NCBI RefSeq assembly: GCF_025384765.1
Contig: NZ_VHLL01000001.1
Span: 62,001 to 126,000, forward strand
Source: Methanoculleus formosensis
GTDB lineage: Archaea > Halobacteriota > Methanomicrobia > Methanomicrobiales > Methanoculleaceae
Reading direction: 5' to 3'
DNA length: 64,000 bases
Shown here: positions 1 to 64,000 of the stretch, in pieces
Numbering within the stretch: the first letter of the stretch is position 1
Layout of the letters: every line of letters begins with the position of its first letter
Translations under genes and position numbers: made by a program
Notes under the pieces: model-generated
Databases searched by the model: none
Told to the model about the DNA's origin: nothing
The model's input: the letters and a program-made list of their open reading frames with translations, nothing else

Positions 1-1232
1 AAGATCGGGATCTTCTTCATGGAGAGTGTCCGCCCGCCCGGTATCCGGATCTCTTTCTCGATGGCAGCCGCCCGCTCTACGAGTTCCCGGTCGCCGTCGG
101 CGAAGAAGGCCGCCATATCCGACGGGAAGATCTCCACGGCCCCTCTTCCCGCCATCTCCTCCTGCGTCATCCCGAGGAAGATCTCGGCGGCCTTATTCGA
201 GAATACGAACGTGTTCCCCTCCACCTCCCGGACAAAGACCATACTCGGGATGTTGTTGACCACCGAGTAGAGGAACGACTTCCACTGAGCCACCCGTTTT
301 GCGGCACGCGCCCGCTCGGTGACGTCGCGGCAGACCATCCGGAAGCCGGTGAAGTCGCCGATAACGTCGTAGACCGGTGTTGCGCTCACCTCGAGGATGA
401 CGGGGCTCCCGTCCCGGTGGAGCATCGTCCATTCAAAGAGGGTCCGCGACCCCGGATCGGCGAGGAGCGCGGCAAACTGCTCCCTGACCGGCTCCGCCTT
501 CTCAAGGGGCATGAAGTCGCAGGGGATCTTATGGATCATCTCTTCGGGTGCATAGCCGAGGAACTCCCGGCTTTTGGGGCTGACGTAGGTGAACGTGCAG
601 GCCTCGTCGACGTTCAGGATCAGGTCGCTGATGTTCTCGACGAGGCTCCGAAAGAGGAGCTCGCTCTCGCGCAGGGCCTCCTCCGCCCGCCGGCTCTCGG
701 TGATCTCCTCGAGGATGATGGTGACCCCCGGCGCTCCGTCGTTGAAGACGGTGGGGATGAACTTGATCCGGAAGAAGAGTTCCTCGTCGTGGCGCAGGAA
801 CCGGAGCTCCTCGGTGACCTCGCGGCCGCCCAGGGAGTCGGTGATCCGGCTCCGTATCAGCGGGTGGTCGAACGCGGCGAGCGGCGACGTCTCGATGCAG
901 TTCCCGATGATGGCGTCCCGCTCCTTCCCCGCAAACGAGCAGACGGCGTCGTTTGCCTGGACGATCCGGCGGTCACGGTCGAGCACCAGGACGAGATCCG
1001 ACGAGAAGTTGAGCATGGCGGCGATGGGGACCCTCTGCGAGAGGTAGAAGACCTTGGCCTTTCCGTAGGTCTCCATCTCCACCTGGCCCGATACCAGGAG
1101 GACGTCGAGGTACCGGGAGACGGTGTTCCGGTTGATCCCGACTGCGGCGGCAAGATCGGAGACCGACATTCCTCGCGGATGCTCTTTTAAGGCCCGGAGC
1201 AGGAGAGAAAGTGCGTCGGTAGTGGGATCCAT
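1..1232 (-). CDS. HTH-PAS sensor-regulator, 3' part cut by window edge
   Basis: The reading frame enters from the window edge and starts at an ATG at 1232. About 410 residues are visible. Residues 1-60 look like a winged or ArsR-like helix-turn-helix (RNTVSRYLDVLLVSGQVE), followed by at least three PAS domains (roughly 75-190, 200-310 and 320 onward). No histidine kinase domain is seen, but the C-terminus is missing. It is a paralogue of the gene at 5597-7486 over the HTH and first PAS domain. A TATA-like CTATATC on the minus strand about 27 bases before the ATG suggests a leaderless transcript. It probably senses a small ligand or redox state and binds DNA directly. The ligand and targets are unknown. 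Confidence 0.85.
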   Translation of the reverse strand, partial: MDPTTDALSLLLRALKEHPRGMSVSDLAAAVGINRNTVSRYLDVLLVSGQVEMETYGKAKVFYLSQRVPIAAMLNFSSDLVLVLDRDRRIVQANDAVCSFAGKERDAIIGNCIETSPLAAFDHPLIRSRITDSLGGREVTEELRFLRHDEELFFRIKFIPTVFNDGAPGVTIILEEITESRRAEEALRESELLFRSLVENISDLILNVDEACTFTYVSPKSREFLGYAPEEMIHKIPCDFMPLEKAEPVREQFAALLADPGSRTLFEWTMLHRDGSPVILEVSATPVYDVIGDFTGFRMVCRDVTERARAAKRVAQWKSFLYSVVNNIPSMVFVREVEGNTFVFSNKAAEIFLGMTQEEMAGRGAVEIFPSDMAAFFADGDRELVERAAAIEKEIRIPGGRTLSMKKIPI

Positions 1233-1254
1233 GTGCAAATAGTGTTTCGTGCCG

Positions 1255-1263
1255 GGAGATATA
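1255..1263 (-). promoter_or_regulatory. TATA box of the 1-1232 sensor gene
   Basis: The minus strand reads CCTATATCT here, about 25-27 bases before the ATG at 1232. That spacing fits an archaeal TATA box with transcription starting at or next to the start codon. Confidence 0.5.
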
Positions 1264-1844
1264 GGGCTTTGCAGTGCTGCATGCTATGACGCTACACGTA
1301 ACGCCACACCTCAATGCAAGGCAATAGGCGAAAGTAATAAATATCCAACCGATCAACATCTTGATCCCCAGAGTCGAGAGACGGGGAATCTCTCCGACAG
1401 ACCGGGCCGCAGAGGCACAGCGGACCGGACCGGCGCAAGAACGGCTGGGATCGGTGAACGGAACATTCACCACGTTGACTGCACCAACGTCACGATGCAC
1501 CGGAAGAGACCCGGTGCAGACAGGCACACCTCTCTAAACACATACCGGCACGGTGGAATGCGGCACCGGGACGGGTGGCACAACCGCCCCGGGACTCCCC
1601 GCAGCCATCGCATGGTTATCACACACCCAATACGCCTCTTTTTTTCTTCTCTCCTTTCAGGACATCCAGAACCAGAGAACAAGATCTATCATTCACCAGA
1701 AGATCCCGCCGCTCCTCGATACCCCCGCAGAGAAACGGCCGATCGGGGGGCTCGGCGTCCACTTCATTCGGACGGTGACGGACAGCGTGACCTACGGGCG
1801 AGGGCAAGAGGAACGTCCTCTCGATGGAGAAGAAGCGGCCGGCG
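1264..1844. other. Intergenic region without a convincing gene
   Basis: About 580 bases hold no ORF with protein-like composition. A plus-strand AATAAATAT at about 1337-1345 looks like a TATA box, and a seven-T run lies at 1639-1645. A transcript of about 270 bases between them is possible. No SRP RNA, RNase P RNA or tRNA signature was recognised in it. Confidence 0.4.
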
Positions 1845-2684
1845 TCACTCTGAGGCCGGAAGCAGCGACCCGAGCGCCCGGGGCAGATCCTCTTTCCTCG
1901 TGACGACGTCCGCGGACTCTTCGAGCATCAGGTTGACGAGCTCGTGATACCCGGCGATCCGGAAGTCGGTGCGGAGTGCGACAACCCTCTTCCCGAGAGC
2001 ATACGCGTACCCCATCTCCCACGAGGTCCCCGAGTCGGCGTCCGCGCCGTCGATGACCGCGACGACGATATCGACGTCATGAAGCACCGCGATGTGCTGC
2101 GCAAAGATGGCCTGGTGCTCCTCCCGGCACCGGGTATGGCTCGTGTCCCCCACCGCCTGGGGGAGGTAGACGTCGAAGAGGTGCGCTTCGAGGAGGTCGC
2201 GGAGCGCGAGGTTGTAGGTCTGCTCCGCTTCCGTAAAGAGCGGGGCTGCGAGGTAGACCCGGTAGCGGGCGAACTCCTTCACGTCGACCGCCGGGATATC
2301 CGGGAACCGGGCGAGGAACGCCCCCCGGCCCGGCTGCTTTACGGACGAGTGATAGGTCGCCGTCACCCCACAGGCCGGGGAGGAGTCCACCCCGATGATG
2401 GCAAGGGGCGGCTCTCCGCGCTCCCGTATCGCGGCGCGGACCTCCGCTTCGAGCCGGTCGAGGAGCGCGGAGAACTCGTCGGTCGCGAGCCGCTCGAGGT
2501 ATGACCCCGGCGGCCGATCGGCGCCGAGGTAGATCGTCTCCGGGCAGGGGAGCGGAACCATATCGATCGAGAAGCGCCGGCAGCGCTCGACCGCCCGGCA
2601 GAAGCAGCGCAGATCCTCATCGGTCGTTATCCCGCGGGCGCGGTACGTGGGATTCTCTATACAGGGAGCGATGAGCACGTACAT
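1845..2684 (-). CDS. Two-domain protein with C-terminal nucleoside 2-deoxyribosyltransferase-like domain
   Basis: The 279-residue protein starts MYVLIAPCIENP. Residues about 1-130 form a separate domain containing IGVDSSPACGV, which loosely resembles the DUF523/COG5418-type cysteine motif. The second half (AAPLFTEAEQTYN, then DADSGTSWEMGYAYALGKRVVALRTD) has the layout of the nucleoside 2-deoxyribosyltransferase superfamily, where the acidic residue and the SGTxWExGyA segment line the nucleoside site. The N-glycosidase or transferase reaction is inferred from the family, and the substrate is unknown. The start at 2684 is chosen because the longer frame upstream would run across the divergent promoter shared with the Tsr3 gene, only 35 bases away. 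Confidence 0.7.
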   Translation of the reverse strand: MYVLIAPCIENPTYRARGITTDEDLRCFCRAVERCRRFSIDMVPLPCPETIYLGADRPPGSYLERLATDEFSALLDRLEAEVRAAIRERGEPPLAIIGVDSSPACGVTATYHSSVKQPGRGAFLARFPDIPAVDVKEFARYRVYLAAPLFTEAEQTYNLALRDLLEAHLFDVYLPQAVGDTSHTRCREEHQAIFAQHIAVLHDVDIVVAVIDGADADSGTSWEMGYAYALGKRVVALRTDFRIAGYHELVNLMLEESADVVTRKEDLPRALGSLLPASE

Positions 2685-2719
2685 TGATACTACCTCGACG
2701 GCGTACCATAACAAGACAG

Positions 2720-3211
2720 ATGATGCCGCTCTACGCCTACCGGGACAACACCTGCGATCCCCGGAAGTGCACGATGAAGAAACTCGCACAGCGCGGGCTT
2801 GTCCGGATCGTCACGAGTATCGCAAAGATCCCCCGCTCGACCCTTCTCCTCGACCCGACGGCGGAGCAGGCGGTCTCCCCCGCCGACCGGGACCTCCCCT
2901 CGATGACCGCGCTCGACTGCTCCTGGGAGGTGCTCGATACCGGGGCCGTCGCCTCCTGGCGCAACCGCCGGGCGCTCCCGTTCCTCGTCGCCGCAAACCC
3001 GGTGAACTTCGGCCGCCCGTTCCGGCTCACCTCGGTGGAGGCGATGGCCGCGGCGCTCTATATCCTCGGCGAGAAGGAGCAGGCCAGGGAGATCCTCGCG
3101 GCGTTCGGGTGGGGGCTGCGGTTTCTCGAAGTGAACGCCGACCCCCTTGAGGACTACGCGCAGGCAAAGGACAGCGCCGAGGTCGTTGCCCTCCAGGCGC
3201 TCTACATGTGA
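2720..3211 (+). CDS. tsr3: 16S/18S rRNA aminocarboxypropyltransferase Tsr3 (DUF367)
   Basis: The 163-residue product has the archaeal and eukaryotic Tsr3 layout: an N-terminal RLI-like part with DPRKCT and TMKKLA, then LDCSWE, then the SAM-binding-like LPFLVAANPVNFG and LTSVEAMAAALYILG. Tsr3 transfers the aminocarboxypropyl group of S-adenosylmethionine to a hypermodified uridine of small-subunit rRNA late in ribosome assembly. Two adjacent ATGs at 2720 and 2723 are possible starts. It is transcribed divergently from the deoxyribosyltransferase-like gene. RIO1 and a Dim2-like KH protein, which act in the same maturation process, lie about 20 kb away. Confidence 0.9.
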   Translation: MMPLYAYRDNTCDPRKCTMKKLAQRGLVRIVTSIAKIPRSTLLLDPTAEQAVSPADRDLPSMTALDCSWEVLDTGAVASWRNRRALPFLVAANPVNFGRPFRLTSVEAMAAALYILGEKEQAREILAAFGWGLRFLEVNADPLEDYAQAKDSAEVVALQALYM

Positions 3212-3543
3212 TGCCTTCCCGGTTGACCGGGAGACCCAGATCTTCCTGCTCTGGGCTACGGATATTGGAAAGGAAAGGAGCTCGTATCGATCTTCGAGGG
3301 GGTGCGGGGGGCGGGTGCCCGCCCGACCGCCCAGATGCGGCAAACACCGCACGCGACGAGTGAGTGCGAACATCTCCCACCGGGAGGCGCTCCACTCGCG
3401 TCTACAGTTCTCTCATGTCATCGGGGAGATAGTTCCCCAAATTATTAGATGCTCCATACGATATTTATACAATTCTATTTCGTATTGCCGATCAATCCTC
3501 ATTTTGCCACAATTTGCCGAAACCCTTTTTTTACCGGCCGGCG

Positions 3544-3564
3544 TTTCAGGAAATGATCCTGAAA
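3544..3564. repeat. Short perfect inverted repeat
   Basis: TTTCAGGA at 3544-3551 is followed after five bases by its reverse complement TCCTGAAA at 3557-3564. It could be a hairpin or a dimeric regulator site. Nothing else supports either reading. Confidence 0.4.
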
Positions 3565-3760
3565 AACGGCTTAGAATAGTGAAAAATGAGGATTTGATGA
3601 CGTTCAAGGGAAACGATCGTTCCCCGGCGCCATCCGAGAACCCCGCGCCCTCGATAATTGTATGAACGTTGCCGGAGATACACCGGATTCCGGCCGCAAC
3701 CGGAGGCGCTCCAGAGACCGGTGGTGGCGCTATTCCCGGAAATAATACCGGAAAACCAAT

Positions 3761-3771
3761 CATATTTAATA
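3761..3771 (+). promoter_or_regulatory. TATA box of the Cache lipoprotein gene
   Basis: CATATTTAATA ends about 23 bases before the ATG at 3794, so transcription probably starts at the start codon (leaderless). Confidence 0.55.
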
Positions 3772-3793
3772 AGGTTCCATCATATCTTCGGTT

Positions 3794-4606
3794 ATGCGAA
3801 CTGCTGCATTTGTTGCCGCGCTCCTCATCACCGTAGCGGTGCTCGGGGCAGGCTGCACGGGAGAGAACCCGCCGCCTCCAGAGGAGGCGGTCCTCCAGGA
3901 GGCCGTCGCCGGAATAAACGGCGAACTCGCGGCGGTAAGGGCCTCGATAGGCGAGAGCGCCCGGGTGCTCGGCGAGGCCGGGCTCACGAGCGCCGCAGGG
4001 GAGAGGGCGGTGCGGCAGGCGATGCTGAACCACCCCTACACGGAGTCGACCCTGGTGGTGACGAAGGACGGCATCGTGACGATGGCCGTGCCCGACGGCT
4101 ACGCCGGCACGGTGGGAAGCGACATATCGTCTCACCTTGAGACCGGGCGATCGGTCCGGGAGCAGGCACCGCTCGTAAGCGAGGTCTTCCCTCTTGCAGA
4201 GGGATACGCCGGGGTTGCCCAGAGCTATCCGGTCTTCGGGGAAGGCGGGGAATACCTCGGGTTCGTGAGTATCGCCTACCGTCCCGAGACCCTCATCGGC
4301 CGGGTGATCCCGCCCCTGACGGACGGCACCCCGTATGATATCTGGATGGTGCAGACCGACGGAGTCGTGATCTACGACACGACGCCCGAAGAGATCGGGA
4401 AGAACCTCTTCTCGGACCCCGCATACCGGTCACCGGCACTCCAGGAGGCGTTCTCCCGTATCGCCGCCGAGCCCTCCGGCTCGCTCACCTACTCGTTCTG
4501 GGACACAGATTGGGCGCAGACCGTGACGAAAGAGGCGGTGTGGGGGACCGCCGGGGTCGATGGAACCGAATGGCGTGTCGTCGTCACGCGGAACGTCGAT
4601 GCGTAG
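3794..4606 (+). CDS. Lipoprotein with Cache-type sensing domain
   Basis: The 270-residue protein opens with a signal peptide ending in the lipobox VLGAGC, so it should be lipid-anchored outside the cell. A helical region follows (residues about 35-75). Then comes a single Cache/PAS-like extracellular fold with TLVVTKDGIVTMAVPDGY and DGVVIYDTTPEEIGKNLF, the part that in Cache proteins binds small organic ligands. There is no methyl-accepting, kinase or second transmembrane segment, so any signalling partner must be a separate protein. The gene stands alone between a long intergenic region and a convergent methyltransferase gene. The ligand is unknown. Confidence 0.75.
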   Translation: MRTAAFVAALLITVAVLGAGCTGENPPPPEEAVLQEAVAGINGELAAVRASIGESARVLGEAGLTSAAGERAVRQAMLNHPYTESTLVVTKDGIVTMAVPDGYAGTVGSDISSHLETGRSVREQAPLVSEVFPLAEGYAGVAQSYPVFGEGGEYLGFVSIAYRPETLIGRVIPPLTDGTPYDIWMVQTDGVVIYDTTPEEIGKNLFSDPAYRSPALQEAFSRIAAEPSGSLTYSFWDTDWAQTVTKEAVWGTAGVDGTEWRVVVTRNVDA

Positions 4607-4645
4607 GAGGTGTCGGGCGCAGCCGGGACCCTTTCCTTTTCCCAC

Positions 4646-5383
4646 TCACCAGAACCCGGGCACCAGGACATACATCGCCCAGCCCATCTGCTCCTGGCCG
4701 TAGCCGAAATACTCGTCCTGGATGCGGTGGAGGTAGTCGGTCATGAAGTCGCGATCAGGGTGATCGGGGTGGTCGCCGAGCCAGGAGAGGACCGCCTGCC
4801 AGATTCCCGACTCGTAGCGGTCCCAGTCGTCGGCACTCGACCGGACAACCGCTGCAACGTCGAGCCCGGCCTCGCGGGCGAGACTGAGGATCTCGTAGCC
4901 GGTCAGGACGTCGGGCCACTCCCGGGCGAACTCCGGCGGGACGCGGTCGGACCGCCAGCAGCGGTCGCCGATGACGATCGTCCCCTCGTCGTGGACGAGG
5001 CCGAGGAGGGCGTCGAGCGTCGCCGAAAATCCGCCGTGGATGTGGGATGCCCCGATCGCGGCGGCGCAGTCGAACGGTTCGTCGGGGGCGTAGTCGCGGG
5101 CGTCCATGCACAGGACGGCGATCCGCTCAGAGAGCCCCGACGACCGGATCGCCTCCTCCGCCCGGGTGCAGGCGTCCTCGCGGGCCTCGATGCCGAGGCC
5201 GGATATCCCGTACTCGCGCCCCCAGAGGTCGAGGATCGTGCCGTTCCCGCACCCGACCTCCACGACACGGGACCCCTCCCGGAGCCCCGCCGCCTTTCCT
5301 GCGGCGAGCACCTTTGCCGGTGTCGTGGGGTTCATGATCGCGAGTCCTCCCTGGGTTATGCTGACGAGTTCGTTCTTATCCAT
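4646..5383 (-). CDS. Class I SAM-dependent methyltransferase
   Basis: The 245-residue product contains the Rossmann SAM-binding motif VVEVGCGNGT near residue 40, an acidic motif IEARED and the post-motif CMDARDYAP. These are typical of small-molecule methyltransferases of the UbiE/Methyltransf_25 type. The C-terminal part has WQAVLSWLGDHP and FMTDYL. The start at 5383 is preferred over longer in-frame starts because GGAGG lies about 10 bases upstream. The acceptor substrate cannot be read from the sequence. It is convergent with the Cache lipoprotein gene and divergent from the HTH-PAS gene. Confidence 0.8.
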   Translation of the reverse strand: MDKNELVSITQGGLAIMNPTTPAKVLAAGKAAGLREGSRVVEVGCGNGTILDLWGREYGISGLGIEAREDACTRAEEAIRSSGLSERIAVLCMDARDYAPDEPFDCAAAIGASHIHGGFSATLDALLGLVHDEGTIVIGDRCWRSDRVPPEFAREWPDVLTGYEILSLAREAGLDVAAVVRSSADDWDRYESGIWQAVLSWLGDHPDHPDRDFMTDYLHRIQDEYFGYGQEQMGWAMYVLVPGFW

Positions 5384-5555
5384 GGATGACGGTCCTCCGG
5401 GTATCCTGTACAGGATACGCCCTCTCCCCATAAATCCGTGTATCCCCATCGGGCCTGCCGGCGCGCGAGCGGCCACCCCCACCCCGGAAACACCACCGTT
5501 CATCGCCTGAGGGGCACCCGGTCCATCTGGGGTGCCCCTCCGGCACTATGGGAAA

Positions 5556-5567
5556 GGTATATATACC
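5556..5567 (+). promoter_or_regulatory. TATA box of the second HTH-PAS gene
   Basis: GGTATATATACC is a perfect palindrome containing an 8-base TATA core at 5558-5565. Transcription should start near 5588, which places the upstream in-frame ATG at 5570 outside the transcript and favours the ATG at 5597. Confidence 0.65.
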
Positions 5568-5596
5568 ACATGGCCGTGTTAGCTGCCAGTGGTTGT

Positions 5597-7486
5597 ATGC
5601 AGCCGGAGCAGGACATCCCGGGAAGAGTCCTGCGGACCCTCAAGTTCCGGCCCAGGGGCATGACGATCACCGAGATCGCTCACGCCCTCAAGGCAAACCG
5701 GAACTCGGTCTCGAAGCACCTCGAGGTGATGCAGGTGGCGGGCCAGGTCGAGGCACGGCTCGTCGGCAACGCCAAGGTCTACTCCGTCGCGCAGCGCGTA
5801 CCTCTCTCGGCGTTCCTCTGTTTTACGAAGAACCTGATCCTGGTTCTCGACGCCGACCTCACGATCGTCCAGGCGAACGACCAGTGTCTCAGACGGTTTG
5901 GGCGTACGAAAGAGGAACTTGTGGGCGGAAACCTCCGGGAAGCGGCCCTCCCCGTCGTCTCCTCGCCCGAAGCGCTCGCCGTCGTCGAGGAACTCGAGCG
6001 GGAGCAGGTGATCACCGACATCTGCCACCGGCACGACGGCGGCAGGGAGTCCTTCTACCAGATGCAGGCGATCCCGACGACGTTCGAGGATGGGGAGAGA
6101 GGGTGCACGCTCGTCCTCGAGGATATCACCGAGCAGAAACGATATTTCCGGAACATGGCGTTCCTCGCCCGGACTGCGATCGACCTCGTCGATCTCCAGC
6201 CGGTGGAGGACATCTACGGCTACATCCTTGATCGGCTGCAGGAACTCGTACCGGGAGCGTATGGCTACATCCTCTCCTACAGCGAGGCCGAACAGCGGTT
6301 CGCCATCCGGGCGGTCGCGGGCGAAGGGTTCCGGGAGGGGCTCACGAAACTTCTCGGGCGGGACCCCATCAACCTGGCCTTCCCGGCCACCCGCGCCTTC
6401 GACGCCCCCTTTCACCAGACCCCCCTCTCGCTGCGCGGTCTAGAGGAGTTCGTCCTCCGCCCCGAACCATCCTCGTGGTCGTTCTACGACCTCTGCTTTC
6501 GGGCGATGCCTGAGGAGGTCTGCGAGGCGATCCTTGAACGGTTCGATATCGTGAAGTTCTGCTTCATGGGACTGGTCTGGCAGGATCGCCTCTTCGGCAC
6601 GACAGGCATCTTCCTTCCTCCGGGAAGAGAGGTTGAGAGCCGGGAGACGGTCGAGTCGTTCGTCCGGCAGGCGTCCATCGCGCTTGCCCGGCGGGAGACC
6701 GCCGAGCAGCTCCGGCTGAGCGAGGCGCGATTCCGGGGCATGCTCGATGCGTCCCCCTTCGGGGTCGCGCTCATCGACCATGACAGGCGGTTCCTCTACG
6801 TCAACCGCCGGTTCGTCGAGATCTTCGGCTACGAGCCGGACCGTGCAACCACGGCCGCAGAATGGATCCGGCAGGTCTTTCCCGACGACGGCTACCGGCA
6901 GGAAGCCGTCGATGCCTGGCACTCGGATCTCGAGCGGTCGGTTCCGGGCCAGGTCAGGCCCCGAACGTTCACCGTCCGGTCCCGGGACGGGGCGAAGATG
7001 ACGATCCTCTCCCGCGCCGTCACCCTCCTCGACGGGACACAGTATGTCACCTGCGAGGACATCACCGAGGAGGCGCGGGCCTACCGCCTCCTCGTCACGG
7101 ATATCGCCGACCTGCGGCGGCGGGAGCAGGAACTCCTCATCAAAGACCGGGCGATAGCCTCCACCCGCCGGGCGGTCGCCCTCCTTGCTCCGGACGGGGT
7201 GGTGACCTACGCGAACGCCGCATACCTCGCCCTCTGGGGCTACCCGGCCGCAGATGAGGTCCAGGGCGCGGACTTCTCAGGGTTCTGGGAACGCCCGGAT
7301 GAGATCCGGGAGATCGTCCAGGGGGTCCTGAACGGCGGAGCCTGGCACGGCGAGCAGACCGCCCGCCGAAGCGATGGCACGAGGTTCCCGGTGAACCTCC
7401 TCGGGACACCGATCGTGGCTGAAGGCGGCAGGGTGATCGGGATGATGGCGGCGGTGACCGCCTGCCAGCCCCGGTCTGATCTATAA
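5597..7486 (+). CDS. HTH-PAS-GAF-PAS-PAS sensor-regulator
   Basis: The 629-residue protein begins with a helix-turn-helix (residues 10-60, ANRNSVSKHLEVMQVAGQVE). It continues with a PAS domain (about 75-190), a GAF-like segment (about 195-375) and two further PAS domains (about 380-495 and 505-625). There is no kinase, cyclase or receiver domain and no membrane segment, so it looks like a cytoplasmic one-component regulator that reads signals through the PAS and GAF domains. The ATG at 5597 is chosen from the TATA position, and upstream in-frame starts would precede the transcript. It is a paralogue of the gene at 1-1232. The ligand is unknown. Confidence 0.85.
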   Translation: MQPEQDIPGRVLRTLKFRPRGMTITEIAHALKANRNSVSKHLEVMQVAGQVEARLVGNAKVYSVAQRVPLSAFLCFTKNLILVLDADLTIVQANDQCLRRFGRTKEELVGGNLREAALPVVSSPEALAVVEELEREQVITDICHRHDGGRESFYQMQAIPTTFEDGERGCTLVLEDITEQKRYFRNMAFLARTAIDLVDLQPVEDIYGYILDRLQELVPGAYGYILSYSEAEQRFAIRAVAGEGFREGLTKLLGRDPINLAFPATRAFDAPFHQTPLSLRGLEEFVLRPEPSSWSFYDLCFRAMPEEVCEAILERFDIVKFCFMGLVWQDRLFGTTGIFLPPGREVESRETVESFVRQASIALARRETAEQLRLSEARFRGMLDASPFGVALIDHDRRFLYVNRRFVEIFGYEPDRATTAAEWIRQVFPDDGYRQEAVDAWHSDLERSVPGQVRPRTFTVRSRDGAKMTILSRAVTLLDGTQYVTCEDITEEARAYRLLVTDIADLRRREQELLIKDRAIASTRRAVALLAPDGVVTYANAAYLALWGYPAADEVQGADFSGFWERPDEIREIVQGVLNGGAWHGEQTARRSDGTRFPVNLLGTPIVAEGGRVIGMMAAVTACQPRSDL

Positions 7487-7578
7487 ATGTATGCCCGGCA
7501 CTGCTGTTTCACAGTACTGCACGGTGGTTCTGATGCGTAAAGGCTTATTTTACCTCAGGAACATCCCGCGTCTGCCCA

Positions 7579-7586
7579 AGGAGGTG
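7579..7586 (+). promoter_or_regulatory. Strong Shine-Dalgarno site of the HEAT-repeat gene
   Basis: AAGGAGGT lies just ahead of the ATG at 7592 and matches the 3' end of 16S rRNA fully. It fixes the start. A TATA-like GCTTATTTTA at about 7543-7552 precedes it. Confidence 0.7.
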
Positions 7587-7591
7587 AAGAG

Positions 7592-8092
7592 ATGCAGAAG
7601 GCTATCGAGAGGAGAGAGGCATGGAAGGAAGACACCGGGCGGATCCGGGAGCTGATGCACGTCATGCTCAACGACGACACCTACACCAGCCTGCAGGCGA
7701 TCAGCGCTCTCGGGGCCATCGGAACCCCGGCGATCGGGCCGCTGGTGGAGACCCTGCTCGCCGTCGACAGCGATGCGCGCTGGACCGTGGCGATGGCGCT
7801 CGCCCGGACTGGTCCTGAAGCGGTCGAGCCGCTCATCGGGGTCGTGCTCGTGGCGGACGACGCGATCAAGAACCCGGCTATCTGGGCGCTCGCCGAGATC
7901 GGCGACCAGCGGGCGGTCGAACCGCTTGTCGGCACCCTCCGGACCAGCCAGTCCGAGTGCTGCCGGGCGCTGACCGCCGCGGCCCTGCTGAAACTCGGCG
8001 ACCCGGCGGGGATTGCCGAGGTGGAGAAGGAGTTCGAGCAGGCCGGCGAGGCGTTCACGGGCCTTGCCATGGAAGCCTTCGAGGGGACGTGA
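7592..8092 (+). CDS. HEAT-repeat protein (PBS-lyase type)
   Basis: The 166-residue product consists mostly of four or five 30-residue helical repeats, for example SALGAIGTPAIGPLVETLLA, ALARTGPEAVEPLIGVVL and ALAEIGDQRAVEPLVGTL. This spacing of A-L-x-x-x-G-x-x-x-A-V-x-P-L is the PBS-lyase HEAT signature found in protein-protein scaffolds. No catalytic residues are evident. It has its own promoter and a very strong Shine-Dalgarno sequence, so expression may be high. The partner is unknown. Confidence 0.8.
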   Translation: MQKAIERREAWKEDTGRIRELMHVMLNDDTYTSLQAISALGAIGTPAIGPLVETLLAVDSDARWTVAMALARTGPEAVEPLIGVVLVADDAIKNPAIWALAEIGDQRAVEPLVGTLRTSQSECCRALTAAALLKLGDPAGIAEVEKEFEQAGEAFTGLAMEAFEGT

Positions 8093-8178
8093 GGTTCCCC
8101 TCGAGGTACTTTTTTAGCCGTCTCCTCGATCGGCATCGATGGGTAACTTCTAATAGAGCCCGCCAAAAAGAGATCAGT

Positions 8179-8847
8179 ATGCAGGGACGCCATATCCTCG
8201 TCCTGATCCTCCTTATAGGCGCCGCCATGGCCGGAGGCTGCACGGCAGAGGAGGAGGCCGCAGATGCACAACCGGTCGCCACGACACCGGCGCCGACGGA
8301 GGTGCAGGCGGTGGGAGGGAGCCAGCCGGCCCCAACGCCGCCCGTGCCGCCCCGCGGGAAGGATCAGCCCCAGAGCGTGGGGTTCGTCGACCCCGCGACC
8401 TACCATATCCCGACCCCGACGCCCACGACGACGATGATGAAACCGCCACAGGATGTTCGGATCTCCGGGAAGCTGGTGGACTACGCAGAGGTGACCTGCG
8501 AATACCCTCCCCGCGTTCTCGCCACCGAGGTCTACCACATCCCCTTCCCCTACTGGGCGGTCAAGGTGAGCGCAACGCCGATGAACGAGTACCCGTGGAT
8601 CGCAGTGGAGATCCGCGATCCCGACGACCCGAACCGGATCGTCGAGGAGATCCGGTACTCCCGAAGCGAGCTCCTCATCTTCGGGGACGTCTCCGTGAAG
8701 AACGCTACCGCGACGAACAGCACGACGGAGAAGGAGAGGACGTACATCATCCGGGAAGGGTATGACGACTACTACTTCACCATCCGCTCGGAGTCGCTGA
8801 AGTCGCTCACCATCACCATTCTTGTCCCGGAGAAGTACCTCGTCTAG
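8179..8847 (+). CDS. Secreted lipoprotein of unknown function
   Basis: The 222-residue product starts at 8179 with a signal peptide and lipobox (AAMAGGC). A Pro/Thr-rich linker (about residues 30-85) follows, typical of methanogen surface lipoproteins. A C-terminal beta-rich domain contains TEVYHIPFPYWAVKV and IAVEIRDPDDPNRIVEEIRY. It should be anchored to the outer face of the cytoplasmic membrane. No enzyme motif was recognised. Its stop codon overlaps the stop of the convergent gene ending at 8844. A longer in-frame start inside the HEAT gene is rejected because the signal peptide would then be internal. Confidence 0.7.
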   Translation: MQGRHILVLILLIGAAMAGGCTAEEEAADAQPVATTPAPTEVQAVGGSQPAPTPPVPPRGKDQPQSVGFVDPATYHIPTPTPTTTMMKPPQDVRISGKLVDYAEVTCEYPPRVLATEVYHIPFPYWAVKVSATPMNEYPWIAVEIRDPDDPNRIVEEIRYSRSELLIFGDVSVKNATATNSTTEKERTYIIREGYDDYYFTIRSESLKSLTITILVPEKYLV

Positions 8848-9464
8848 GCGGGAGGAACTTCCGTCCCCTCTTCTGCGGCGCGGAGTTCGCGGTCGTAATC
8901 GGCGATCGCGGCGGCGTACGCCCGCCACGCACTGTCTGCTTCGCCGATGTTACGGTCTGCCGCCCGGTAATCCCGCACATCGTAAGCGCCCGAGGCCGAC
9001 AACCAGAGCGAGAAGGCGCGGTTCAGGTTGTCAAGCGCCCGGACGTATGCCGACTGCGCCCCGGCGTAGGCCTCCGGGACGGCGTCGGCCGCGACGATCT
9101 GGCGGTGGTAGGCCGTAACATCCCCGCCGTACCTCGCGATCGCCGCGAACTCCCGCATATGGGCGTCGCATTCGGCGACCGAGAGGTCGTTTGTGGGGGT
9201 GCGCATATGCGCGGAGGTCTTATCGTAAACCAGGAAGAGGTCGGCCTCCGACGCCGCAACATGGCTCTCGAATGCGGCAACCTGTTGCGCCTCGTTGTAA
9301 CTCATAGCGAGCATCCCCCCGACCAGCAGAACCGCGATCGCGGCAACCGCCGCACCGGCGGCGGTAAAAGCCTTTCTCCGGTCGACGGCCAGTTTCGGAA
9401 ACTTCAGGTCCGGGAGTTTGGGGATCTTCAGGCCGGACGGCTCAGGGGTATCCATGCCCGTCAC
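8844..9464 (-). CDS. Membrane-anchored helical protein of unknown function
   Basis: The 206-residue protein has a cytoplasmic stretch (LKIPKLPDLKFPKL), one transmembrane helix at about residues 33-55, then a long alanine-rich helical region outside. Its ATG overlaps the stop codon of the upstream transglutaminase-like gene by four bases (9461-9464), which supports both the start and translational coupling. The two proteins may act together at the cell surface. The family was not recognised. Confidence 0.7.
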   Translation of the reverse strand: MTGMDTPEPSGLKIPKLPDLKFPKLAVDRRKAFTAAGAAVAAIAVLLVGGMLAMSYNEAQQVAAFESHVAASEADLFLVYDKTSAHMRTPTNDLSVAECDAHMREFAAIARYGGDVTAYHRQIVAADAVPEAYAGAQSAYVRALDNLNRAFSLWLSASGAYDVRDYRAADRNIGEADSAWRAYAAAIADYDRELRAAEEGTEVPPA

Positions 9465-10420
9465 GCCCCACCCCCGGGCAGACGGGCCGGCTGAATGCGA
9501 TATTCTCCCGGCGTGGGGATGTAGCGGAGCGGGACGATCTCCGGTGTTTCCGACCGCACGCTCGGGATACCCGTGCCGCCGGTATCCCCGATGGGGAACG
9601 GTCTTCCCCGGATCGACGTGGAACCGACCGAGACGTTACTCCAATAAAAATCCGTCCCCTCGATGAAGTAGTAGTGCTGCCCCTCATGCGTGAAGTACCG
9701 CGGCGTGTACTTCGCGTAGTAGGGGTTGAACTCGTTCATCCGGATCCCGAGGGCCATATGATCCGAGTACCGGAGCAGCACCGTATCGTAACCGAGGGCA
9801 TCGAGGAGCCCCGCCATCAGGATGGAGGCATCCTCGCAGTCCCCCCTCCCGTCGACGAGCGTCTCGACGGGGTATTTCGGATACTCGACACCGTCCTTCT
9901 TGTACATAGCGTGACGGGGGAGGACGCCTTCGATGTAGGAGGTCGCGTTGTCGTCCATATCGTAGGGGATCTGCTGGACGAAGAAGACGAGGTTCATCAA
10001 CCGGAAGTAACCCTCGTCCGGGCTGGCGCTCGGGGGCGCGATCCGGCGGGCGAGATCCACGAGGACCGGCCGGTCGGCATCCGCGAGCGCATACCTTCCC
10101 CAGGACGTATAGTCGCTGAACCGCGGGGTCTCCCGGTGCTCACGGAAGAGCGCCTCCGGAACCGTGACCTGTGTCGTCTGGACGCCGCCGTCGATCGCCG
10201 TCCAGCGGAAGTTCCGGGTGGAGACCTCCACGTCGTCCGGGAAGGGCGTCGGCGTCGGTACCGGCGTGGGCGGGACGTATACGGGCGGGCTGCCGATCGG
10301 CACAGTACCGCGAGAGCCAAAGCCTATCGGCTCCCCGAGGAGGGCGGGTTTCACTACGAGGGCGACGACCAGGATCACGAGCCCGCCCACGAGAACCGGG
10401 ATAACGTCCTTCCACTCCAT
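9461..10420 (-). CDS. Membrane-anchored transglutaminase-like protein
   Basis: The 319-residue protein has one N-terminal transmembrane helix (about 6-27) and a Pro/Thr-rich stalk (PPTPVPTPTP). An extracytoplasmic transglutaminase-like domain follows. The catalytic triad is visible: Cys in GRGDCEDAS, His in SDHMALGI and Asp in EGTDFYW. Members of this fold act as peptidases, peptide amidases or cross-linkers, and the reaction here cannot be told. It is the first gene of a two-gene operon with the membrane-anchored helical protein at 8844-9464, joined by an ATGA overlap. Confidence 0.8.
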   Translation of the reverse strand: MEWKDVIPVLVGGLVILVVALVVKPALLGEPIGFGSRGTVPIGSPPVYVPPTPVPTPTPFPDDVEVSTRNFRWTAIDGGVQTTQVTVPEALFREHRETPRFSDYTSWGRYALADADRPVLVDLARRIAPPSASPDEGYFRLMNLVFFVQQIPYDMDDNATSYIEGVLPRHAMYKKDGVEYPKYPVETLVDGRGDCEDASILMAGLLDALGYDTVLLRYSDHMALGIRMNEFNPYYAKYTPRYFTHEGQHYYFIEGTDFYWSNVSVGSTSIRGRPFPIGDTGGTGIPSVRSETPEIVPLRYIPTPGEYRIQPARLPGGGA

Positions 10421-10532
10421 CTCCGGGAACCTATCGCGTATCGGTATTAGGATATGGGCGACCGCCCGCTAAAAACCTTGACTACGGCCGGTCCCGGGAG
10501 CCCGCTCTGGAAACCCACGTATGCAGACGGTT

Positions 10533-11402
10533 TCAGGGAACCCCAAAACCAAAGAATGCGGCGATGAACCGTATCGCGGCGTAGAGGAAGTAGAGGCCGA
10601 AGACCAGTCGCAGGGTCGCCGGCCGGAACCGCGTGATCGTCGCTGCCCCCGCCTGGGCGCCGGCGATTGACCCGGCGGCGAGGATCAGCCCCGCCCCGAC
10701 GGCGACATAGCCCTCCACGAGTTTGATCCCGCCCCCGACGATCGCCATCGGTATCATGGACGCGAGCGACGTCCCCATCGTGACGCAGACCGGGGCGCCG
10801 AAGAGGTAGAGCAGCCCCGGGACGAGGGCATACCCGCCGCCGAGCCCGGTGATCCCGGTCAGGACGCCGACGGCGCCCCCGAAGAGGAAGTGGCCGGGAG
10901 GCGTCCCCCCGATGCACTCCGGCTCCGGTCGGGCGGCGGGCCGGAGCCCGTCCCGGATCATCCAGAGAGACGGGGCGAGGAAGACCAGCCCCAGGATGAG
11001 CCCGAGGAAGTGGGTCTGGTCGACGAGGAGAGAGAAGAGCCAGGAACCGATGAGGACGCCGAGAAGCCCTCCGGCGGCGATCCAGATCGCCACCCCCCGG
11101 TCGAGGTTCCCCCGCACCAGGTGGCCGACGGCGCCGGAGAGCGAGGTGAAGATGACCACAAAAAGCCCTGTTCCGATGGCGACCGGCTCCGGAAAGCCAA
11201 GAGCGAAGTACATGACCGGGAGCATGATCGTCGACCCCCCGACCCCGATGAGGCCGCCGAAGACCCCGGCGACGACGCCGACCGCGAGGAGGATGAGCAC
11301 GGCAGGGAGATCGAGCGCCGGGTCGACGACGAACGCCGCCCAGAGCATCCCCACGACGACGGCGGAGAGGAGGGCTGCCCGGGCGATCCGGTTCTCCGTC
11401 AT
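10533..11402 (-). CDS. TauE/SafE-family membrane permease
   Basis: The 289-residue protein has about eight hydrophobic segments. Two glycine-rich repeats mark the TauE/SafE (DUF81) family: GVFGGLIGVGGSTIMLPVM near residue 47 and GVLTGITGLGGGYALVPGLL near residue 178. Characterised members export sulfite, sulfoacetate or other sulfur anions, or import organic acids. The substrate here is open. The gene appears monocistronic, with about 110-125 bases to each neighbour. Confidence 0.85.
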   Translation of the reverse strand: MTENRIARAALLSAVVVGMLWAAFVVDPALDLPAVLILLAVGVVAGVFGGLIGVGGSTIMLPVMYFALGFPEPVAIGTGLFVVIFTSLSGAVGHLVRGNLDRGVAIWIAAGGLLGVLIGSWLFSLLVDQTHFLGLILGLVFLAPSLWMIRDGLRPAARPEPECIGGTPPGHFLFGGAVGVLTGITGLGGGYALVPGLLYLFGAPVCVTMGTSLASMIPMAIVGGGIKLVEGYVAVGAGLILAAGSIAGAQAGAATITRFRPATLRLVFGLYFLYAAIRFIAAFFGFGVP

Positions 11403-11527
11403 CCTTCCAGACGCTCATCGCAGAGCGCCGGGTGGTTCTCTCTCGCTTCAGGCCGAAACGCTCTCGGAAGGGGCGGCATACACCTCGTTATGTAGCCCCC
11501 GTCTCCCCATGAACCTGCCGGAACCGG

Positions 11528-13735
11528 TCAACGGGGGAGGCAGGGCTCCTCGAGGCCGGCCACCTGCCTCCCCGGCTCGGCCGCATACCTGCAGACCGAG
11601 GGGTAATACATGGTGACGTAATCCTTGAGCATCCGCAGCGAGCAGTACTGCGGGGCGATGCTCTTCATCGACTCCCGCATCATCCGGACCCACTTCAAAG
11701 GGACGTCGTTCATCGTCCGCGAGTAGTAGAGCGGCGCAACCTCGTTCTCGATGAGATCGTAGATCGTCTCCGCATCGGCCCGGTTATCTCCCGGAGCGGT
11801 CGCATGGCCCTCGAAACCCCAACCGTTCCTGCCGTTGTAGCCCTCGACCCACCAGCCGTCCAGAACCGAGAGGTTCAGCACCCCGTTCATCCCCGCCTTC
11901 ATACCGCTCGTGCCGCTCGCCTCCATCAGCGGGACGGGGGTGTTCATCCAGACATCGACACCGTGAACCATGTAGCGTGCAAGCTGCTCGCTGTAGTCCT
12001 CGACAAACGCTATCCGGCCGCCGAACCGCGGATCCTGCGAGTACTGGTAGATCTTTTGCAGGATCCGCTTGCCCTGCTCGTCGGCCGGGTGGGCCTTCCC
12101 GGCGAAGATGAACTGCACCGGCCTCCAGCGGTTGTTCACGATCTTCTCCAGCCGGTCCAGGTCCTCGAAGATGATATCTGCCCGCTTATACTCGGCAAAC
12201 CGGCGGGCGAACCCGATCGTCAGCGCCGATGTGTCGAGCATCAGCCCTTCGGCAGCGAGGTTTGAAGGCTCATCCCGGTGTCTCGCCCATTTGCGGCGTT
12301 TCCGCTCCCGGATCCGGGCGAAGAGTTTCATCTTCAGCCACTGGTGTTCGCGCCAGAGGTCTTCGTCCGGGATCTCGTCGATCATCTCCCAGATGGCCGG
12401 GTTGTCGTAGTCCTCCCGCCAGTTCGGGTAGACCGGGTCGGCATACCGGTCGAAGAGCGTCTCGATCCGGTGGTTCAGCCACGAAGGCATGTGGACGCCG
12501 TTCGTGATATGATCGATCGGGATCTCTTCAACGGGCAGATCCGGCCAGAGGGGGCGCCACATCTCCCGGGCGACCTCGCCGTGCTTTCTGGAGACGCCGT
12601 TGTGGAACCGGGTCATCCGGAGCGCAAAAGCGGTCATGTTGAACCCGGCGCCCGGGCTATGCGGGTCGTCACCGAGCGCCATGAACTCGTCCCAGGTGAG
12701 ATCGAGCGACGAGCAGTAACTCCGGAAGTACTTCGCCATCAGGTCCTCAGGGAAGACGTCGTGAGCCGCCGCCACGGGGGTGTGGGTGGTGAAGACCGAG
12801 GTGCCCCTGACCTGCTCGCGCGCCTCGTCGGGGGGCATCCCGGCCACGAGCCGCTCGCGGAGCCGCTCGAGGAGGGCAAACGCCGAATGCCCTTCGTTCA
12901 AGTGCATCGCCGAATAATCCACGCCGAGGGTATGGAGTACCTTCCTCCCGCCGATGCCGAGCACCAGCTCCTGCCGGAGCCGGCACTCGAGCTCTTTCAA
13001 GTACAGGCGGTGAGAGATGTTCCGGTTCTCGGGACGGTTCTCATCGATATGGGTATCGAGGAGGTAGAGGGGGACCCTTCCTACCTGCACCTTCCAGACC
13101 GCGACATAGATCGGCGGGTCGATCAGGGGCACCTGCACCACGAGCTGCTTTCCGTCGTCGCCCGCCACCCGGAGAATCGGGGCGGCGTCGCGGTCTAGAA
13201 TCTCAGCGACGTTCTTCTGCCACCCGTCCGCCTCGATGTGCTGGTGGAGATAGCCTTCGGCGTACATGAACCCGACTGCGACCGTCGGTACGCCGAGATC
13301 GCTCGATGCCTTGATGTGGTCGCCCGCGAGGATCCCGAGCCCCCCCGCATAGAGCGGGAGCGAATGGTGCAGCCCGAACTCGCTCGAGAGGTAGGCGATC
13401 GTCAGTGGAACCCGCTCGGGATAGTGTTGTGCAAACCAGCTCGTCCCCGGCGCCATGTACTCGTGGAACCGGTGCATGATGATGTCGTAGCGGCGGAGAT
13501 ACTCCGGGTTCGCCGCCGCCCGCTCGAAGTACCGCGGCGGGGTATCGAGGAGCATCCGGACCGGGTTGTGGCTGCTCATCTTCCACTCCGCCCGGTTCAG
13601 CATCTTGAAGAGCGTGCTCGCCGAGGAGTGCCAGCTCCACCAGAGGTTGTACGCGAGGTCGACCAGCCCGAAGATCCGCTCCGGGACATGGACAAACCGG
13701 TCATAGGGTATCTCCGTCTTCATCGCGACGGGCAT
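11528..13735 (-). CDS. glgP: Alpha-glucan (glycogen) phosphorylase, GT35
   Basis: The 735-residue enzyme releases glucose 1-phosphate from storage glucan. Visible family features are AYLSSEFGLHHSLPLYAGGLG near residue 110, FTTHTPVAAAHD, the glucan-site region HLNEGHSAF, and the pyridoxal-phosphate lysine in GTSGMKAGMNG. The length fits the short archaeal/Thermus type. The ATG at 13735 has GGTGG eight bases upstream, and an ATG at 13723 is an alternative. A longer open frame continues upstream only because the frameshifted 2TM gene reads into it. A ROK-family sugar kinase about 4 kb away could use the glucose released by glycogen turnover. Confidence 0.92.
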   Translation of the reverse strand: MPVAMKTEIPYDRFVHVPERIFGLVDLAYNLWWSWHSSASTLFKMLNRAEWKMSSHNPVRMLLDTPPRYFERAAANPEYLRRYDIIMHRFHEYMAPGTSWFAQHYPERVPLTIAYLSSEFGLHHSLPLYAGGLGILAGDHIKASSDLGVPTVAVGFMYAEGYLHQHIEADGWQKNVAEILDRDAAPILRVAGDDGKQLVVQVPLIDPPIYVAVWKVQVGRVPLYLLDTHIDENRPENRNISHRLYLKELECRLRQELVLGIGGRKVLHTLGVDYSAMHLNEGHSAFALLERLRERLVAGMPPDEAREQVRGTSVFTTHTPVAAAHDVFPEDLMAKYFRSYCSSLDLTWDEFMALGDDPHSPGAGFNMTAFALRMTRFHNGVSRKHGEVAREMWRPLWPDLPVEEIPIDHITNGVHMPSWLNHRIETLFDRYADPVYPNWREDYDNPAIWEMIDEIPDEDLWREHQWLKMKLFARIRERKRRKWARHRDEPSNLAAEGLMLDTSALTIGFARRFAEYKRADIIFEDLDRLEKIVNNRWRPVQFIFAGKAHPADEQGKRILQKIYQYSQDPRFGGRIAFVEDYSEQLARYMVHGVDVWMNTPVPLMEASGTSGMKAGMNGVLNLSVLDGWWVEGYNGRNGWGFEGHATAPGDNRADAETIYDLIENEVAPLYYSRTMNDVPLKWVRMMRESMKSIAPQYCSLRMLKDYVTMYYPSVCRYAAEPGRQVAGLEEPCLPR

Positions 13736-13791
13736 TACCCGTTCCACCAGATAAGTGCTTCTGTCACCCCACCACCCGGGCGGGAACCGGT

Positions 13792-14071
13792 TCACCGCCG
13801 CTCTTCGCGCTCCATGTACTCCCGGATCTTTCGTTCCTCCCACTCCCTGCCGAAGATCCGGCCTTCGACGTAGACGCTGAATCCATGGATCACCAGCCCG
13901 ATCCCCCAGAAGAACGTCACCCAGAAGAACCAGAGCGAGTCGGGGCTGAAGAGCATGTTGATCCCGAAGAGGATGAGGTTGACGGCGATATAGATCACGA
14001 GATGTTCGTAAAAATCCCCGGATCTCCCCGATACGCCTCCGCGCAGCCGCATACCGTTTCTGTTCGTCCAT
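13792..14071 (-). CDS. 2TM-domain protein with an apparent +1 frameshift
   Basis: Translation from the ATG at 14071 gives MDEQKRYAAARRRIGEIRGF in one frame. The matching continuation DFYEHLVIYIAVNLILFGI, with its two membrane helices and the tail EWEERKIREYMEREERR, lies in the next frame. Removing one base from the run of five A's at 14010-14014 (T's on the coding strand) joins them into a 92-residue protein of the normal 2TM-domain layout: charged helix, helix, short loop, helix, charged tail. GGAG precedes the ATG and a TATA-like TAAGTATC lies further up. It may be a sequencing indel, a genuine mutation or slippage. An internal ATG at 14052 would give only the second part. Confidence 0.6.
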
Positions 14072-14230
14072 AGGCTCCGATAACGGACCGGGATACTTAT
14101 GCCTATCCTTGCCCGGGTGCGGGAGGGGGCCGGCAACAGATAGACCGTCCGGGGCGGCGCCGGGAGAACGGCGCGGGCTAAATACGTGTTTTTGCAGATA
14201 CGGCCTCAAGGCGAAGAAAGAAGATTGAAA

Positions 14231-14240
14231 GGTATTATAT
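14231..14240 (+). promoter_or_regulatory. TATA box of the ABC transporter operon
   Basis: GTATTATATG ends about 50 bases before the GTG start at 14291. With a start of transcription near 14262 this leaves a leader holding the GGAGG site at 14277-14281. Confidence 0.45.
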
Positions 14241-14290
14241 GCGCCGTTTGCCGATCTTCCTTCAAGAAGACCCGAAGGAGGGTGACTCGC

Positions 14291-15016
14291 GTGCGGCAGA
14301 TGATCGAGGCAACCGAACTCACGAAGAACTACGGCAACGTCACCGCCGTGAACAGGGTATCGTTCTCTGTCACGGAGGGAGAACTCTTCGGCCTGCTCGG
14401 GCCGAACGGTTCGGGGAAGACGACGATGATCCGGATGCTGACCGGACAGACCCCGCCGACGTCGGGGTCCTCCCGGGTGATGGGGCTCGATCCAGCGAAC
14501 GACCCCATCGGGGTCCGGGGGCTCGTCGGGATCATCCCCGAGCAGGAGACGCCGCCGAGTTTCCTCACCGCGGAGGAGTACCTGCACTTCGTGGCCGGCA
14601 TCCGCAACCTCGACTCGGTGGACGAGCGGTGCGACCGCTGGTTCGACCTCCTGGAGTTTGGCGACAAGCGGGACGTCCTCTGCAAGGACCTCTCACGGGG
14701 CACCCGGCAGAAACTGATGTTTGCGCAGGCGTTCCTCCACGAGCCCCGTCTCGCCCTCATCGACGAGCCGCTCATAAACCTGGACCCCATCATGCAGCGG
14801 ACGGTCAAGGACTTCCTCGTGGATTACGTCCAGGACGGCGGGACCATCTTCATCTCCACCCACATCCTCGAGATCGCCGAAGAGATCTGCGACCGTATCG
14901 GGATCATCCACAACGGCAGGCTCCTTCACACCGGCCCGGTCGATGACCCCGTCGCGACCGGGAGGCACCTCGAGTCCTTCTTCCTCGACCTGGTGCGGGG
15001 CGATGCCGGTGCCTGA
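14291..15016 (+). CDS. ABC transporter ATP-binding protein
   Basis: The 241-residue ATPase has Walker A (GPNGSGKTT), the Q-loop region (IIPEQETPPSF), an ABC signature variant LSRGTRQKL in place of LSGGQ, Walker B (LALIDEPL) and the switch histidine (ISTHIL). The GTG at 14291 is preferred because GGAGG lies nine bases upstream, and the ATG at 14300 is the alternative. Its last codons overlap the start of the permease gene. Together they form a two-component exporter of the ABC-2 kind, powering an unknown substrate. Confidence 0.85.
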   Translation: MRQMIEATELTKNYGNVTAVNRVSFSVTEGELFGLLGPNGSGKTTMIRMLTGQTPPTSGSSRVMGLDPANDPIGVRGLVGIIPEQETPPSFLTAEEYLHFVAGIRNLDSVDERCDRWFDLLEFGDKRDVLCKDLSRGTRQKLMFAQAFLHEPRLALIDEPLINLDPIMQRTVKDFLVDYVQDGGTIFISTHILEIAEEICDRIGIIHNGRLLHTGPVDDPVATGRHLESFFLDLVRGDAGA

Positions 15017-16415
15017 CCTCTTCTTCGCGATGATGAAGGAAGAGTGGCGGATGCACTCGACCGTCTTCGGGAGCCTCGGGTTCGCCCTCTTCCCGGCGGT
15101 CATCGCGATCTTCGCGTTCTTCGGGGCGCTCACCCTCCCGATATTTGCAGACGTCTTCCCGTACGACATGGTCGCGCTCCTCATCCACGCCCTCTTCCTC
15201 CTCATGGGCGTGATGGTGGGGTCGTTCGGTCTCATGGGCCGGGAGTTCATGAACCGGCGGTTCGGGCAGGCAAGCCTCATCGCCTACGCTTCCCGGAGCC
15301 TCCCGGTCTCGGAACGACGGATCTTCGCCGCCTTCCTCGTAAAGGATACCGTCTACTACATCCTGCTCTACGTCCTTCCCTTTGCAGCCGGGCTCACCGC
15401 GGCGACGCCGTTTGTCGGCCTCGATCCAATCCTGGGGCTCCTCGCGTTCGTCTCCCTCGCCCTCGCCTTCCTCCTCGGGCTCTCCGCCGTCTGCTTCCTC
15501 TCGACTCTCTACGCACGCTCCGTCGCGCTCCTCGTCGGAGCGGCAGCGGTGCTCGCGGTTGCCGCGCTCGCGGCATACGGCCTCGGGGCGATCACCGTCT
15601 CCTCTCTCCTCCCCCCGTACGCCTTCTTCCTCAGCCCTGCCCCCGAACCGCTCGCACTCTCGCTCCTGCTCATCCTGGTGCCGGCAGCCGCATCCGTCCT
15701 CCTCGTCACCGTCGATTACGCCGACCGGACGAAGCGGTTCGGAAATCGTCTCGATCCTCTCGCGGAGAGGCTTCGCGGCCTCGACGGCGCGCACTTCATC
15801 GCGAAGGACGCCCTCGACCTCCTCCGGAGCGAAGGCGGTGCCGGGAAGGTGCTCTTCTCGTTCCTCCTTCCCCTCGCGCTCGTCTGGATCTGCCTTCAGG
15901 TTCTGATCCGGTTCATCCCGGGGATCGATCCGCTGGTGGTCTTTGCGGTTCTGCTCGGGGTGATATCAGCCACGATCTACAACTGGCTGACCGAGTTCGA
16001 CTCCTTCACCTCCTACACCTTCCTGCCGGTGGAGATCTCGGAGGTGATCGACGCGAAACTGAAGAGCTACGCTCTTTTGAACCTCCTCCCGCTCGGCGTG
16101 CTCGTGCTCGCGGCGGCGACCTCCGGCAGCGCGGGGACGTTCCTCCCTGCCCTTGCCGCGTTCGCCTCGGTCTCGGCCTACACCCTCGCGGTGACGGTCT
16201 ACCTGACCGGGCTCCACCCGAACGTGATGCTCTATCACGCCTGGGTCTTTCTGCGCTACCTCCTCGCGATAAGCCCGGCGCTCCTGCTCCTCATCTTCGC
16301 CTCGATCGTCGACCCCGCGTACGCGGCCCTGAGCCTCCTCCTCGTCGCGCCCGCGGCGTTCCTCCTCGCCCGCGCCCGGACGAGGTGGCAGGCGTGGGAG
16401 ATGCCGAAGTACTGA
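15003..16415 (+). CDS. ABC transporter permease, large hydrophobic subunit
   Basis: The 470-residue protein has roughly twelve hydrophobic segments and no recognisable soluble domain. It starts at 15003 within the last 14 bases of the ATPase gene, so translation is probably coupled. The arrangement of a single ATPase and a single large permease without a binding protein indicates export rather than import. The substrate is unknown. A six-T run follows the stop codon. Confidence 0.8.
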   Translation: MPVPDLFFAMMKEEWRMHSTVFGSLGFALFPAVIAIFAFFGALTLPIFADVFPYDMVALLIHALFLLMGVMVGSFGLMGREFMNRRFGQASLIAYASRSLPVSERRIFAAFLVKDTVYYILLYVLPFAAGLTAATPFVGLDPILGLLAFVSLALAFLLGLSAVCFLSTLYARSVALLVGAAAVLAVAALAAYGLGAITVSSLLPPYAFFLSPAPEPLALSLLLILVPAAASVLLVTVDYADRTKRFGNRLDPLAERLRGLDGAHFIAKDALDLLRSEGGAGKVLFSFLLPLALVWICLQVLIRFIPGIDPLVVFAVLLGVISATIYNWLTEFDSFTSYTFLPVEISEVIDAKLKSYALLNLLPLGVLVLAAATSGSAGTFLPALAAFASVSAYTLAVTVYLTGLHPNVMLYHAWVFLRYLLAISPALLLLIFASIVDPAYAALSLLLVAPAAFLLARARTRWQAWEMPKY

Positions 16416-16425
16416 CGCAGACGAA

Positions 16426-16431
16426 TTTTTT
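16426..16431 (+). terminator. T-run terminator after the ABC permease
   Basis: Six T's begin 11 bases after the permease stop codon. Archaeal RNA polymerase commonly terminates on such a U-tract. Confidence 0.4.
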
Positions 16432-16446
16432 GGGGGTGGAAAGAGG

Positions 16447-16534
16447 ATCTCGCGCGAAGACGCGAAGAACGCGAAGTCCTGCATATGGGTGTTGACAACT
16501 CCCTCTTCGCGCCTTCGCGTCTTCGCGTGAGTTA
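16447..16534. repeat. CGCGAAG-type intergenic repeat, copy A
   Basis: The left arm at 16451-16476 is built of CGCGAAGA-like units. After 28 bases the right arm at 16505-16530 carries the same units in reverse complement (CTTCGCG). The arms could form a long imperfect hairpin. Related copies lie at 27987-28014, 45162-45239 and 53424-53645. Confidence 0.75.
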
Positions 16535-16704
16535 GCGGTTGAGGAACAGCGGCGAGAATCTCGTGCGAATTTCGCCGTGCTGCGCGAGCGACAGGATACG
16601 GCAGGGATGGTACCCGGCAACCCGGCTCCCGGCCCATGAAGGGCATCTCACTTTCACCCCCCGCGCGGCGTGGTTTTTAACCCCCGGCAGGCGACCCCGG
16701 GAGT

Positions 16705-17097
16705 ATGCTAGAGAGAGCAGGCTACCTCCAGAACAGCAGGTGCGCCGCGGCCGACGAGTGGGGGAGACCCTGCCGGATCGTCGAGATCGCCCTCGACGGC
16801 AGGCGGTTCGGGGCCAGGGTCGGCGAACTCCAGCAGGCGCTCGGCGGCCGGCGCCCGGCCCGGATCGGGCTGCTCCGCGACGACTGGGGCCCGGTTCTCG
16901 GGGATACGGTCGGCCGCGCGGAGCGGTCGCGGGCGGGGAAGGCGGTCGTCTTCGAGCTCGTCACCGGTGAGCGCTACACGGTCCCGGCCGCGGCGCTCCG
17001 GGCCGTCCTTGCCCGGACTGCCGCCTTTGCCCCCGTCTCGGCGATCCTCTCCGGGGATATCCCCGCCGCCCGGCGCCGGGCTCCCGTCAGCGGGTAG
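16705..17097 (+). CDS. Hypothetical protein
   Basis: The 130-residue, arginine- and alanine-rich product is not recognised. It has alternating short beta-like and helical stretches (RIVEIALDGRRFGARVGELQ, KAVVFELVTGERYTVPAAALRAVL) and no signal peptide or membrane segment. A strong bias to G or C at third codon positions, like its neighbours, supports a real gene. The last 11 bases overlap the convergent IMPACT gene. Confidence 0.5.
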   Translation: MLERAGYLQNSRCAAADEWGRPCRIVEIALDGRRFGARVGELQQALGGRRPARIGLLRDDWGPVLGDTVGRAERSRAGKAVVFELVTGERYTVPAAALRAVLARTAAFAPVSAILSGDIPAARRRAPVSG

Positions 17098-17455
17098 TCC
17101 CCGCCTCGCGGATCGCCGCCTCCCCGGCGTCGCGAAACGCCCGCCCAACGTTGCCCGGGCCGAGGAGGATGCCCCCGAAGACCCGCGAGACCACCAGTGC
17201 GTGGCTCTCGAGGGCGTGCCTGCGCAACACCTCAAGGAGGATCCTTCCCGGCCTCCCGACCTCGCCGTCGTTCTTGAACTCCTCGATGGCACCGCACCGG
17301 AAGGCGGCGCAGTGGTGGGCGGCCTTCCGGTAGGCCTCCCGGTGGCCGGCGAGGACCCCCGCGAAATCCTCCGGCCCTTCGACCCGGTAGAGGTGCGCGT
17401 AGAACCGCGATCGCCGGACCTCGGTCGCAGCGGCGCCGAGAGGCTCCGCGGTCAC
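17087..17455 (-). CDS. IMPACT/YigZ N-terminal domain protein (UPF0029)
   Basis: The 122-residue product matches only the N-terminal domain of the YigZ/IMPACT family: SRFYAHLYRVEG, HHCAAFRCG, NDGEVGRPGRILLEVL and VSRVFGGILLGPGNVGRAF. The C-terminal DUF1949 domain of bacterial YigZ is absent. The start is a GTG overlapping the stop of the upstream phosphatase gene by four bases (GTGA). It is the third gene of an overlapping operon after the ROK kinase and the phosphatase. Bacterial and eukaryotic relatives are linked to translation control, and the role here is unknown. Confidence 0.75.
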   Translation of the reverse strand: MTAEPLGAAATEVRRSRFYAHLYRVEGPEDFAGVLAGHREAYRKAAHHCAAFRCGAIEEFKNDGEVGRPGRILLEVLRRHALESHALVVSRVFGGILLGPGNVGRAFRDAGEAAIREAGTTR

Positions 17456-17961
17456 GCTGTCACCCGCCTCTTCGCGTACTCGTCCCAGTGCGCGGCGAGG
17501 AAACCCCGGATCCCCCGACCGGGTTTGTAGGGCGGGTATATTCTGCGGTAGGCCTCCTCGGCCTCGGCAAATCCCTCCGTCGGCAGGACGTCGGTGTAGG
17601 CCGCGAGGTAGAGGAGCCCGATCGCCGCCGACCGGGAGACCCCGAACCCGCAGTGGACCAGCACCTGCCGCCCCCCCGAGAGGCACCGATCGATGAAGGC
17701 GAGAGCGGCGTCGATCGCTTCCTTCGGTATCTCACCCGGATCCCTCGCATCGACCAGGTTGAGCATCAGCCGGTTCCCCCGCCGGGCAACCAGGTATTCG
17801 GGGTGATCCGGCGGCACCGTCTCAAGGGGCGAGTAGGTGACCGCCAGGCAGTGGTAGGGGCTCCGGCAGGCGTGCACCACGCACCAGGTCTCGTGCGTCT
17901 CCACCGCGACCTCGTAGTCCTCCTGCGTCCCGACGTAGAGGTTCTGGTAGATCTCGATCAT
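17452..17961 (-). CDS. Dual-specificity-type protein phosphatase
   Basis: The 169-residue protein carries the cysteine phosphatase loop HCGFGVSRSA (HCx5R) near residue 115, with LNLVDARDP upstream as the probable general-acid loop. This is the layout of compact dual-specificity phosphatases (CDC14/DSP clan). It should remove phosphate from Ser/Thr/Tyr of proteins, or from phosphosugars or polyphosphate. The gene overlaps the ROK kinase stop and the IMPACT start by four bases each, so all three are probably made together. Confidence 0.8.
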   Translation of the reverse strand: MIEIYQNLYVGTQEDYEVAVETHETWCVVHACRSPYHCLAVTYSPLETVPPDHPEYLVARRGNRLMLNLVDARDPGEIPKEAIDAALAFIDRCLSGGRQVLVHCGFGVSRSAAIGLLYLAAYTDVLPTEGFAEAEEAYRRIYPPYKPGRGIRGFLAAHWDEYAKRRVTA

Positions 17962-18887
17962 CGTCCCACCTCCAGCACGTACGCCGCCGCGCCGAGGAGC
18001 GGCGCCTGCCCCCCGAGGGCGGAGACGACGAGCCGGGGAAGGGCGAGGTAGCGGTCGATGAACGGGTCCATATACCGGAGCACGATATCTCCATAGTAGC
18101 GGGCGATCGGCCCGTCGAAGACGATCACAGCGGGGTTGTAGGCGACGATGACCGCCGAGACCCCCCGGGCGTTCACCTCCCCGAGCGCCTCCATGAAGGC
18201 GAGGGCGACCGGGTCCTCTGCCCGGGCCGCCTCGAAGATCGCCCGGGTGGAGGAGGCGTCGAAGGCTCCATCCCGGACGCCGGCCGCCTCCCGCCACGCC
18301 GCAAAGAACCCGGGGATGTTCTTTGCCGAGGCGTAGGCCTCCCAGTGGCCGGCAAACCCGCACCCGCAGACGAGGTTGTAGCGGGTATCGACGGGGATAT
18401 GCCCGATCTCCCCCGCGTTCCCGCTCATCCCGAGGAGGAGACGGCCGTTCACCACAGCGCCGCCGCCGATGCCGGTCGAGAGGGTGATGTAGACGACGTT
18501 ATCGGAGCCGCGGGCTGCACCCGCCCACCGTTCACCGAGGACACCGGCCCGGGCGTCGTTGATCAGGGAGACCGCAAGGCCGAACCGCTCCCGGAGCGGC
18601 TCGACGATCTCCACGGCCGGGAACGCCATGTTCGGGGAGCCGACGACCCACCCGCGGGCGGGGTCTATCGGGCCGGCCGATGCGACGCCGATAGCCGTGG
18701 CCTCGCTCCCCTCCGGCGACGCGAGGAGGGCCTCCACCCGGGCGGCGATCGCGGCGGTGATCACCTCCCCGGAGGGCCCCGTCGTCGGCGTCGGGACGAC
18801 GCCGTAGGCGAGTATGGTCGCGTCGGAGCCGACCAGGGCGGCGCGCAGGTTGGTTCCGCCGAGGTCAACGGCAATCATGGTTGTCAT
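17958..18887 (-). CDS. ROK-family sugar kinase (glucokinase-like)
   Basis: The 309-residue protein has the ROK layout: phosphate loop AVDLGGTNLRAAL, catalytic region LINDARAGVLGE, STGIGGGAVVNGRLL and the zinc-site region GEIGHIPVD followed by CGCGFAGHWE. In most ROK proteins that segment is CxCGxxGCxE, and here the third cysteine is His. Glucokinase activity is probable from the family but is not proven. The ATG at 18887 has a GTGA upstream. It heads the kinase-phosphatase-IMPACT operon, and glycogen phosphorylase lies a few genes away. Confidence 0.82.
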   Translation of the reverse strand: MTTMIAVDLGGTNLRAALVGSDATILAYGVVPTPTTGPSGEVITAAIAARVEALLASPEGSEATAIGVASAGPIDPARGWVVGSPNMAFPAVEIVEPLRERFGLAVSLINDARAGVLGERWAGAARGSDNVVYITLSTGIGGGAVVNGRLLLGMSGNAGEIGHIPVDTRYNLVCGCGFAGHWEAYASAKNIPGFFAAWREAAGVRDGAFDASSTRAIFEAARAEDPVALAFMEALGEVNARGVSAVIVAYNPAVIVFDGPIARYYGDIVLRYMDPFIDRYLALPRLVVSALGGQAPLLGAAAYVLEVGR

Positions 18888-19028
18888 GGGGGTCACTTCT
18901 CCGGGCAGCAGGTGCTCTTCTTCTCGGATTACGCGAACTAACGGGATAAACCTTGCTTTCGCCCGCGATGGCCTATCCAGGAGAGAGGGCACGGCGGCCA
19001 GAGGCACAAACGGTGATGACAGCCCGGA

Positions 19029-19259
19029 TCAGACCTCCTCCCCCACCATCATGCAGGGATACTTCTCCCGCGGGTACCTCCCCTCTATACTCTCGCGAAC
19101 GAACTGCTCCCTTGATTCGGCCGCGAGGAGAGCGTTGTAGACCTCTTTTGGAACGCCGGCATAGCGATAGGCGTCGGCGCTCTCGCAGATGACGAGGAGC
19201 GCCCTCGTCGTCGGGTCGTAGCCGACCGACCGCACACCCCCGGCTGACTCTCGTGACAT
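19029..19259 (-). CDS. KTSC-domain protein
   Basis: The 76-residue product has the KTSC core: IxSVGYD, an ALLV strand, AYRYAGVP and VYNALLAAESREQF, ending with the IEGRYPREKY segment. KTSC domains are small folds sometimes fused to lysyl-tRNA synthetase, and their role is unknown. It is a diverged paralogue of the adjacent gene at 19305-19517. Confidence 0.75.
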   Translation of the reverse strand: MSRESAGGVRSVGYDPTTRALLVICESADAYRYAGVPKEVYNALLAAESREQFVRESIEGRYPREKYPCMMVGEEV

Positions 19260-19304
19260 ACGGCGGGTTGTGGCGGGCAGAGATGATAGCGGTTGCGGCG
19301 GGCC

Positions 19305-19517
19305 TCACCGGACCTTCTCGTAGGGGTAGCGCAGCCGGATGAAGTCGCCGAAATACCGCCCTTTCGACCGTGCCGCGAGCATTCCCTCGTAGACGTCGGG
19401 CGGTACCCCGACGTAGTGGTAGACCCCGCCGCTGTGGAACTCAACCTCCAGAACCTCGTCTTCCGGGTCGTAGCCGACCGATCTGATGTTGGTGGACTCG
19501 ACGGTCTGGCGTTGCAT
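19305..19517 (-). CDS. KTSC-domain protein
   Basis: The 70-residue product shows NIRSVGYD, LEVEFHSGGVYHYVGVP, VYEGMLAARSKGRYF and IRLRYPYEKV, the complete KTSC pattern. It lies 45 bases upstream of a second KTSC gene in the same orientation, and the two appear to be an old tandem duplication. Function unknown. Confidence 0.78.
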   Translation of the reverse strand: MQRQTVESTNIRSVGYDPEDEVLEVEFHSGGVYHYVGVPPDVYEGMLAARSKGRYFGDFIRLRYPYEKVR

Positions 19518-19661
19518 GGGCGGGAGTAACGGGGGGTGTGGGGATAAGGGTTGCGGGTGATGGGGAGGGGGTCTGCATCGCCGTGGTGAAGGCTCCGGCT
19601 CGTCCGCCTCACGCCACCGTCAGGCTCATAAACCAAAAGACCCATCCTCCAGGAGATCCAC

Positions 19662-19946
19662 ATGACACGAAGAGACGTAACCGCGGATGAGGCAAAGGCG
19701 ATGGGCGAGCACCTCAAGGTCACCTGGGAGGGGTTCGACGTCGAACAGTTCCGGCGGGGCATGGTCGTGGAACTCGAACACGGCCTCCGCGACCCGGCGA
19801 CGAACGTCACCGACGATGACCTCCTCCTGACGGCAAAGATAGCGCTTGCACACCTGAACGAGTTTCCGGATTACTACGACCGGCTCGAGGAGATGGAAGA
19901 AGAGGCGGAGGCCTACTGGGCGAAGCAGAAAGCGCAGGCGCCCTAG
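19662..19946 (+). CDS. DUF5661-like protein
   Basis: The 94-residue product contains EAKAMGEHLKVTWEGFDVEQF, then VELEHGLRDPATNVTDDD and the strongly conserved AHLNEFPDYYDRLEEME. This is the pattern of the small DUF5661 family common in methanogens. No catalytic motif is evident. It seems to be an independent gene. Confidence 0.75.
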   Translation: MTRRDVTADEAKAMGEHLKVTWEGFDVEQFRRGMVVELEHGLRDPATNVTDDDLLLTAKIALAHLNEFPDYYDRLEEMEEEAEAYWAKQKAQAP

Positions 19947-20012
19947 AGTCCGGCGATCACTTCCGGCAGGCGATGCACAAAAACTATTGCCCCTCTGTTG
20001 CAACGATAACCC

Positions 20013-20222
20013 ATGGAACGAAGGTCGGGGGCCGATTGGATCGGGATACGACAGCGACGGGTCATCGACGGAAGAGAGTACTACGCCGACCGGCTCTACG
20101 AGACCCAGCAGGCCGCAAAGACCTATGCGCAGAAGCTGGAGTACCAGGGAAAGGACGTCCACGTCCTCAGAACCGCCACCGAAGGCGGGCGCCGGGGCTA
20201 CGCCGTCTTCTTCGAGAGATAG
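20013..20222 (+). CDS. Small hypothetical protein
   Basis: The 69-residue product (ADWIGIRQRRVIDGREYYAD, KTYAQKLEYQGKDVHVL) is not recognised. Its alternating charge and aromatic residues and the pattern of one helix between strands look like a genuine small fold. No signal peptide or metal motif is seen. Confidence 0.5.
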   Translation: MERRSGADWIGIRQRRVIDGREYYADRLYETQQAAKTYAQKLEYQGKDVHVLRTATEGGRRGYAVFFER

Positions 20223-20359
20223 TGTCCGGAAAACCTTCAGGCCGGCGGGCGGCCTTCGACGGGGGCGACAACAGGGTGGGGGGCGAACCCCGTCCACATT
20301 CCCCATTACACCATCGCACCGGGGTTTAATATAATTCCCGTACGGCAGGAGCTCGAGGG

Positions 20360-20377
20360 TTGAACCCGCGGGTTCAA
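20360..20377. repeat. Perfect 18-base palindrome
   Basis: TTGAACCCGCGGGTTCAA reads the same on both strands and overlaps the last codons of the acetyltransferase gene ending at 20374. A TATA-like TTTAATATAAT lies just to its left. It may be a hairpin acting as a terminator, or a protein site. Confidence 0.45.
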
Positions 20378-20952
20378 GGTTCCCGGATCGTCGGGGCCGT
20401 CCACCGCTCCCGCCAATCGTTGCTAAGGGCCCCCCAGACGTCGATGTCCTCAAAGGCCCCCCACTTCCTCACGTGCTCCCGGAGGTGCGCCTCGTGCACC
20501 ATCCCGCACTTCGCCATCACCCGGCCGGAGGCCGGGTTGCGGGAGAAGTGCATGGCGTAGACCCGGTGCAGCCCGAGGGCCGAGAACCCGTACCCGATCA
20601 CCGCACGGGCTGCCTCGGTGGCATACCCCCGGTCCCAGCAGGACTTCGCGATCCAGTACCCGAGCTCCGCCCGCCCGTGACTGTGGTCGATCTCGACGAG
20701 CCCGACCGCGCCCACGAGACCCGGTTCGCCGCGGCGGGTGACGGCGTAGACGACCTGATCCCCCTGCTCGAACCCGGGCGCGAGGGAGGCTATCCAGGTC
20801 TCCGCCGCCCCGTCGGGGTAAGGATAGGGGAGAGCGAGGGCGCGGGATGCGACCTCATAGTCGCCGGCGAACCGCTGCACCTCCGGGGCATCCGCGCGGG
20901 TGAACGGTCGCAGGAGCAGGCGGTCGGTCGCGAGGACGGGCTGTCCGGTCAT
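20374..20952 (-). CDS. GNAT acetyltransferase (RimJ/RimL type)
   Basis: The 192-residue protein has RLLLRPFTRADAPEVQRF, AELGYWIAKSCWDRGYATEA (acetyl-CoA loop) and NPASGRVMAKCGM, the Acetyltransf_3 layout of RimJ/RimL-like N-acetyltransferases. The acceptor is unknown. Its ATG overlaps the stop of the upstream paralogue by four bases. The central 165 bases (20492-20656) are identical to those of the paralogue while the flanks differ, which points to recent gene conversion. Confidence 0.85.
   Translation of the reverse strand: MTGQPVLATDRLLLRPFTRADAPEVQRFAGDYEVASRALALPYPYPDGAAETWIASLAPGFEQGDQVVYAVTRRGEPGLVGAVGLVEIDHSHGRAELGYWIAKSCWDRGYATEAARAVIGYGFSALGLHRVYAMHFSRNPASGRVMAKCGMVHEAHLREHVRKWGAFEDIDVWGALSNDWRERWTAPTIREP
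20492..20656. repeat. 165-bp direct repeat, copy 1
   Basis: Every base matches 21079-21243 at an offset of 587. It encodes the acetyl-CoA-binding core of both acetyltransferases. Confidence 0.95.
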
Positions 20953-21539
20953 ACGGGCACCCCTGACGGCACCAGAGAGACATGCGGTCCGGTGAGACCG
21001 GCCTGCTCGCTCAGAATCGCCCATATATCGACATCCTCGTATACGCCCCATTTTTTGATGTGCCCGCGGAGCAGGCCTTCGTGCACCATCCCGCACTTCG
21101 CCATCACCCGGCCGGAGGCCGGGTTGCGGGAGAAGTGCATGGCGTAGACCCGGTGCAGCCCGAGGGCCGAGAACCCGTACCCGATCACCGCACGGGCTGC
21201 CTCGGTGGCATACCCCCGGTCCCAGCAGGACTTCGCGATCCAGAACCCGAGTTCGCCGCGGGCGTGATCGCCCTCGATCCGGAGACGGGCACCGCCGATG
21301 AGCGCCCCATCACGGGCAAGGGTGACGGCGAAAGCCGCGGCGGCGCCGCGTTCGGTGCTTTCGTTGAGCGAAGCGATCCAGACCTCGGCGAGGCCGTCCG
21401 GGTAGGGGTAGGGAAGAAGAGTCGTCGCAGAGACGGCGTAGTCCCCGCAAAGCCGCTGCACCGCACGGGCATCTTCCAGGGTATACGGCCGCAGGAGCAG
21501 GCGGTCGGTTGCAAGGACGGGCTGCTGAACCATGAACAT
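20949..21539 (-). CDS. GNAT acetyltransferase (RimJ/RimL type), paralogue
   Basis: The 196-residue product has the same layout as the neighbour downstream: RLLLRPYTLEDARAVQRL, ELGFWIAKSCWDRGYATEA and NPASGRVMAKCGM. The N-terminal half and C-terminal tail have clearly diverged, but bases 21079-21243 are identical to the neighbour. It is the first gene of the pair. The substrate is unknown. Confidence 0.85.
   Translation of the reverse strand: MFMVQQPVLATDRLLLRPYTLEDARAVQRLCGDYAVSATTLLPYPYPDGLAEVWIASLNESTERGAAAAFAVTLARDGALIGGARLRIEGDHARGELGFWIAKSCWDRGYATEAARAVIGYGFSALGLHRVYAMHFSRNPASGRVMAKCGMVHEGLLRGHIKKWGVYEDVDIWAILSEQAGLTGPHVSLVPSGVPV
21079..21243. repeat. 165-bp direct repeat, copy 2
   Basis: Second copy of the identical block. 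The bases on either side (21078 and 21244) already differ from copy 1, so the edges are sharp. Confidence 0.95.
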
Positions 21540-21775
21540 ACCACCATCACCCCGATCGGATATAAGCCCTGCCGCACCGCGCCCCTGCCCGGGGGAGAGT
21601 GAGAGCGCCGGCAGGAGCCCTCCTGCCGCTCCCGGGCCCGCGCGGACCCGGTCGCGGTTATATCCCGGGGTTTCATTCGCTCTGCTTTGACGGGGTTCTG
21701 GGCATTTCTATCACCCGGACAAGTCCTTTTCCGATGAGAGCCTCTACCATCCTTCCCGCCTGCGAACCAGCAACC

Positions 21776-21783
21776 TTTATTAA
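21776..21783 (+). promoter_or_regulatory. TATA box of gap
   Basis: TTTATTAA lies about 26 bases before the ATG at 21808, so the mRNA is probably leaderless. Confidence 0.6.
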
Positions 21784-21807
21784 TTTTTGTTCTGTATTCC
21801 ATCTTGC

Positions 21808-22833
21808 ATGATCAAAGTCGCAGTCAACGGGTACGGCACCATCGGCAAACGGGTCGCCGATGCGGTCGCCGCACAGCCCGATATGGAAGTCATCGGGGTC
21901 TCCAAGACGAGCGTCTCGGCCGAGGCATACATCGCGAAGAAGCGCGGGTACCCCCTCTACATCGCGGACCTCGGGAAGAAGTCGGCGTTCGAGAAGGCCG
22001 GGATCGAGATCGCCGGCGACGTCGAAGCGATGATCAAGGCCGCCGATATCGTCGTGGACGCCACCCCCGGCGGCGTCGGCGAGAAGAACCGGCCGCTCTA
22101 TGAGAGACTCGGCAAGAAGGCGATCTTTCAGGGCGGCGAGGGGCACGAGGTCGCCGGGTTCTCCTTCAACGCTCACGCGAACTACAAAGAAGCCGAAGGG
22201 CACCAGTTCGCCCGGGTCGTCTCGTGCAACTCCACCGGGCTTGTCCGGCTCATCCACGCTCTGGACCAGGCCTTCGGCGTCGAGCGGGTCCGGGCGGTGA
22301 TGGTCCGGCGCGGAGCGGACCCGAGCGACGTCAAGAGGGGGCCGGTGGATGCCATCGTCCTCAATCCGGCGACCATCCCGAGCCATCACGGCCCCGACGT
22401 CAACACCGTCCTCCCCCACATCAACATCGTCACGCTCGCGATGATCGTCCCGACGACGTTCATGCACATGCACAGCATCCAGATGGACTTGAAGAAGGAG
22501 ACCACCCGGGACGCGGTGCTGAAGGTCTTTGAAGACCACAACCGGATCGGGCTCGTCCGCAAGGCCACCGGGATCAAGAGTAACGCCGAACTCCGGGAGT
22601 ACACCCAGGACCTCGGCCGGCCGAGGACCGACCTCTGGGAGAACGGGGTCTTCGAGGAGTCGGTCTCGGTCCTGAACGGGAAGGAGTTCTACTGCTTCCA
22701 GGCGATCCACCAGGAGGCCGACGTCGTCCCCGAGAACATCGACTGCATCCGCGCCCTGATGGGGACGGTGAAGGACCCGCAGGAATCCATCCGGACGACC
22801 AACAAAGCGCTCAACTTCGTCGCCATCGGGTGA
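21808..22833 (+). CDS. gap: Archaeal (type II) glyceraldehyde-3-phosphate dehydrogenase
   Basis: The 341-residue enzyme oxidises or regenerates glyceraldehyde 3-phosphate with NAD(P) in gluconeogenesis and glycolysis. The N-terminal Rossmann motif VNGYGTIGKRVADAV, the DATPGGVGEKN segment and the catalytic cysteine in SCNSTGLVR are all present. The length and the HxHxHS stretch (MHMHSIQ) fit the archaeal family. The position of the TATA box supports the ATG at 21808. TyrRS follows after 54 bases. Confidence 0.95.
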   Translation: MIKVAVNGYGTIGKRVADAVAAQPDMEVIGVSKTSVSAEAYIAKKRGYPLYIADLGKKSAFEKAGIEIAGDVEAMIKAADIVVDATPGGVGEKNRPLYERLGKKAIFQGGEGHEVAGFSFNAHANYKEAEGHQFARVVSCNSTGLVRLIHALDQAFGVERVRAVMVRRGADPSDVKRGPVDAIVLNPATIPSHHGPDVNTVLPHINIVTLAMIVPTTFMHMHSIQMDLKKETTRDAVLKVFEDHNRIGLVRKATGIKSNAELREYTQDLGRPRTDLWENGVFEESVSVLNGKEFYCFQAIHQEADVVPENIDCIRALMGTVKDPQESIRTTNKALNFVAIG

Positions 22834-22887
22834 AGAGAGAGCGGGGGAGGAAGAAGCATTAACTCCCCGGAAAACCCACTATTTTTA

Positions 22888-23835
22888 ATGGATCCGTACG
22901 AACTGGCGACCCGGAACACCGTAGAGGTCGTCACCGACGAGGAACTGCGCGCGCTCATCGACCGCCCGGTCAGGCGGGTCTACACCGGCTATGAACCGAG
23001 CGGGGAGATCCACCTCGGCCACATGGTGACGGTGAACAAGCTGATGGACCTGCAAGAGGCAGGGTTCGAGGTGACGGTGCTCATCGCCGACCTCCACGCG
23101 TTCCTGAACCGGAAAGGGACGATGGAGGAGATCCGGGAGATAGCCGAGTACAACCGCCTCTGCTTCGAGGGGCTCGGCCTCCGCGGCGCAAAATACGTCC
23201 TCGGGACAGACGTGCAGCTCACGCCGGATTACGAGCTTTCCGTCCTCAAACTATCCCAGGCGATCACCCTCAACCGGGCGAAGAGGAGCATGGACGAGGT
23301 CGGGCGGCAGATGGACAACCCGACGGTCTCGCAGATGGTCTATCCCATCATGCAGATGGTCGATATCGCGACGCTTGAGGTGGACGCCGCCGTCGGCGGG
23401 ATCGACCAGCGAAAGATTCACATGCTCGCGCGGGAACATCTCCCCTCGATCGGGTATCCGGCGCCGGTCTGCATCCATACGCCGATCATCAACGGCCTCG
23501 ACGGGAAGAAGATGTCGTCGTCGGCAGGAAATGTCATATCGGTCGCCGACTCCGAAGAGGATATCAAAAAGAAGATGAAGAAAGCGTTCTGCCCGCCGGA
23601 GGTCGAGAACAACCCGGTGCTCGAGATCCTGCGCTACCACGTCTTCCCCCGGACGGATGCGGTCGCCATCCGCCGGCCCGAGAAGTTCGGCGGCGACCGG
23701 GAGTTTGCCGCCTACGAGGATCTCGAACGTGCCTACGCCGCGGGTGAGGTCCACCCCCAGGACCTGAAGACGGCGACCGCCGCGCACCTCATCGATATCC
23801 TCGCCCCCGTACACGATTACGTCTGCAGCAGGTGA
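22888..23835 (+). CDS. tyrS: Tyrosyl-tRNA synthetase, archaeal type
   Basis: The 315-residue class I synthetase carries HLGH at residues 42-45 and KMSSS at 208-212, the two ATP-site signatures. YEPSG (35-39) and the QMVDI...GGIDQRKIHML stretch set TyrRS apart from TrpRS. The length is normal for archaea, which lack the bacterial S4-like tail. No clear ribosome-binding site was seen. RIO1 starts eight bases after its stop, so tyrS probably begins an operon with rio1 and the KH protein gene. Confidence 0.95.
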   Translation: MDPYELATRNTVEVVTDEELRALIDRPVRRVYTGYEPSGEIHLGHMVTVNKLMDLQEAGFEVTVLIADLHAFLNRKGTMEEIREIAEYNRLCFEGLGLRGAKYVLGTDVQLTPDYELSVLKLSQAITLNRAKRSMDEVGRQMDNPTVSQMVYPIMQMVDIATLEVDAAVGGIDQRKIHMLAREHLPSIGYPAPVCIHTPIINGLDGKKMSSSAGNVISVADSEEDIKKKMKKAFCPPEVENNPVLEILRYHVFPRTDAVAIRRPEKFGGDREFAAYEDLERAYAAGEVHPQDLKTATAAHLIDILAPVHDYVCSR

Positions 23836-23842
23836 TCCGGCC

Positions 23843-24619
23843 GTGGGCCGCGAAGAAGAGCACGAGCGGTTCGACCGCGAGATCGAGGCGATGGGCGTCA
23901 GGGTAAAGGACGCCAACACCGTGAAGGTACGGGACGACGTCTTTGACGAAGTCACCCTGATGGCCCTCTACAAGCTGGTCCACAAGAAGCTGATATCGGT
24001 CATCGGCGGGCCAATAAGCACCGGAAAGGAGGCGAACGTCTTCTACGGGGAGCGCGACGGGCAGGGGATCGCGATCAAGATCTACCGGGTCCAGACTGCG
24101 AACTTCAAGGCGATGAACGAGTACCTGGCGGGAGACCGCCGGTTCTCGAGCGTCCGGGGGACGCGCAAAGCCCTCGTCTTCGCCTGGACGAAGAAGGAGT
24201 ACAGCAACCTCGCCCGGGCGCACGAAGCGGGGATTCCGGTCCCCGAACCGCTCGCGTTCGACCGGAACATCCTCCTGATGCAGTTCCTCGGGCGAGACGA
24301 GATACCCTACCCCCAGCTCAGGAACGCCGACGTCGAGGACTACGCAGCGGTATACCGCGAGATCCTCGGTTACGTGGAGCGGCTCTACCGGGAGGCGCGC
24401 CTGGTTCACGCCGACCTCTCCGAATACAATATCCTCTACCACGAGAAACCATACCTTATCGATATGGGCCAGGCGGTCACCCTGGATCACCCGCGGGCGT
24501 CTGCGTTTCTGGTCCGGGATATCAAGAATCTCAATCGATACTTCTCCCGCTACTGCGACGTAGCCGATGAGGAGGAGATCATCAGGACGCTCATCGGCGC
24601 CGGCCGCCGGGAGCCCTGA
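23843..24619 (+). CDS. rio1: RIO1-type serine protein kinase
   Basis: The 258-residue protein starts with GTG. It has the RIO phosphate-loop variant STGKEANVFYG, the lysine in AIKIY, the catalytic HADLSEYN and the metal-binding IDMGQAV, which is specific for RIO1 rather than RIO2. RIO1 acts as an ATPase/kinase in the final maturation of the small ribosomal subunit. The next gene encodes a Dim2/Pno1-like KH protein of the same pathway, 23 bases downstream. Confidence 0.93.
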   Translation: MGREEEHERFDREIEAMGVRVKDANTVKVRDDVFDEVTLMALYKLVHKKLISVIGGPISTGKEANVFYGERDGQGIAIKIYRVQTANFKAMNEYLAGDRRFSSVRGTRKALVFAWTKKEYSNLARAHEAGIPVPEPLAFDRNILLMQFLGRDEIPYPQLRNADVEDYAAVYREILGYVERLYREARLVHADLSEYNILYHEKPYLIDMGQAVTLDHPRASAFLVRDIKNLNRYFSRYCDVADEEEIIRTLIGAGRREP

Positions 24620-24642
24620 ACACCGGAAGAAAGGGTGCAACC

Positions 24643-25185
24643 ATGACCAGACAGGAGATGAAAGTTTCAGCAGCGAGGATCGGTGTGCTCATCGGGAAGA
24701 GCGGGTCCACGAAACGCGAGATCGAAGAGAAGACCGGGATATCCCTCCTTATCGACAGCGAGGAAGGGATGGTGACGATCGAGGGGGAGGACCCCATCGC
24801 CGTCATGACGGCGACAAACGTCGTCTCCGCGATCAACCGGGGGTTCTCGCCGGAGCGTGCGTTCCGGCTCCTCGAAGACGAAGATATGATGCTCGACATC
24901 CTCGACCTCGCCGACCTCTCGGGGACGACCGGGCAGCTCGAGCGGCTCCGGGGCCGGATCATCGGGAAGGCGGGGACGTCCCGCGCCCAGATCGAGGATA
25001 TGACCGCGACAGAGATCTCGGTCCACGGCAAGACCGTCGCGATCATCGGTCTCCCCGACCAGGTCGAGACCGCGAGGAAAGCCATCGAGATGCTGATCCA
25101 GGGCGTACCCCACGAGAACGTCTACGGCTTCCTCGACCGGAAGAAGAAGGAAGCCAAGCAGGCGATGCTGGAGTACTACTCGTGA
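24643..25185 (+). CDS. Two-KH-domain protein, archaeal Dim2/Pno1-like
   Basis: The 180-residue protein has two KH domains with GxxG loops: [20 protein letters not shown] at about residues 11-30 and [18 protein letters not shown] at about 103-120. It ends [19 protein letters not shown]. This matches the archaeal homologue of Dim2/Pno1, which binds the 3' end of pre-16S rRNA. It is coupled to rio1, as in many archaea. Confidence 0.9.
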
Positions 25186-25237
25186 TGCGGCAGGGCCGGA
25201 CCGACCCTGCCCATGGCGATACGGGAGATATGCAGTT

Positions 25238-25257
25238 TGCAGTGGAAATGAAGGGGT
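25238..25257 (+). promoter_or_regulatory. ORB-like sequence in front of hel308
   Basis: TGCAGTGGAAATGAAGGGGT matches 18 of 20 bases of the origin recognition box core at 32905-32924. It also overlaps the Shine-Dalgarno position of hel308, so part of the match may be chance. Confidence 0.4.
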
Positions 25258-25261
25258 ACAG

Positions 25262-27400
25262 ATGGAGATAGCCGACCTCCCCCTTCCGCCGGATCTCGCG
25301 GCCGGCTACGCTCGCCGCGGGATCACGGAACTCTACCCGCCGCAGGCCGCCTGCGTCGAAGCGGGTCTTTTTTCGGGAAAGAACCTCCTCGTCGCCATCC
25401 CCACGGCAAGCGGCAAGACCCTGGTCGCCGAGATGGCGATGCACCACCAGGTGGAGAGGGGCGGGAAGTGCCTCTACATCGTCCCCCTGCGGGCGCTCGC
25501 GAGCGAGAAGTTCGAGGAGTTCTCGGGGAAAGGCCTCCGGGTCGGGATCGCCACCGGCGACTTCGATCGAAGGGACGAGTACCTGGGAAGAAACGACATC
25601 ATCGTTGCGACGAGCGAGAAGGTGGACTCGCTCCTGCGGAACCGAACACCGTGGCTCGCGGAGATCACCCTGCTCGTCGTCGATGAGGTCCACCTCATCG
25701 ACGACCCATCGCGGGGAGCGACGCTCGAGATGGTGATCGCAAAACTCCGCCACAAGAACCCCGGGATGCAGATCATCGCCCTCTCGGCGACCATCGGGAA
25801 CCCACGGGATCTCGCCGGGTGGCTCGACGCCGGACTCGTCGAGAGCGAATGGCGGCCGGTCGATCTCCGGGAAGGAGTCTTCCTCGAGGACGGCATCCGG
25901 TTTGCCGACAGCATCCGGGAGGTCGAACGCAAGAGCAAGTACGAGGACCTGGACCTCGTCCTCGATACGGTCGCCGAGGGCGGCCAGTGCCTGGTCTTCG
26001 TCAGCTCGAGGAGGAACGCCGAGGCGTTCGCGAAACGCGCGGCATCCGGTCTGAAAGTCGCAAACCCGGTCCTCGCCGGCTATGCCGAGAAGATACGGTC
26101 GGGCGCCTCGACCGATATGGGGAGGATCCTCGCCGCCTGCGTCGCGCAGGGGGCGGCGTTCCACCACGCCGGTCTCTCGCGGGAGGAGCGGGGAATCGTC
26201 GAGGCGGGGTTCCGTGAGGGGCAGATCAAGGTCATCTCCTCCACCCCGACGCTCGCGGCGGGGTTGAACCTCCCCGCCCGGCGGGTGATCGTCCGCGACT
26301 ACCTCCGGTTCAGCGCCGGGGAGGGGATGCTTCCGATCCCGGTCCGGGAGTACCGGCAGATGGCGGGCCGCGCCGGGCGGCCGCGCCTCGACCCCTATGG
26401 CGAGGCCGTCCTGATCGCGAAGTCCGAGGAGATGGTCGACGAGCTCTTCGATTACTACATCGAGGCGGAGGCAGAAGACGTCCGGAGCCGGTGCGCAGAC
26501 GAGGCGGTCCTCTGTACCCACATCCTCTCGCTCATCGCGACCGGTTTCACCCGCGAGACGGGCGAGGTCCTCAGGTTCATGGACGGAACGTTCTACGCCT
26601 ACCAGGGCGAGAGCCCGCGGGCGCTCTCGCGGGCAATCGACCGGGTGCTCGAGTTCCTGCGGGAAGCGGAGATGATCACCGAGGTGGGGGAGTGGCTCGA
26701 GCCGACGGAGTACGGGTCGCTCGTCTCCCGGCTCTACATCGACCCCCGGAGCGCCGAGGTGATCGTGAAGGCGATGACCGGCAGGAAGGACTACACCGAT
26801 ATCGGTTTCCTGCATCTCCTCTGCACGACGCCGGATATGCCGACGCTCTTTGTGCGCAAGAACGATATGTATGCCCTCGACCGGTTCCTCGCCGATCACC
26901 GGGACGAACTCTGGATGGAGATCCCCTGGGATGCAGGCGAGGAGTTCGACCGGAGCCTCAAGACCGCGCTCCTCCTCGGCGACTGGGCGGATGAGATCGG
27001 GGAGGATGTGATCTGCGAACGCTACAGCGCCGGGCCGGGCGACGTCTACGGGATGGTGGAGAGCGTGGCCTGGCTGGTTCACGCGTCCCGGCACCTCGCC
27101 CGCCTCTTCGCCCCGCACCTCGCGGACCCCATCGAGGAGATGGAACTCCGGACGAAGCACGGTATCAAGAAGGAACTCCTGCCGCTCATCAAACTCCGCG
27201 GCATCGGGCGCGTCCGGGCACGCCGGCTCTTCAACAACGGTATCGATTCGGTCGAGGCGCTCCGGGAGGCGGGACCCGAGAAGGTCGGGAAGATCCTCGG
27301 GCAGGGGATCGCTGCCCAGATCTTCGAGCAGCTCGAGGGAAGACGGGAGGAGATCGCGGAGAGCGGCGAGGAGCAGTCGACCCTCTCCCGGTTCGGGTGA
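25262..27400 (+). CDS. hel308: Hel308-type DNA helicase
   Basis: The 712-residue superfamily 2 helicase has Walker A TASGKT (about 48-53), DEVH (about 144-147), SAT (motif III) and the motif VI segment QMAGRAGR. A winged helix and ratchet domain follow, and the tail carries a helix-hairpin-helix-like [18 protein letters not shown]. Hel308 unwinds lagging strands at stalled forks and takes part in recombinational repair. The stop codon is immediately followed by the ATG of cgi121, so the two are probably co-translated. Confidence 0.93.
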
Positions 27401-27928
27401 ATGGATATGACGAAAGGTGAGTTACCCTGCGAGATCTACCGGGCGCGCTTCACGGTCGATGACAACGCCGCATTCCTCCGGGAGATCCGAACGATCGCCG
27501 ACGAGCTCGAGACCCACATCATCCTCTTCGACGCCGACCGCCTGGCCGGACGGGATCACGTCGAGGCGGCGATCCGGCACGCCCGGCGGTCCTGGGCAGG
27601 CGGCGATCCGATCGCGAACTCGCTTGAGATGGAGGCGCTCCTCTACGCCGCGGGGACCCGGCAGTGTCAGGTGGCCTCGTCGTTCGGGATTCACCCGGGC
27701 GAAAACCGTTCGTATCTCGTCGTCTGCCCGCCGGTTCCCGGTGTGCGGGACCGTCTTGCCGGTCTCGTCCGGTTCGTCGAAGAGGACTGGGAGGAGATCG
27801 GTCCCGCGAAGCGGGAGCTTCTTGCGGAACTCTTCGCGATCACCCCCGAGGAGGTCGCCGTGGTCGGGGAGGAGCGGTTCGGCGAACTGGTCGTCGAGCG
27901 GGTGGCGCTCCTCGACGTCTACCGCTGA
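27401..27928 (+). CDS. cgi121: KEOPS complex subunit Cgi121
   Basis: The 175-residue product contains HIILFDADRLAGRDHVEAAI, then ANSLEMEALLYAAGTRQCQVAS and FGIHPGENRSYLVV, the hallmarks of Cgi121/TPRKB. In KEOPS this subunit binds the 3' end of tRNA and supports the threonylcarbamoylation of A37. The ATG directly follows the hel308 stop codon. An in-frame ATG two codons later is an alternative start. Confidence 0.9.
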   Translation: MDMTKGELPCEIYRARFTVDDNAAFLREIRTIADELETHIILFDADRLAGRDHVEAAIRHARRSWAGGDPIANSLEMEALLYAAGTRQCQVASSFGIHPGENRSYLVVCPPVPGVRDRLAGLVRFVEEDWEEIGPAKRELLAELFAITPEEVAVVGEERFGELVVERVALLDVYR

Positions 27929-27986
27929 CCCGGCACTTCATTAAAACGGGTAAGGTAAACTTCAAGAGGTCAACTCATCGACTTCC

Positions 27987-28014
27987 CTTCGCGTGCTTCG
28001 CGGCTTCGCGTGAG
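27987..28014. repeat. CGCGAAG-type intergenic repeat, copy B (single arm)
   Basis: Three CTTCGCG units in a row between cgi121 and the convergent moaB gene. Only one arm is present, unlike copies A and D. Confidence 0.65.
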
Positions 28015-28044
28015 GTGGCTATGCTTCCCCGGTGAAACGGCGCA

Positions 28045-28542
28045 CTACCGCTGACCGGCCGAAGCGTGGGTCAGGATGTGCCGGATCTCGGGGATGATGA
28101 TCTCGTTCGCGGCGAGGGTGACCGCCTTCGTCGAGCCCGGGATGCAGAAGACTGCCCGGCCGCCGACGACCCCGGCGATCGCCCGCGAGAGGATCGCGGC
28201 CGCCCCGATCTCATCGTAACTTTTGAGGCGGAAGAGTTCCCCGAACCCGTCGATCGTCTTCTCAAGGAGCGGCGCGACGGCTTCGATCGTCACGTCGTCC
28301 GGCGTGAGCCCGGTGCCCCCGGTGACGATGACACAGCTCGCACGTGTAAGTGCCGCGTGGACTTCGGAGCGGATCCGCTCCCGGTCGTCGGGAACGATCG
28401 CATAGTGGGTCACCTCGATATCTGCGGCCGCTAGGAGGTCGATGAGCGTCTTCCCGCTTATGTCGGTCTCGGGCTTCCGGGTCGATGAGACGGTGATGAC
28501 GGCACCGGTCACGGTGAGCGGTTTACGATGGTTGCTGTCCAT
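28045..28542 (-). CDS. moaB: MoaB/MogA-family molybdopterin biosynthesis protein
   Basis: The 165-residue protein has ITVSSTRKPETDISGKTLIDLL, the molybdopterin-binding VIVTGGTGLTPDD and FCIPGSTKAVTLAANEIIIPE. It adenylylates molybdopterin before metal insertion in the MogA/MoaB reaction. Tungsten or molybdenum formylmethanofuran and formate dehydrogenases of methanogens need this cofactor. Its start lies close to the replication origin, about 70 bases from the first origin recognition box. Confidence 0.9.
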   Translation of the reverse strand: MDSNHRKPLTVTGAVITVSSTRKPETDISGKTLIDLLAAADIEVTHYAIVPDDRERIRSEVHAALTRASCVIVTGGTGLTPDDVTIEAVAPLLEKTIDGFGELFRLKSYDEIGAAAILSRAIAGVVGGRAVFCIPGSTKAVTLAANEIIIPEIRHILTHASAGQR

Positions 28543-28614
28543 AGGATCTTCCAGTAACCCTGTACCGTGTATATTACTTCATTCTATCCCCTCTGCGGAG
28601 GCGATCGATCCCCG

Positions 28615-28634
28615 ACCCCTTTGTTTCGTGTGGA
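28615..28634 (-). promoter_or_regulatory. Origin recognition box (ORB) 1
   Basis: The minus strand reads TCCACACGAAACAAAGGGGT, identical to ORB 2 on the opposite strand 796 bases away. It fits the archaeal ORB pattern of a TCCAnnnGAAAC dyad followed by a G-string. Confidence 0.8.
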
Positions 28635-28865
28635 GAAATGGAGGGCACTGCGAGGCAGGGGCAGGGAAGGGCGGAGAAGTGAGAAACACGAATACAGGAT
28701 TTATGATGAGGAAACACGGTGATAAGGAAAAATTGACGAGATCACTCTCTCGGAGCCGGTTGGACGGGATGAGTTGGGATGGGCATGAACAGGAGAAAAC
28801 CAGGTGGACCGGGCCGGGATAGCACGAGATGGGAGGAGGGGGAGAGAACGGAGAGGAGAAGGAAG

Positions 28866-29028
28866 GAGATAGAACAGGATAGCAGTAGAACGATTGAGAT
28901 GGAGTGAGACAGGGCAGGAATTGATGGGATCTGAGAAGGAACGAGATAGAACAGGGCAGCAGAACGATCGAGATAGAGTGAGACAGGACAGGGATTGAAG
29001 AGATCTGGAAAGAGATAAGATAGAACGG
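28866..29028 (+). repeat. Imperfect tandem repeat, period about 77 bases
   Basis: A purine-rich unit beginning GAGATAGAACAGG at 28866 recurs at 28943 with few changes over about 70 bases. A partial third copy (AGATAGAACGG) starts near 29017. It sits inside the predicted origin. Confidence 0.7.
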
Positions 29029-29381
29029 AGGCTGGAGAGATTCTTTAACTTCTCGTGCTCCCTGATCTCCAGATACTTATACCCTGTATCTTCCTGCGCT
29101 CTTTTGCTTCCTGATACTCATTTCCGTATGATCTTTCTCTGCTGCTTATTTCCTTCTCAGGCTTCTCATTTCAGGCTATTCCTGTTAAAGAACCCTGATA
29201 TCACTTGGTTTCTTGTTCCTCCTGGTTTTATCGTTTTATTTTCCTCTTCGTTCCTTTTACCACCTCTGTATTCTGTTTTATCCTTGATTTTTCCGTTTTA
29301 TTTTCCTTGTTATTATTCGGTAAACTTTTATATCTTTAATTTCAGAGGTACACATGACCATTGTCATCAGTTTTTGAAGAA

Positions 29382-29400
29382 CGATACACCAGGTGTATCG
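29382..29400. repeat. Perfect hairpin in the cdc6 upstream region
   Basis: CGATACACC and GGTGTATCG flank a single A. The site lies ten bases before ORB 2 and upstream of cdc6, where a dimeric regulator or an initiator could bind. Confidence 0.55.
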
Positions 29401-29410
29401 TCATCAGGGT

Positions 29411-29430
29411 TCCACACGAAACAAAGGGGT
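29411..29430 (+). promoter_or_regulatory. Origin recognition box (ORB) 2
   Basis: TCCACACGAAACAAAGGGGT is identical to ORB 1 in inverse orientation. The G-rich ends of the two point outward from the intervening AT-rich DNA. Confidence 0.8.
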
Positions 29431-29504
29431 CCCGGTGATCCCATCCAACGTTCCCTCGATCTGACCGGTTCATCGAGATCTCCCTATCATCGAACCTCCA
29501 GAGT

Positions 29505-29524
29505 TCCACTGGAAACGAAGGGGT
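29505..29524 (+). promoter_or_regulatory. Origin recognition box (ORB) 3
   Basis: TCCACTGGAAACGAAGGGGT lies 94 bases after ORB 2 in the same orientation and about 78 bases before the cdc6 start codon. It is the closest of the set to the general ORB consensus. Confidence 0.8.
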
Positions 29525-29601
29525 TATCAGTCCCTACAGCGATCATATTAAGAGACCTCGATGCGAAATTTTCGTGTCCTGCTAACCTTCCCGGTGACAT
29601 C

Positions 29602-30885
29602 ATGTCGGACGATAAAACCAATCCAATGGGACTATTCAAGAAATACCTTACCAATAGGCGTATATTCAAGAACAGGGAAGTGCTGCGCCACAGCTATCGT
29701 CCTCAGATTCTTCCTCACCGGAAACCGCAGATCGACGAGCTCGCTTCCATCCTTGCGCCCGCCCTCACGAACGAGACTCCGTCAAACATCCTCATCTACG
29801 GCAAGACCGGGACCGGGAAGACGGCCTCGGCACGGTATGTGGGAACGGAGCTTGAGAACGCGAGTGTCCTCGCCGGGACAAAGTGCCGAATCGTCCACCT
29901 CAACTGCGAGGTGATCGATACTCAGTACCGGGTTCTCGCCCAGATCGCGAACGGTCTCGACGACGCCGACGACCACCCGAGCGACAGCCCCCGGACAGTC
30001 ATCCCGATGACCGGGTGGCCGACCGACCAGGTCTACATGGAGCTCAAGAACCAGCTCGAGAGCAGCGGCGGGGTGATGGTCATCATCCTCGACGAGATCG
30101 ACAAACTCGTCAAGAAGAGCGGCGATGACACCCTCTACAACCTCACCCGGATCAACTCCGACCTCAAGTTCGCGAAAGTGAGCATCATCGGGATCTCGAA
30201 CGACCTCCGGTTCACTGACTTCCTTGACCCCCGGGTCCTCTCCTCGCTCTCTGAAGAGGAGATCGTCTTCCCCCCCTATAACGCCCCGCAACTCTGCGAT
30301 ATCCTCCAGCAGAGGGCCGAGATGGCGTTTGTCGAGGGGGCGCTCGCCGAGGCGGTCATCCCGCTCTGTGCGGCGCTTGCGGCACAGGAGCACGGCGATG
30401 CCCGACGAGCGCTCGATCTCCTCCGGGTCTCAGGCGAGCTTGCAGACCGCGAGAACGCCGCGGGCGTGACCGAAAAGCACGTCAGAATGGCTCAGGAGAA
30501 GATCGAGACCGACAGCATGGTGGAGTGCATCTCTACCCTCCCGACCCAGAGCAAGGCGGTCCTCTACGCGATGCTGATCCTGGAGCAGATGGGCAAACGG
30601 ATCTTCACGAGCGGCGAGGTCACGGTGGTCTATCGGGAGATCGCCCGGATCATCGACCTCGACGTCCTGACACACCGCCGGATAACGGACCTCATCTCCG
30701 AACTCAACATGCTCGGCGTCATCAACACCCGGGTCGTCTCGCGGGGCCGCTACGGCCGGACGAAGGAGATGTGGTTCGATGCAACGACCAGCAAGATCGA
30801 GGAGGTCGTCACGCGCGACCCGAGGCTCGACGATCAGAGACTCAAGAACCTCGACACCAATCGCTTAAAAGCAATGTTCAGGTGA
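29602..30885 (+). CDS. cdc6: Orc1/Cdc6-type replication initiator
   Basis: The 427-residue AAA+ protein begins at the ATG at 29602, with GGTGA a few bases upstream. It has Walker A (YGKTGTGKTA), Walker B (IILDEIDKL), sensor 1 (IIGISND) and a sensor-2 region (GDARRALDLLRVSGELA), then a C-terminal winged helix (residues about 315-427) for binding ORB DNA. It recognises the origin and loads MCM. The open frame continues upstream as far as 29104, but that part covers the boxes and has non-protein composition. The adjacent ORBs suggest self-regulation as well as origin function. Confidence 0.94.
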   Translation: MSDDKTNPMGLFKKYLTNRRIFKNREVLRHSYRPQILPHRKPQIDELASILAPALTNETPSNILIYGKTGTGKTASARYVGTELENASVLAGTKCRIVHLNCEVIDTQYRVLAQIANGLDDADDHPSDSPRTVIPMTGWPTDQVYMELKNQLESSGGVMVIILDEIDKLVKKSGDDTLYNLTRINSDLKFAKVSIIGISNDLRFTDFLDPRVLSSLSEEEIVFPPYNAPQLCDILQQRAEMAFVEGALAEAVIPLCAALAAQEHGDARRALDLLRVSGELADRENAAGVTEKHVRMAQEKIETDSMVECISTLPTQSKAVLYAMLILEQMGKRIFTSGEVTVVYREIARIIDLDVLTHRRITDLISELNMLGVINTRVVSRGRYGRTKEMWFDATTSKIEEVVTRDPRLDDQRLKNLDTNRLKAMFR

Positions 30886-30889
30886 AACT

Positions 30890-31381
30890 ATGGACGAGAA
30901 GGACCGCATCCTCCTCCACCTCCTGGAGGAGAATTGCCGCACCCCGGAAGAAGAGCTCGCGGTGCTGGCCGAGATGAGTGAACAGGATGTACACGACCGG
31001 ATCGGCCGGCTGGAGAAGGCCGGCGTCGTCCGCCGTTACGGGGCGGTCGTTGATTGGGAGCGGGCCGGCGACGGCAACGTCGCTGCGGTGATCGAGCTGA
31101 AGGTCTCGCCCGAGCGGGACTTCGGCTACGACCGGATAGCAGAGCGGATCACCCGGTTTCCCCAGGTCCGGTCGCTCCGGTTGATGACCGGGGCCTACGA
31201 TCTCCAGCTCCTGGTCACCGGACCGAGCATGCACGAGATCGCCCGGTTCGTCGCCGAGCAGATCGCCCCGATGGACCGGATCCGTGAGACGGCGACGCAT
31301 ATCATCATGAAGACCTACAAGGAGAACGGCACCACCTTCGCCGAACGCGAAGAGGTTGAGCGTCTCCCCTACTCGTTCTGA
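30890..31381 (+). CDS. Lrp/AsnC-family transcription regulator
   Basis: The 163-residue protein has an N-terminal helix-turn-helix (residues about 1-45, DVHDRIGRLEKAGVVRRYGAV). A C-terminal RAM ligand-binding domain follows (VAAVIELKVSP, QVRSLRLMTGAYDLQLLV). Lrp-type regulators sense amino acids as oligomers. The gene starts five bases after cdc6, and the aminotransferase gene follows within 11 bases, so it may control amino-acid metabolism through that neighbour. Confidence 0.9.
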   Translation: MDEKDRILLHLLEENCRTPEEELAVLAEMSEQDVHDRIGRLEKAGVVRRYGAVVDWERAGDGNVAAVIELKVSPERDFGYDRIAERITRFPQVRSLRLMTGAYDLQLLVTGPSMHEIARFVAEQIAPMDRIRETATHIIMKTYKENGTTFAEREEVERLPYSF

Positions 31382-31391
31382 GGTGAGGCGC

Positions 31392-32552
31392 TTGAGAGAT
31401 TTCATCTCGGCCCGGGCCCGTGCGATACCCCCTTCGGGTATCCGGAAGTTCTTCGACATCGCCCAGACGATGGAAGACGTCATATCCCTGGGCGTCGGCG
31501 AACCGGACTTCGTGACCCCCTGGTGCGTCTGCGAGGCGTCCATCTACTCGATCGAGCAGGGATCGACCGCCTACACATCGAACAAGGGGACGCCCCAGCT
31601 CCGGGACGCCATCAGCCGCTACCTCGATACCCGCTTTGCCACGCACTACGATCCCGAAGCGGAGATGATCGTCACCTGCGGCGTCTCTGAGGCGGCCGAT
31701 ATCGCCATCCGGGCGGTCACCGATCCCGGCGACGAGATCCTGGTCGCGGAGCCCTGCTACGTCTCCTACTCCCCCTGCGTCTCCCTTGCCGGAGGAACCC
31801 CGGTGCCCGTCCTCTGCCGGGCAAAGGACGAGTTCCGGCTGACACCCGACGCGCTCGCGGAGTCGATCACCCCTAAGACGAAGGCCCTGATCGCAAACTT
31901 CCCGAACAACCCCACCGGCGGGGTGATGGAGGAGAGGGACTGGCGCGGCATCGCCGATCTCCTGGTCGACCATGACCTCCTCCTCATCAGCGACGAGGTC
32001 TACGCCGAGCTCACCTACGACGGCGGCCACTTCTCGCCGGCACGACTCCCGGAGCTCCGGGACCGGACGATCACCCTGAACGGGTTCTCGAAGGCCTTTG
32101 CGATGACCGGGTGGCGGATCGGATACCTCTGCGCCCCGCCCGGGATCACCGCGGCGGCGTTGAAGATTCACCAGTACGTCGCGCTCTGCGCCCCTGTCAT
32201 GGGGCAGGTCGCGGCGTATGAAGCACTCCGGAACGGAGGGGCCGAGAAGGACGCGATGGTCCGGGAGTACCGTCTCCGGCGCAACCTCTTCGTCGACGGG
32301 CTGAACAAACTTGGTCTTGCCTGCCACCTTCCGAAGGGCGCGTTCTACGCCTTCCCGTCGGTGGAGTCCACCGGCCTGACCGATGTCGAGTTCGCGGAGG
32401 GGCTTTTACGCGAGCAGCACGTCGCGGTCGTCCCCGGGAGCGCTCTCGGCCCCTCCGGCGCCGGGCACGTCCGGTGCGCCTACGCCGTCTCGCGGGACGA
32501 TCTCAAGGAGGCCCTCTCCCGTATGGGAGCCTTTCTGGAATCGTTAAAATAA
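31392..32552 (+). CDS. Class I/II PLP-dependent aminotransferase
   Basis: The 386-residue enzyme resembles the AspC/AlaT branch: ISLGVGEPDFVTP, YTSNKGTPQLRDAI, ANFPNNPTGGVM, ISDEVYAELTY and the pyridoxal-phosphate lysine in LNGFSKAFAMTGWRIGY. The amino donor is not readable. The TTG at 31392 is chosen because GGTGAGG lies just before it, and an upstream GTG at 31383 or ATG at 31356 would overlap the lrp gene. Pairing of an Lrp regulator with an aminotransferase is common in archaea. Confidence 0.85.
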   Translation: MRDFISARARAIPPSGIRKFFDIAQTMEDVISLGVGEPDFVTPWCVCEASIYSIEQGSTAYTSNKGTPQLRDAISRYLDTRFATHYDPEAEMIVTCGVSEAADIAIRAVTDPGDEILVAEPCYVSYSPCVSLAGGTPVPVLCRAKDEFRLTPDALAESITPKTKALIANFPNNPTGGVMEERDWRGIADLLVDHDLLLISDEVYAELTYDGGHFSPARLPELRDRTITLNGFSKAFAMTGWRIGYLCAPPGITAAALKIHQYVALCAPVMGQVAAYEALRNGGAEKDAMVREYRLRRNLFVDGLNKLGLACHLPKGAFYAFPSVESTGLTDVEFAEGLLREQHVAVVPGSALGPSGAGHVRCAYAVSRDDLKEALSRMGAFLESLK

Positions 32553-32659
32553 AAATGCCTCCATAAATATCTTCAAATGAAAATCGCAACTCTTTTATGA
32601 GAGATCCGGGAACAGGCAACCGGCATTCTGATGTCCGACAGAGGAATGACGGATAGAGA

Positions 32660-32679
32660 ACCCCTTTATTTCCACTGGA
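32660..32679 (-). promoter_or_regulatory. Origin recognition box (ORB) 4
   Basis: The minus strand reads TCCAGTGGAAATAAAGGGGT, matching the dyad plus G-string pattern of ORB 1-3. It is inverted relative to ORB 5. Confidence 0.7.
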
Positions 32680-32824
32680 GATGTGGATTTATTCGGGGAT
32701 TTTGGCAGGTCGGGATCGCGCTATGCTTGTATCGGCCATACGTGCTCTATACTCGAAACTCCGGGCATATCTTTGGGCGCAGAGCCGCACCCCGGTGAAA
32801 TGATCTGTGTACATATCGGCATCC

Positions 32825-32885
32825 CGGCCGGAGGAAAAACTCGACGTCTCCGGCCGGAGGAAAAACTCGACGTCTCCGGCCGGAG
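32825..32885 (+). repeat. 26-base tandem repeat, 2.3 copies
   Basis: Two identical 26-base units at 32825-32850 and 32851-32876 begin CGGCCGGAGGAAAAACTCGA. They are followed by nine bases of a third. They lie between ORB 4 and ORB 5. Confidence 0.9.
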
Positions 32886-32904
32886 ATGCTCTCGGGGCGA
32901 AAAT

Positions 32905-32924
32905 TCCACTGGAAATGAAGGGGT
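32905..32924 (+). promoter_or_regulatory. Origin recognition box (ORB) 5
   Basis: TCCACTGGAAATGAAGGGGT differs from ORB 3 by one base. With ORB 4 it forms an outward-facing inverted pair 245 bases apart. Confidence 0.75.
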
Positions 32925-33195
32925 CAAGAACCCAGCGGTGATCGTCTCCGGGGCGATCGGCACAACCCGGGGTTGCCGTACGATGACTGTTGCCGCGGGA
33001 TATGCGGGATATGCGCAAATATCGGGGTGCGGCGCCCCGTGCCTGCCCCGCATCCCCTCTCCGGGGCGCGGAACGGTGGAGCGGTGGATGCGGGGGCTAC
33101 TGAAACCCGGTCGCCTTTAAACGGGACGGTCATTTTCCCGGTACCGCATTGTAACGTTTATCAGCATGTATCGCTCCATCCTACTTGATAGAACA

Positions 33196-34206
33196 ATGAG
33201 TTGTACTATTATCGTCGGCGGGTTCTTTGGTGACGAGGGGAAAGGAAAGATCGTAGCCCACATCGCTCACCAGGACAGACCATCCATCATCTCCCGGGGC
33301 GGGGTCGGCCCGAACGCAGGACATACCGTCCGTATCGGGGAGAAGGAGTACGGAGTCCGGATGGTTCCCTCAGGGTTCGTCTACCCGGAAGCGAGCCTCA
33401 TGATCGGGAGCGGCGTACTCGTCGATCCTCGTGTCTTCCTGCAGGAGGTCGAACAGGTCGGCGTCCGGGACAGGATCTTCGTTGACGGCCGGTGCGGCGT
33501 CATCGAGGAGGATCACATCGCGCGGGACAAGGGGAGCGACCATCTCAGCAAGAAGATCGGGAGCACCGGCACCGGATGCGGCCCGGCAAACTCCGACCGG
33601 GTCCTCCGGACGTCCCGGCAGGCGAAAGATGTCCCGGAACTCGCGGATTTCATCACCGACGTGGCCGAGGACGTCAACTGCGCTCTCGACGACAACGAGG
33701 TCGTCCTCCTCGAGGGGACCCAGGGCTTCGGGATCTCGCTCTACTTCGGGACCTACCCGTTCGTGACGAGCAAGGATACCTCCGCCTCGCAGATCGCCGC
33801 AGACAACGGCGTCGGCCCGACCCGGATCGACGACGTCATCGTCGTCTTCAAGGCCTATCCGACCCGGGTCGGCGAAGGGCCCTTCTCCACCGAGATGACG
33901 ATGGAGCGGTCGCATGAGCTCGGGATCGAAGAGTTCGGCACTGTCACCCATCGCCAGCGCCGCATCGGCACCTGGGATGGGAAGATGGCGCGCTACTCGG
34001 CGATGATCAACGGGTGCACCCAGGCGGCGATCACCGGCATCGACCGGGTCGACCCGGCCTGTTTCGGCGCGACGGAGTACGGGCAGCTGACGAAGACGGC
34101 ACGGGACTTCATCGCACAGGCCGAAAGGGACATCGGCAAACCCGTCACCCTGATCTCGACGGGCCCCGAGATGTCCCAGATCATCGATCTCCGGAGCGAA
34201 CTATGA
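33196..34206 (+). CDS. purA: Adenylosuccinate synthetase, archaeal short form
   Basis: The 336-residue enzyme joins aspartate to IMP with GTP, the first step from IMP to AMP. The GTP/IMP motifs GFFGDEGKGKI, GPNAGHT, GTGCGPA and EGTQGFGISLYFGTYPFVTS are present. The length is about 100 residues less than bacterial PurA and typical of archaea. The ATG at 33196 is preferred to 33166 from the TATA position and the family N-terminus. Its stop codon overlaps the ATG of the Trm112-like gene. Confidence 0.94.
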   Translation: MSCTIIVGGFFGDEGKGKIVAHIAHQDRPSIISRGGVGPNAGHTVRIGEKEYGVRMVPSGFVYPEASLMIGSGVLVDPRVFLQEVEQVGVRDRIFVDGRCGVIEEDHIARDKGSDHLSKKIGSTGTGCGPANSDRVLRTSRQAKDVPELADFITDVAEDVNCALDDNEVVLLEGTQGFGISLYFGTYPFVTSKDTSASQIAADNGVGPTRIDDVIVVFKAYPTRVGEGPFSTEMTMERSHELGIEEFGTVTHRQRRIGTWDGKMARYSAMINGCTQAAITGIDRVDPACFGATEYGQLTKTARDFIAQAERDIGKPVTLISTGPEMSQIIDLRSEL

Positions 34207-34388
34207 GAAAGAGCCTGATGGAGATACTCTGCTGTCCGGTCTGCAAGGGCGACCTCGAACTGATCGTGGTCGAAGAGAGCGGTGAGGAGGTGCTGGAAGG
34301 CACCCTCCGGTGCGCGGCGTGCCGCGTCGACTACCCTGTCAGCGAGGGCATCCCGAACCTCCTCCCAGAGACCGCCTGTGAGGACTGA
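34203..34388 (+). CDS. Trm112-family zinc-ribbon protein
   Basis: The 61-residue protein has LCCPVCKGDLEL and LRCAACRVDYPVSEGIPNLLPE, two cysteine pairs that bind zinc in the Trm112 fold. Archaeal Trm112 stabilises and activates several methyltransferases acting on tRNA, rRNA and release factor. The ATG overlaps the purA stop (ATGA), so both are translated together. Confidence 0.9.
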   Translation: MRKSLMEILCCPVCKGDLELIVVEESGEEVLEGTLRCAACRVDYPVSEGIPNLLPETACED

Positions 34389-34396
34389 TCGCGCCG

Positions 34397-34921
34397 ATGA
34401 CGGAGATCTTTCTCAACCGCCGGGGAATCAACTCCATCGAGGTTCCGGACGAGGTTGAGGTAGAGCCGGGGAGCGACCTCCTCCTCCGGATCGTCAACCT
34501 CGGATCGCCGCTGCATATCACCCTCGCCTCCCAGAACTCCTCGGCCTTCACCGGTTTCTTCCACGAGAACCTCTACGTAAACGGGCCCGAGGAGTTTATC
34601 ATCCCCATCCGGGAGAACGTCTACCCCGGCACCTTCACCGTGGAGGTCATCGCCGGATATGGCGCCCGGAAGGCGGAGTTCCTGGTCGTTGTCAGGGAGC
34701 CGCCGGCCCCGGAGTGCGAGTGCGCCGAGGGCCCGGCAGCCCCCGCCCCCACGCCGAGGTCGCTACGGTGGGGTGCGTTCATCCCGGCCCTTCTCCTCAT
34801 CGCCGCCGCCCTGGTTCTCTACGGGCTATGGCTGGCCTACCGGGTGGATCTCTTGAACGCGGCTGCGTTCGCGGCGCTCCTCCTCGGGGTCATCCTCGCA
34901 TGGTTGCGGCAGCGGTCGTAG
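34397..34921 (+). CDS. DUF7524-like membrane protein
   Basis: The 174-residue protein begins with a beta-rich domain (ITLASQNSSAFTGFFHENLYVNG, YPGTFTVEVIAGYG). A short Cys/Pro-rich linker and two C-terminal transmembrane helices (about 122-143 and 150-168) follow. The family is found in methanogens and haloarchaea and has no assigned function. The last 22 bases overlap the cobalamin synthesis gene, suggesting co-translation. Confidence 0.65.
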   Translation: MTEIFLNRRGINSIEVPDEVEVEPGSDLLLRIVNLGSPLHITLASQNSSAFTGFFHENLYVNGPEEFIIPIRENVYPGTFTVEVIAGYGARKAEFLVVVREPPAPECECAEGPAAPAPTPRSLRWGAFIPALLLIAAALVLYGLWLAYRVDLLNAAAFAALLLGVILAWLRQRS

Positions 34922-35820
34922 TCGCCGCGTCGCTGCTGGTGGACCGGCTGGTCGGCGACCCGCAGTCACGGTATCATCCGGTGGCGCTCCTCGGCCGCTT
35001 CATCGGGTGGTGGGGCGTCCCGGCACGGTATCCGGCCGGTCTTCAGCGGATCGCCGGGGTCGCCGGAGCCGTTCTGACCGTCGCGCTCTTTGCCGCACCG
35101 TTCGCTCTCGTTGAGTTCGCCGCACCGTGGTACCTCTACCTCCTCCTCGCGCCCTTCCTCCTCAAGGCCTGTCTCGCCTGGCGAGCGCTCGAGGAGCATA
35201 CCGCCGCGGTGGTGCGGGCGCTCGATGACGGCGGGATCGATGCGGGCCGGTCGGCGGCCGGGATGATGGTGAGCCGGGATACGGCGCACCTTGACCCCGA
35301 GCACGTCCTCTCGGCGGCCTACGAGTCGATGACCGAGAACCTGGTCGACAGCATCATCTCCCCGCTCTTCTACTTCGGGCTCTTCGGGCTTGTGGGCGCC
35401 GCAGCCTTCCGGGCAATCAACACCATGGATGCGATGCTCGGCTACCGCGACGAACGCGCCCGGATCGGGTGGCTTGCAGCCCGCGCCGACGACGTCGCAA
35501 ACTTCATCCCGGCGCGGCTGACCGGCCTTGTCCTCCTCGCCTACTTTGCGGCGAAGGGCCGGTTCGCCCCGGCCCGGGCGGCACTCCGGCGCGATGCGAA
35601 GAGGCGCCCCGGGTTCAACGGCGGGATACCGATGGCCGTCATCGCCGGCGGCGTCGGGATCCGGCTCGAAAAACCCGGCGTCTACACGATCGGAGACCCG
35701 GAACGGACGCTTGCGGAGGGGGGCGCCGATATCGTCCGGGCGGTTCGGGCGGCGACGGTCATCTTCGCCCTCACCGAGATCGCCGCACTATTTTTATTGG
35801 TCTCCATGAGCTATACATAG
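34900..35820 (+). CDS. cbiB: Adenosylcobinamide-phosphate synthase CbiB/CobD
   Basis: The 306-residue membrane enzyme attaches aminopropanol (or its phosphate) to adenosylcobyric acid in corrinoid synthesis. Typical stretches are [56 protein letters not shown] and [15 protein letters not shown]. About five hydrophobic segments are seen. Methanogens need corrinoids for methyltransferase Mtr. It overlaps the upstream DUF7524-like gene. Confidence 0.92.
35790..35798 (+). promoter_or_regulatory. TATA box of pdxS
   Basis: ATTTTTATT lies about 28-36 bases before the ATG at 35826, within the end of cbiB, and gives a leader of only about six bases. Confidence 0.5.
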
Positions 35821-35825
35821 AAGTA

Positions 35826-36722
35826 ATGAAACTCGAGGAACTGAGATTTGGCACCGAGCTGATCAAGCGCGGCTTTGCGTCGATGCAGAAGGGGGGCGTC
35901 ATCATGGACGTGGTCAACGCAGAGCAGGCGAAGCTTGCCGAAGAGGCCGGTGCTGTCGCCGTCATGGCGCTTGAGAGAGTCCCTGCCGATATCAGAGCGG
36001 CAGGGGGCGTGGCCCGCATGGCCGACCCGCAGAAGATCGTCGAGATCATCGATGCAGTCTCGATCCCGGTGATGGGGAAGGCCCGGATCGGCCATTTCGT
36101 CGAGGCGCAGATCCTGGAAGCCCTCGGCGTGGATATGGTCGACGAGAGCGAGGTGCTGACCCCGGCCGACGAGCAGTTCCATATCGATAAGGCGCAGTTC
36201 TCCGTGCCGTTCGTCTGCGGCGCCCGGAACCTCGGGGAGGCGCTGCGCCGGATCGACGAGGGTGCGGCGATGATCCGGACGAAGGGCGAGGCAGGGACCG
36301 GGAACGTCGTCGAGGCGGTCCGCCACATGCGGGCGATCATGGGCGGGATCCGGGCGCTCACCGGCCTCTCCAGCCAGGAGCTCGTCGACTGCGCCCGGGA
36401 TATCGAGGCGCCGGCAGCACTCGTCATCGAGTGCGCAGAGCGCGGCCGCCTTCCCGTGGTGAACTTCTCCGCGGGCGGGATCGCGACCCCCGCCGACGCG
36501 GCCCTGATGATGCAGCTCGGGGCGGACGGCGTCTTCGTCGGGTCGGGCATCTTCAAGTCCGCGAACCCCGAGGCGACCGCCCGGGCAATCGTCGAGGCGG
36601 TGAACCACTACGACGACCCGAAGGTCATCGCAGAGGTGAGCAAGGGTCTCGGCGCGGCGATGAAGGGCCTCGACGTCCACCTGCTCCGGGAAGACGAGGT
36701 GTTGCAGACCCGTGGGCGTTAA
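35826..36722 (+). CDS. pdxS: Pyridoxal 5'-phosphate synthase, synthase subunit PdxS
   Basis: The 298-residue TIM-barrel enzyme makes pyridoxal phosphate from ribose 5-phosphate, glyceraldehyde 3-phosphate and ammonia. Signature segments are [32 protein letters not shown], the lysine in MGKARIGH and the phosphate loop [18 protein letters not shown]. Length is normal. It overlaps pdxT by 11 bases, so the two subunits of the complex are translated together. Confidence 0.96.
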
Positions 36723-37290
36723 GGTCGGTGTTCTCGCGCTCCAGGGCGATGTCGCCGAGCATATTACGGCGTTCCGTGAGGCACTGACAGACCGGCCGGG
36801 CTCGTCGGTCGTCCCGGTCCGGCGCGTGGCGGACCTCGGGGACCTCGACGCGCTCGCGATACCGGGCGGCGAGTCCACCACCATTTCCCGCCTGATCGAG
36901 AAGAACGGGCTTTACGAGCCTATCGCGGGGTTCGAGGGCGGAATCTTCGCCACCTGCGCGGGGATGGTCCTCCTCGCGGACAGGGTAGACGACCCGCGGG
37001 TGCGGCCGCTCTCTCTCATCCCGATGCATGTGGCGCGGAACGCCTTCGGCCGGCAGGTCGACTCCCGCGAGGCAATGCTCGACGTCGCGGGCCTCGCCGA
37101 ACCCTTCCGGGCGGTCTTCATCCGGGCCCCGGCGGCGACGGAGGTCGGCCCCGGTGTCGAGGTGCTCGCCCGCATACCGGAAGGGATTGTTGCCGTCCGG
37201 CACGGCCGGAAAATGGCGTTCGCCTTCCACCCGGAGCTCGGCGGGGATCTCCGCCTGCACCGGATGTTCTTAGAAAACCTCAGGGTATAG
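36712..37290 (+). CDS. pdxT: Pyridoxal 5'-phosphate synthase, glutaminase subunit PdxT
   Basis: The 192-residue class I glutamine amidotransferase feeds ammonia to PdxS. It has [20 protein letters not shown], the nucleophile in GIFATCAGM and the His-Glu pair in FHPELGGD. The start is a GTG 11 bases inside pdxS. Confidence 0.95.
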
Positions 37291-37301
37291 GCCCCCGGGG
37301 T

Positions 37302-37784
37302 TCACCCTTCTTTTCGACTTCCGGGTCGTATACAGTCTGTTGCGTCCGGACCGGGATGGATATCGTCAAACGATCCCGCCCCGCCGAAGGCGGCATCGAT
37401 CCAGGCCGCGATATCATCCCGCACCACCCGGAAGACGGTCAGCCGTTCCTCCTCGGTCCCGGTCGCGGCGGAAGGGTCGGGGAAACTTGCGTGGACCGTC
37501 GATTTTGCCCCGGGGAAGATCGGGCAGGCGATCTTTGCCGCGTCACATACCGTGACCACGACGTCCATCTCCTCCCCGATGAATCTGCCGAGGTCCCTGG
37601 ACCGCTGCCCGGAGATCTCGATCCCGAGCTCGGCCATCACGCGGACGGCGAGCGGATGGACCTCCGTCGCGACCGTGCCGGCGCTGAATGCCTCATACCG
37701 GCCGCCGTACCGCGCCCGCAGATACCCCTCGGCCATCTGTGAGCGGGCCGCGTTGTGCGTACAGATGAAGAGGACGCGGTTCAC
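37302..37784 (-). CDS. arsC: Arsenate reductase, thioredoxin/LMW-phosphatase type
   Basis: The 160-residue protein has the phosphatase-like loop [19 protein letters not shown] (CX5R) and the redox cysteines in [16 protein letters not shown], the layout of thioredoxin-coupled ArsC. It reduces arsenate to arsenite for export. A 25-residue tail follows the usual end. The GTG start overlaps the stop of the acr3 gene by four bases, and it is the last gene of the ars operon. A second homologue at 60752 lacks the first cysteine. Confidence 0.9.
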
Positions 37785-38866
37785 ACGACCCCCTGGTCGA
37801 CGGCGCACTGTGCGGCCGGCTCATTCGCGTACCACCGCTTCTTGAGCCAGAGCGCGACGTTGACGAGCCCGATCAGGATCGGCACCTCGATGAGCGGGCC
37901 GATCACGGTGGCGAACGCGACCTGCGAGCCGATGCCGAAGACCGCAACAGCGACGGCGATGGCGAGTTCGAAGTTGTTCGACGCTGCTGTGAAGGCCAGG
38001 GTCGCCGAACGCGGGTAGTCGACGTTGAGCCGGTGGCTCATCCAGAACGCGACGAAGAACATCACTAGGAAGTAGATCAGGAGCGGGATCGCGACCCTGA
38101 CGACGTCGAGCGGGACCTGGATGATGTTCGCCCCCTGGGTCGAGAACATCACGATGATCGTGAAGAGCAGGGCGACGAGGGTCAGGGGCGAGATCCGCGG
38201 GATGAACCGGGTCTCATACCACTCCTTCGATCGTACCCGAAGCAGGATAAAGCGGGTCAGAAACCCGGCGATGAACGGGATGCCGAGGTAGATGAAGACC
38301 GAGGTCGCGATCTCGGCGATCGTGATGCTGATCGCGGTGCCGGTCCCGATCCCGAGGAGCGGCGGCAGAACCGTGATGAAAATGTACGCGTAGATCGAGT
38401 AGAAGAAGACCTGGAAGACGGAGTTTAAGCCCACCACCGCGGCACAGTAGTCGCAGCTCCCGCCGGCGAGGTCGTTCCAGACGATCACCATCGCAATACA
38501 GCGCGCGATCCCGATCAAAATCAGGCCGTACATCAACTCCGGCCGGTCGGCGAGGAAGAGGACCGCGAGAGCGAACATCAGCACGGGCCCGACGATCCAG
38601 TTCTGGAAGAGCGATACGCCCAGCACCTTCCGGTCGCGGAAGACGTTGCCGAGTTCCTCGTACCGGACCTTCGCGAGCGGGGGGTACATCATCACGATCA
38701 GGCCAATCGCGATCGGGATCGAGGTCGTGCCGACCGCAAAGCCGGTGATCGCCTGCGGGACCGAGGGGAAGAAGTACCCAATCCCGATCCCGATCGCCAT
38801 CGCGAGGAAGATCCAGAGAGTCAGGTAGCGATCAAGGAATGAGAGCCGTTTCATAGTTTCAGCCAT
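37781..38866 (-). CDS. acr3: ACR3-family arsenite efflux permease
   Basis: The 361-residue protein has ten hydrophobic segments. ACR3 hallmarks are present: [15 protein letters not shown] and [21 protein letters not shown], the latter carrying the essential cysteine region in the fourth helix, and [20 protein letters not shown]. It extrudes arsenite, and sometimes antimonite, using the proton gradient. GGAG precedes its ATG. A 44-codon ORF overlaps the start from upstream. Confidence 0.93.
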
Positions 38867-38985
38867 GGTCGTTCTCCGTGGTGTCCGGGGGTGTGTCGGT
38901 CCCCGGTGCCGGTGAGCGTCAGTCCACCGGTTGGTATGGCCGCAAGCAGGATCAGGCAGCCACCAATCATCGTCTTTTGTTGCAT
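38851..38985 (-). CDS. Possible small secreted or membrane peptide in the ars operon
   Basis: A 44-codon ORF starts with [20 protein letters not shown], a short hydrophobic stretch that could be a signal or anchor, and ends inside the start of acr3. GAGGTGA lies just before its ATG, a good ribosome-binding site. It fills most of the gap between the P-type ATPase and acr3. It may be a real small protein or a leader that couples translation of acr3. No homologue was recognised. Confidence 0.35.
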
Positions 38986-39019
38986 CACGTCACCTCGAAC
39001 TCGGTCTGTGTAACTGCAA

Positions 39020-41776
39020 TCAGCGCCGGTTCACAGGGACCGCGGTCACGCCCGCCTTCTTCACCGCCGTCACGATATCGTCGACCGAGACAGCGGCCGG
39101 GTCGTAGGTGACCTTCAGCTGGTTCGTGATCCCATTCAGGGTGAAAGCGGTCACCCCCTTCAGGGCCTTCACCCGTCTCTCGACCATCTGCCCCTCACAG
39201 GCGCAACCGAGCCCTTCGAGCCGGAACGTCGCGGTCGCAGGACCGGACGATCCGGATCCGTTGCCGGGGATGGGGATTGGAGGCGGCACCTCGTCGGCAG
39301 GCTCTCCGCAACAACAGCAACCTTCTGTCTCGACGAGGGTTGGGGTCGGCAGATCCCGGTCAATCGACGTATCACCGCAGCAACATCCGGCCCCCGCGGG
39401 GGCTGTCGCCGTTGATGCCGCACCAACGTCCTCCGCACCGGAACAGCACGAACCTGTCGCCCCGGCGGCGACGGAGATCTGCGGCTCTCCGCACGAACAG
39501 CAACCGGCTCCGGCCGTTGAAGGAACGGGTAGCACATCGCCCGCAGGTGCGGCACAGGAACAGCAGCCGACAGCCGCCGTCGTCTGCGCTGCAGTCGGAA
39601 TGGCAGGAGCCTTTATCTGGGCAGCAGCGGGGCTCTCAGGTTCGGCGCCGCTCCGCCACGTCAGCAGACGCAGGGCGTTCAAGATCACGAAGACCGCGCT
39701 CCCCTCGTTCAGGAGCAGGCCCGTGACCAGCCCGAGGTAGCCGAGCAGGGCCGCGACGACCATGAACGCGACGTTGATCAGCGAGACGGCGATGTTCTGC
39801 CGGATCACGGTGACCGTCCGGTGCGAGAGTTCGCGCACATACGCGAGTTTCCCGAGGTCGTCGGACATCAGCACCACGTCGCCGGTCTCGATCGCGATGT
39901 CCGTGCCTGCCGCGCCCATCGCGATGCCGACGTCCGCGGCGGCCATGGCCGGTGCGTCGTTGATGCCGTCGCCGACCATGGCCACCGCACCATACTGCTC
40001 TTTCAACTGCCGCACCGCGTCGACCTTATCCGTCGGCAGGAGCTGCGCCCGGTATTCGTCCACACCGACACGCTGTGCAATGACCCGGGCACTCCGTTCG
40101 TTGTCCCCGGTCAGCATCACGGTCCGGACACCGGCGCGTCTTAGCCGCTGCAAGGCCTCGACAGCGCCGGGCCGCACTTCGTCGGCGATCGCGACCAGGC
40201 CGGCGAGCGTCCCGTCGCGGCTCACGAGGACCACGGTCCGGCCTTCACCCTCGTTCCGGGCAATCGTCTCCTCTGCGTGACCGATGTCGATGCCCTGTTC
40301 GAGCATGGCGCGGGGGCTGCCGATGCGGCATGCCCGGCCGTCCACCGTCGCCGCGACCCCGCGCCCGGCCGTCTCCTCGAACTGAACGGCCGGTCGACCC
40401 GAGAACGTCCCGCTTTCGCGGGCCTTCCTCACAATTGCGGCCGCGAGGGGGTGACCCGACCGCGACTCGATGCAGCCGGCGAGGTCGAGCAGTTCATCCC
40501 CGGTGAGATCGTCAAAGGTCACGACATCCGTGACCGCGGGCCGTCCGATGGTCAGGGTCCCGGTCTTGTCGAACGCGATCGCCTTCACCGTCTCGATGGT
40601 CTCAAGGTAGGTGCCGCCCTTGAAGACGGTTCCCTGCTTCGCAGCGTTCGCCATTGCGCCCACCACCGCGACGGGCACGGAGAGCGCAAGGCCGCAGGAG
40701 CACGAGACCACGAAGACGACGAGCCCGCGGTAGATGAACGGGTACCACTCGGCACCGAAGAAGAGCGGCGGCACGGTGGCGACCAGCACGCCGAGGACGA
40801 ACATGGCCGGTGTGTACCACTTGCCGAAGGAGTCCGAGAACCGCTGGTATGACGTCCGCTTCGCCTGCGCCTCCTCGACCGAGAGGATGATCCGGGAGAG
40901 CATCGTCTCGGACGCCGGTTTCGTGACCCGGACCTCGAGTGACCCGTTCTGGTTGATCGTCCCGGCGAAAACGTCCTCGCCGGGGCCGCGGTGCACGGGA
41001 ACCGGTTCTCCCGTGACCGCTGCCTGGTCGACATACGACGACCCCGCGACGACCGTGCCGTCGACCGGCACCCGCTCGCCCGGTCGGACGATCACGACTT
41101 CGCCGACGCCGATCGTCTCGACCGCACAGATGGTCTCGCGGCCGTTGCGCCGGACCAGCGCCTCCTTCGGCACGAGCGCCATGAGCGACCGGATCGCACC
41201 CCGGGCTTTATCCACGGCGTAGGACTCGAGGACGTCGCCAAGGGAGTAAACGATGATCAGGACCGCGGCCTCCCCCCAGAGGCCGAGCGCCATCGCGCCG
41301 ACCGAGCCGATCAGCATGAGCAGGTGGATCGTCGGCGTCAGGTTCTTGAGCGCGATCAGGGCCTTTCGTGCCGGATAGTAGACGCCGATGAGCACGGCGA
41401 GCAGGTAGAGCCCGTTCACGATGGTGAGCGACGTCCCGAAGTATCCCGCGACGAAGGCGATCACTGCGGTGAGGAAGCTCCCGTAGAGGGCGAGCTGTTG
41501 CGGCTCGCGCCACCAGGTGCTCTCCCGTCCCCCGCTCCGCACCTGCGAGGCGGTCATCCCCGTCTCAGCGACGGTGCGGATGATCTCCTGGACACTGATA
41601 ACCGTGGGATCGTAACTGATCCGGGCCTGGCCGGTGACCGGCGTGATCTCGTGGCCCCGGACGCCGGCGAGGGCATCCAGTTTTCGGGCGAGGAGGTCGG
41701 CGTTGCAGGTGCAGTCCATCCCCTGAATCTGCAGGGTAACCGTGTCGGTATCAGATGTTGGTGGAGGAGTGCTCAT
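39020..41776 (-). CDS. P1B-type metal(loid) ATPase with CxC motifs and Cys-cluster tail
   Basis: The 918-residue pump has an N-terminal HMA domain (12-75), a P-type core and a second HMA domain (848-912). The core shows TGEP (255-258), phosphorylated Asp403 in DKTGT, HP at 442-443 and GDGIND at 602-607. Both HMA domains have CxC (C22/C24 and C858/C860) instead of CxxC. The membrane motif is Cys359-Ser360-Cys361, without the usual CPx proline. The last helix has NEGS (690-693) where zinc pumps have a DxG motif. Residues 735-825 form a loose tail with clusters CCSC, CCSC, CC, CCC and CCCC. It lies between arsR and acr3, which suggests export of a thiol-loving ion such as As(III); this is an inference. 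GGGAG precedes the ATG. Confidence 0.9.
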   Translation of the reverse strand: MSTPPPTSDTDTVTLQIQGMDCTCNADLLARKLDALAGVRGHEITPVTGQARISYDPTVISVQEIIRTVAETGMTASQVRSGGRESTWWREPQQLALYGSFLTAVIAFVAGYFGTSLTIVNGLYLLAVLIGVYYPARKALIALKNLTPTIHLLMLIGSVGAMALGLWGEAAVLIIVYSLGDVLESYAVDKARGAIRSLMALVPKEALVRRNGRETICAVETIGVGEVVIVRPGERVPVDGTVVAGSSYVDQAAVTGEPVPVHRGPGEDVFAGTINQNGSLEVRVTKPASETMLSRIILSVEEAQAKRTSYQRFSDSFGKWYTPAMFVLGVLVATVPPLFFGAEWYPFIYRGLVVFVVSCSCGLALSVPVAVVGAMANAAKQGTVFKGGTYLETIETVKAIAFDKTGTLTIGRPAVTDVVTFDDLTGDELLDLAGCIESRSGHPLAAAIVRKARESGTFSGRPAVQFEETAGRGVAATVDGRACRIGSPRAMLEQGIDIGHAEETIARNEGEGRTVVLVSRDGTLAGLVAIADEVRPGAVEALQRLRRAGVRTVMLTGDNERSARVIAQRVGVDEYRAQLLPTDKVDAVRQLKEQYGAVAMVGDGINDAPAMAAADVGIAMGAAGTDIAIETGDVVLMSDDLGKLAYVRELSHRTVTVIRQNIAVSLINVAFMVVAALLGYLGLVTGLLLNEGSAVFVILNALRLLTWRSGAEPESPAAAQIKAPAIPTAAQTTAAVGCCSCAAPAGDVLPVPSTAGAGCCSCGEPQISVAAGATGSCCSGAEDVGAASTATAPAGAGCCCGDTSIDRDLPTPTLVETEGCCCCGEPADEVPPPIPIPGNGSGSSGPATATFRLEGLGCACEGQMVERRVKALKGVTAFTLNGITNQLKVTYDPAAVSVDDIVTAVKKAGVTAVPVNRR

Positions 41777-41839
41777 TTCGCTCCCTTCCCCCGGCGCGCA
41801 AACCCCGAACAGGAGATCGCTTCTTTGAATGCTATCACG

Positions 41840-42145
41840 CTATCGTTCGTCACGGTCACCCCCGCTACAGGAAATGGGTATTTCAATACTCTGAATGTCG
41901 AGGATCTTCAGGATCTGAACCGCCTGATCCGATCGGATCCTGTACCAGATGTTTACGCCGTCCCTCCGCGACTCCAGGATCCCGGCCTCTTCCAGGATCC
42001 TGAGGTGCTGCGAGACCGTCGGCTGCGCCTTTCCAACGGCCGGCACGAGGGTACATGCACATCGCTCGCCATCCATCAGGCACTGGACGATCTTTACTCG
42101 TGTCTCATCGGCGAGAGCTTTCAGCAGTTTTATCCTCCCTTGCAC
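41840..42145 (-). CDS. arsR: ArsR-family metalloregulator
   Basis: The 101-residue winged-helix repressor has LKALADETRVKIVQCL, the metalloid site ERCACTL (CxC in the position of the ELCVCDL site of E. coli ArsR) and the recognition helix region QPTVSQHLRILEEAGIL. It should release DNA on binding As(III) or Sb(III). The start is GTG at 42145, just inside a 30-base palindrome that probably is its operator. It begins the operon arsR - P-type ATPase - small ORF - acr3 - arsC. Confidence 0.92.
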   Translation of the reverse strand: MQGRIKLLKALADETRVKIVQCLMDGERCACTLVPAVGKAQPTVSQHLRILEEAGILESRRDGVNIWYRIRSDQAVQILKILDIQSIEIPISCSGGDRDER

Positions 42146-42150
42146 ACTCG

Positions 42151-42180
42151 CATATTGGTATATTCGAATATATGAATATG
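42151..42180. promoter_or_regulatory. ArsR operator and promoter palindrome
   Basis: CATATT and AATATG flank the perfect core TATATTCGAATATA, giving a 30-base dyad with two mismatched bases in each arm. It begins six bases before the arsR start, is AT-rich and contains TATA-like sequence, so repressor binding would block transcription. Confidence 0.75.
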
Positions 42181-42389
42181 ATCGCGCTGATCGGGATCCG
42201 GCGTCTCCTGAGTCGGGCCCGATCGGAGACGGGTGTGGGCCGCCGGTACTGAGGAAAACGTCCGCACTGAAGACGTCTGTAGAAGATAATCACATGCGGT
42301 GCAGAACGTCGTCCTCCGGCTCCGGAACCGGTGGTACGGCGGGGAGGCGACAGTGACTTGTCCCGCTACCACCAACGGAGGAGTACACC

Positions 42390-42794
42390 ATGAAGAAGGA
42401 ACTCGTCATCGAATGGAAGCACATCGGAAACGAGATCGAGAAGACCGCAGAAGAGTTTGAGGAGACCGGAATGACGCTTTCGGCCGTTCTCGCGGAGATC
42501 CGGATGCTCCTCGAGATGGAGGGGGTCAGCGTCCGGGTGGACGAGACCGTCCTCCCCGATGATGCCCCCGCAGGATCGGAGAGTCTCCTCTTCAACGGCA
42601 TCCCGGTCGAGGAACTCCTCGAAGGGGTCGAGGTGACCGCCACGTCCTGCTCCTGCGCATCCTGTGGATCCTGCGAGACCTGCGGGGAGGAGGAGGCGGA
42701 GTGCCGGACGCTCCGCTACAACGGCGAGGAGTACGAGGCGATCCCGCCGGAACTGATCGGACGGGCAGCCGCAAAAGCGCTTGAGATGGAGTGA
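42390..42794 (+). CDS. DUF2703 cysteine-rich protein
   Basis: The 134-residue product starts MKKELVIEWKHIG, with GGAGGAG nearby upstream. It carries the acidic helical region of DUF2703 and then a cysteine cluster (CSCASCGSCETC, about residues 87-98). The family has no known function, but the cluster could bind a soft metal or metalloid. It is divergent from arsR and forms a two-gene operon with the DGC protein, whose GTG lies five bases after its stop. Confidence 0.8.
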   Translation: MKKELVIEWKHIGNEIEKTAEEFEETGMTLSAVLAEIRMLLEMEGVSVRVDETVLPDDAPAGSESLLFNGIPVEELLEGVEVTATSCSCASCGSCETCGEEEAECRTLRYNGEEYEAIPPELIGRAAAKALEME

Positions 42795-42798
42795 GGCC

Positions 42799-43170
42799 GT
42801 GACGGAACCCGTCATCCTCGTCACCTGCTCCGGCCTCTCGAACACCGGGAAGCTGACCGGTCAGGCGGGGATGGTGGCCCGGCAGCGGTGCCCCGGATCC
42901 GTCGAGGCCTGTATCCCGGCACACCGCCTGCCGGCGTCGCTTTCCGGCCGAATCGTCGCACTGGACGGCTGCGAGGACGCCTGTGCGCTCAAAAAACTCC
43001 GGGAGAACAGGGTCGAGCCGGACCTGCACGTCGTCGCGACCGAATGCGGGGTCGTCAAGAACGGTATGGCGGAGCCCCGGTTCGCCGAGATCGAGCGGCT
43101 CGCGGGCGCGGTAATCGAGGCGATCCGGAGCGGGCAGCAGCCCGGGGTGCATCACCCTTCCGGGCCGTAG
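42799..43170 (+). CDS. DGC-domain putative zinc-binding protein
   Basis: The 123-residue protein has VTCSGLSNTGKLTGQAG, VEACIPAH and the family-naming LDGCEDACALK. Several cysteines are conserved in the DGC family, which is thought to bind zinc and is often found near metal or electron-transfer genes. The GTG at 42799 has GAGTGAGG just upstream. It follows the DUF2703 gene directly, and its end overlaps the convergent NTPase gene by 19 bases. Confidence 0.82.
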   Translation: MTEPVILVTCSGLSNTGKLTGQAGMVARQRCPGSVEACIPAHRLPASLSGRIVALDGCEDACALKKLRENRVEPDLHVVATECGVVKNGMAEPRFAEIERLAGAVIEAIRSGQQPGVHHPSGP

Positions 43171-43841
43171 CGCCGCCGGAGGATTGCCGGGGCACCCGGG
43201 GAACCCCCGGCGGCCGCATCCGCACAGAGCGCCGGAGCAGCGATGCGATCCCCGGGAAGCGAAGGTGTCGGAACTGCGGAGAACGTCTGCGCCTCGCGCC
43301 ACTCCCAGACGGCATCCATCACGGCTTCCGCCGTCTCCATGACGCTCGCGGTCCCGACGTCCACCACGACGGGATTCTGGATATTCCAGCGCTCGACGAC
43401 GGTATGGAGGAGCCGGCGTCTGACCGTCCAGATCATCGGGGGGTGCGGGTGCGCGGTCAATCGGTCGAGCTGCTCTGCCCAGACCCCGCCCTGGAGTTCG
43501 AACCTCCCCACCTCGTCGACGACCATCAGATCGGTCTCGCGGGGGTCCGGCGGTGCGAGCGCCCTGCGGCCGAAGAGAAGCCCCTCGGGGCGGAAATAGA
43601 ACCGGCCGTGGGCCTCGCACCGCGGGTCGGGGTCGATCGAGGAGAGTTCCTCGTGCTCGCCGGTAGCGAGGTCGACGAGGGTGAACCCCGACCTCCGCCC
43701 GTCCCGCAGATAGCCGGGAGAGATCACGCCCCTGACCCGTACGTTCAGCCCGACGGTGAGCCCGATGACCAGGTGCAGGAACGTCGTCTTGCACTGGCCC
43801 TGCCCGCCGGTGATGATGAAGACCGGCGCCCGGCGGCTCAT
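43152..43841 (-). CDS. THEP1-like NTPase with altered P-loop
   Basis: The 229-residue protein begins MSRRAPVFIITGGQGQCKTTFLH. The Walker A motif reads GGQGQCKT, with Cys where the last glycine of GxxxxGK is expected. Walker B is LMVVDEVGRFEL, as in the THEP1 nucleoside-triphosphatase family. The tail (180-229) is low-complexity. GGAGG lies nine bases before the ATG at 43841. It might hydrolyse nucleotides or act as a chaperone-type GTPase. Its function beside the DGC protein is unknown. Confidence 0.7.
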   Translation of the reverse strand: MSRRAPVFIITGGQGQCKTTFLHLVIGLTVGLNVRVRGVISPGYLRDGRRSGFTLVDLATGEHEELSSIDPDPRCEAHGRFYFRPEGLLFGRRALAPPDPRETDLMVVDEVGRFELQGGVWAEQLDRLTAHPHPPMIWTVRRRLLHTVVERWNIQNPVVVDVGTASVMETAEAVMDAVWEWREAQTFSAVPTPSLPGDRIAAPALCADAAAGGSPGAPAILRRRYGPEG

Positions 43842-44109
43842 CGGGGGAGTCCTCCGGCGAGATGACGGGTGATCGGTGGCAGGTTCGCTCCGCGGTACAT
43901 GGTATAACGTACGCACGGCCGACTAATAATAGTTTACTTGTATTGACTGTTTAGGTGATCTTATTGACGCGGTGCGGATCCGGGCTGCCGGAGGCTCGGG
44001 GGGTCCGGCGCCCCGGTCTCCCGAAAGAACGGACGGTCGCCCGGCGCGTATGCCGGGCGCCAGGCACTAATAAGTAATACCGGCAGACAATACCTTACGG
44101 AGATTTCGT

Positions 44110-44595
44110 ATGGCAGAGACAAAAGTCGTGCTCCACACGACCATGGGCGATATCACGATCCGGCTCTACGACGACATGCCGGTGACCGCGGGGAACTTTG
44201 CGAAACTGGCTAAATCAGGGTTCTACGACGGGACGATCTTCCACCGGGTCATTCCCCGGTTCATGATCCAGGGCGGCGACCCCACCGGTACCGGGACGGG
44301 CGGACCGGGCTATACCATCACTGACGAGTTCGTGAAGGGCCATTCGAACCGCCGGGGCACCATCGCGATGGCGAACACCGGCCGCCCGAACAGCGGCGGC
44401 AGCCAGTTCTTCATCAACCTGGTGGACAACACCTACCTCGACTGGGACAACCCCCAGACGCCGAGCGCCCACCCGGTCTTTGGGGAGGTGGTGGAGGGGC
44501 TGGACGTCGTCGACAAGATAGGAAAGGTGGCGACGAACTCCGCCGACAAGCCGAAGGTCCCCGTCCGGATCGAGAAGGCCGAAGTCCGGGAGTAA
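44110..44595 (+). CDS. Cyclophilin-type peptidyl-prolyl isomerase
   Basis: The 161-residue protein has the cyclophilin core: FHRVIPRFMIQGGDPTGTGTGGPGY, IAMANTGRPNSGGSQFFI and HPVFGEVVEGLDVVDKI. The active-site Arg, Phe, Met and Gln of that core are retained. It has no signal peptide, so it acts in the cytoplasm on proline bonds during folding. An AT-rich stretch (CACTAATAAGTAAT) about 35 bases upstream may be its promoter. Confidence 0.94.
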   Translation: MAETKVVLHTTMGDITIRLYDDMPVTAGNFAKLAKSGFYDGTIFHRVIPRFMIQGGDPTGTGTGGPGYTITDEFVKGHSNRRGTIAMANTGRPNSGGSQFFINLVDNTYLDWDNPQTPSAHPVFGEVVEGLDVVDKIGKVATNSADKPKVPVRIEKAEVRE

Positions 44596-44605
44596 CCCTC
44601 TTTTT

Positions 44606-45070
44606 ATGAGCGATGCCGGCCGCCGGGACCCGCGTGAGATCGAGGAGCGGATAGGCTACGCCTTTCGCGAACGCTCGCTCCTTCTCCGGGCGCTCACCCG
44701 CCTCGCCTATACCCTGGAGGCGGGCCTTCCCCCGGACGCCCACATGGACGCCCTCGCCACCCTCGGCGATGCGGTCATCAACGTGGCGGTCGTGGAGGCG
44801 GTGGTCGCGACCGGGGCGCACGACAAGGGCGCGATCACCAACAGAAAGATGAACCTGGTGAATATGTCCCGGCTCCGCTCTCTCGCGGAAGATCTCGACC
44901 TCGCCGACCACGTCCGCTGGGGAAAGGGCGAGGCCGCCCAGAGGGTCTGGACCTCCGGCCGGGTCCTCGCCGAGTGCCTGGAAGCCCTCATCGGCGCCGT
45001 TTACCTGGACGGCGGGATGGAGGCGGCCGCCGGGGTGCTCCGGCGGCTTGGCCTCACGGAGAAGGCGTAA
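44606..45070 (+). CDS. RNase III-domain protein with divergent active site
   Basis: The 154-residue protein is a stand-alone RNase III fold with no double-stranded RNA-binding domain. The first signature ERLEFLGDAV reads DALATLGDAV and the second (ADAFEALIGA) reads AECLEALIGA. By E. coli numbering from memory, Glu41 is lost and Asp114 is Glu, while Asp45 and Glu117 remain. Catalysis may be weak, changed or absent. It starts ten bases after the cyclophilin stop. Confidence 0.75.
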   Translation: MSDAGRRDPREIEERIGYAFRERSLLLRALTRLAYTLEAGLPPDAHMDALATLGDAVINVAVVEAVVATGAHDKGAITNRKMNLVNMSRLRSLAEDLDLADHVRWGKGEAAQRVWTSGRVLAECLEALIGAVYLDGGMEAAAGVLRRLGLTEKA

Positions 45071-45161
45071 CCGATCTCTTCGTCGAACGTTTCACACAAC
45101 CCCCCGGGAAACCCGGTCTTCGATAGAAGGCGTGAAGGGGCGTTGCTCTCTGATAAACTGA

Positions 45162-45239
45162 TCTTCGCGTTCTCCCGCGTGGAAGCTAATAGGTGCAGAT
45201 AACGATACGGCCTCACGCGAAGAACGCGAAGCCGCGAAG
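45162..45239. repeat. CGCGAAG-type intergenic repeat, copy C
   Basis: A strong arm at 45213-45239 (CTCACGCGAAG then further CGCGAAG units) is preceded by a weaker reverse arm at 45162-45180. The flank GATAACGATACGGCCTCACG also matches copy D, so the repeat extends beyond the short units. Confidence 0.7.
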
Positions 45240-45295
45240 TGCGACCGGTCGGTGATGGAGGATGTGGGGGAGAGGTTCTCCAGAGTCAATCACTC

Positions 45296-46588
45296 TCACT
45301 CCTCCGCCACCGACCCCGGCACACGCGCGCTCGCCGGAACGCTGGCCGGCGGCCGCATCAGGAGCCAGGCGACGGCGAAGCCTGCGGCGGCGAGCGCCGC
45401 AACCAGCGGGAAGACCCCGAGGTAAGTCCCGGTCGCCGTCCGGACGAACCCGGCGAGTTGCGGCCCGGCGATGGCCCCGGCGCCGTAGGCGAGGAAGACC
45501 ACCCCGTAGCAGCGCGGGTAGTCGCACGTCCCGAAGTAGGACGCCGTCGCCGTCGGCGCGATCGCGAGCCAGCCCCCGAGGCACCCCCAGAGGACGGCGA
45601 ACGCGACGATGTAGCTCGGCACCCCCGGCACGAGCCAGATCAGCAGCGATGCCGCCGCTATCAACGCAAACGTCAGCATCGCCGTCTTCTGCGGGGATAT
45701 CCGGTCGGTGAGGTTCCCGAACGCCGGGCGCCCGAGGCCGTTGAAGACGGCGAAGAACCCGACGAGGAGCGTCGCGAGCCCCGCGTCCACCCCGGCAAGT
45801 TCGGTCCCGACCGGCTTTGCGATCGAGATCGCGGCGAGGCCCGCGAGGCAGCCGATGAAGTAGCAGGCGAAGAGCCCGTAGAACGTCCCCGTCCGGAGCA
45901 TCGCGCGGCGGTCGCACTCGCAGACCGGCGCCGTGCCGACCCCGGGCGCGGGCGGCGTCCAGCCCGCCGGCCGCCAGCCTGCCGGCGGGAACCGGAGCGG
46001 CAGGGCGGAGAGGACCAACAGGGCGATGAGCGCGATCCCGAAGATCCGGAACGTCGCCATCACTCCGTATGCGGCGATGAGCGCGCCTGCCGCGTTCGCC
46101 GTGACGAAGGCGGAGAACCCGAACCCGAGGAGGGCAAGCCCGACCGCGAGCCCCCGCCGGTCCGGAAACCACCGGGTTGCGACGGCGACCGGCGCCCCGT
46201 AAGCGATGCCGACGCCGAGCCCCCCGATCACCCCGTAGACGATGTAGAGCATCTCGACCGACGTCGCCGTCGAGGCGAGGAGCCACCCGAGGCCGGTGAG
46301 GAGCCCGCCGACGATCGTCACCATCCGCGGGCCGTAGCGTTCGAGGTACTTCCCGGTGAGCGGCATCGCTATCGCGAAGAAGGCGAGGAAGACTGAGAAC
46401 GGGAGGAGCACCTCCCCCGCCGTCACCTCCCGGCCGAGCGTCGCGGTGAAGTGTGCGGCGAGCGGCGCCACAAAGACGCTCCACGCGTATATGCTCCCGA
46501 GGCAGAGGTTGACGACGAGGCCGAGGGCCACAAGGCCCCATCGCCCCTTCTCTGCAGGCAGCCCGAAGATCGTCGGTGTCTCTGTCAT
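45296..46588 (-). CDS. MFS transporter, OFA (oxalate/formate antiporter) family
   Basis: The 430-residue protein has twelve hydrophobic segments. OFA-family features include GSIYAWSVFVAPL in helix 1, GLGVGIAYGAPVAVATRWFPDRRGLAVGLAL and YFGTCDYPRCYGVVFLAYG. The family transports small carboxylates such as oxalate, formate or acetate. It follows the acs gene after six bases, so uptake of acetate is a reasonable guess. A cysteine-containing loop (CECDRR) is unusual. Confidence 0.85.
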   Translation of the reverse strand: MTETPTIFGLPAEKGRWGLVALGLVVNLCLGSIYAWSVFVAPLAAHFTATLGREVTAGEVLLPFSVFLAFFAIAMPLTGKYLERYGPRMVTIVGGLLTGLGWLLASTATSVEMLYIVYGVIGGLGVGIAYGAPVAVATRWFPDRRGLAVGLALLGFGFSAFVTANAAGALIAAYGVMATFRIFGIALIALLVLSALPLRFPPAGWRPAGWTPPAPGVGTAPVCECDRRAMLRTGTFYGLFACYFIGCLAGLAAISIAKPVGTELAGVDAGLATLLVGFFAVFNGLGRPAFGNLTDRISPQKTAMLTFALIAAASLLIWLVPGVPSYIVAFAVLWGCLGGWLAIAPTATASYFGTCDYPRCYGVVFLAYGAGAIAGPQLAGFVRTATGTYLGVFPLVAALAAAGFAVAWLLMRPPASVPASARVPGSVAEE

Positions 46589-46594
46589 GCCCGT

Positions 46595-48484
46595 CTACTC
46601 CTCGAGCGTTGAGATGTCGCCCGGGTCCATGCCGAGCTCGCGGGCTTTCAAGACCCGGCGCATGATCTTGCCGCTCCGGGTCTTGGGGAGCCGGTCCATG
46701 AACTCGATCTCGGCCGGCACTGCAACAGGCCCGAGGCTCTTTTTGACGTGTCGGGTGAGTTCGTCGACGAGGCCGTCACCCGGAGTCGCCCCCACGCGGA
46801 GGGTGACGAACGCCTTGATGACGTTCCCCTTCAGGGCATCGGGTTTCCCGATGACCGCCGCCTCCGCCACCGCCTCGTGCGAGACGAGCGCGCTCTCGAC
46901 CTCGGCCGTCCCGATGTTGTGCCCGGCGACGACGATCAGGTCGTCCGCCCGGCCGAGGACCATGATGTAGCCCTCCTCATCCTTCACCGCAAGATCGCCT
47001 GCGGTGTAGCACCCTGGTATGGTGTTCCAGTAGGTGCGGTAGCGCTCGTCGTTGCCGTGAACCGTCCGGAGCATCGAGGGCCAGGGCTCCTTGATGACCA
47101 GGAACCCGCCCGTCCCCGGCGGGACGGGGTTCCCCCTCCTGTCGACGACATCCACGACGGCGCCCGGGATGGGCTTTCCCGCAAACCCGGGGCGCATCGG
47201 CTCGCCGATCATCGTGGTGATCATGTGCATCCCGGTCTCGGTCTGCCACCAGGTGTCCACGATCGGGCACCGCCCGCCGCCGATCGCATGGTAGTACCAC
47301 TCGAACGCCTCGGGGTTGAGCGGTTCGCCGACCGAGCCGAGCACCCGGAGCGACGAGAGGTCGTACTTCGCCGGCCATTCGGCGCCGTAGCGCATGAACA
47401 TCCGGATCGCGGTCGGCGCGGTGTAGAAGATCGTCACCCCCAGGTCCTGGACCAGTTGCCAGTAGGCGCCCGGGTCGGGGTAGTCCGGTGTCCCTTCGGC
47501 GATGACGACCGTCGTCCCGACCGCGAGCGGGCCGTAGACGATGTAGCTGTGGCCGGTGATCCACCCGGGATCGGCGGTGCACCACAGGACATCGGTCTCT
47601 TTGATGTCGAAGTCGTGGCGGGCGGTGTAGTAGGTTCCGACCATGTAGCCGCCGCAGGTGTGGACGATCCCCTTCGGTGCCCCGGTCGAACCGCTCGTAT
47701 ACAGGATGAAGAGCGGGTCCTCCGAGTCCATCGAGACCGCCGGGCAGTCCGGCGCGGCGCGGGCCACGAGTTCGGCGTAATCGACCTCCCGCGCGGGATC
47801 GAGGTCGGCGGCCGGGATCTCGCGCCGGAGGACGACAGTCTTCTCGACGCACGGTGTCCGGGTGAGCGCATCGTTCACGATCTCGCGGAGCGGGATGGTC
47901 TTTCCCCGCCGGTAGCCGACGTCCGCCGTGACGAGGACCTTTGCATCGGCATCGTTGATCCGCATCGCGAGCGCATCCGCCCCGAACCCGCCGAAGACCA
48001 CCGAGTGGACGGCCCCAAGCCGGGCGCAGGCGAGCATCGCGACGATCTGCTCGGGGACGAGCGGCATGTAGATGCAGACCCGCTCGCCTTTCCCGACGCC
48101 GAGGCTCGAAAGCCCGTTTGCAAACCGCATCACCTCGTGGTGCAGGGCCTCGTAGGTGAGGACCTGCTGCTCTCCGCTCTCGGCGTGCCAGATGATCGCC
48201 GGCTTATCCCTCCGGCCGCCGGTGACGTGGCGGTCCAGGCAGTTGTAGGCGATGTTCAGTCTTCCGTTGACGAACCACTTCGCGTAGGGGTAGTTCCACT
48301 CCTTCACCCGGTCCCAGGGCTCGAACCAGTCGAGCTCGCGGGCGACCTGGTCCCAGAACCCGTCAGGGTCGTGCAGGAACTCGCTGTAAGCCCTCGTGTA
48401 GTCCGGCGTCCAGGCGGCCGCTTTACACCGGGGGTCGGGATAGTAGCACCTCTCTTCCAATTTCACGGCGAATGTTTCAGCCAT
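46595..48484 (-). CDS. acs: Acetyl-CoA synthetase (AMP-forming)
   Basis: The 629-residue enzyme activates acetate with ATP and CoA. The adenylation motifs are clear: YTSGSTGAPKG (phosphate loop), WWQTETG, AGDLAVKDEEGY and the lysine near the C-terminus in PKTRSGKIMRR. The length is normal. In a methanogen growing on hydrogen or formate it would assimilate acetate as carbon source. The OFA transporter gene follows immediately. A long AT-rich stretch at 48623-48655 is the probable promoter. Confidence 0.95.
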   Translation of the reverse strand: MAETFAVKLEERCYYPDPRCKAAAWTPDYTRAYSEFLHDPDGFWDQVARELDWFEPWDRVKEWNYPYAKWFVNGRLNIAYNCLDRHVTGGRRDKPAIIWHAESGEQQVLTYEALHHEVMRFANGLSSLGVGKGERVCIYMPLVPEQIVAMLACARLGAVHSVVFGGFGADALAMRINDADAKVLVTADVGYRRGKTIPLREIVNDALTRTPCVEKTVVLRREIPAADLDPAREVDYAELVARAAPDCPAVSMDSEDPLFILYTSGSTGAPKGIVHTCGGYMVGTYYTARHDFDIKETDVLWCTADPGWITGHSYIVYGPLAVGTTVVIAEGTPDYPDPGAYWQLVQDLGVTIFYTAPTAIRMFMRYGAEWPAKYDLSSLRVLGSVGEPLNPEAFEWYYHAIGGGRCPIVDTWWQTETGMHMITTMIGEPMRPGFAGKPIPGAVVDVVDRRGNPVPPGTGGFLVIKEPWPSMLRTVHGNDERYRTYWNTIPGCYTAGDLAVKDEEGYIMVLGRADDLIVVAGHNIGTAEVESALVSHEAVAEAAVIGKPDALKGNVIKAFVTLRVGATPGDGLVDELTRHVKKSLGPVAVPAEIEFMDRLPKTRSGKIMRRVLKARELGMDPGDISTLEE

Positions 48485-48622
48485 TTCTTCTCACTCCATC
48501 TTCCGGGCAGATCCGGCCCGCGATCGTGCTACTCATGCATACATGCCGGTCGCCGGCACCCCGTGCCGGTCACCGCAGGGGACGTAACCGCCGCAGGCTC
48601 CCGCCTCGTCGGCCGTCTTGGA

Positions 48623-48655
48623 TTTTACATGATTAATAATGTATAATGTGTGATA
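48623..48655 (-). promoter_or_regulatory. AT-rich promoter region upstream of acs
   Basis: The only AT-rich stretch between acs and corA. On the minus strand it holds CATTATTAATC. If transcription starts near 48608 the leader of acs would be about 120 bases. Confidence 0.35.
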
Positions 48656-48696
48656 AACTTTGCGGTCGCCGGACGACGAGACCTGCAGAAAGGGCG

Positions 48697-49638
48697 TTAA
48701 AGCCATCCTTTCCGATTGATGGCCACCGCAAGAAGCGAGGAGACGATCAGGGAAAGAACGAGGATGATAGGGAACCCGTAGGGGTTATCCTGGAGGGGGA
48801 CCGGGACGTTCATCCCGAGGAAGCTCGCGATCATCGTGGGGATAGCGAGGATGATGGTTATCGAGGTGAGGAGTTTCAAGATGTTGTTGAAGTTGTTCGA
48901 TATGATCGAGGCGAAGGCATCCATCGTCTCGGTGAGGATCGTCGAGTAGGTGTTCGCCATCTCGATCGCCTGCTTGTTCTCGATGATGACGTCCTCGAGG
49001 AGGTCGGTGTCGTCCTCGTACATCCGGAGCGGCTGGAACGTCAGGGTCTTGTCGAGGACGATCTGGTTGCTCCTGAGCGATGTCGAGAAGTAGACCAGGC
49101 TCTTTTTTAAGTTCATCAGCTGGATCAACTCCCGGTTCCGCAGCGACTGGTTCAGTTCGGCTCCGATCCGGTCGGATAACCGCTCGATCTGACGCAGGTA
49201 CTGAAGGAAGTAGGAGGCGTTCCGGAAGAGGATCTGCAGCACGAACCGGGTCTTCTTGGAGGTATAGAAGTGCTTCACCCGACCGTCGGCGAAGTCCCGG
49301 ACGATCGCGTTCTCACGGAGGCAGACCGTGACGATGGTGTCGGGCGTGACGATGATCCCGAGCGGCATCGTCGTGTAGAGGATCGTCTGCTCCGGGTAGG
49401 GCATCGGGATATCGATGACGATCAGGGTGATGCCGTCCTCCGTCTCGGTCCGCGGCCGCTCCTCCTCGTCGAGCGCCGCCCGGAGGTAGTCCCCCGGAAT
49501 GGAGAGCCTTGTCGAGACCATCTCGATCTCTTCTCGCGGCGGGTCGATCATAGAGACCCAGGAACCGGGCTCGAACGTGCCGGTCTCCTCCGTCCGTGGC
49601 ACCGGGGCCGTTTCAACCGTGCGATAGATGCGGAACAT
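48697..49638 (-). CDS. corA: CorA-family magnesium transporter
   Basis: The 313-residue protein has a large N-terminal cytoplasmic domain and a long helix. Two C-terminal transmembrane helices flank the CorA signature GMN (FLGMNVPVPL), which forms the selectivity filter. It carries Mg2+, Co2+ or Ni2+ as a pentamer. Nickel supply would be relevant to a methanogen, but selectivity cannot be read. The ATG at 49638 is preferred to upstream starts from the family N-terminus. Confidence 0.92.
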   Translation of the reverse strand: MFRIYRTVETAPVPRTEETGTFEPGSWVSMIDPPREEIEMVSTRLSIPGDYLRAALDEEERPRTETEDGITLIVIDIPMPYPEQTILYTTMPLGIIVTPDTIVTVCLRENAIVRDFADGRVKHFYTSKKTRFVLQILFRNASYFLQYLRQIERLSDRIGAELNQSLRNRELIQLMNLKKSLVYFSTSLRSNQIVLDKTLTFQPLRMYEDDTDLLEDVIIENKQAIEMANTYSTILTETMDAFASIISNNFNNILKLLTSITIILAIPTMIASFLGMNVPVPLQDNPYGFPIILVLSLIVSSLLAVAINRKGWL

Positions 49639-49722
49639 GCGGTCTCTCACCCTTCTCCCGGGAGTTCGCACTCTACTGATTGTCGGCGAGCGGGATGAAG
49701 GTATGGACGCCGGAACGCCGGG

Positions 49723-49730
49723 AAAAAAAA
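49723..49730 (-). terminator. T-run terminator after hppA
   Basis: Eight T's on the minus strand follow the hppA stop codon after four bases, a typical archaeal terminator. Confidence 0.55.
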
Positions 49731-49734
49731 GGGG

Positions 49735-51759
<2,025 letters not shown>

Positions 51760-51848
51760 CTCTTTACATTCCTCCGATTTGGTACCATATAGAGAGGGAT
51801 TCAACATTTTTAAATATGTGGAAAAGATCCGGAGCATCCGGTGGAAAT

Positions 51849-53261
51849 TCAGGTGAAATCCATCACTTCCGGCTGGAGCGTCTGGAGATCGACGACGAAC
51901 GCACGCGCGGGTGTGGGATTGATGTTCATCTGCTTCTGAAACGCCGTCTGGGCCTGCCAGGTGCCGGCGTTCACCCCGAGAACGCCCCGGTAGCGGGTGA
52001 CGCCGCAGATGTGGACGTGCCCGGTGAGGAGGATCTCGGGAAGGGGATCGATGACGAGCCGGTCGGTCTTCATCGCGGCGATAGGCGTCCGCATCCCATA
52101 GGGGATCGCGAGCAGCCGGCGCCTGAGCATCTCATCCATGATCTCGCCGGGCCGCTCGTAACTCGCGCCCGGGATCAGCCCGATCATGTCGTCGATCGAC
52201 CGGCCGTGGTACATCAGGACCCGGACACCCTGCAGGTTCAGGAGACAGGGGTTCTCGACGAAGGTGCAGTTCGATGGAAACTTCGCGGTGAACTCCGGTG
52301 GGATCGCCGGCTGCGGCTCGGCCATCCTGACGACGTCGTGGTTTCCCGGCGCGGCGACGATCTGGATCCGCGAGGGGATGTCCCGGAGCATCTCCGCAAA
52401 GGCGTCGTACTGCTCGTAGATGTTCTTGATCGTCAGCTCGTTCTCCTGTCCGGGATAGATGCCGATACCGTCGACGAGGTCGCCGGCGATCAGGAGGTAG
52501 CCGGCATCGGAGTCCTGGAGCCAGTCGGCGAACCGGTTCCACGCGTCGTCGAGGAAGGTGTCGCTTCCCACGTGGACGTCGGAGATGAGAACCGCTTTCC
52601 CTGGCTTATCGCTCTTGAACGGGGCGTTGTTGATGGGGACGTCCGGACGGAAGAGCTGCTCGGCGAAGAAGAGTCCGCCGTCGCTTGAGAGCTTCCCTTT
52701 GACCCCGAGCACCTCGTCGGGGAGGATCCGTTCCGCCTCCGCGAACGAATCGTCCCGCCCTTTGTTGAAGAGCACCCGCATCGCCCCGGTCGGATCCTCC
52801 ATCTCGATGAGACGGTGCCCCTTCGCCGTCGTCCGGGCATCGGCCACCATCCCGATGACGCTGCACTCCTCGTCCCGGTAGCGGTGGGGGGACTTTGTCA
52901 GCGCCTCGATCGGCATCGTGTTCATCCGGCTCCGGATCATCGAGGAGAGGCAGTTGTAGCGGTTCCGGAAGTAGTGGACGGCGTCCTCGTGGCCGGTGAT
53001 GCTGCCCGTGGTTCCGGCGCTCCCCATGATCACCTCGAGTTCGGGGTCGGTGAGGAACCGCGTCCCGTCCCGGACCTTCTTGAGACCCGGGATGTGCTCT
53101 CTGGAGACGACCAGGGTGCCGTCGGGGACCCCCGCCGTGATCCGGTCGATGAGCGCGGGATCGTTCTGCTCACGGATGTAACTCACCACGTCGGGATGGA
53201 CCTGATGTTTCAGCTCAAGGAACCGGCGTACGATCTCGGCGTTGGCGAGCATGGACTCCAT
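51849..53261 (-). CDS. polB: DNA polymerase D (PolII) small subunit DP1
   Basis: The 470-residue protein has an N-terminal helical part, an OB-fold (about 130-210) and a calcineurin-like phosphoesterase domain with [22 protein letters not shown] and LTGHVH. These supply the 3'-5' exonuclease of archaeal polymerase D, the replicative polymerase of Euryarchaeota. GGGAG lies six bases before the ATG at 53261. The large subunit is not in this window. Confidence 0.93.
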
Positions 53262-53751
53262 GATATTCTCCCTGCGGCAATATGGGTTTATCTTTTTCGC
53301 GTTCCGGAGAAGTAGTGCGCACGACCTCAGTGCCTCGTGCGAAGACGTCAAATCCGGAAATTTGCCGCCAATTTCGTTAGCACTCCTCGAATGCCCGGAT
53401 TTTGCTCCAACGGAGAGTCGTCCTTTGTATGAGGCCTTATCGTCGCCTTTTTACTTTCAACTCACGCGAAGAGCGCGAAGGATGCGAAGATCGGTAGAGG
53501 GCTACCAGAAACTCCCCTTCGCGGCTTCGCGTTCTTCGCGCGAGGCTGTATCATCGCCTATAAACTGTCTGCTCACGCGAAGCCGCGAAGAACGCGAAGA
53601 ACCGTTTGGTTGTGAGTTACTCCCCTTCGCGGCTTCGCGTGGGCTTTCAATTTCCAGAGTGGATCGGGTGATACGCCCTCGGGGGGAAGTATTCCGTGGA
53701 GCCCTTGCGTCTCGTTCCCGGTCCGGGCATCCGGAGAACTTATGTATATGA
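53262..53751. other. Intergenic region filled mainly by repeat copy D
   Basis: The 490 bases between the divergent polB and signal peptidase genes hold two tandem hairpin units of the CGCGAAG family. The right end has TATA-like CTTATGTATATG at 53738-53749. Confidence 0.6.
53424..53645. repeat. CGCGAAG-type intergenic repeat, copy D (two tandem units)
   Basis: Unit 1 pairs the arm 53461-53489 with 53515-53543, and unit 2 pairs 53572-53601 with 53622-53642. The linker before each unit (GAGGCCTTATCGTCGCC and GAGGCTGTATCATCGCC) is also conserved, giving a repeat of about 110 bases. Confidence 0.8.
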
Positions 53752-54444
53752 ATGATGGCAATCTCTTTAGAACAGATGTCGGGTACCACCTGGCTGCAGC
53801 GCGCAGCATCGGCCATAACGGTGTTCCGGGAGAGCGAACGTCCGGTTGTCTCTCTTGCCCGGGATCTCCTCTGGGTTGCCGCGGTCGTGGGAGGTATCGC
53901 CCTCTTCCTCTTCCTCTTCTCCGGGACCTGGCCGGCGGTGGTCACGATCGAGTCGGAGAGCATGGTCCCGAACATGAACGTCGGCGACCTGGTGCTCGTC
54001 GTCGACGAGGACCGGTTCGGCCCCCTGACGACCTGGGACGACGGCCGGTGGACGGGGCATACATCGTTTGGGGACTACGGCGACGTGATCGTCTACCGGC
54101 CGAACGGTGCCGACTCCGTCCACCCGATCATCCATCGCGCGATGACCTACATCGATACCGCCGCCGTAGTTGAGTCGGGGCTCGGGGCTTACTACGACGA
54201 CCCGCACGGCGGCTACATCACGAAAGGCGACAACAACCCCTACACCGACCAGCCGAACCTCCGGATCGCGGGCGTCGGGGTGATCGAGCCGGTGAAGAAG
54301 GAGTGGATTGTGGGGAAAGCCCTCTTCGCGGTGCCGCTCGTCGGCTACCTCCCCCTGCACCTCGCGGAGTTTGCCGTCCTCGTCATCATCGTCATCCTCA
54401 TCCACGACTTCGTCATTGCGCGCCGTAAAGAGAAAAACGAATAA
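53752..54444 (+). CDS. Signal peptidase I, archaeal (S26B) type
   Basis: The 230-residue protein has a transmembrane helix at about 40-58, the catalytic serine in ESESMVPNM and the histidine of the ER/archaeal type in IIHRAM. GDNN follows, then a second hydrophobic segment near the C-terminus. Use of His instead of Lys marks it as S26B, cleaving secretory signal peptides at the outer face. The ATG at 53752 is adopted, but the TATA-like site at 53738-53749 would fit the in-frame ATG at 53776 better. Confidence 0.88.
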   Translation: MMAISLEQMSGTTWLQRAASAITVFRESERPVVSLARDLLWVAAVVGGIALFLFLFSGTWPAVVTIESESMVPNMNVGDLVLVVDEDRFGPLTTWDDGRWTGHTSFGDYGDVIVYRPNGADSVHPIIHRAMTYIDTAAVVESGLGAYYDDPHGGYITKGDNNPYTDQPNLRIAGVGVIEPVKKEWIVGKALFAVPLVGYLPLHLAEFAVLVIIVILIHDFVIARRKEKNE

Positions 54445-54472
54445 ATCCCGGACCACAAGAGATCTGCTTACG

Positions 54473-55561
54473 ATGCCGTACCCGTTGCACACCCTGCTCG
54501 ACGATACGCTCGCCGGTCACCGGCTCACGGAGGGGGAGGCCGTCCGGCTCCTCTCGACGCGCGACCGGGGCGTCCTTGCGATCCTCGCCGCCGCAGACGA
54601 ACTCCGCGAGGAGAAAGTCGGCGACGTCGTCACCTACGTCCACAACCAGAACATCCACGTCACCAACATCTGCAAGAACCTCTGCGGGTTCTGCGGGTTC
54701 GGGCGGCGGGCGGACGACCCGGAGGCGTTTTACGACGATATCGATGCGATCCGGGAGAAGGCCCGGACGGCGCGCGAGCGCGGCGTCACCGAGGTATGTC
54801 TCCTCTCCGGCGTCCACCCGGACTACACCCTCGACTCCTACGTCGATCTCATCTCCTGCGTGCGGGAGGAAGCTCCCGGGATAGACATCCATACGGCAAG
54901 CCCGGACGAGATCGCCTGGGCTGCCGGGCAGAGCGGCGTCTCGACGAAGGAGGCGATCGAACGCCTGCGTGATGCGGGTCTCGGGACACTGCAGGGGACC
55001 GCGGCCGAGATCCTGGTGGACAGCGTCCGCCGCGTGATCTGCCCGGGTAAGTGCGACACGGCGACCTGGGTCCGGATCATCAAGGAGGCGCACCGTTTCG
55101 GCATCCGGTCGACGGCGACGATCATGTACGGCTCCTGTGAGAGCGTGGGCGATCGCGCCCGGCATCTCGCGATCCTCCGCGATATCCAGGACGAGACCGG
55201 CGGGTTCACCGAACTGGTCCCGCTCTCCTTCCTCCACGAGAATACGGCCCTCTACCGTAAGGGCCTCGCGCCCGCGGGCGCGACCGGCAGGGAGGATCTC
55301 CTGCTCTTTGCGGTCGCCCGGCTCTTCCTCGACAACTTCGACCACATCCAGATCTCCTGGGGCAAGGTCGGGACGAAGATGGCGCAGCTCGGGCTTCTCG
55401 CGGGCGGCGACGACCTCGGCGGGACGATGTTCTGCGACGACGTCAGCACGGATGCCGGGGGCGAGGGCGCCGACTACCTGGACCCGGCGGAGATGCAGCG
55501 GATCGCCGGGGATCTCGGCCGGACGCTCCGGCAGCGGACGACGAAGTACGAGATGGTGTGA
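54473..55561 (+). CDS. CofH-like radical SAM enzyme (F420 synthesis), paralogue 1
   Basis: The 362-residue protein has the radical SAM cluster CKNLCGFC (CxxxCxxC) in NIHVTNICKNLCGFCGFG. AEILVDSVRRVICPGKCDTATW and FTELVPLSFLHENTALY identify the CofH rather than the CofG half. CofH joins tyrosine to a diaminouracil on the way to the deazaflavin of coenzyme F420. It shares long identical stretches with the gene at 56002 but differs in parts of the barrel, and may have a changed substrate. Confidence 0.82.
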   Translation: MPYPLHTLLDDTLAGHRLTEGEAVRLLSTRDRGVLAILAAADELREEKVGDVVTYVHNQNIHVTNICKNLCGFCGFGRRADDPEAFYDDIDAIREKARTARERGVTEVCLLSGVHPDYTLDSYVDLISCVREEAPGIDIHTASPDEIAWAAGQSGVSTKEAIERLRDAGLGTLQGTAAEILVDSVRRVICPGKCDTATWVRIIKEAHRFGIRSTATIMYGSCESVGDRARHLAILRDIQDETGGFTELVPLSFLHENTALYRKGLAPAGATGREDLLLFAVARLFLDNFDHIQISWGKVGTKMAQLGLLAGGDDLGGTMFCDDVSTDAGGEGADYLDPAEMQRIAGDLGRTLRQRTTKYEMV

Positions 55562-55568
55562 AGCCGGT

Positions 55569-55883
55569 TCACATCCGGTTCAAGGCCTCTCTCCCCGACA
55601 TCCCGACTTCGACGCGGCGCTGCACGGCGGGGAGGTTTGCCGCCTTCACCTCGGCGTCCATCAGACTGTCGAGATCGTCGAGGGTCGACTCTTCCGAGGC
55701 GCCGACGATCGCCGCGGGAACCCCGGCGTTCGCGAGCGCCTCGATATCGAAACCGTACGTCCCGATCATCCCCTCGTCGGTCACCCAGGCCATCAGGCTG
55801 GTGCTCCCGACCGGAATGACGTAGCCGTATGCGTCCTTGTAGCTGAGCCTTGTACGCTGGTGGCAGAGGATCTGTTGCGCCAT
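55569..55883 (-). CDS. DUF1805 (YunC-like) protein
   Basis: The 104-residue protein ends YGFDIEALANAGVPAAIVGA, then STLDDLDSLMDAEVKAAN and EVGMSGREALNRM, the DUF1805 pattern. No enzymatic role is established for the family. It is encoded on the opposite strand between two cofH-like genes, eight bases from the end of the first. Confidence 0.75.
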   Translation of the reverse strand: MAQQILCHQRTRLSYKDAYGYVIPVGSTSLMAWVTDEGMIGTYGFDIEALANAGVPAAIVGASEESTLDDLDSLMDAEVKAANLPAVQRRVEVGMSGREALNRM

Positions 55884-56001
55884 GGCCGCCGGGATATCCC
55901 CATGAAGAGATAAGTGTATGCACCACCGTCGGGCGCACCCGAAGGTTCTTGTCCTGACCGCCCCAGATAAGCGTATCCCACACGGAGGGACGGATGCGCC
56001 C

Positions 56002-57093
56002 ATGATGCCGCTATCAGAGGTGCTTGATGACGTGCTTGCCGGCCACCGGCTCACGGAGGAGGAGGCCGTCCGGCTCCTCTCGACACGCGACCGGGGCGTC
56101 CTCGCGATCCTGGCCGCCGCGGACGAGCTCCGCGAACGAAAAGTCGGCGATACCGTCACCTACGTCCGCAACCAGAACATCAACGTCACCAACCTCTGCG
56201 TGAACGCCTGCGGGTTCTGCGGGTTCTCCCGTAAGCCGGGCGACGCCGATGCCTTCTTTTATGACGAGGCCGCGGTGCGGGAGAAGGCGCGTGCGGCGCG
56301 CGAGCGCGGCGTCACCGAGGTCTGCACGGTGAGCGGGCTCCACCCGGATTTCGACGCCGGATCCTACGCCGAGATCTACTCCTGGATACGGGACGAGGCT
56401 CCCGGCGTGCACATCCACGCAAGCAACCCGATGGAGGTGGCGTATGCCGCAGAGAAGAGCGGCATCTCCACCGGGGAAGTCCTCGGGATGATGCGGGACG
56501 CGGGTCTTGCCACCCTCTGCGGGACTGCGGCCGAGATCCTGGTCGACGACGTCCGCCGCGTGATCTGCCCGGGCAAGTGCGACACGGCGACCTGGGTCCG
56601 GATCATCAAGGAGGCGCACTGTCTCGGGATCCGGTCGACGGCAACGATCATGTATGGCCACTGCGAGAGCGAGGGCGATCGCGCCCGACATCTCTCGATC
56701 CTCCGCGATATCCAGGACGAGACCGGCGGGTTCACGGAGTTCGTACCCCTCTCGTTCATCCACAAGAACACCCCCCTCTACCGGGCGGGGCAGGCCCGGC
56801 CCGGGGCGGCCGGGAGAGAAGACCTCCTGATGTTTGCGGTCGCCCGGCTCTTCCTCGACAACTTCGATCACATCCAGGCCTCATGGGTGAAGGTCGGGAC
56901 GAAGATGGCGCAGATGGGGCTTCTTTCGGGCGCAGACGACCTCGGCGGGACGCTCTTTGAAGAGAGCATATCCCGGGAGGCGGGCGCCCGGGATACCGAT
57001 TACCTGGACCCGGCGGAGATGCAGCGTATCGCCGGAGATCTCGGCCGGACGCTCCGACAGCGGACGACGACCTATACCCTTCTTCCAGGCTGA
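56002..57093 (+). CDS. cofH: CofH: 5-amino-6-ribitylaminouracil-tyrosine 4-hydroxyphenyl transferase
   Basis: The 363-residue radical SAM enzyme has the cluster motif CVNACGFC in NQNINVTNLCVNACGFCGFS. The CofH segments CGTAAEILVDDVRRVICPGK, TATIMYGHCESEGDR and FTEFVPLSFIHKNTPLY are present. With CofG it makes 8-hydroxy-5-deazaflavin (FO), the chromophore of F420. GGAGGG lies 12 bases upstream of the ATG. It is the closer match of the two tandem copies to the standard CofH cysteine region. Confidence 0.88.
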   Translation: MMPLSEVLDDVLAGHRLTEEEAVRLLSTRDRGVLAILAAADELRERKVGDTVTYVRNQNINVTNLCVNACGFCGFSRKPGDADAFFYDEAAVREKARAARERGVTEVCTVSGLHPDFDAGSYAEIYSWIRDEAPGVHIHASNPMEVAYAAEKSGISTGEVLGMMRDAGLATLCGTAAEILVDDVRRVICPGKCDTATWVRIIKEAHCLGIRSTATIMYGHCESEGDRARHLSILRDIQDETGGFTEFVPLSFIHKNTPLYRAGQARPGAAGREDLLMFAVARLFLDNFDHIQASWVKVGTKMAQMGLLSGADDLGGTLFEESISREAGARDTDYLDPAEMQRIAGDLGRTLRQRTTTYTLLPG

Positions 57094-57195
57094 TCGCCGG
57101 GTTATCTAAACTATGTCCGGAAAATTATAAATATGCGCGAATATATTGTCGCTCCTCAACGCCGGCCGGGCGCCGGCGGTTGGGAGGAGAACGAT

Positions 57196-57357
57196 ATGTT
57201 AGGTGGTGGCCTTGTAGGGCTTGCAATCCTCTTCTTTGTACTGGCACTCATCTTTGCCTTACTTGGAGCACGAGGCGTTGCAGGAATGTCGATGTCGGTC
57301 GCAAAATGGCTGGTTATCATCTTCATTGTCCTTGCGATCATATCGCTGCTGCTCTGA
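57196..57357 (+). CDS. DUF1328-type small membrane protein
   Basis: The 53-residue product has two hydrophobic segments separated by [17 protein letters not shown], the DUF1328 (YtjA) pattern. GGGAGGAG lies just upstream of the ATG at 57196 and decides against the upstream in-frame start at 57133. It is probably a stress-related inner-membrane protein. The function is unknown. Confidence 0.82.
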
Positions 57358-57448
57358 CGGCAGCCGGCAGGGAAGAAAGGCGGGCAGGCCTGCAGGAGAA
57401 TGTCCCGCTCTTCCCTGAGACATCCCGCTCGCGATGGCCGGGAACTCC

Positions 57449-58000
57449 TCAGTCCTCGGGCCGGAGGTACCTGACGATCGTATCCGCGACTCCTGCCGCC
57501 TTCTTCATCGCCCGTTCGTCTTTCAGGACGTCTCCCGGCGCATAGCCCCTGCCGCAGACGTAGCCGAGGTACGAGAACTCGTGGGCGTTCAGGAACCCCT
57601 CCATCGTCTCGAGGGAGCGCTCGCCTCCCCGGTCGGCATAGACGGCGACGGCCACCGCACTGCGGCCCGCCAGTCGTCTATCGTGGAAGAGGGAGTAGGT
57701 CCGGTCGATCAGGTTCTTCGCCTGGCCGTTGATGTCGTAGTAGTAGGTCGGGGCGCCGAGGACGAGGACCTCGCAATCGATCATCTTCTGCGCCACGTTA
57801 CCCCAGTCGTCGTCCTCTGTCACGCACCACTTTGCATCCCGGCAGGCCTCGCACCCGGTGCAGGGCCTGATATCCATATCGGCGAGCGAGAGAAACTCGG
57901 TCTCGATGCCCGCCTCCCGCACCCGATCGAGGATGGTGGTGACGAGAGCCGCGGTATTGCCGTTTTTGCGCATACTTCCGGAGATACCGAGAACGTTCAT
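57449..58000 (-). CDS. Iron-sulfur flavoprotein (Isf family)
   Basis: The 183-residue flavodoxin-like protein has the FMN phosphate loop GISGSMRKNGNT. The compact cysteine motif CTGCEACRDAKWC that follows binds a 4Fe-4S cluster in Methanosarcina Isf. APTYYYDINGQAKNLIDR is the second FMN loop. It moves electrons or reduces oxygen species in anaerobes. Its ATG overlaps the stop of the DUF123 gene by four bases. Confidence 0.9.
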   Translation of the reverse strand: MNVLGISGSMRKNGNTAALVTTILDRVREAGIETEFLSLADMDIRPCTGCEACRDAKWCVTEDDDWGNVAQKMIDCEVLVLGAPTYYYDINGQAKNLIDRTYSLFHDRRLAGRSAVAVAVYADRGGERSLETMEGFLNAHEFSYLGYVCGRGYAPGDVLKDERAMKKAAGVADTIVRYLRPED

Positions 58001-58452
58001 ACCCTATGCTCGCTCCCCTCGTTCTTGATTCTTGTGATCCGGGCATCGAGATCAAGTCCCCGGAACGCCGCGACGATCTCGGTGACCGGGTCGCCGGGAC
58101 GGTAGAAGAGGTGGGAGGGGCAGGCGCAGTCGCTGCACCCGAACCCCGGGACAGAGGGGCCGGCGACGGACCGGGCGAGGTCGCACTCGCAGTCCCGGTC
58201 GGTAGCGGCGGTGACGACGGCGGCGGGGAAGAAGTGGGGGTCGAGGAGGAGGTAGTCGATGTGCCACCGGGGCGGGCGGTCGCGGCGGAGGGCGAGCCGC
58301 AGGTGCCGTTCTACCCGGGCAAGGCCGCCGCTCCCCCGGGCGGAGCCCACGTAGACGTGGCTACCGGCAGAAAACTCCCGCTCCCCGAGGGCACCGATCC
58401 GGACGGTGCAGCCGGTGTTCTCGAGGACGAGGGCGTAGATCCCCCTATCCAT
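57997..58452 (-). CDS. DUF123 GIY-YIG-like endonuclease family protein
   Basis: The 151-residue protein starts MDRGIYALVLEN and has GSHVYVGSARG (the GIY-YIG-like core), HIDYLL and a cysteine-rich end FGCSDCACPSHLFY. DUF123 proteins are thought to be small structure-specific nucleases, but this is unproven. It overlaps Isf by four bases and the MBL hydrolase by eight. Confidence 0.82.
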   Translation of the reverse strand: MDRGIYALVLENTGCTVRIGALGEREFSAGSHVYVGSARGSGGLARVERHLRLALRRDRPPRWHIDYLLLDPHFFPAAVVTAATDRDCECDLARSVAGPSVPGFGCSDCACPSHLFYRPGDPVTEIVAAFRGLDLDARITRIKNEGSEHRV

Positions 58453-59047
58453 AGAACCGGAGCGCCTCTTGTGCGGCCGCGATATGCCTCCCGCCGCCGC
58501 GGAGGACGGGTTCGCCGTGGCCGGGGTAGAGTCCCTCGACGTCGAGGGCGGTGAGGCGTTCGATGGATGCCGCGAGCGCCGTCCTGTCGCCGCCGGGGAA
58601 GTCGTAGCGCCCGAAGGATCCCTCGGTGAAGACGGTGTCCCCCGAGAAGAGGATCTTCGCTGTCTCGGCGTAGAGGCAGATCCCGCCCGGCGTATGCCCG
58701 GGGGTGTGGATGACGCGGAGGTTCCCGACCCGGTCGCCGTCGTGGAGGACGACGTCGGGGACGACCCCGGGTGGCCTGGCCCCGAAATGCATGGAGAGGC
58801 TCCGGGCGTCGTCGGTGAGGCCGCCCGCGTCCGCCTCGTGGATGCAGATCCTCGCGTCGCCGCAGAGCCGGGCTATCTCTCTCACGTGGGCGATGTGGTC
58901 GTAGTGGGCGTGGGTGATGACGATCTCCTCGATCGCTGCGACATACGGCTCCACCGCCATCGGGAGAACGCCCGCGTCGATAAGGACGTTTTCGTAAACG
59001 AACGAGTTGGCATAGACCGTGTTGCTCGCGATCCACCGGACTGGCAT
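58445..59047 (-). CDS. Metallo-beta-lactamase-fold hydrolase
   Basis: The 200-residue protein has the metal-binding THAHYDHI (HxHxDH), the histidine in HTPGHTPGG, the Asp in LFSGDTVF and the final His in YPGHGE, so all ligands for two zinc ions are present. Relatives are glyoxalase II and related hydrolases. The substrate is unknown. It is the first gene of the MBL-DUF123-Isf operon and is divergent from thiC. Confidence 0.88.
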   Translation of the reverse strand: MPVRWIASNTVYANSFVYENVLIDAGVLPMAVEPYVAAIEEIVITHAHYDHIAHVREIARLCGDARICIHEADAGGLTDDARSLSMHFGARPPGVVPDVVLHDGDRVGNLRVIHTPGHTPGGICLYAETAKILFSGDTVFTEGSFGRYDFPGGDRTALAASIERLTALDVEGLYPGHGEPVLRGGGRHIAAAQEALRFYG

Positions 59048-59081
59048 GCAGACTAATATGGCTTCCGGGCAAATGGTTCTT

Positions 59082-60362
59082 ATGCATACCCTGATCTCCG
59101 CGTGCCTGCGCGGTGTCCCCCCCGAGGTGGAGGCGATCGCCCGGGAGGAGGATCTCGCCTCCCACGCCGCCGCCCGGGCGGTCGCCCGCGGGCGTATCGT
59201 TATTCCAGCAAACCCCGTGCGGCCGCACCGGCTCTGCGCCATCGGGGAGGGCTGCAGGGTTCGGGTCAACGTGAACGTCGGGACGTCGGGAGCCCGGTGC
59301 GACGAGGACCTCGAGATCGAGAAGGCGGGTGCCGCTCTCCGGGAGGGTGCGGACGCGCTGATGGACCTCTCGACCGGTGGCGATCTCGTCCGCATCCGGC
59401 GCCGAATCCTCGCTCTCGACACAACGGTCGGCACCGTCCCGGTCTACGAGGCGGTCCGGCGGGCGGGGAGTGCGGCGGACGTCGACGCCGATCTCCTCTT
59501 TAAGGTGATCCGGGAGCACTGCCGGCAGGGCGTGGACTTCCTGACGCTGCACTGCGGCGTGAACCGCGACGCTCTCGCATCGCTTCAGGCCGACCCCCGG
59601 ACGATGGGCGTCGTCAGCAGGGGCGGGGCGTTTCACGTCGCGATGATGGCCGCGACCGGCGAGGAGAACCCGCTGTATGCCGAGTACGACTACCTGCTCG
59701 AGATCCTCGCCGAACACGACGTCGTCGTCAGCCTCGGCGACGGAATGCGGCCGGGCGCGCTCGTGGACGCCGGCCGTCTCGCGAAGTCGACCGAGTACCT
59801 GACGCTCGGCCACCTCGCAAAGCGGGCGCTCGCCGCCGGGGTGCAGCGGATGATCGAGGGGCCGGGGCACATCCCGGCCGACCAGATCGGCTACAACGTC
59901 CGGATGATCAAGGAACTGACCGACGGCGCTCCGCTCTACCTGCTCGGGCCGCTCGTGACCGACGTGGCGCCGGGCTACGACCACGTCGTGGGGGCGATCG
60001 GCGGCGCGATCGCCTGCATGAACGGCGCCGACTTCCTCTGCATGGTCTCGCCGGCCGAGCACCTGGCGCTGCCGGACGTCCGCGACATCGTGGAGGGGAC
60101 GCGGGTGGCGAGGATCGCGGCGCACGTCGGGAGCCTCTCCCGCGCCGCCGCACACACGAAGAACCGTGAGATCCGGATGGCGGAGGCGCGCCGGGCGCTC
60201 GACTGGGAGAAGCAGTTCGAGGCGGCGCTCGCGCCCGACGAGGCCCGGCGGATCCACGAGCGCGACGGCGATCTTGAGACGTGCTCGATGTGCGGCGACC
60301 TCTGCGCCGTGAAGATGGTGCGGGATATCCTCCCGGCCCCGGACGAACGGATGGAGCGGTAG
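59082..60362 (+). CDS. thiC: Phosphomethylpyrimidine synthase ThiC
   Basis: The 426-residue radical SAM enzyme turns aminoimidazole ribotide into the hydroxymethylpyrimidine phosphate of thiamine. VNVNVGTSG, MDLSTGGD, FLTLHCGVNRDAL, IEGPGHIPADQI and the C-terminal cluster motif CSMCGDLC (CxxCxxxxC read with the preceding residues) are clear. It lacks the bacterial N-terminal extension, as usual in archaea. TATA-like TAATATGG at about 59055 puts transcription at the ATG at 59082 (leaderless). Confidence 0.94.
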   Translation: MHTLISACLRGVPPEVEAIAREEDLASHAAARAVARGRIVIPANPVRPHRLCAIGEGCRVRVNVNVGTSGARCDEDLEIEKAGAALREGADALMDLSTGGDLVRIRRRILALDTTVGTVPVYEAVRRAGSAADVDADLLFKVIREHCRQGVDFLTLHCGVNRDALASLQADPRTMGVVSRGGAFHVAMMAATGEENPLYAEYDYLLEILAEHDVVVSLGDGMRPGALVDAGRLAKSTEYLTLGHLAKRALAAGVQRMIEGPGHIPADQIGYNVRMIKELTDGAPLYLLGPLVTDVAPGYDHVVGAIGGAIACMNGADFLCMVSPAEHLALPDVRDIVEGTRVARIAAHVGSLSRAAAHTKNREIRMAEARRALDWEKQFEAALAPDEARRIHERDGDLETCSMCGDLCAVKMVRDILPAPDERMER

Positions 60363-60751
60363 AAGGGGTGACCCTTCAGAACTTCTCTCTCTGATTCTTG
60401 TGCATAGAGCCCCAAAATCCCCTATCCTTAATATTGTGGAGTTTCCATGCAATTTACGAGCAAACCAGCTCTGTATTCTACACCTGCAGTAGAACAACTC
60501 TGACTATTAGACATACCCGTCGTCCACGGCTTTCCACGGATATCGCATTTTGGGGTGGCGGCTCGCGGGGAGGGGGGATGCTCCCCCCTATGGCGATACC
60601 CCCACGGTCCACCGCACCGGGCTTTTCGTTCGTCTAAGTTGTTCGGTGGTCGAACCTGAGGATCTCCAGCCATCCCACCTCCGACCAGCCATTGCGCGCA
60701 GAACCGCACCACAGTCCGAACCCCGCGAATGTTGGATGGGCCCCGCTCACT
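60363..60751. other. Intergenic region with inverted repeats
   Basis: The 389 bases between thiC and the ArsC homologue have no credible gene. CCCCAAAAT near 60412 is matched by ATTTTGGGG near 60548, about 130 bases away. A perfect eight-base-pair hairpin (AGGGGGGA / TCCCCCCT) lies at 60571-60589. It might be a remnant of a small mobile element. Confidence 0.4.
60571..60589. repeat. G/C-run hairpin
   Basis: AGGGGGGA, loop TGC, TCCCCCCT: an eight-base perfect stem. Confidence 0.6.
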
Positions 60752-61153
60752 TCACTCGAACCGCCCGTCGATCCAGGCGGCTATCGCGTCGCGGCTCTGC
60801 CGGTAGGCCGCAAGCACCTTATCCAGGGTTCCGGTGGCCCGGCCCGGGTCCGGGAAGTCGACGTGGAGCGTCTCCTTCGTCCAGGGAAACATCGGGCAGA
60901 CGCCTCCGGCACAGAGCGCGATGACGGAGTCCATCTCCTTCCCGTCGAAGAGAGCGAGATCCTTTGCCCGCTGCTTCGAGATGTCTATCCCGATCTCGTC
61001 CATCACCCGTACTGCGAGGGGATCGAGCGCGGTCGCGGCGATCCCGGCCGAGCAGGCCTCGTAGCGGTCGCCGTAGCGGGCGCGGAGGTAGCCCTCCGCC
61101 ATCTGGGTCCTGGCGGCGTTGTTCGTGCCGATGAAGAGCACTCTCTGCTTCAT
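60752..61153 (-). CDS. ArsC-like protein lacking the catalytic cysteine
   Basis: The 133-residue protein is homologous to the ArsC at 37302 throughout. In the phosphatase loop, however, it reads FIGTNNAARTQMAE where active enzymes have C-T-H-N-A-A-R: Cys is Gly (codon GGC, one base from TGC) and His is Asn. The later cysteine pair is partly kept (LCAGGVCPMFP). It therefore cannot form the usual thiophosphate or thioarsenate intermediate. It may be a pseudo-enzyme, a binding protein or decayed. It is well preserved otherwise, with normal codon use. Confidence 0.8.
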   Translation of the reverse strand: MKQRVLFIGTNNAARTQMAEGYLRARYGDRYEACSAGIAATALDPLAVRVMDEIGIDISKQRAKDLALFDGKEMDSVIALCAGGVCPMFPWTKETLHVDFPDPGRATGTLDKVLAAYRQSRDAIAAWIDGRFE

Positions 61154-61223
61154 GCCTCCCCCTGTACGTCCCGGTGAAAAAAGGTTACCCGCCCCCCTCC
61201 GGGCGGCGCGTTCTATCGCTCGT

Positions 61224-61616
61224 TCAGGCGCGCCCTGCCTCGAGGATCCGGACCGCGAGGAGCGCTGCGTTCACGCCGTTGTCCACACCGACGCAGGCGA
61301 CCGGGACGCCCTTCGGCATCTGGACGATCGAGAGGAGGGCGTCGAGGCCCATCAGCGTCCCGCTCACCGGAACGCCGATCACCGGGCGCTTCGTCTTCGA
61401 GGCGATCACTCCCGGGAGAGCCGCCGAGAGCCCGGCGATCGCTATGAAGACCCGTGCATCGCTCGCCTTCACGTACTCGTCCAGCCGCTCGGGGTCGCGG
61501 TGCGCCGAGATCACGGCGGAGTCGCAGGACACGCCGTGCTCTTTTAAGGTCTCGAAGACTTTCTCCGCGACGGGGCTGTCCGAGGCGGAACCGCAGATAA
61601 CCGTGACGTCTGCCAT
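61224..61616 (-). CDS. purE: N5-carboxyaminoimidazole ribonucleotide mutase or AIR carboxylase PurE
   Basis: The 130-residue protein has [35 protein letters not shown] and [26 protein letters not shown]. These are the substrate-binding loops of PurE, which moves or adds the carboxyl group in purine ring synthesis. The length is typical of the archaeal short form. PurA lies elsewhere in the window. Confidence 0.94.
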
Positions 61617-61750
61617 ATCCAGATTCAGTTGTGCCCCGACCCTTTTTCACCCTGTCGGTATTGCACGGTGGTGAGGTTGATATGAGACCACATCCAAGTT
61701 CCTTGAGGAACAGCGTCTGTCCTCGACGAAACAATACGGACTGATATCTC

Positions 61751-63339
<1,589 letters not shown>

Positions 63340-63397
63340 CGCAAAAAGTGAGGATTATCAACAACCGGTGCGAGTAGTACCACAGGAAGGATGACAA

Positions 63398-63805
63398 ATG
63401 ACGATAAACCTTGGATTCGTCGTCGCGGAGTTCAACCGCGACATCACCTATATGATGGAGATTGAGGCCCGGGAGCACGCCCGCTTCCTCGACGCGGAGG
63501 TCACCGATACGATCTACGTCCCCGGCGCCTACGACATGCCGCTTGCGATCAAGAAGATGCTCACTGGGGGGAAGGTCGACGCGGTCGTCACCATCGGCTG
63601 CGTGATCGAGGGCGCGACCCAGCACGACGAGATCGTCGTCCAGCACGCGGCGCGTAAGATCATCGACCTCTCCCTTGAGTTCGGCAAGCCCGTTGCCCTC
63701 GGGATCTCGGGGCCGGGGATGACCCGGATGGAAGCGACCGAGCGTATCGACTACGCGAAGCGCGCCGTCGAATCGGCCGTGAAGATGGTCCAGCGGTTGG
63801 AATGA
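63398..63805 (+). CDS. ribH: 6,7-dimethyl-8-ribityllumazine synthase
   Basis: The 135-residue protein has [45 protein letters not shown] and [14 protein letters not shown]. The residues around the active site and the phosphate loop match RibH. It supplies lumazine to the riboflavin synthase encoded just upstream. Its stop overlaps the next ATG (ATGA). Confidence 0.94.
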
Positions 63806-64000
63806 GGCCCCTCTCGGAGAAGGTTGCGGCCATCGCTCCTTCTGCGACGATCGAGATATCGAACGCCGCAAAGCGGATGGCACAGGAAGGCCTCGACGTC
63901 ATCAGCCTCTCCATCGGCGAGCCGGACTTCGATACCCCCGGCCACATCACGGATGCCTGCATCGGCGCCCTCCACCGGGGCGAGACGCATTACGCCCCGA
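63802..64000 (+). CDS. Class I aminotransferase, 3' end beyond window
   Basis: Only about 66 residues are visible. [20 protein letters not shown] and GETHYAP match the N-terminus of the AspC-like class I/II aminotransferases. It starts inside the ribH stop codon, so it probably belongs to the same operon. The acceptor cannot be judged from this part. Confidence 0.8.

Follow-up and report, generated by a model that had tools for sequence, protein, structure and literature searches.

A proline-free CSC/NE lineage of P1B-type ATPases and its member in the arsenic island of a methanogen

CPx-ATPases are named for the proline of their M4 motif. In addition to the subgroups compared here, P1B-6 and P1B-7 were reportedly described as further P1B subgroups by Smith et al. 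in 2014. P1B-2 is defined by SxP and CPC in M4, T(x)5QN(x)7K in M5, and DxG(x)7N in M6 (PMC5960188). P1B-4 has the signatures SPC in M4 and HEGxT in M6, and the Lys of P1B-2 and the His of P1B-4 are known built-in counter-ions (PMC8880997). P1B-7 is a subgroup without known substrate (PMC7558416). TtArsX of Thermus thermophilus is a P1B ATPase tied to resistance to both arsenic and cadmium (PMC5658604, PMC5960188, PMC8649762). An earlier note on the DNA studied here had held that an arsenic-pumping P1B ATPase would be a new specificity; an arsenic-linked member had, however, already been published in TtArsX, which has CPC (PMC5960188, PMC8649762).

The window, the whole 64,000-nucleotide stretch that we analysed, is from Methanoculleus formosensis, a methanogen host with two mcrA-type genes above the curated cut-off. 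It contains an open reading frame for a 918-aa P1B-type ATPase of the clade described below (39020..41776, minus strand, as are all pump features given here; translation and tree; TIGR01525, 604.7 bits; PF00122, PF00702, and PF00403). The P1B core is present, and the catalytic motifs DKTGT, TGE, HP, and GDGIND are intact, as the earlier note had read them, in columns that are invariant among 32 aligned relatives. The M4 ion-binding motif, C359-S360-C361 (40694..40702; translation, alignment, and model), lacks the proline that is usual but not universal in P1B-type ATPases; the SxP of P1B-2 is kept (S366 and P368), while CPC has become CSC. In M5, the Thr and Gln-Asn of P1B-2 are kept, and alignment places V669 (39770..39772) at the site of the P1B-2 counter-ion lysine (T-x5-QN-x7-K; PMC5960188). 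M6 reads L-N690-E691-G-S in translation, with N690-E691 (39704..39709) standing where P1B-2 has the Asp of DxG and P1B-4 the His of HEGxT; the pump thus has NEG(x)7N by the measure of the former subgroup, and CSC with NEGSA by that of the latter. Its membrane domain contains only two Cys, and Met325 in M3 (40802..40804), where P1B-2 and P1B-4 have Val or Ile, is a possible extra sulfur ligand.

Direct reading bears out the previously reported CxC in both HMA domains, together with the CSC of M4 and the NEGS of the last-helix motif. The CxxC metal motif is absent from both domains, and the second Cys of each stands one position earlier than it would in CxxC: C22-T-C24 (41705..41713) in the N-terminal domain (residues 11-78, 41543..41746; matched by PF00403 in two stretches, model pLDDT about 85-95), and C858-A-C860 (39197..39205) in the C-terminal domain (residues 847-916, 39029..39238; PF00403 and model). 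A disordered linker at 39248..39646 is Cys-rich, with 15 Cys within 145 residues and the clusters CCSC, CCSC, CC, CCC, and CCCC. Neither this linker nor the loss of the M5 lysine (V669), the divergent DUF2703-DGC pair, or the wider spread of CSC figured in the earlier note. The best-scoring family models for the pump are Zn/Cd types, and its HMA domains are also matched by CopZ- and MerP-type models. An AlphaFold2 model (mean pLDDT 82) has eight transmembrane helices, two HMA folds (beta-alpha-beta-beta-alpha-beta, in agreement with PF00403), and disorder in the linker (pLDDT <50 at residues 711-843). The M4 helix of the model is interrupted at 358-360 despite the loss of proline, a weak indication, since the alignment behind the model otherwise consists of CPC and SPC relatives. 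The model resembles P1B structures, with a top target-normalised TM-score of 0.83 to a copper pump (7r0g), and the best PDB match by phmmer is sCoaT (7qbz; P1B-4).

That CSC might be a misread CPC, a concern raised previously, is answered by nine genomes of the order that carry CSC, with 31 residues around it identical. The orthologs are 95-97% identical to the pump in three other species of the genus and 73-80% identical in five genomes from a second family within the order. Among six diverged orthologs, 27 of the 93 nucleotide columns of the M4 stretch vary versus none of the 31 residue columns; the stretch is evidently under strong purifying selection. This selection and the nine orthologs of the order rule out a sequencing error or a pseudogene. 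All nine archaeal orthologs keep CTC in the first HMA domain, for which the ortholog of genome G771 has CGC; in the second, CxC is found in 10/10 orthologs.

Maximum-likelihood analysis of 81 P1B sequences places 18 CSC pumps in one clade (support 100/100), which lies outside P1B-2 (CPC, DxG), P1B-4 (SPC, HEG), and the P1B-1 copper pumps, whose SSV-type M6 residues are missing from our pump; the placement of the clade as sister to P1B-4 is weak (83/62). The alignment with named P1B subgroups that the earlier note had proposed thus sets CSC pumps apart from P1B-1, P1B-2, and P1B-4, but also reveals that CSC is not confined to this genome. CSC, including the S360 that replaces the proline, and N690-E691 are invariant in all 18 clade members, and the M5 lysine of P1B-2 is replaced by Val or Ile in each of them. 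Because the P1B-2 Lys and the P1B-4 His are both replaced, CSC pumps have neither known built-in counter-ion. The clade-diagnostic residues S360, N690, Y134, P135, and M325 (the last present in 18/18) are invariant or nearly so and differ elsewhere, while E691 is common to the CSC clade and P1B-4. Our pump falls within the CSC/NE clade as we define it, i.e. one clade with CSC, N690, and E691. Judged from sequence, this lineage is distinct within P1B, having CSC in M4, Asn-Glu in M6, and no M5 lysine; it may be P1B-6 or P1B-7 under another name. A further small P1B group (L009, L014, and L058; bootstrap 85) has CPC in M4 and HEGSA in M6, mixing P1B-2 and P1B-4 signatures.

CSC pumps in other archaea, in bacteria, and on plasmids rule out a motif unique to the genus Methanoculleus. 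Three CSC pumps (68, 53, and 50% identity) were found among 297 sampled genomes of a bacterial phylum that includes a Geobacteraceae MAG, and plasmid-borne ones in Vibrio campbellii, Enterococcus faecalis, E. faecium, Planococcus, Micrococcus luteus, and Dietzia; these cross-phylum counts are lower bounds, since the limits of 1e-165 and 1e-180 would miss pumps at the Enterococcus type of distance. The full arrangement of CxC-HMA domain, CSC pump, Cys-rich linker (6-15 Cys), and second CxC-HMA domain occurs in our sample only in nine archaea and G771. Counting genomes with both CSC and CxC HMA domains, as had been suggested, therefore returns just these, whereas CSC alone is wider. None of the plasmid members, G762, or G789 has a CxC HMA domain; in its place is CxxC or CxxE, or no motif is recognisable, or a small CxxC protein is encoded separately beside the pump. 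The survey does not support CSC plus CxC as the mark of a new arsenic specificity: CSC is common to a broad clade, and most of its bacterial members have the ordinary CxxC or CxxE or lack an HMA domain, with CadC-like repressors or an RND system as neighbours. Plasmid matches inspected in Listeria, Lactiplantibacillus, and Cytobacillus were all CPC; across the plasmid collection, CSC could not be told from CPC with an M4 query of 64 residues. Among the 80 loci listed by a motif scan of genome contigs, every pump was of a non-CSC type, which is not evidence of absence, one of its patterns being the common GDGIND. A DNA pattern search across 393 genomes gave four matches besides the pump; the pump had no match at these four loci, and we took them as chance.

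The gene order on the minus strand of the window is arsR, pump, acr3, arsC. The ArsR/SmtB repressor (41840..42145, minus strand; NF033788, 90.7 bits against a cut-off of 55; PF01022) lies 63 bp upstream of the pump and has a Cys-x-Cys motif, GERCACT; this adjacent CxC repressor and acr3 (37781..38866, minus strand; TIGR00832, 449.9 bits against a cut-off of 282.8), the arsenite carrier, are as the earlier note described them. The arsC it named is likewise adjacent (37302..37808, minus strand; PF01451), but this thioredoxin-type, arsC-like arsenate reductase scores 116.6 bits with TIGR02691, below the curated cut-off of 174.3. Just upstream of arsR, the palindrome TATATTCGAATATA (42159..42172) occurs once in the window and is conserved in three genus relatives, none of which shows more than one change; it is a candidate ArsR operator. 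Divergent from the operon, on the plus strand, are genes for a DUF2703 protein (42390..42794; PF10865) and an adjoining DGC-domain protein (42781..43170; PF08859, 66.1 bits). The earlier reading of the locus is supported: the P1B pump is intact, its ion site is altered, and it lies within an arsenic island.

Genes for arsR, DUF2703, DGC, or acr3 lie within about 1.5 kb at 9/9 archaeal CSC loci, compared to 2 of 31 comparison P-type loci of the same family, both with arsR only; if arsR is left aside, DUF2703, DGC, or acr3 is found at 7/9 archaeal CSC loci versus 0/40 control loci, though these linkage counts are not independent, the four genus-level CSC loci being one ancestral arrangement. The presence of arsR alone says little, because it is often beside canonical CPC pumps too (7/9 elsewhere in the phylum). 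At 27 DUF2703 loci without the pump, DGC is always beside it, and arsC, acr3, or arsG accompanies it at 24. DUF2703 has a thioredoxin fold and is known in fusion with ArsD (PMC3091736), and in a Rhodococcus ars cluster it is arsenate-induced (PMC6514093). The pumps of G532 and G533 carry DUF2703 and a Cys-rich stretch as N-terminal fusions. The arsenic link goes beyond what the earlier note stated, because an ars-island protein, DUF2703 (24/27 loci), occurs as a pump fusion in these two genomes. Islands with the pump also include ArsF- and ArsG-family genes, by family model in G018 and G534 and by resemblance in G507. The G507 island further encodes a SaoE/SO_0444-like permease (L146:555-1736) with its own Cys-rich loop, so that this island has two transporters with the trait. 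Fusions of DUF2703, Cys-rich stretch, and CSC pump at L144:1502-4717 and L145:8986-12150, in two genomes of the order, have a DGC gene immediately upstream.

The bacterial relatives keep other company. A CadC-like ArsR (N-terminal Cys pair, ELCVCD) is beside the CSC pumps of G762 and a Vibrio plasmid, and an RND/TolC system with a His-rich adaptor is beside that of G789. We take the two repressors to be CadC-like by eye, from known CadC features. At L158:1969-8978, the order is a TolC-like gene, a CSC pump gene and, directly after it, genes for a His-rich efflux adaptor and an RND pump. The Vibrio campbellii plasmid region L160:3008-10732, flanked by transposon genes and near arr, encodes a CadC-like ArsR, ABC genes, an SMR pair, the CSC pump, and a thioredoxin-domain protein. 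In a Planococcus plasmid, the CSC pump is followed by a DUF4346 protein (L165:5986-7365) whose repeated CGC clusters are reminiscent of the linker in the methanogen pump.

Our data establish the motifs and lineage of the pump, the purifying selection on it, its linkage to neighbouring genes, and its fusion to DUF2703; its regulation, the hand-over of ions, and the direction and cargo of transport are inferred. We tentatively favor a working P1B export pump of the CSC/NE clade that in the methanogen serves an extended arsenic island as its ATP-driven arm, with a trivalent arsenical as most likely cargo. A metalloid bound to thiols would release ArsR; the soft ion would be gathered by the Cys-rich tail and the CxC HMA domains with the aid of thioredoxin-fold DUF2703 and handed to C359 and C361, with E691 and N690 completing the site; and phosphorylation of the DKTGT aspartate, D403, would power export beside Acr3. 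The cargo in the archaeal subclade may be As(III) or methylated As(III), with Sb(III) and Bi(III) handled alike. As(III) usually prefers three thiols, while methylated As(III) binds two, and so would fit the two membrane Cys better. The acr3/DUF2703/DGC linkage and the DUF2703 fusion make an arsenical the leading candidate in this subclade, and TtArsX is counted in its favor as an existing P1B ATPase that confers arsenic resistance (PMC8649762). The bolder proposal is that P-type ATPases of the archaeal subclade are dedicated to metalloid export, their proline-free CSC and Asn-Glu binding trivalent arsenicals that are fed in by the CxC HMA domains, the Cys-rich tail, and thioredoxin-fold DUF2703, whether fused or divergently encoded; we consider this possible but doubtful. 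The novelty of the motif is reduced, and the arsenic link for the archaeal subclade is strengthened but unproven.

Against an arsenical cargo, Acr3 of the same operon already exports As(III), the membrane domain offers only two Cys, and most genomes of the family have DUF2703 without the CSC pump (DUF2703 is present in 37/40, the pump in 4/40). The serious rival, which we rate as quite conceivable, is that soft divalent cations (Cd and Pb, and perhaps Zn or Hg) are the cargo of the clade; the methanogen pump would then be a Cd/Pb exporter placed in the arsenic island because resistance genes for metals and metalloids often move as a group and have CxC-type ArsR sensors in common. The top scores of Zn/Cd family models count both against arsenic and for this reading, as do the bacterial CSC loci, which are linked to the CadC-like ArsR (G762, Vibrio plasmid) or the RND/TolC system with His-rich adaptor (G789) and not to ars genes; TtArsX, moreover, serves Cd and As both (PMC5960188). 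Yet the metal-binding Asp and the Lys of P1B-2 and the His of P1B-4 are all replaced in these pumps, and a Cd/Pb exporter sits less easily with the DUF2703 fusion and the acr3/DUF2703/DGC linkage of the archaeal subclade.

The two membrane thiols, C359 and C361, could instead hold a monovalent or linear two-thiol ion for export, e.g. Cu(I), Ag(I), or Hg(II), to which the invariant Met325 of M3 and the CopZ- and MerP-type matches of the HMA domains would be suited; we think this improbable, as the pump falls outside the P1B-1 clade, its M6 lacks the SSV-type residues that the copper pumps of our tree have, and the regulators recognised at CSC loci are ArsR-type, with no copper or mer regulator among them. 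Finally, the M4 proline is nearly invariant among the 32 relatives of alignment A2, and its loss might have ended transport, leaving a degenerate or uncoupled protein, rich in thiols (up to 15 Cys in the linker), whose main role would be to buffer or sense metalloids. This is very unlikely: every catalytic motif is intact, M4 is under strong purifying selection, membrane residues are conserved in the 18 pumps, and the bacterial members keep CSC though they have no Cys-rich linker.

With a conserved and widespread clade that lacks the CPx proline, nature itself provides an experiment on how ion choice depends on residues of M4 and M6. Should the archaeal branch indeed carry trivalent arsenicals, the P1B family would gain a dedicated metalloid pump and DUF2703 a role; should the cargo be Cd or Pb, a chemistry would be defined for an apparently uncharacterised lineage that is also found on Enterococcus and Vibrio plasmids.

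Among known systems, P1B-2 (ZntA/CadA; structures 4umv and 4umw) is similar to the pump in fold, SxP, T-x5-QN, catalytic motifs, and overall sequence (roughly 40% identity), but the pump has CSC for CPC, Val for the M5 Lys, and NEG for the DxG of M6, and belongs to a separate clade. With P1B-4 (sCoaT, 7qbz) it shares Glu-Gly in M6 and the weak sister placement, and it differs in having CSC for SPC, Asn for the M6 His, and HMA domains. TtArsX is likewise a P1B ATPase with an arsenic link and an ArsR/SmtB repressor, yet it is a canonical P1B-2 with CPC, DxG, the M5 Lys, and one CxxC domain, and serves Cd also. Acr3 and ArsAB/ArsD arsenite export is found in the same islands as the pump, and the DUF2703-ArsD fusion is known (PMC3091736); unlike the pump, however, Acr3 works as a carrier, and ArsA falls outside the P-type ATPases.

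Follow-up and report, generated by a model that had tools for sequence, protein, structure and literature searches.

Arrays of CGCGAAG units in the window

The window is the whole stretch of DNA that was analysed, 64,000 nucleotides (contig C1, positions 62001-126000) of the 2.65-Mb, 19-contig genome of Methanoculleus formosensis. A preliminary description had located copies of a dispersed hairpin repeat at 53424-53645, 16447-16534, 27987-28014 and 45162-45239, and at all four places the sequence reads as claimed. The 53424 site begins with a 35-nt linker (53430-53464, TGAGGC...CTCA) whose left array is missing and which was recognised by its sequence and by a length in the same class as the other linkers. 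A first hairpin follows (53462-53543), consisting of TCA, two CGCGAAG units with TGCGAAG as third unit, a 27-nt loop and three inverted units. Another 35-nt linker (53541-53575), assigned from the linker length survey, joins it to a second hairpin (53573-53642) with TCA, three CGCGAAG units, a 25-nt loop and two inverted units. The hairpin at 16450-16530 contains three units, a 28-nt loop, three inverted units and a TGA end. At 27935-28014 a single inverted array of three units (27987-28010) lies behind a stretch similar to one half, the left, of MITE-1, an element described below; this likeness was judged by eye, is below the scoring threshold and was scored as belonging to neither MITE. One inverted unit, a linker and three direct units make up the site at 45162-45239. 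The array assignments are unstranded and rest on the sequence and the counts of unit pairs, for the three hairpins also on the predicted fold.

Open reading frames flank all four sites, and Pfam backs a neighbour at three of them, in agreement with the claim that the copies are located between genes. RNase III and MFS genes converge on the array at 45162, genes for CGI-121 (below its cut-off) and MoCF converge at 27987, and at 53424 a DNA_pol_E_B gene points away from the array; neither ORF beside the 16447 site is supported by Pfam. Two of the four sites are thus placed between converging genes. CGCGAAG occurs 46 times in the window compared with a mean of 21.3 and a maximum of 32 in shuffled sequences. 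Pairs of the form CGCGAAG-N1..3-CGCGAAG number 14, every one of them at the four array sites, and shuffling produced none. The genome-wide search for copies that had been suggested revealed 94 forward and 81 reverse pairs (about 175), and 0 for a reversed-pattern control. The window is without a match in Rfam and contains no tRNA, and a plasmid search using the window element as query gave no match.

The anatomy of the arrays was surveyed in 41 fetched stretches and the window. Among 72 arms, 45 contain three units, 26 two and one four, and TCA precedes 53 of the 72. The commonest of 119 spacers were C (49), AA (28) and AG (13). Two types of gap alternate, a hairpin loop of mostly 23-28 nt and an inter-hairpin linker of about 34 nt. 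The sequence of this linker is partly conserved (TGAGTTAA...CTCA), and 17 of 22 linkers between back-to-back arms (35 fetched stretches and the window) measure 32-35 nt and the other five 42-45 nt, which bears out the conservation noted earlier. The statement that the opposite arm is the reverse complement of the first holds for the heptamers, which are inverted, but is inexact for the arm as a whole because the 1- and 2-nt spacers of facing arms do not mirror each other. In facing three-unit arms of the local genome set the spacer-length order 2-1 stands opposite 1-2, and facing spacers were equal in length in 1 of 26 positions where about 12 are expected by shuffling. The rule of unequal facing spacers is local: the triplets that flank 34 bacterial genes on both sides agree in facing spacer length in 67 of 68 positions. 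Judged from the sequences, the arrays may be protein-binding sites, one of three earlier guesses, since the heptamers and not the full stem are conserved between facing arms.

The predicted RNA fold of the arrays is strong (z about -5 to -6.5) because any inverted repeat gives one. A function as terminator, the second guess, found no support: a bacterial-type model of a hairpin with a T run gave 2 terminator-like sites, compared with 0.9 +/- 1.1 in shuffles. As C is the commonest spacer we also considered the stable DNA mini-hairpin GCGAAGC; this idea was dropped because it does not accommodate units with a different spacer or heptamer. Another short hairpin (GAGCACCG..AGGTGCGAAG) was repeatedly seen beside or within array loops (L003, L061, L063 and L070).

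Array polymorphism and MITE carriers in the genus

The comparison of empty sites among relatives, which had been proposed as a check of mobility, confirmed that the 53424 site is polymorphic. The query matched in 35 of 35 genomes of the genus, and in the 30 loci compared arrays were present in three (the window genome, G016 and G047) and missing in 27. Between the same anchors the array-free loci contain 23-41 bp in 22 cases and 138-158 bp in five. G016 and G047 carry a single hairpin, the window genome carries a different, longer array insert, and G097 and G050 are continuous without a hairpin. No target-site duplication was established in the comparison of these 30 loci. The number of array pairs per genome ranges from 0 to 728 within the genus.

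Analysis of the window genome revealed that CAGTACTTCGCTAA is common, at 34 places, to a 1.3-kb insertion sequence and many array-bearing copies. The insertion sequence encodes a transposase of the ISH3 family (NCBIfam NF033541, E 3e-80), for which Pfam returned no family. MITE-1 is an element of about 230-290 bp that has CAGTACTTCGCTAA as terminal repeats and contains several arrays. In the window genome, 40 array clusters were scored as full MITE-1 (12), half MITE-1 (4), full MITE-2 (2), half MITE-2 (2) or neither (20); the MITE share is inflated, as 5 of the 40 came from stretches fetched via the terminal repeat. ISH3-type terminal repeats are located on both sides of 12 clusters, halfway present in 4 and absent in 24. 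About a third to half of the sampled local copies thus also lie inside an ISH3-type or a second MITE, and hitch-hiking mobility is likely for part of the arrays. It does not define the array family, since 20 of the 40 clusters lie in neither MITE; the ISH3-family MITE is true of a subset and not of the family as a whole.

CGCGAAG hairpins are also present within the second MITE, the ends of which resemble GGCTTTGTTGAAATGCTTTCC (L022, L065, L066 and L077; L118 and L174 in M. sediminis). The ISH3-family insertion sequence is multi-copy, located at positions 2-1319 of contig C14 (L081) and at the ends of several contigs of the window genome. Several contigs end about 110 bp away from its terminal repeats, so that the assembly was probably broken by the element.

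GxxExxY genes framed by inverted arrays

A scan of public genomes returned CGCGAAG triples in at least 118 stretches from archaea and many bacterial phyla. Among the stretches listed some are coding repeats, many look intergenic with TCA or AAC as leader, and a few triples are located directly upstream of genes of the GxxExxY type (PF13366/TIGR04256). A profile search of 199 genomes from the class of the window organism demonstrated PF13366 in 6 of 34 genomes of the genus, and CGCGAAG arrays adjoin the gene in 6 of 6. By their flanks these genes represent three loci, each common to two genomes, and the gene is apparently broken in two of the six (G070 and G149). Genomes with the gene contain 19, 199, 220, 284, 382 and 728 array pairs; for the 28 genomes without it the median is about 11 (Mann-Whitney p 0.0005). 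Counting against a link to the gene, PF13366 is absent from the window genome and six others of the 12 array-rich genomes of the genus. At gene locus A the element is filled in 2 of 30 loci (G011 and G047), and 40-53 bp are present in three others. This locus is a variable spot: most relatives carry inserts there that are unrelated to the element.

GxxExxY genes in another family of the class are mostly enclosed by long inverted repeats, the outer parts of which are CGCGAAT, CACGGAA or CGCTAAT arrays, and one genome of the class has 18 PF13366 matches. In four genomes (G119, G122, G138 and G165) GxxExxY genes often occur as inverted pairs (+ then -) about 2-8 kb apart; these are possible composite elements.

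Among 50 genomes of many phyla that contain CGCGAAG triples, 42 have PF13366. These genomes were picked for their arrays, by eye from the 118 or more stretches; coding-like repeats (for example loci of Streptomyces, Byssovorax and Pseudoduganella), second loci within one genome and others beyond 50 were left out. In an array-blind draw of 147 genomes of Sphingomonadales the gene was present in 15 of 19 genomes with arrays versus 8 of 128 others (p ~1e-11). The four genomes with arrays and no gene (G273, G287, G313 and G353) count against the association, as do the eight with the gene and without the tested array pattern.

When all samples were pooled (unselected archaeal, Sphingomonadales and Bacteroidota samples together with the genomes picked for arrays), inverted arrays flank the gene on both sides in 74 of 111 cases and on at least one side in 98 of 111. 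The values for both sides and at least one side are 17 and 22 of 25 in the class, 21 and 26 of 30 in the array genomes, 21 and 23 of 26 in Sphingomonadales, and 15 and 27 of 30 in Bacteroidota. In a same-locus control with the gene slot shifted by 700 bp, arrays on both sides were detected in 0 of 153 and 1 of 60 slots (1 of 213), and in random window slots in 0 of 2000. The class set comprises 25 of 30 loci; the five omitted (L238-L242) are weak matches within larger proteins, without an inverted repeat (scores 9-11). One weak match (L298) was omitted from the 27 of Sphingomonadales, and the 30 loci of Bacteroidota are the best match per best-scoring genome.

In the usual layout three units flank the gene at either end, and the unit differs among elements (CGCGAAG, CGCGGAG, CACAGAG, CGCGAAT, CACGAAG and others). 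The coding sequence extends into the downstream array in Methanoculleus and Sphingomonadales, so that the array specifies the C-terminus of the protein (SSRLRVN, SPRLRVN). The gene of Bacteroides finegoldii is located between radA and a gene for an FAD-dependent protein, and that of Sphingomonas parapaucimobilis between fabD and fabG, where just one of the two sides was seen to have an array. In Sphingomonadales at least 8 of the 26 genes precede a fabG-like start, so that the gene looks fixed there and not jumping. Inspection by eye of 20 Sphingomonadales stretches chosen for paired arrays revealed one array pair inside a pair of another unit in about half of them, for example CGCAGAG outside and CGCGGAG inside in G328, or CGCGGAG outside and CGCAAAG inside in G393. 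This nesting suggests that the interior of an existing array may be a favoured target, or that composites spread as one. Gene-less copies in Sphingomonas have ends in common with the gene-bearing copy and, by eye, not obviously the inner sequence, which counts against reading the arrays as gene-less copies of the element. Patterns based on single proteins gave no match in viral contigs, and none was found in 50,697 phage records. Eight of 72,556 plasmid records contain the gene; by eye, arrays are present on both sides in three (L364-L366), on one side in L363, and unclear or absent in the other four (L367-L370).

Unit type was compared with a protein tree built from 117 columns and 78 sequences, in which many forks are unresolved and 68 proteins have a unit label. 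The last three letters of the unit require 13 changes on the tree, compared with 29-40 in shuffles, and 0 of 300 shuffles reached 13. Similar results were obtained for the last letter, G versus A/T (4 changes, shuffles 13-21), and for AAG versus GAG in Sphingomonadales (2 changes, shuffles 4-11). Counting against this, unit type does not significantly follow the tree in the array-genome subset alone (24 of 300 shuffles). The tracking of the protein tree by the unit argues that array and gene travel together over evolutionary time, like one element.

The GxxExxY protein itself looks like a putative nuclease of the PD-(D/E)XK type. All three proteins scanned exceed the NCBIfam cut-off of TIGR04256. 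Eight diverse members have in common the invariant GxxExxY, D67, ELK77-79 (E77, K79) and QxxxY91-95 (Q91, Y95; numbering of L203). The motifs D, E-x-K and QxxxY are thus present in the order of PD-(D/E)XK nucleases of the Cas4/RecB/lambda-exonuclease group. With a low-confidence structure model (pLDDT 61.4) the best matches, all of them weak, were Cas4 SSO0001, lambda exonuclease and Hjc; the best VIA match was Cas4 SSO0001 with Z 7.7, within the range given as common. A Foldseek search with this model returned no match at E<=0.001, the PDB sequence search nothing convincing (one match, E 1.2), and PADLOC only weak matches to RT-associated PDDEXK and Cas4. In PMC8934634 the name GxxExxY labels a gene beside a reverse transcriptase.

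Origin of the arrays and relation to known systems

The association of gene and arrays extends across phyla with a common architecture, and unit and protein co-evolve. From these observations the hairpins of the window are best read as gene-less, non-autonomous copies of GxxExxY elements, which the putative nuclease may have spread together with repair; as a whole this reading is more likely than not. That the arrays belong to such elements we consider highly probable; that the nuclease drives their spread has about even chances. A full element would consist of a leader (TCA, AAC or TCG), about three units of 7 nt separated by 1-2 nt, the GxxExxY gene and an inverted triplet. The protein would recognise its own unit array or the hairpin formed by it and cut or process the DNA there, and repair would then place copies of the arrays, accompanied by the gene or not, at further positions between genes, both in cis and in trans; the scheme resembles the one proposed for the spread of REPINs by RAYTs. 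The nested copies suggest that spread may also involve opening of a hairpin or cruciform formed by arrays already in place. Since the window genome lacks the gene, its arrays would be decaying relics or be carried by ISH3-type and other MITEs. A non-autonomous mobile element, the remaining earlier guess, is the best of the three, given the polymorphism at 53424, the carriage by ISH3-type MITEs and the array-framed candidate partner.

The arrays could instead grow by replication slippage or recombination, with GxxExxY as a passenger that repeatedly lands in them. The persistence of arrays in the 7 of 12 array-rich genomes of the genus that lack the gene and the nesting of different units in several Sphingomonadales loci would fit, but unit type tracks the protein tree (0 of 300 shuffles), and only 4 of 124 gene-less Sphingomonadales genomes contain arrays of the tested pattern; we regard this as rather improbable. 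Somewhat less probable still is a reading in which the arrays are simply part of the interior of MITEs that the ISH3-family transposase and another insertion sequence mobilise, with GxxExxY irrelevant to spread in this genome. The 34 places with CAGTACTTCGCTAA and the inflated count of 12 full and 4 half MITE-1 and 2 full and 2 half MITE-2 speak for it, whereas 20 of 40 clusters have neither terminal repeat, the same arrays lie within two unrelated MITEs, and arrays accompany the gene in phyla across the bacteria.

Selection of binding sites or terminators that serve the host into intergenic places would account for the location of each of the four window sites between genes, which converge in two cases, and for the strong predicted RNA hairpins. 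It is an unlikely explanation, as arrays are absent from 27 of 30 loci at 53424, vary from 0 to 728 pairs within one genus and do not mirror their facing spacers. REP or REPIN elements served by a RAYT (Y1/HUH transposase) have a similar layout of inverted pairs, intergenic, clustered and beside a cognate gene. This explanation was rejected and has next to no probability left: of the 12 array-rich genomes of the genus, 11 are without a PF01797 match at E<=0.001 and the twelfth, G133, has one of 20 bits, below the cut-off; the clear matches sit in array-poor genomes.

If the arrays are gene-less copies of GxxExxY elements, a cause and a candidate enzyme would be at hand for repeats in many bacterial and archaeal genomes, and a function for a protein family named only by its motif. 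Gene-less copies of the ends of a tiny, widespread element would be one explanation for scattered short microbial repeats. Tentatively, with somewhat less than even confidence, we suggest that many scattered short-unit repeats of prokaryotes (CGCGAAG, CACGAAG, CGCAGAG, CACAGAT, CGCGAAT and kin) belong to one undescribed class of minimal mobile elements in Bacteria and Archaea, in which a unit-specific PD-(D/E)XK nuclease would spread itself and gene-less copies without a transposase. The question can be tested with one short protein and one short synthetic array.

The closest known nuclease groups are PD-(D/E)XK homing endonucleases and the Cas4/RecB/lambda-exonuclease nucleases. The GxxExxY protein resembles them in the order D..ExK..QxxxY, and Cas4, lambda exonuclease and Hjc were the weak matches of its low-confidence model; unlike theirs, its gene is bounded by inverted short-unit arrays with gene-less copies. 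By the family cut-off it belongs to TIGR04256/PF13366, a named family without a stated function, and the family listings and literature found, as far as accessible, do not mention framing arrays; the open-access subset searched gave no description of a link between the two. ISH3-family MITEs have their terminal repeats around 12 of the 40 sampled clusters, but half of the clusters are without either repeat and the gene-framing arrays are without sign of ISH3.

The nearest parallel is the REPIN-RAYT system (Bertels & Rainey 2011, PMC3116915). Both have inverted pairs of a short sequence, numerous scattered copies that lack the gene, clusters in tandem, a cognate gene with the same sequence on its flanks, and a sequence type that goes with the protein type. 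In GxxExxY elements the dispersed inverted pairs accompany another gene, the partner being PD-(D/E)XK-like, unrelated to RAYT and not a Y1 transposase. The ends are runs of about three 7-nt units, the elements occur in archaea and several bacterial phyla, and the gene can be multi-copy. The Sphingomonadales gene in front of a fabG-like gene resembles a RAYT that has settled rather than a gene that jumps. The arrays resemble REPIN-RAYT but do not belong to it, because no RAYT above the cut-off is present in the array-rich genomes of the genus; if our reading is true, they represent a second, independently evolved counterpart.
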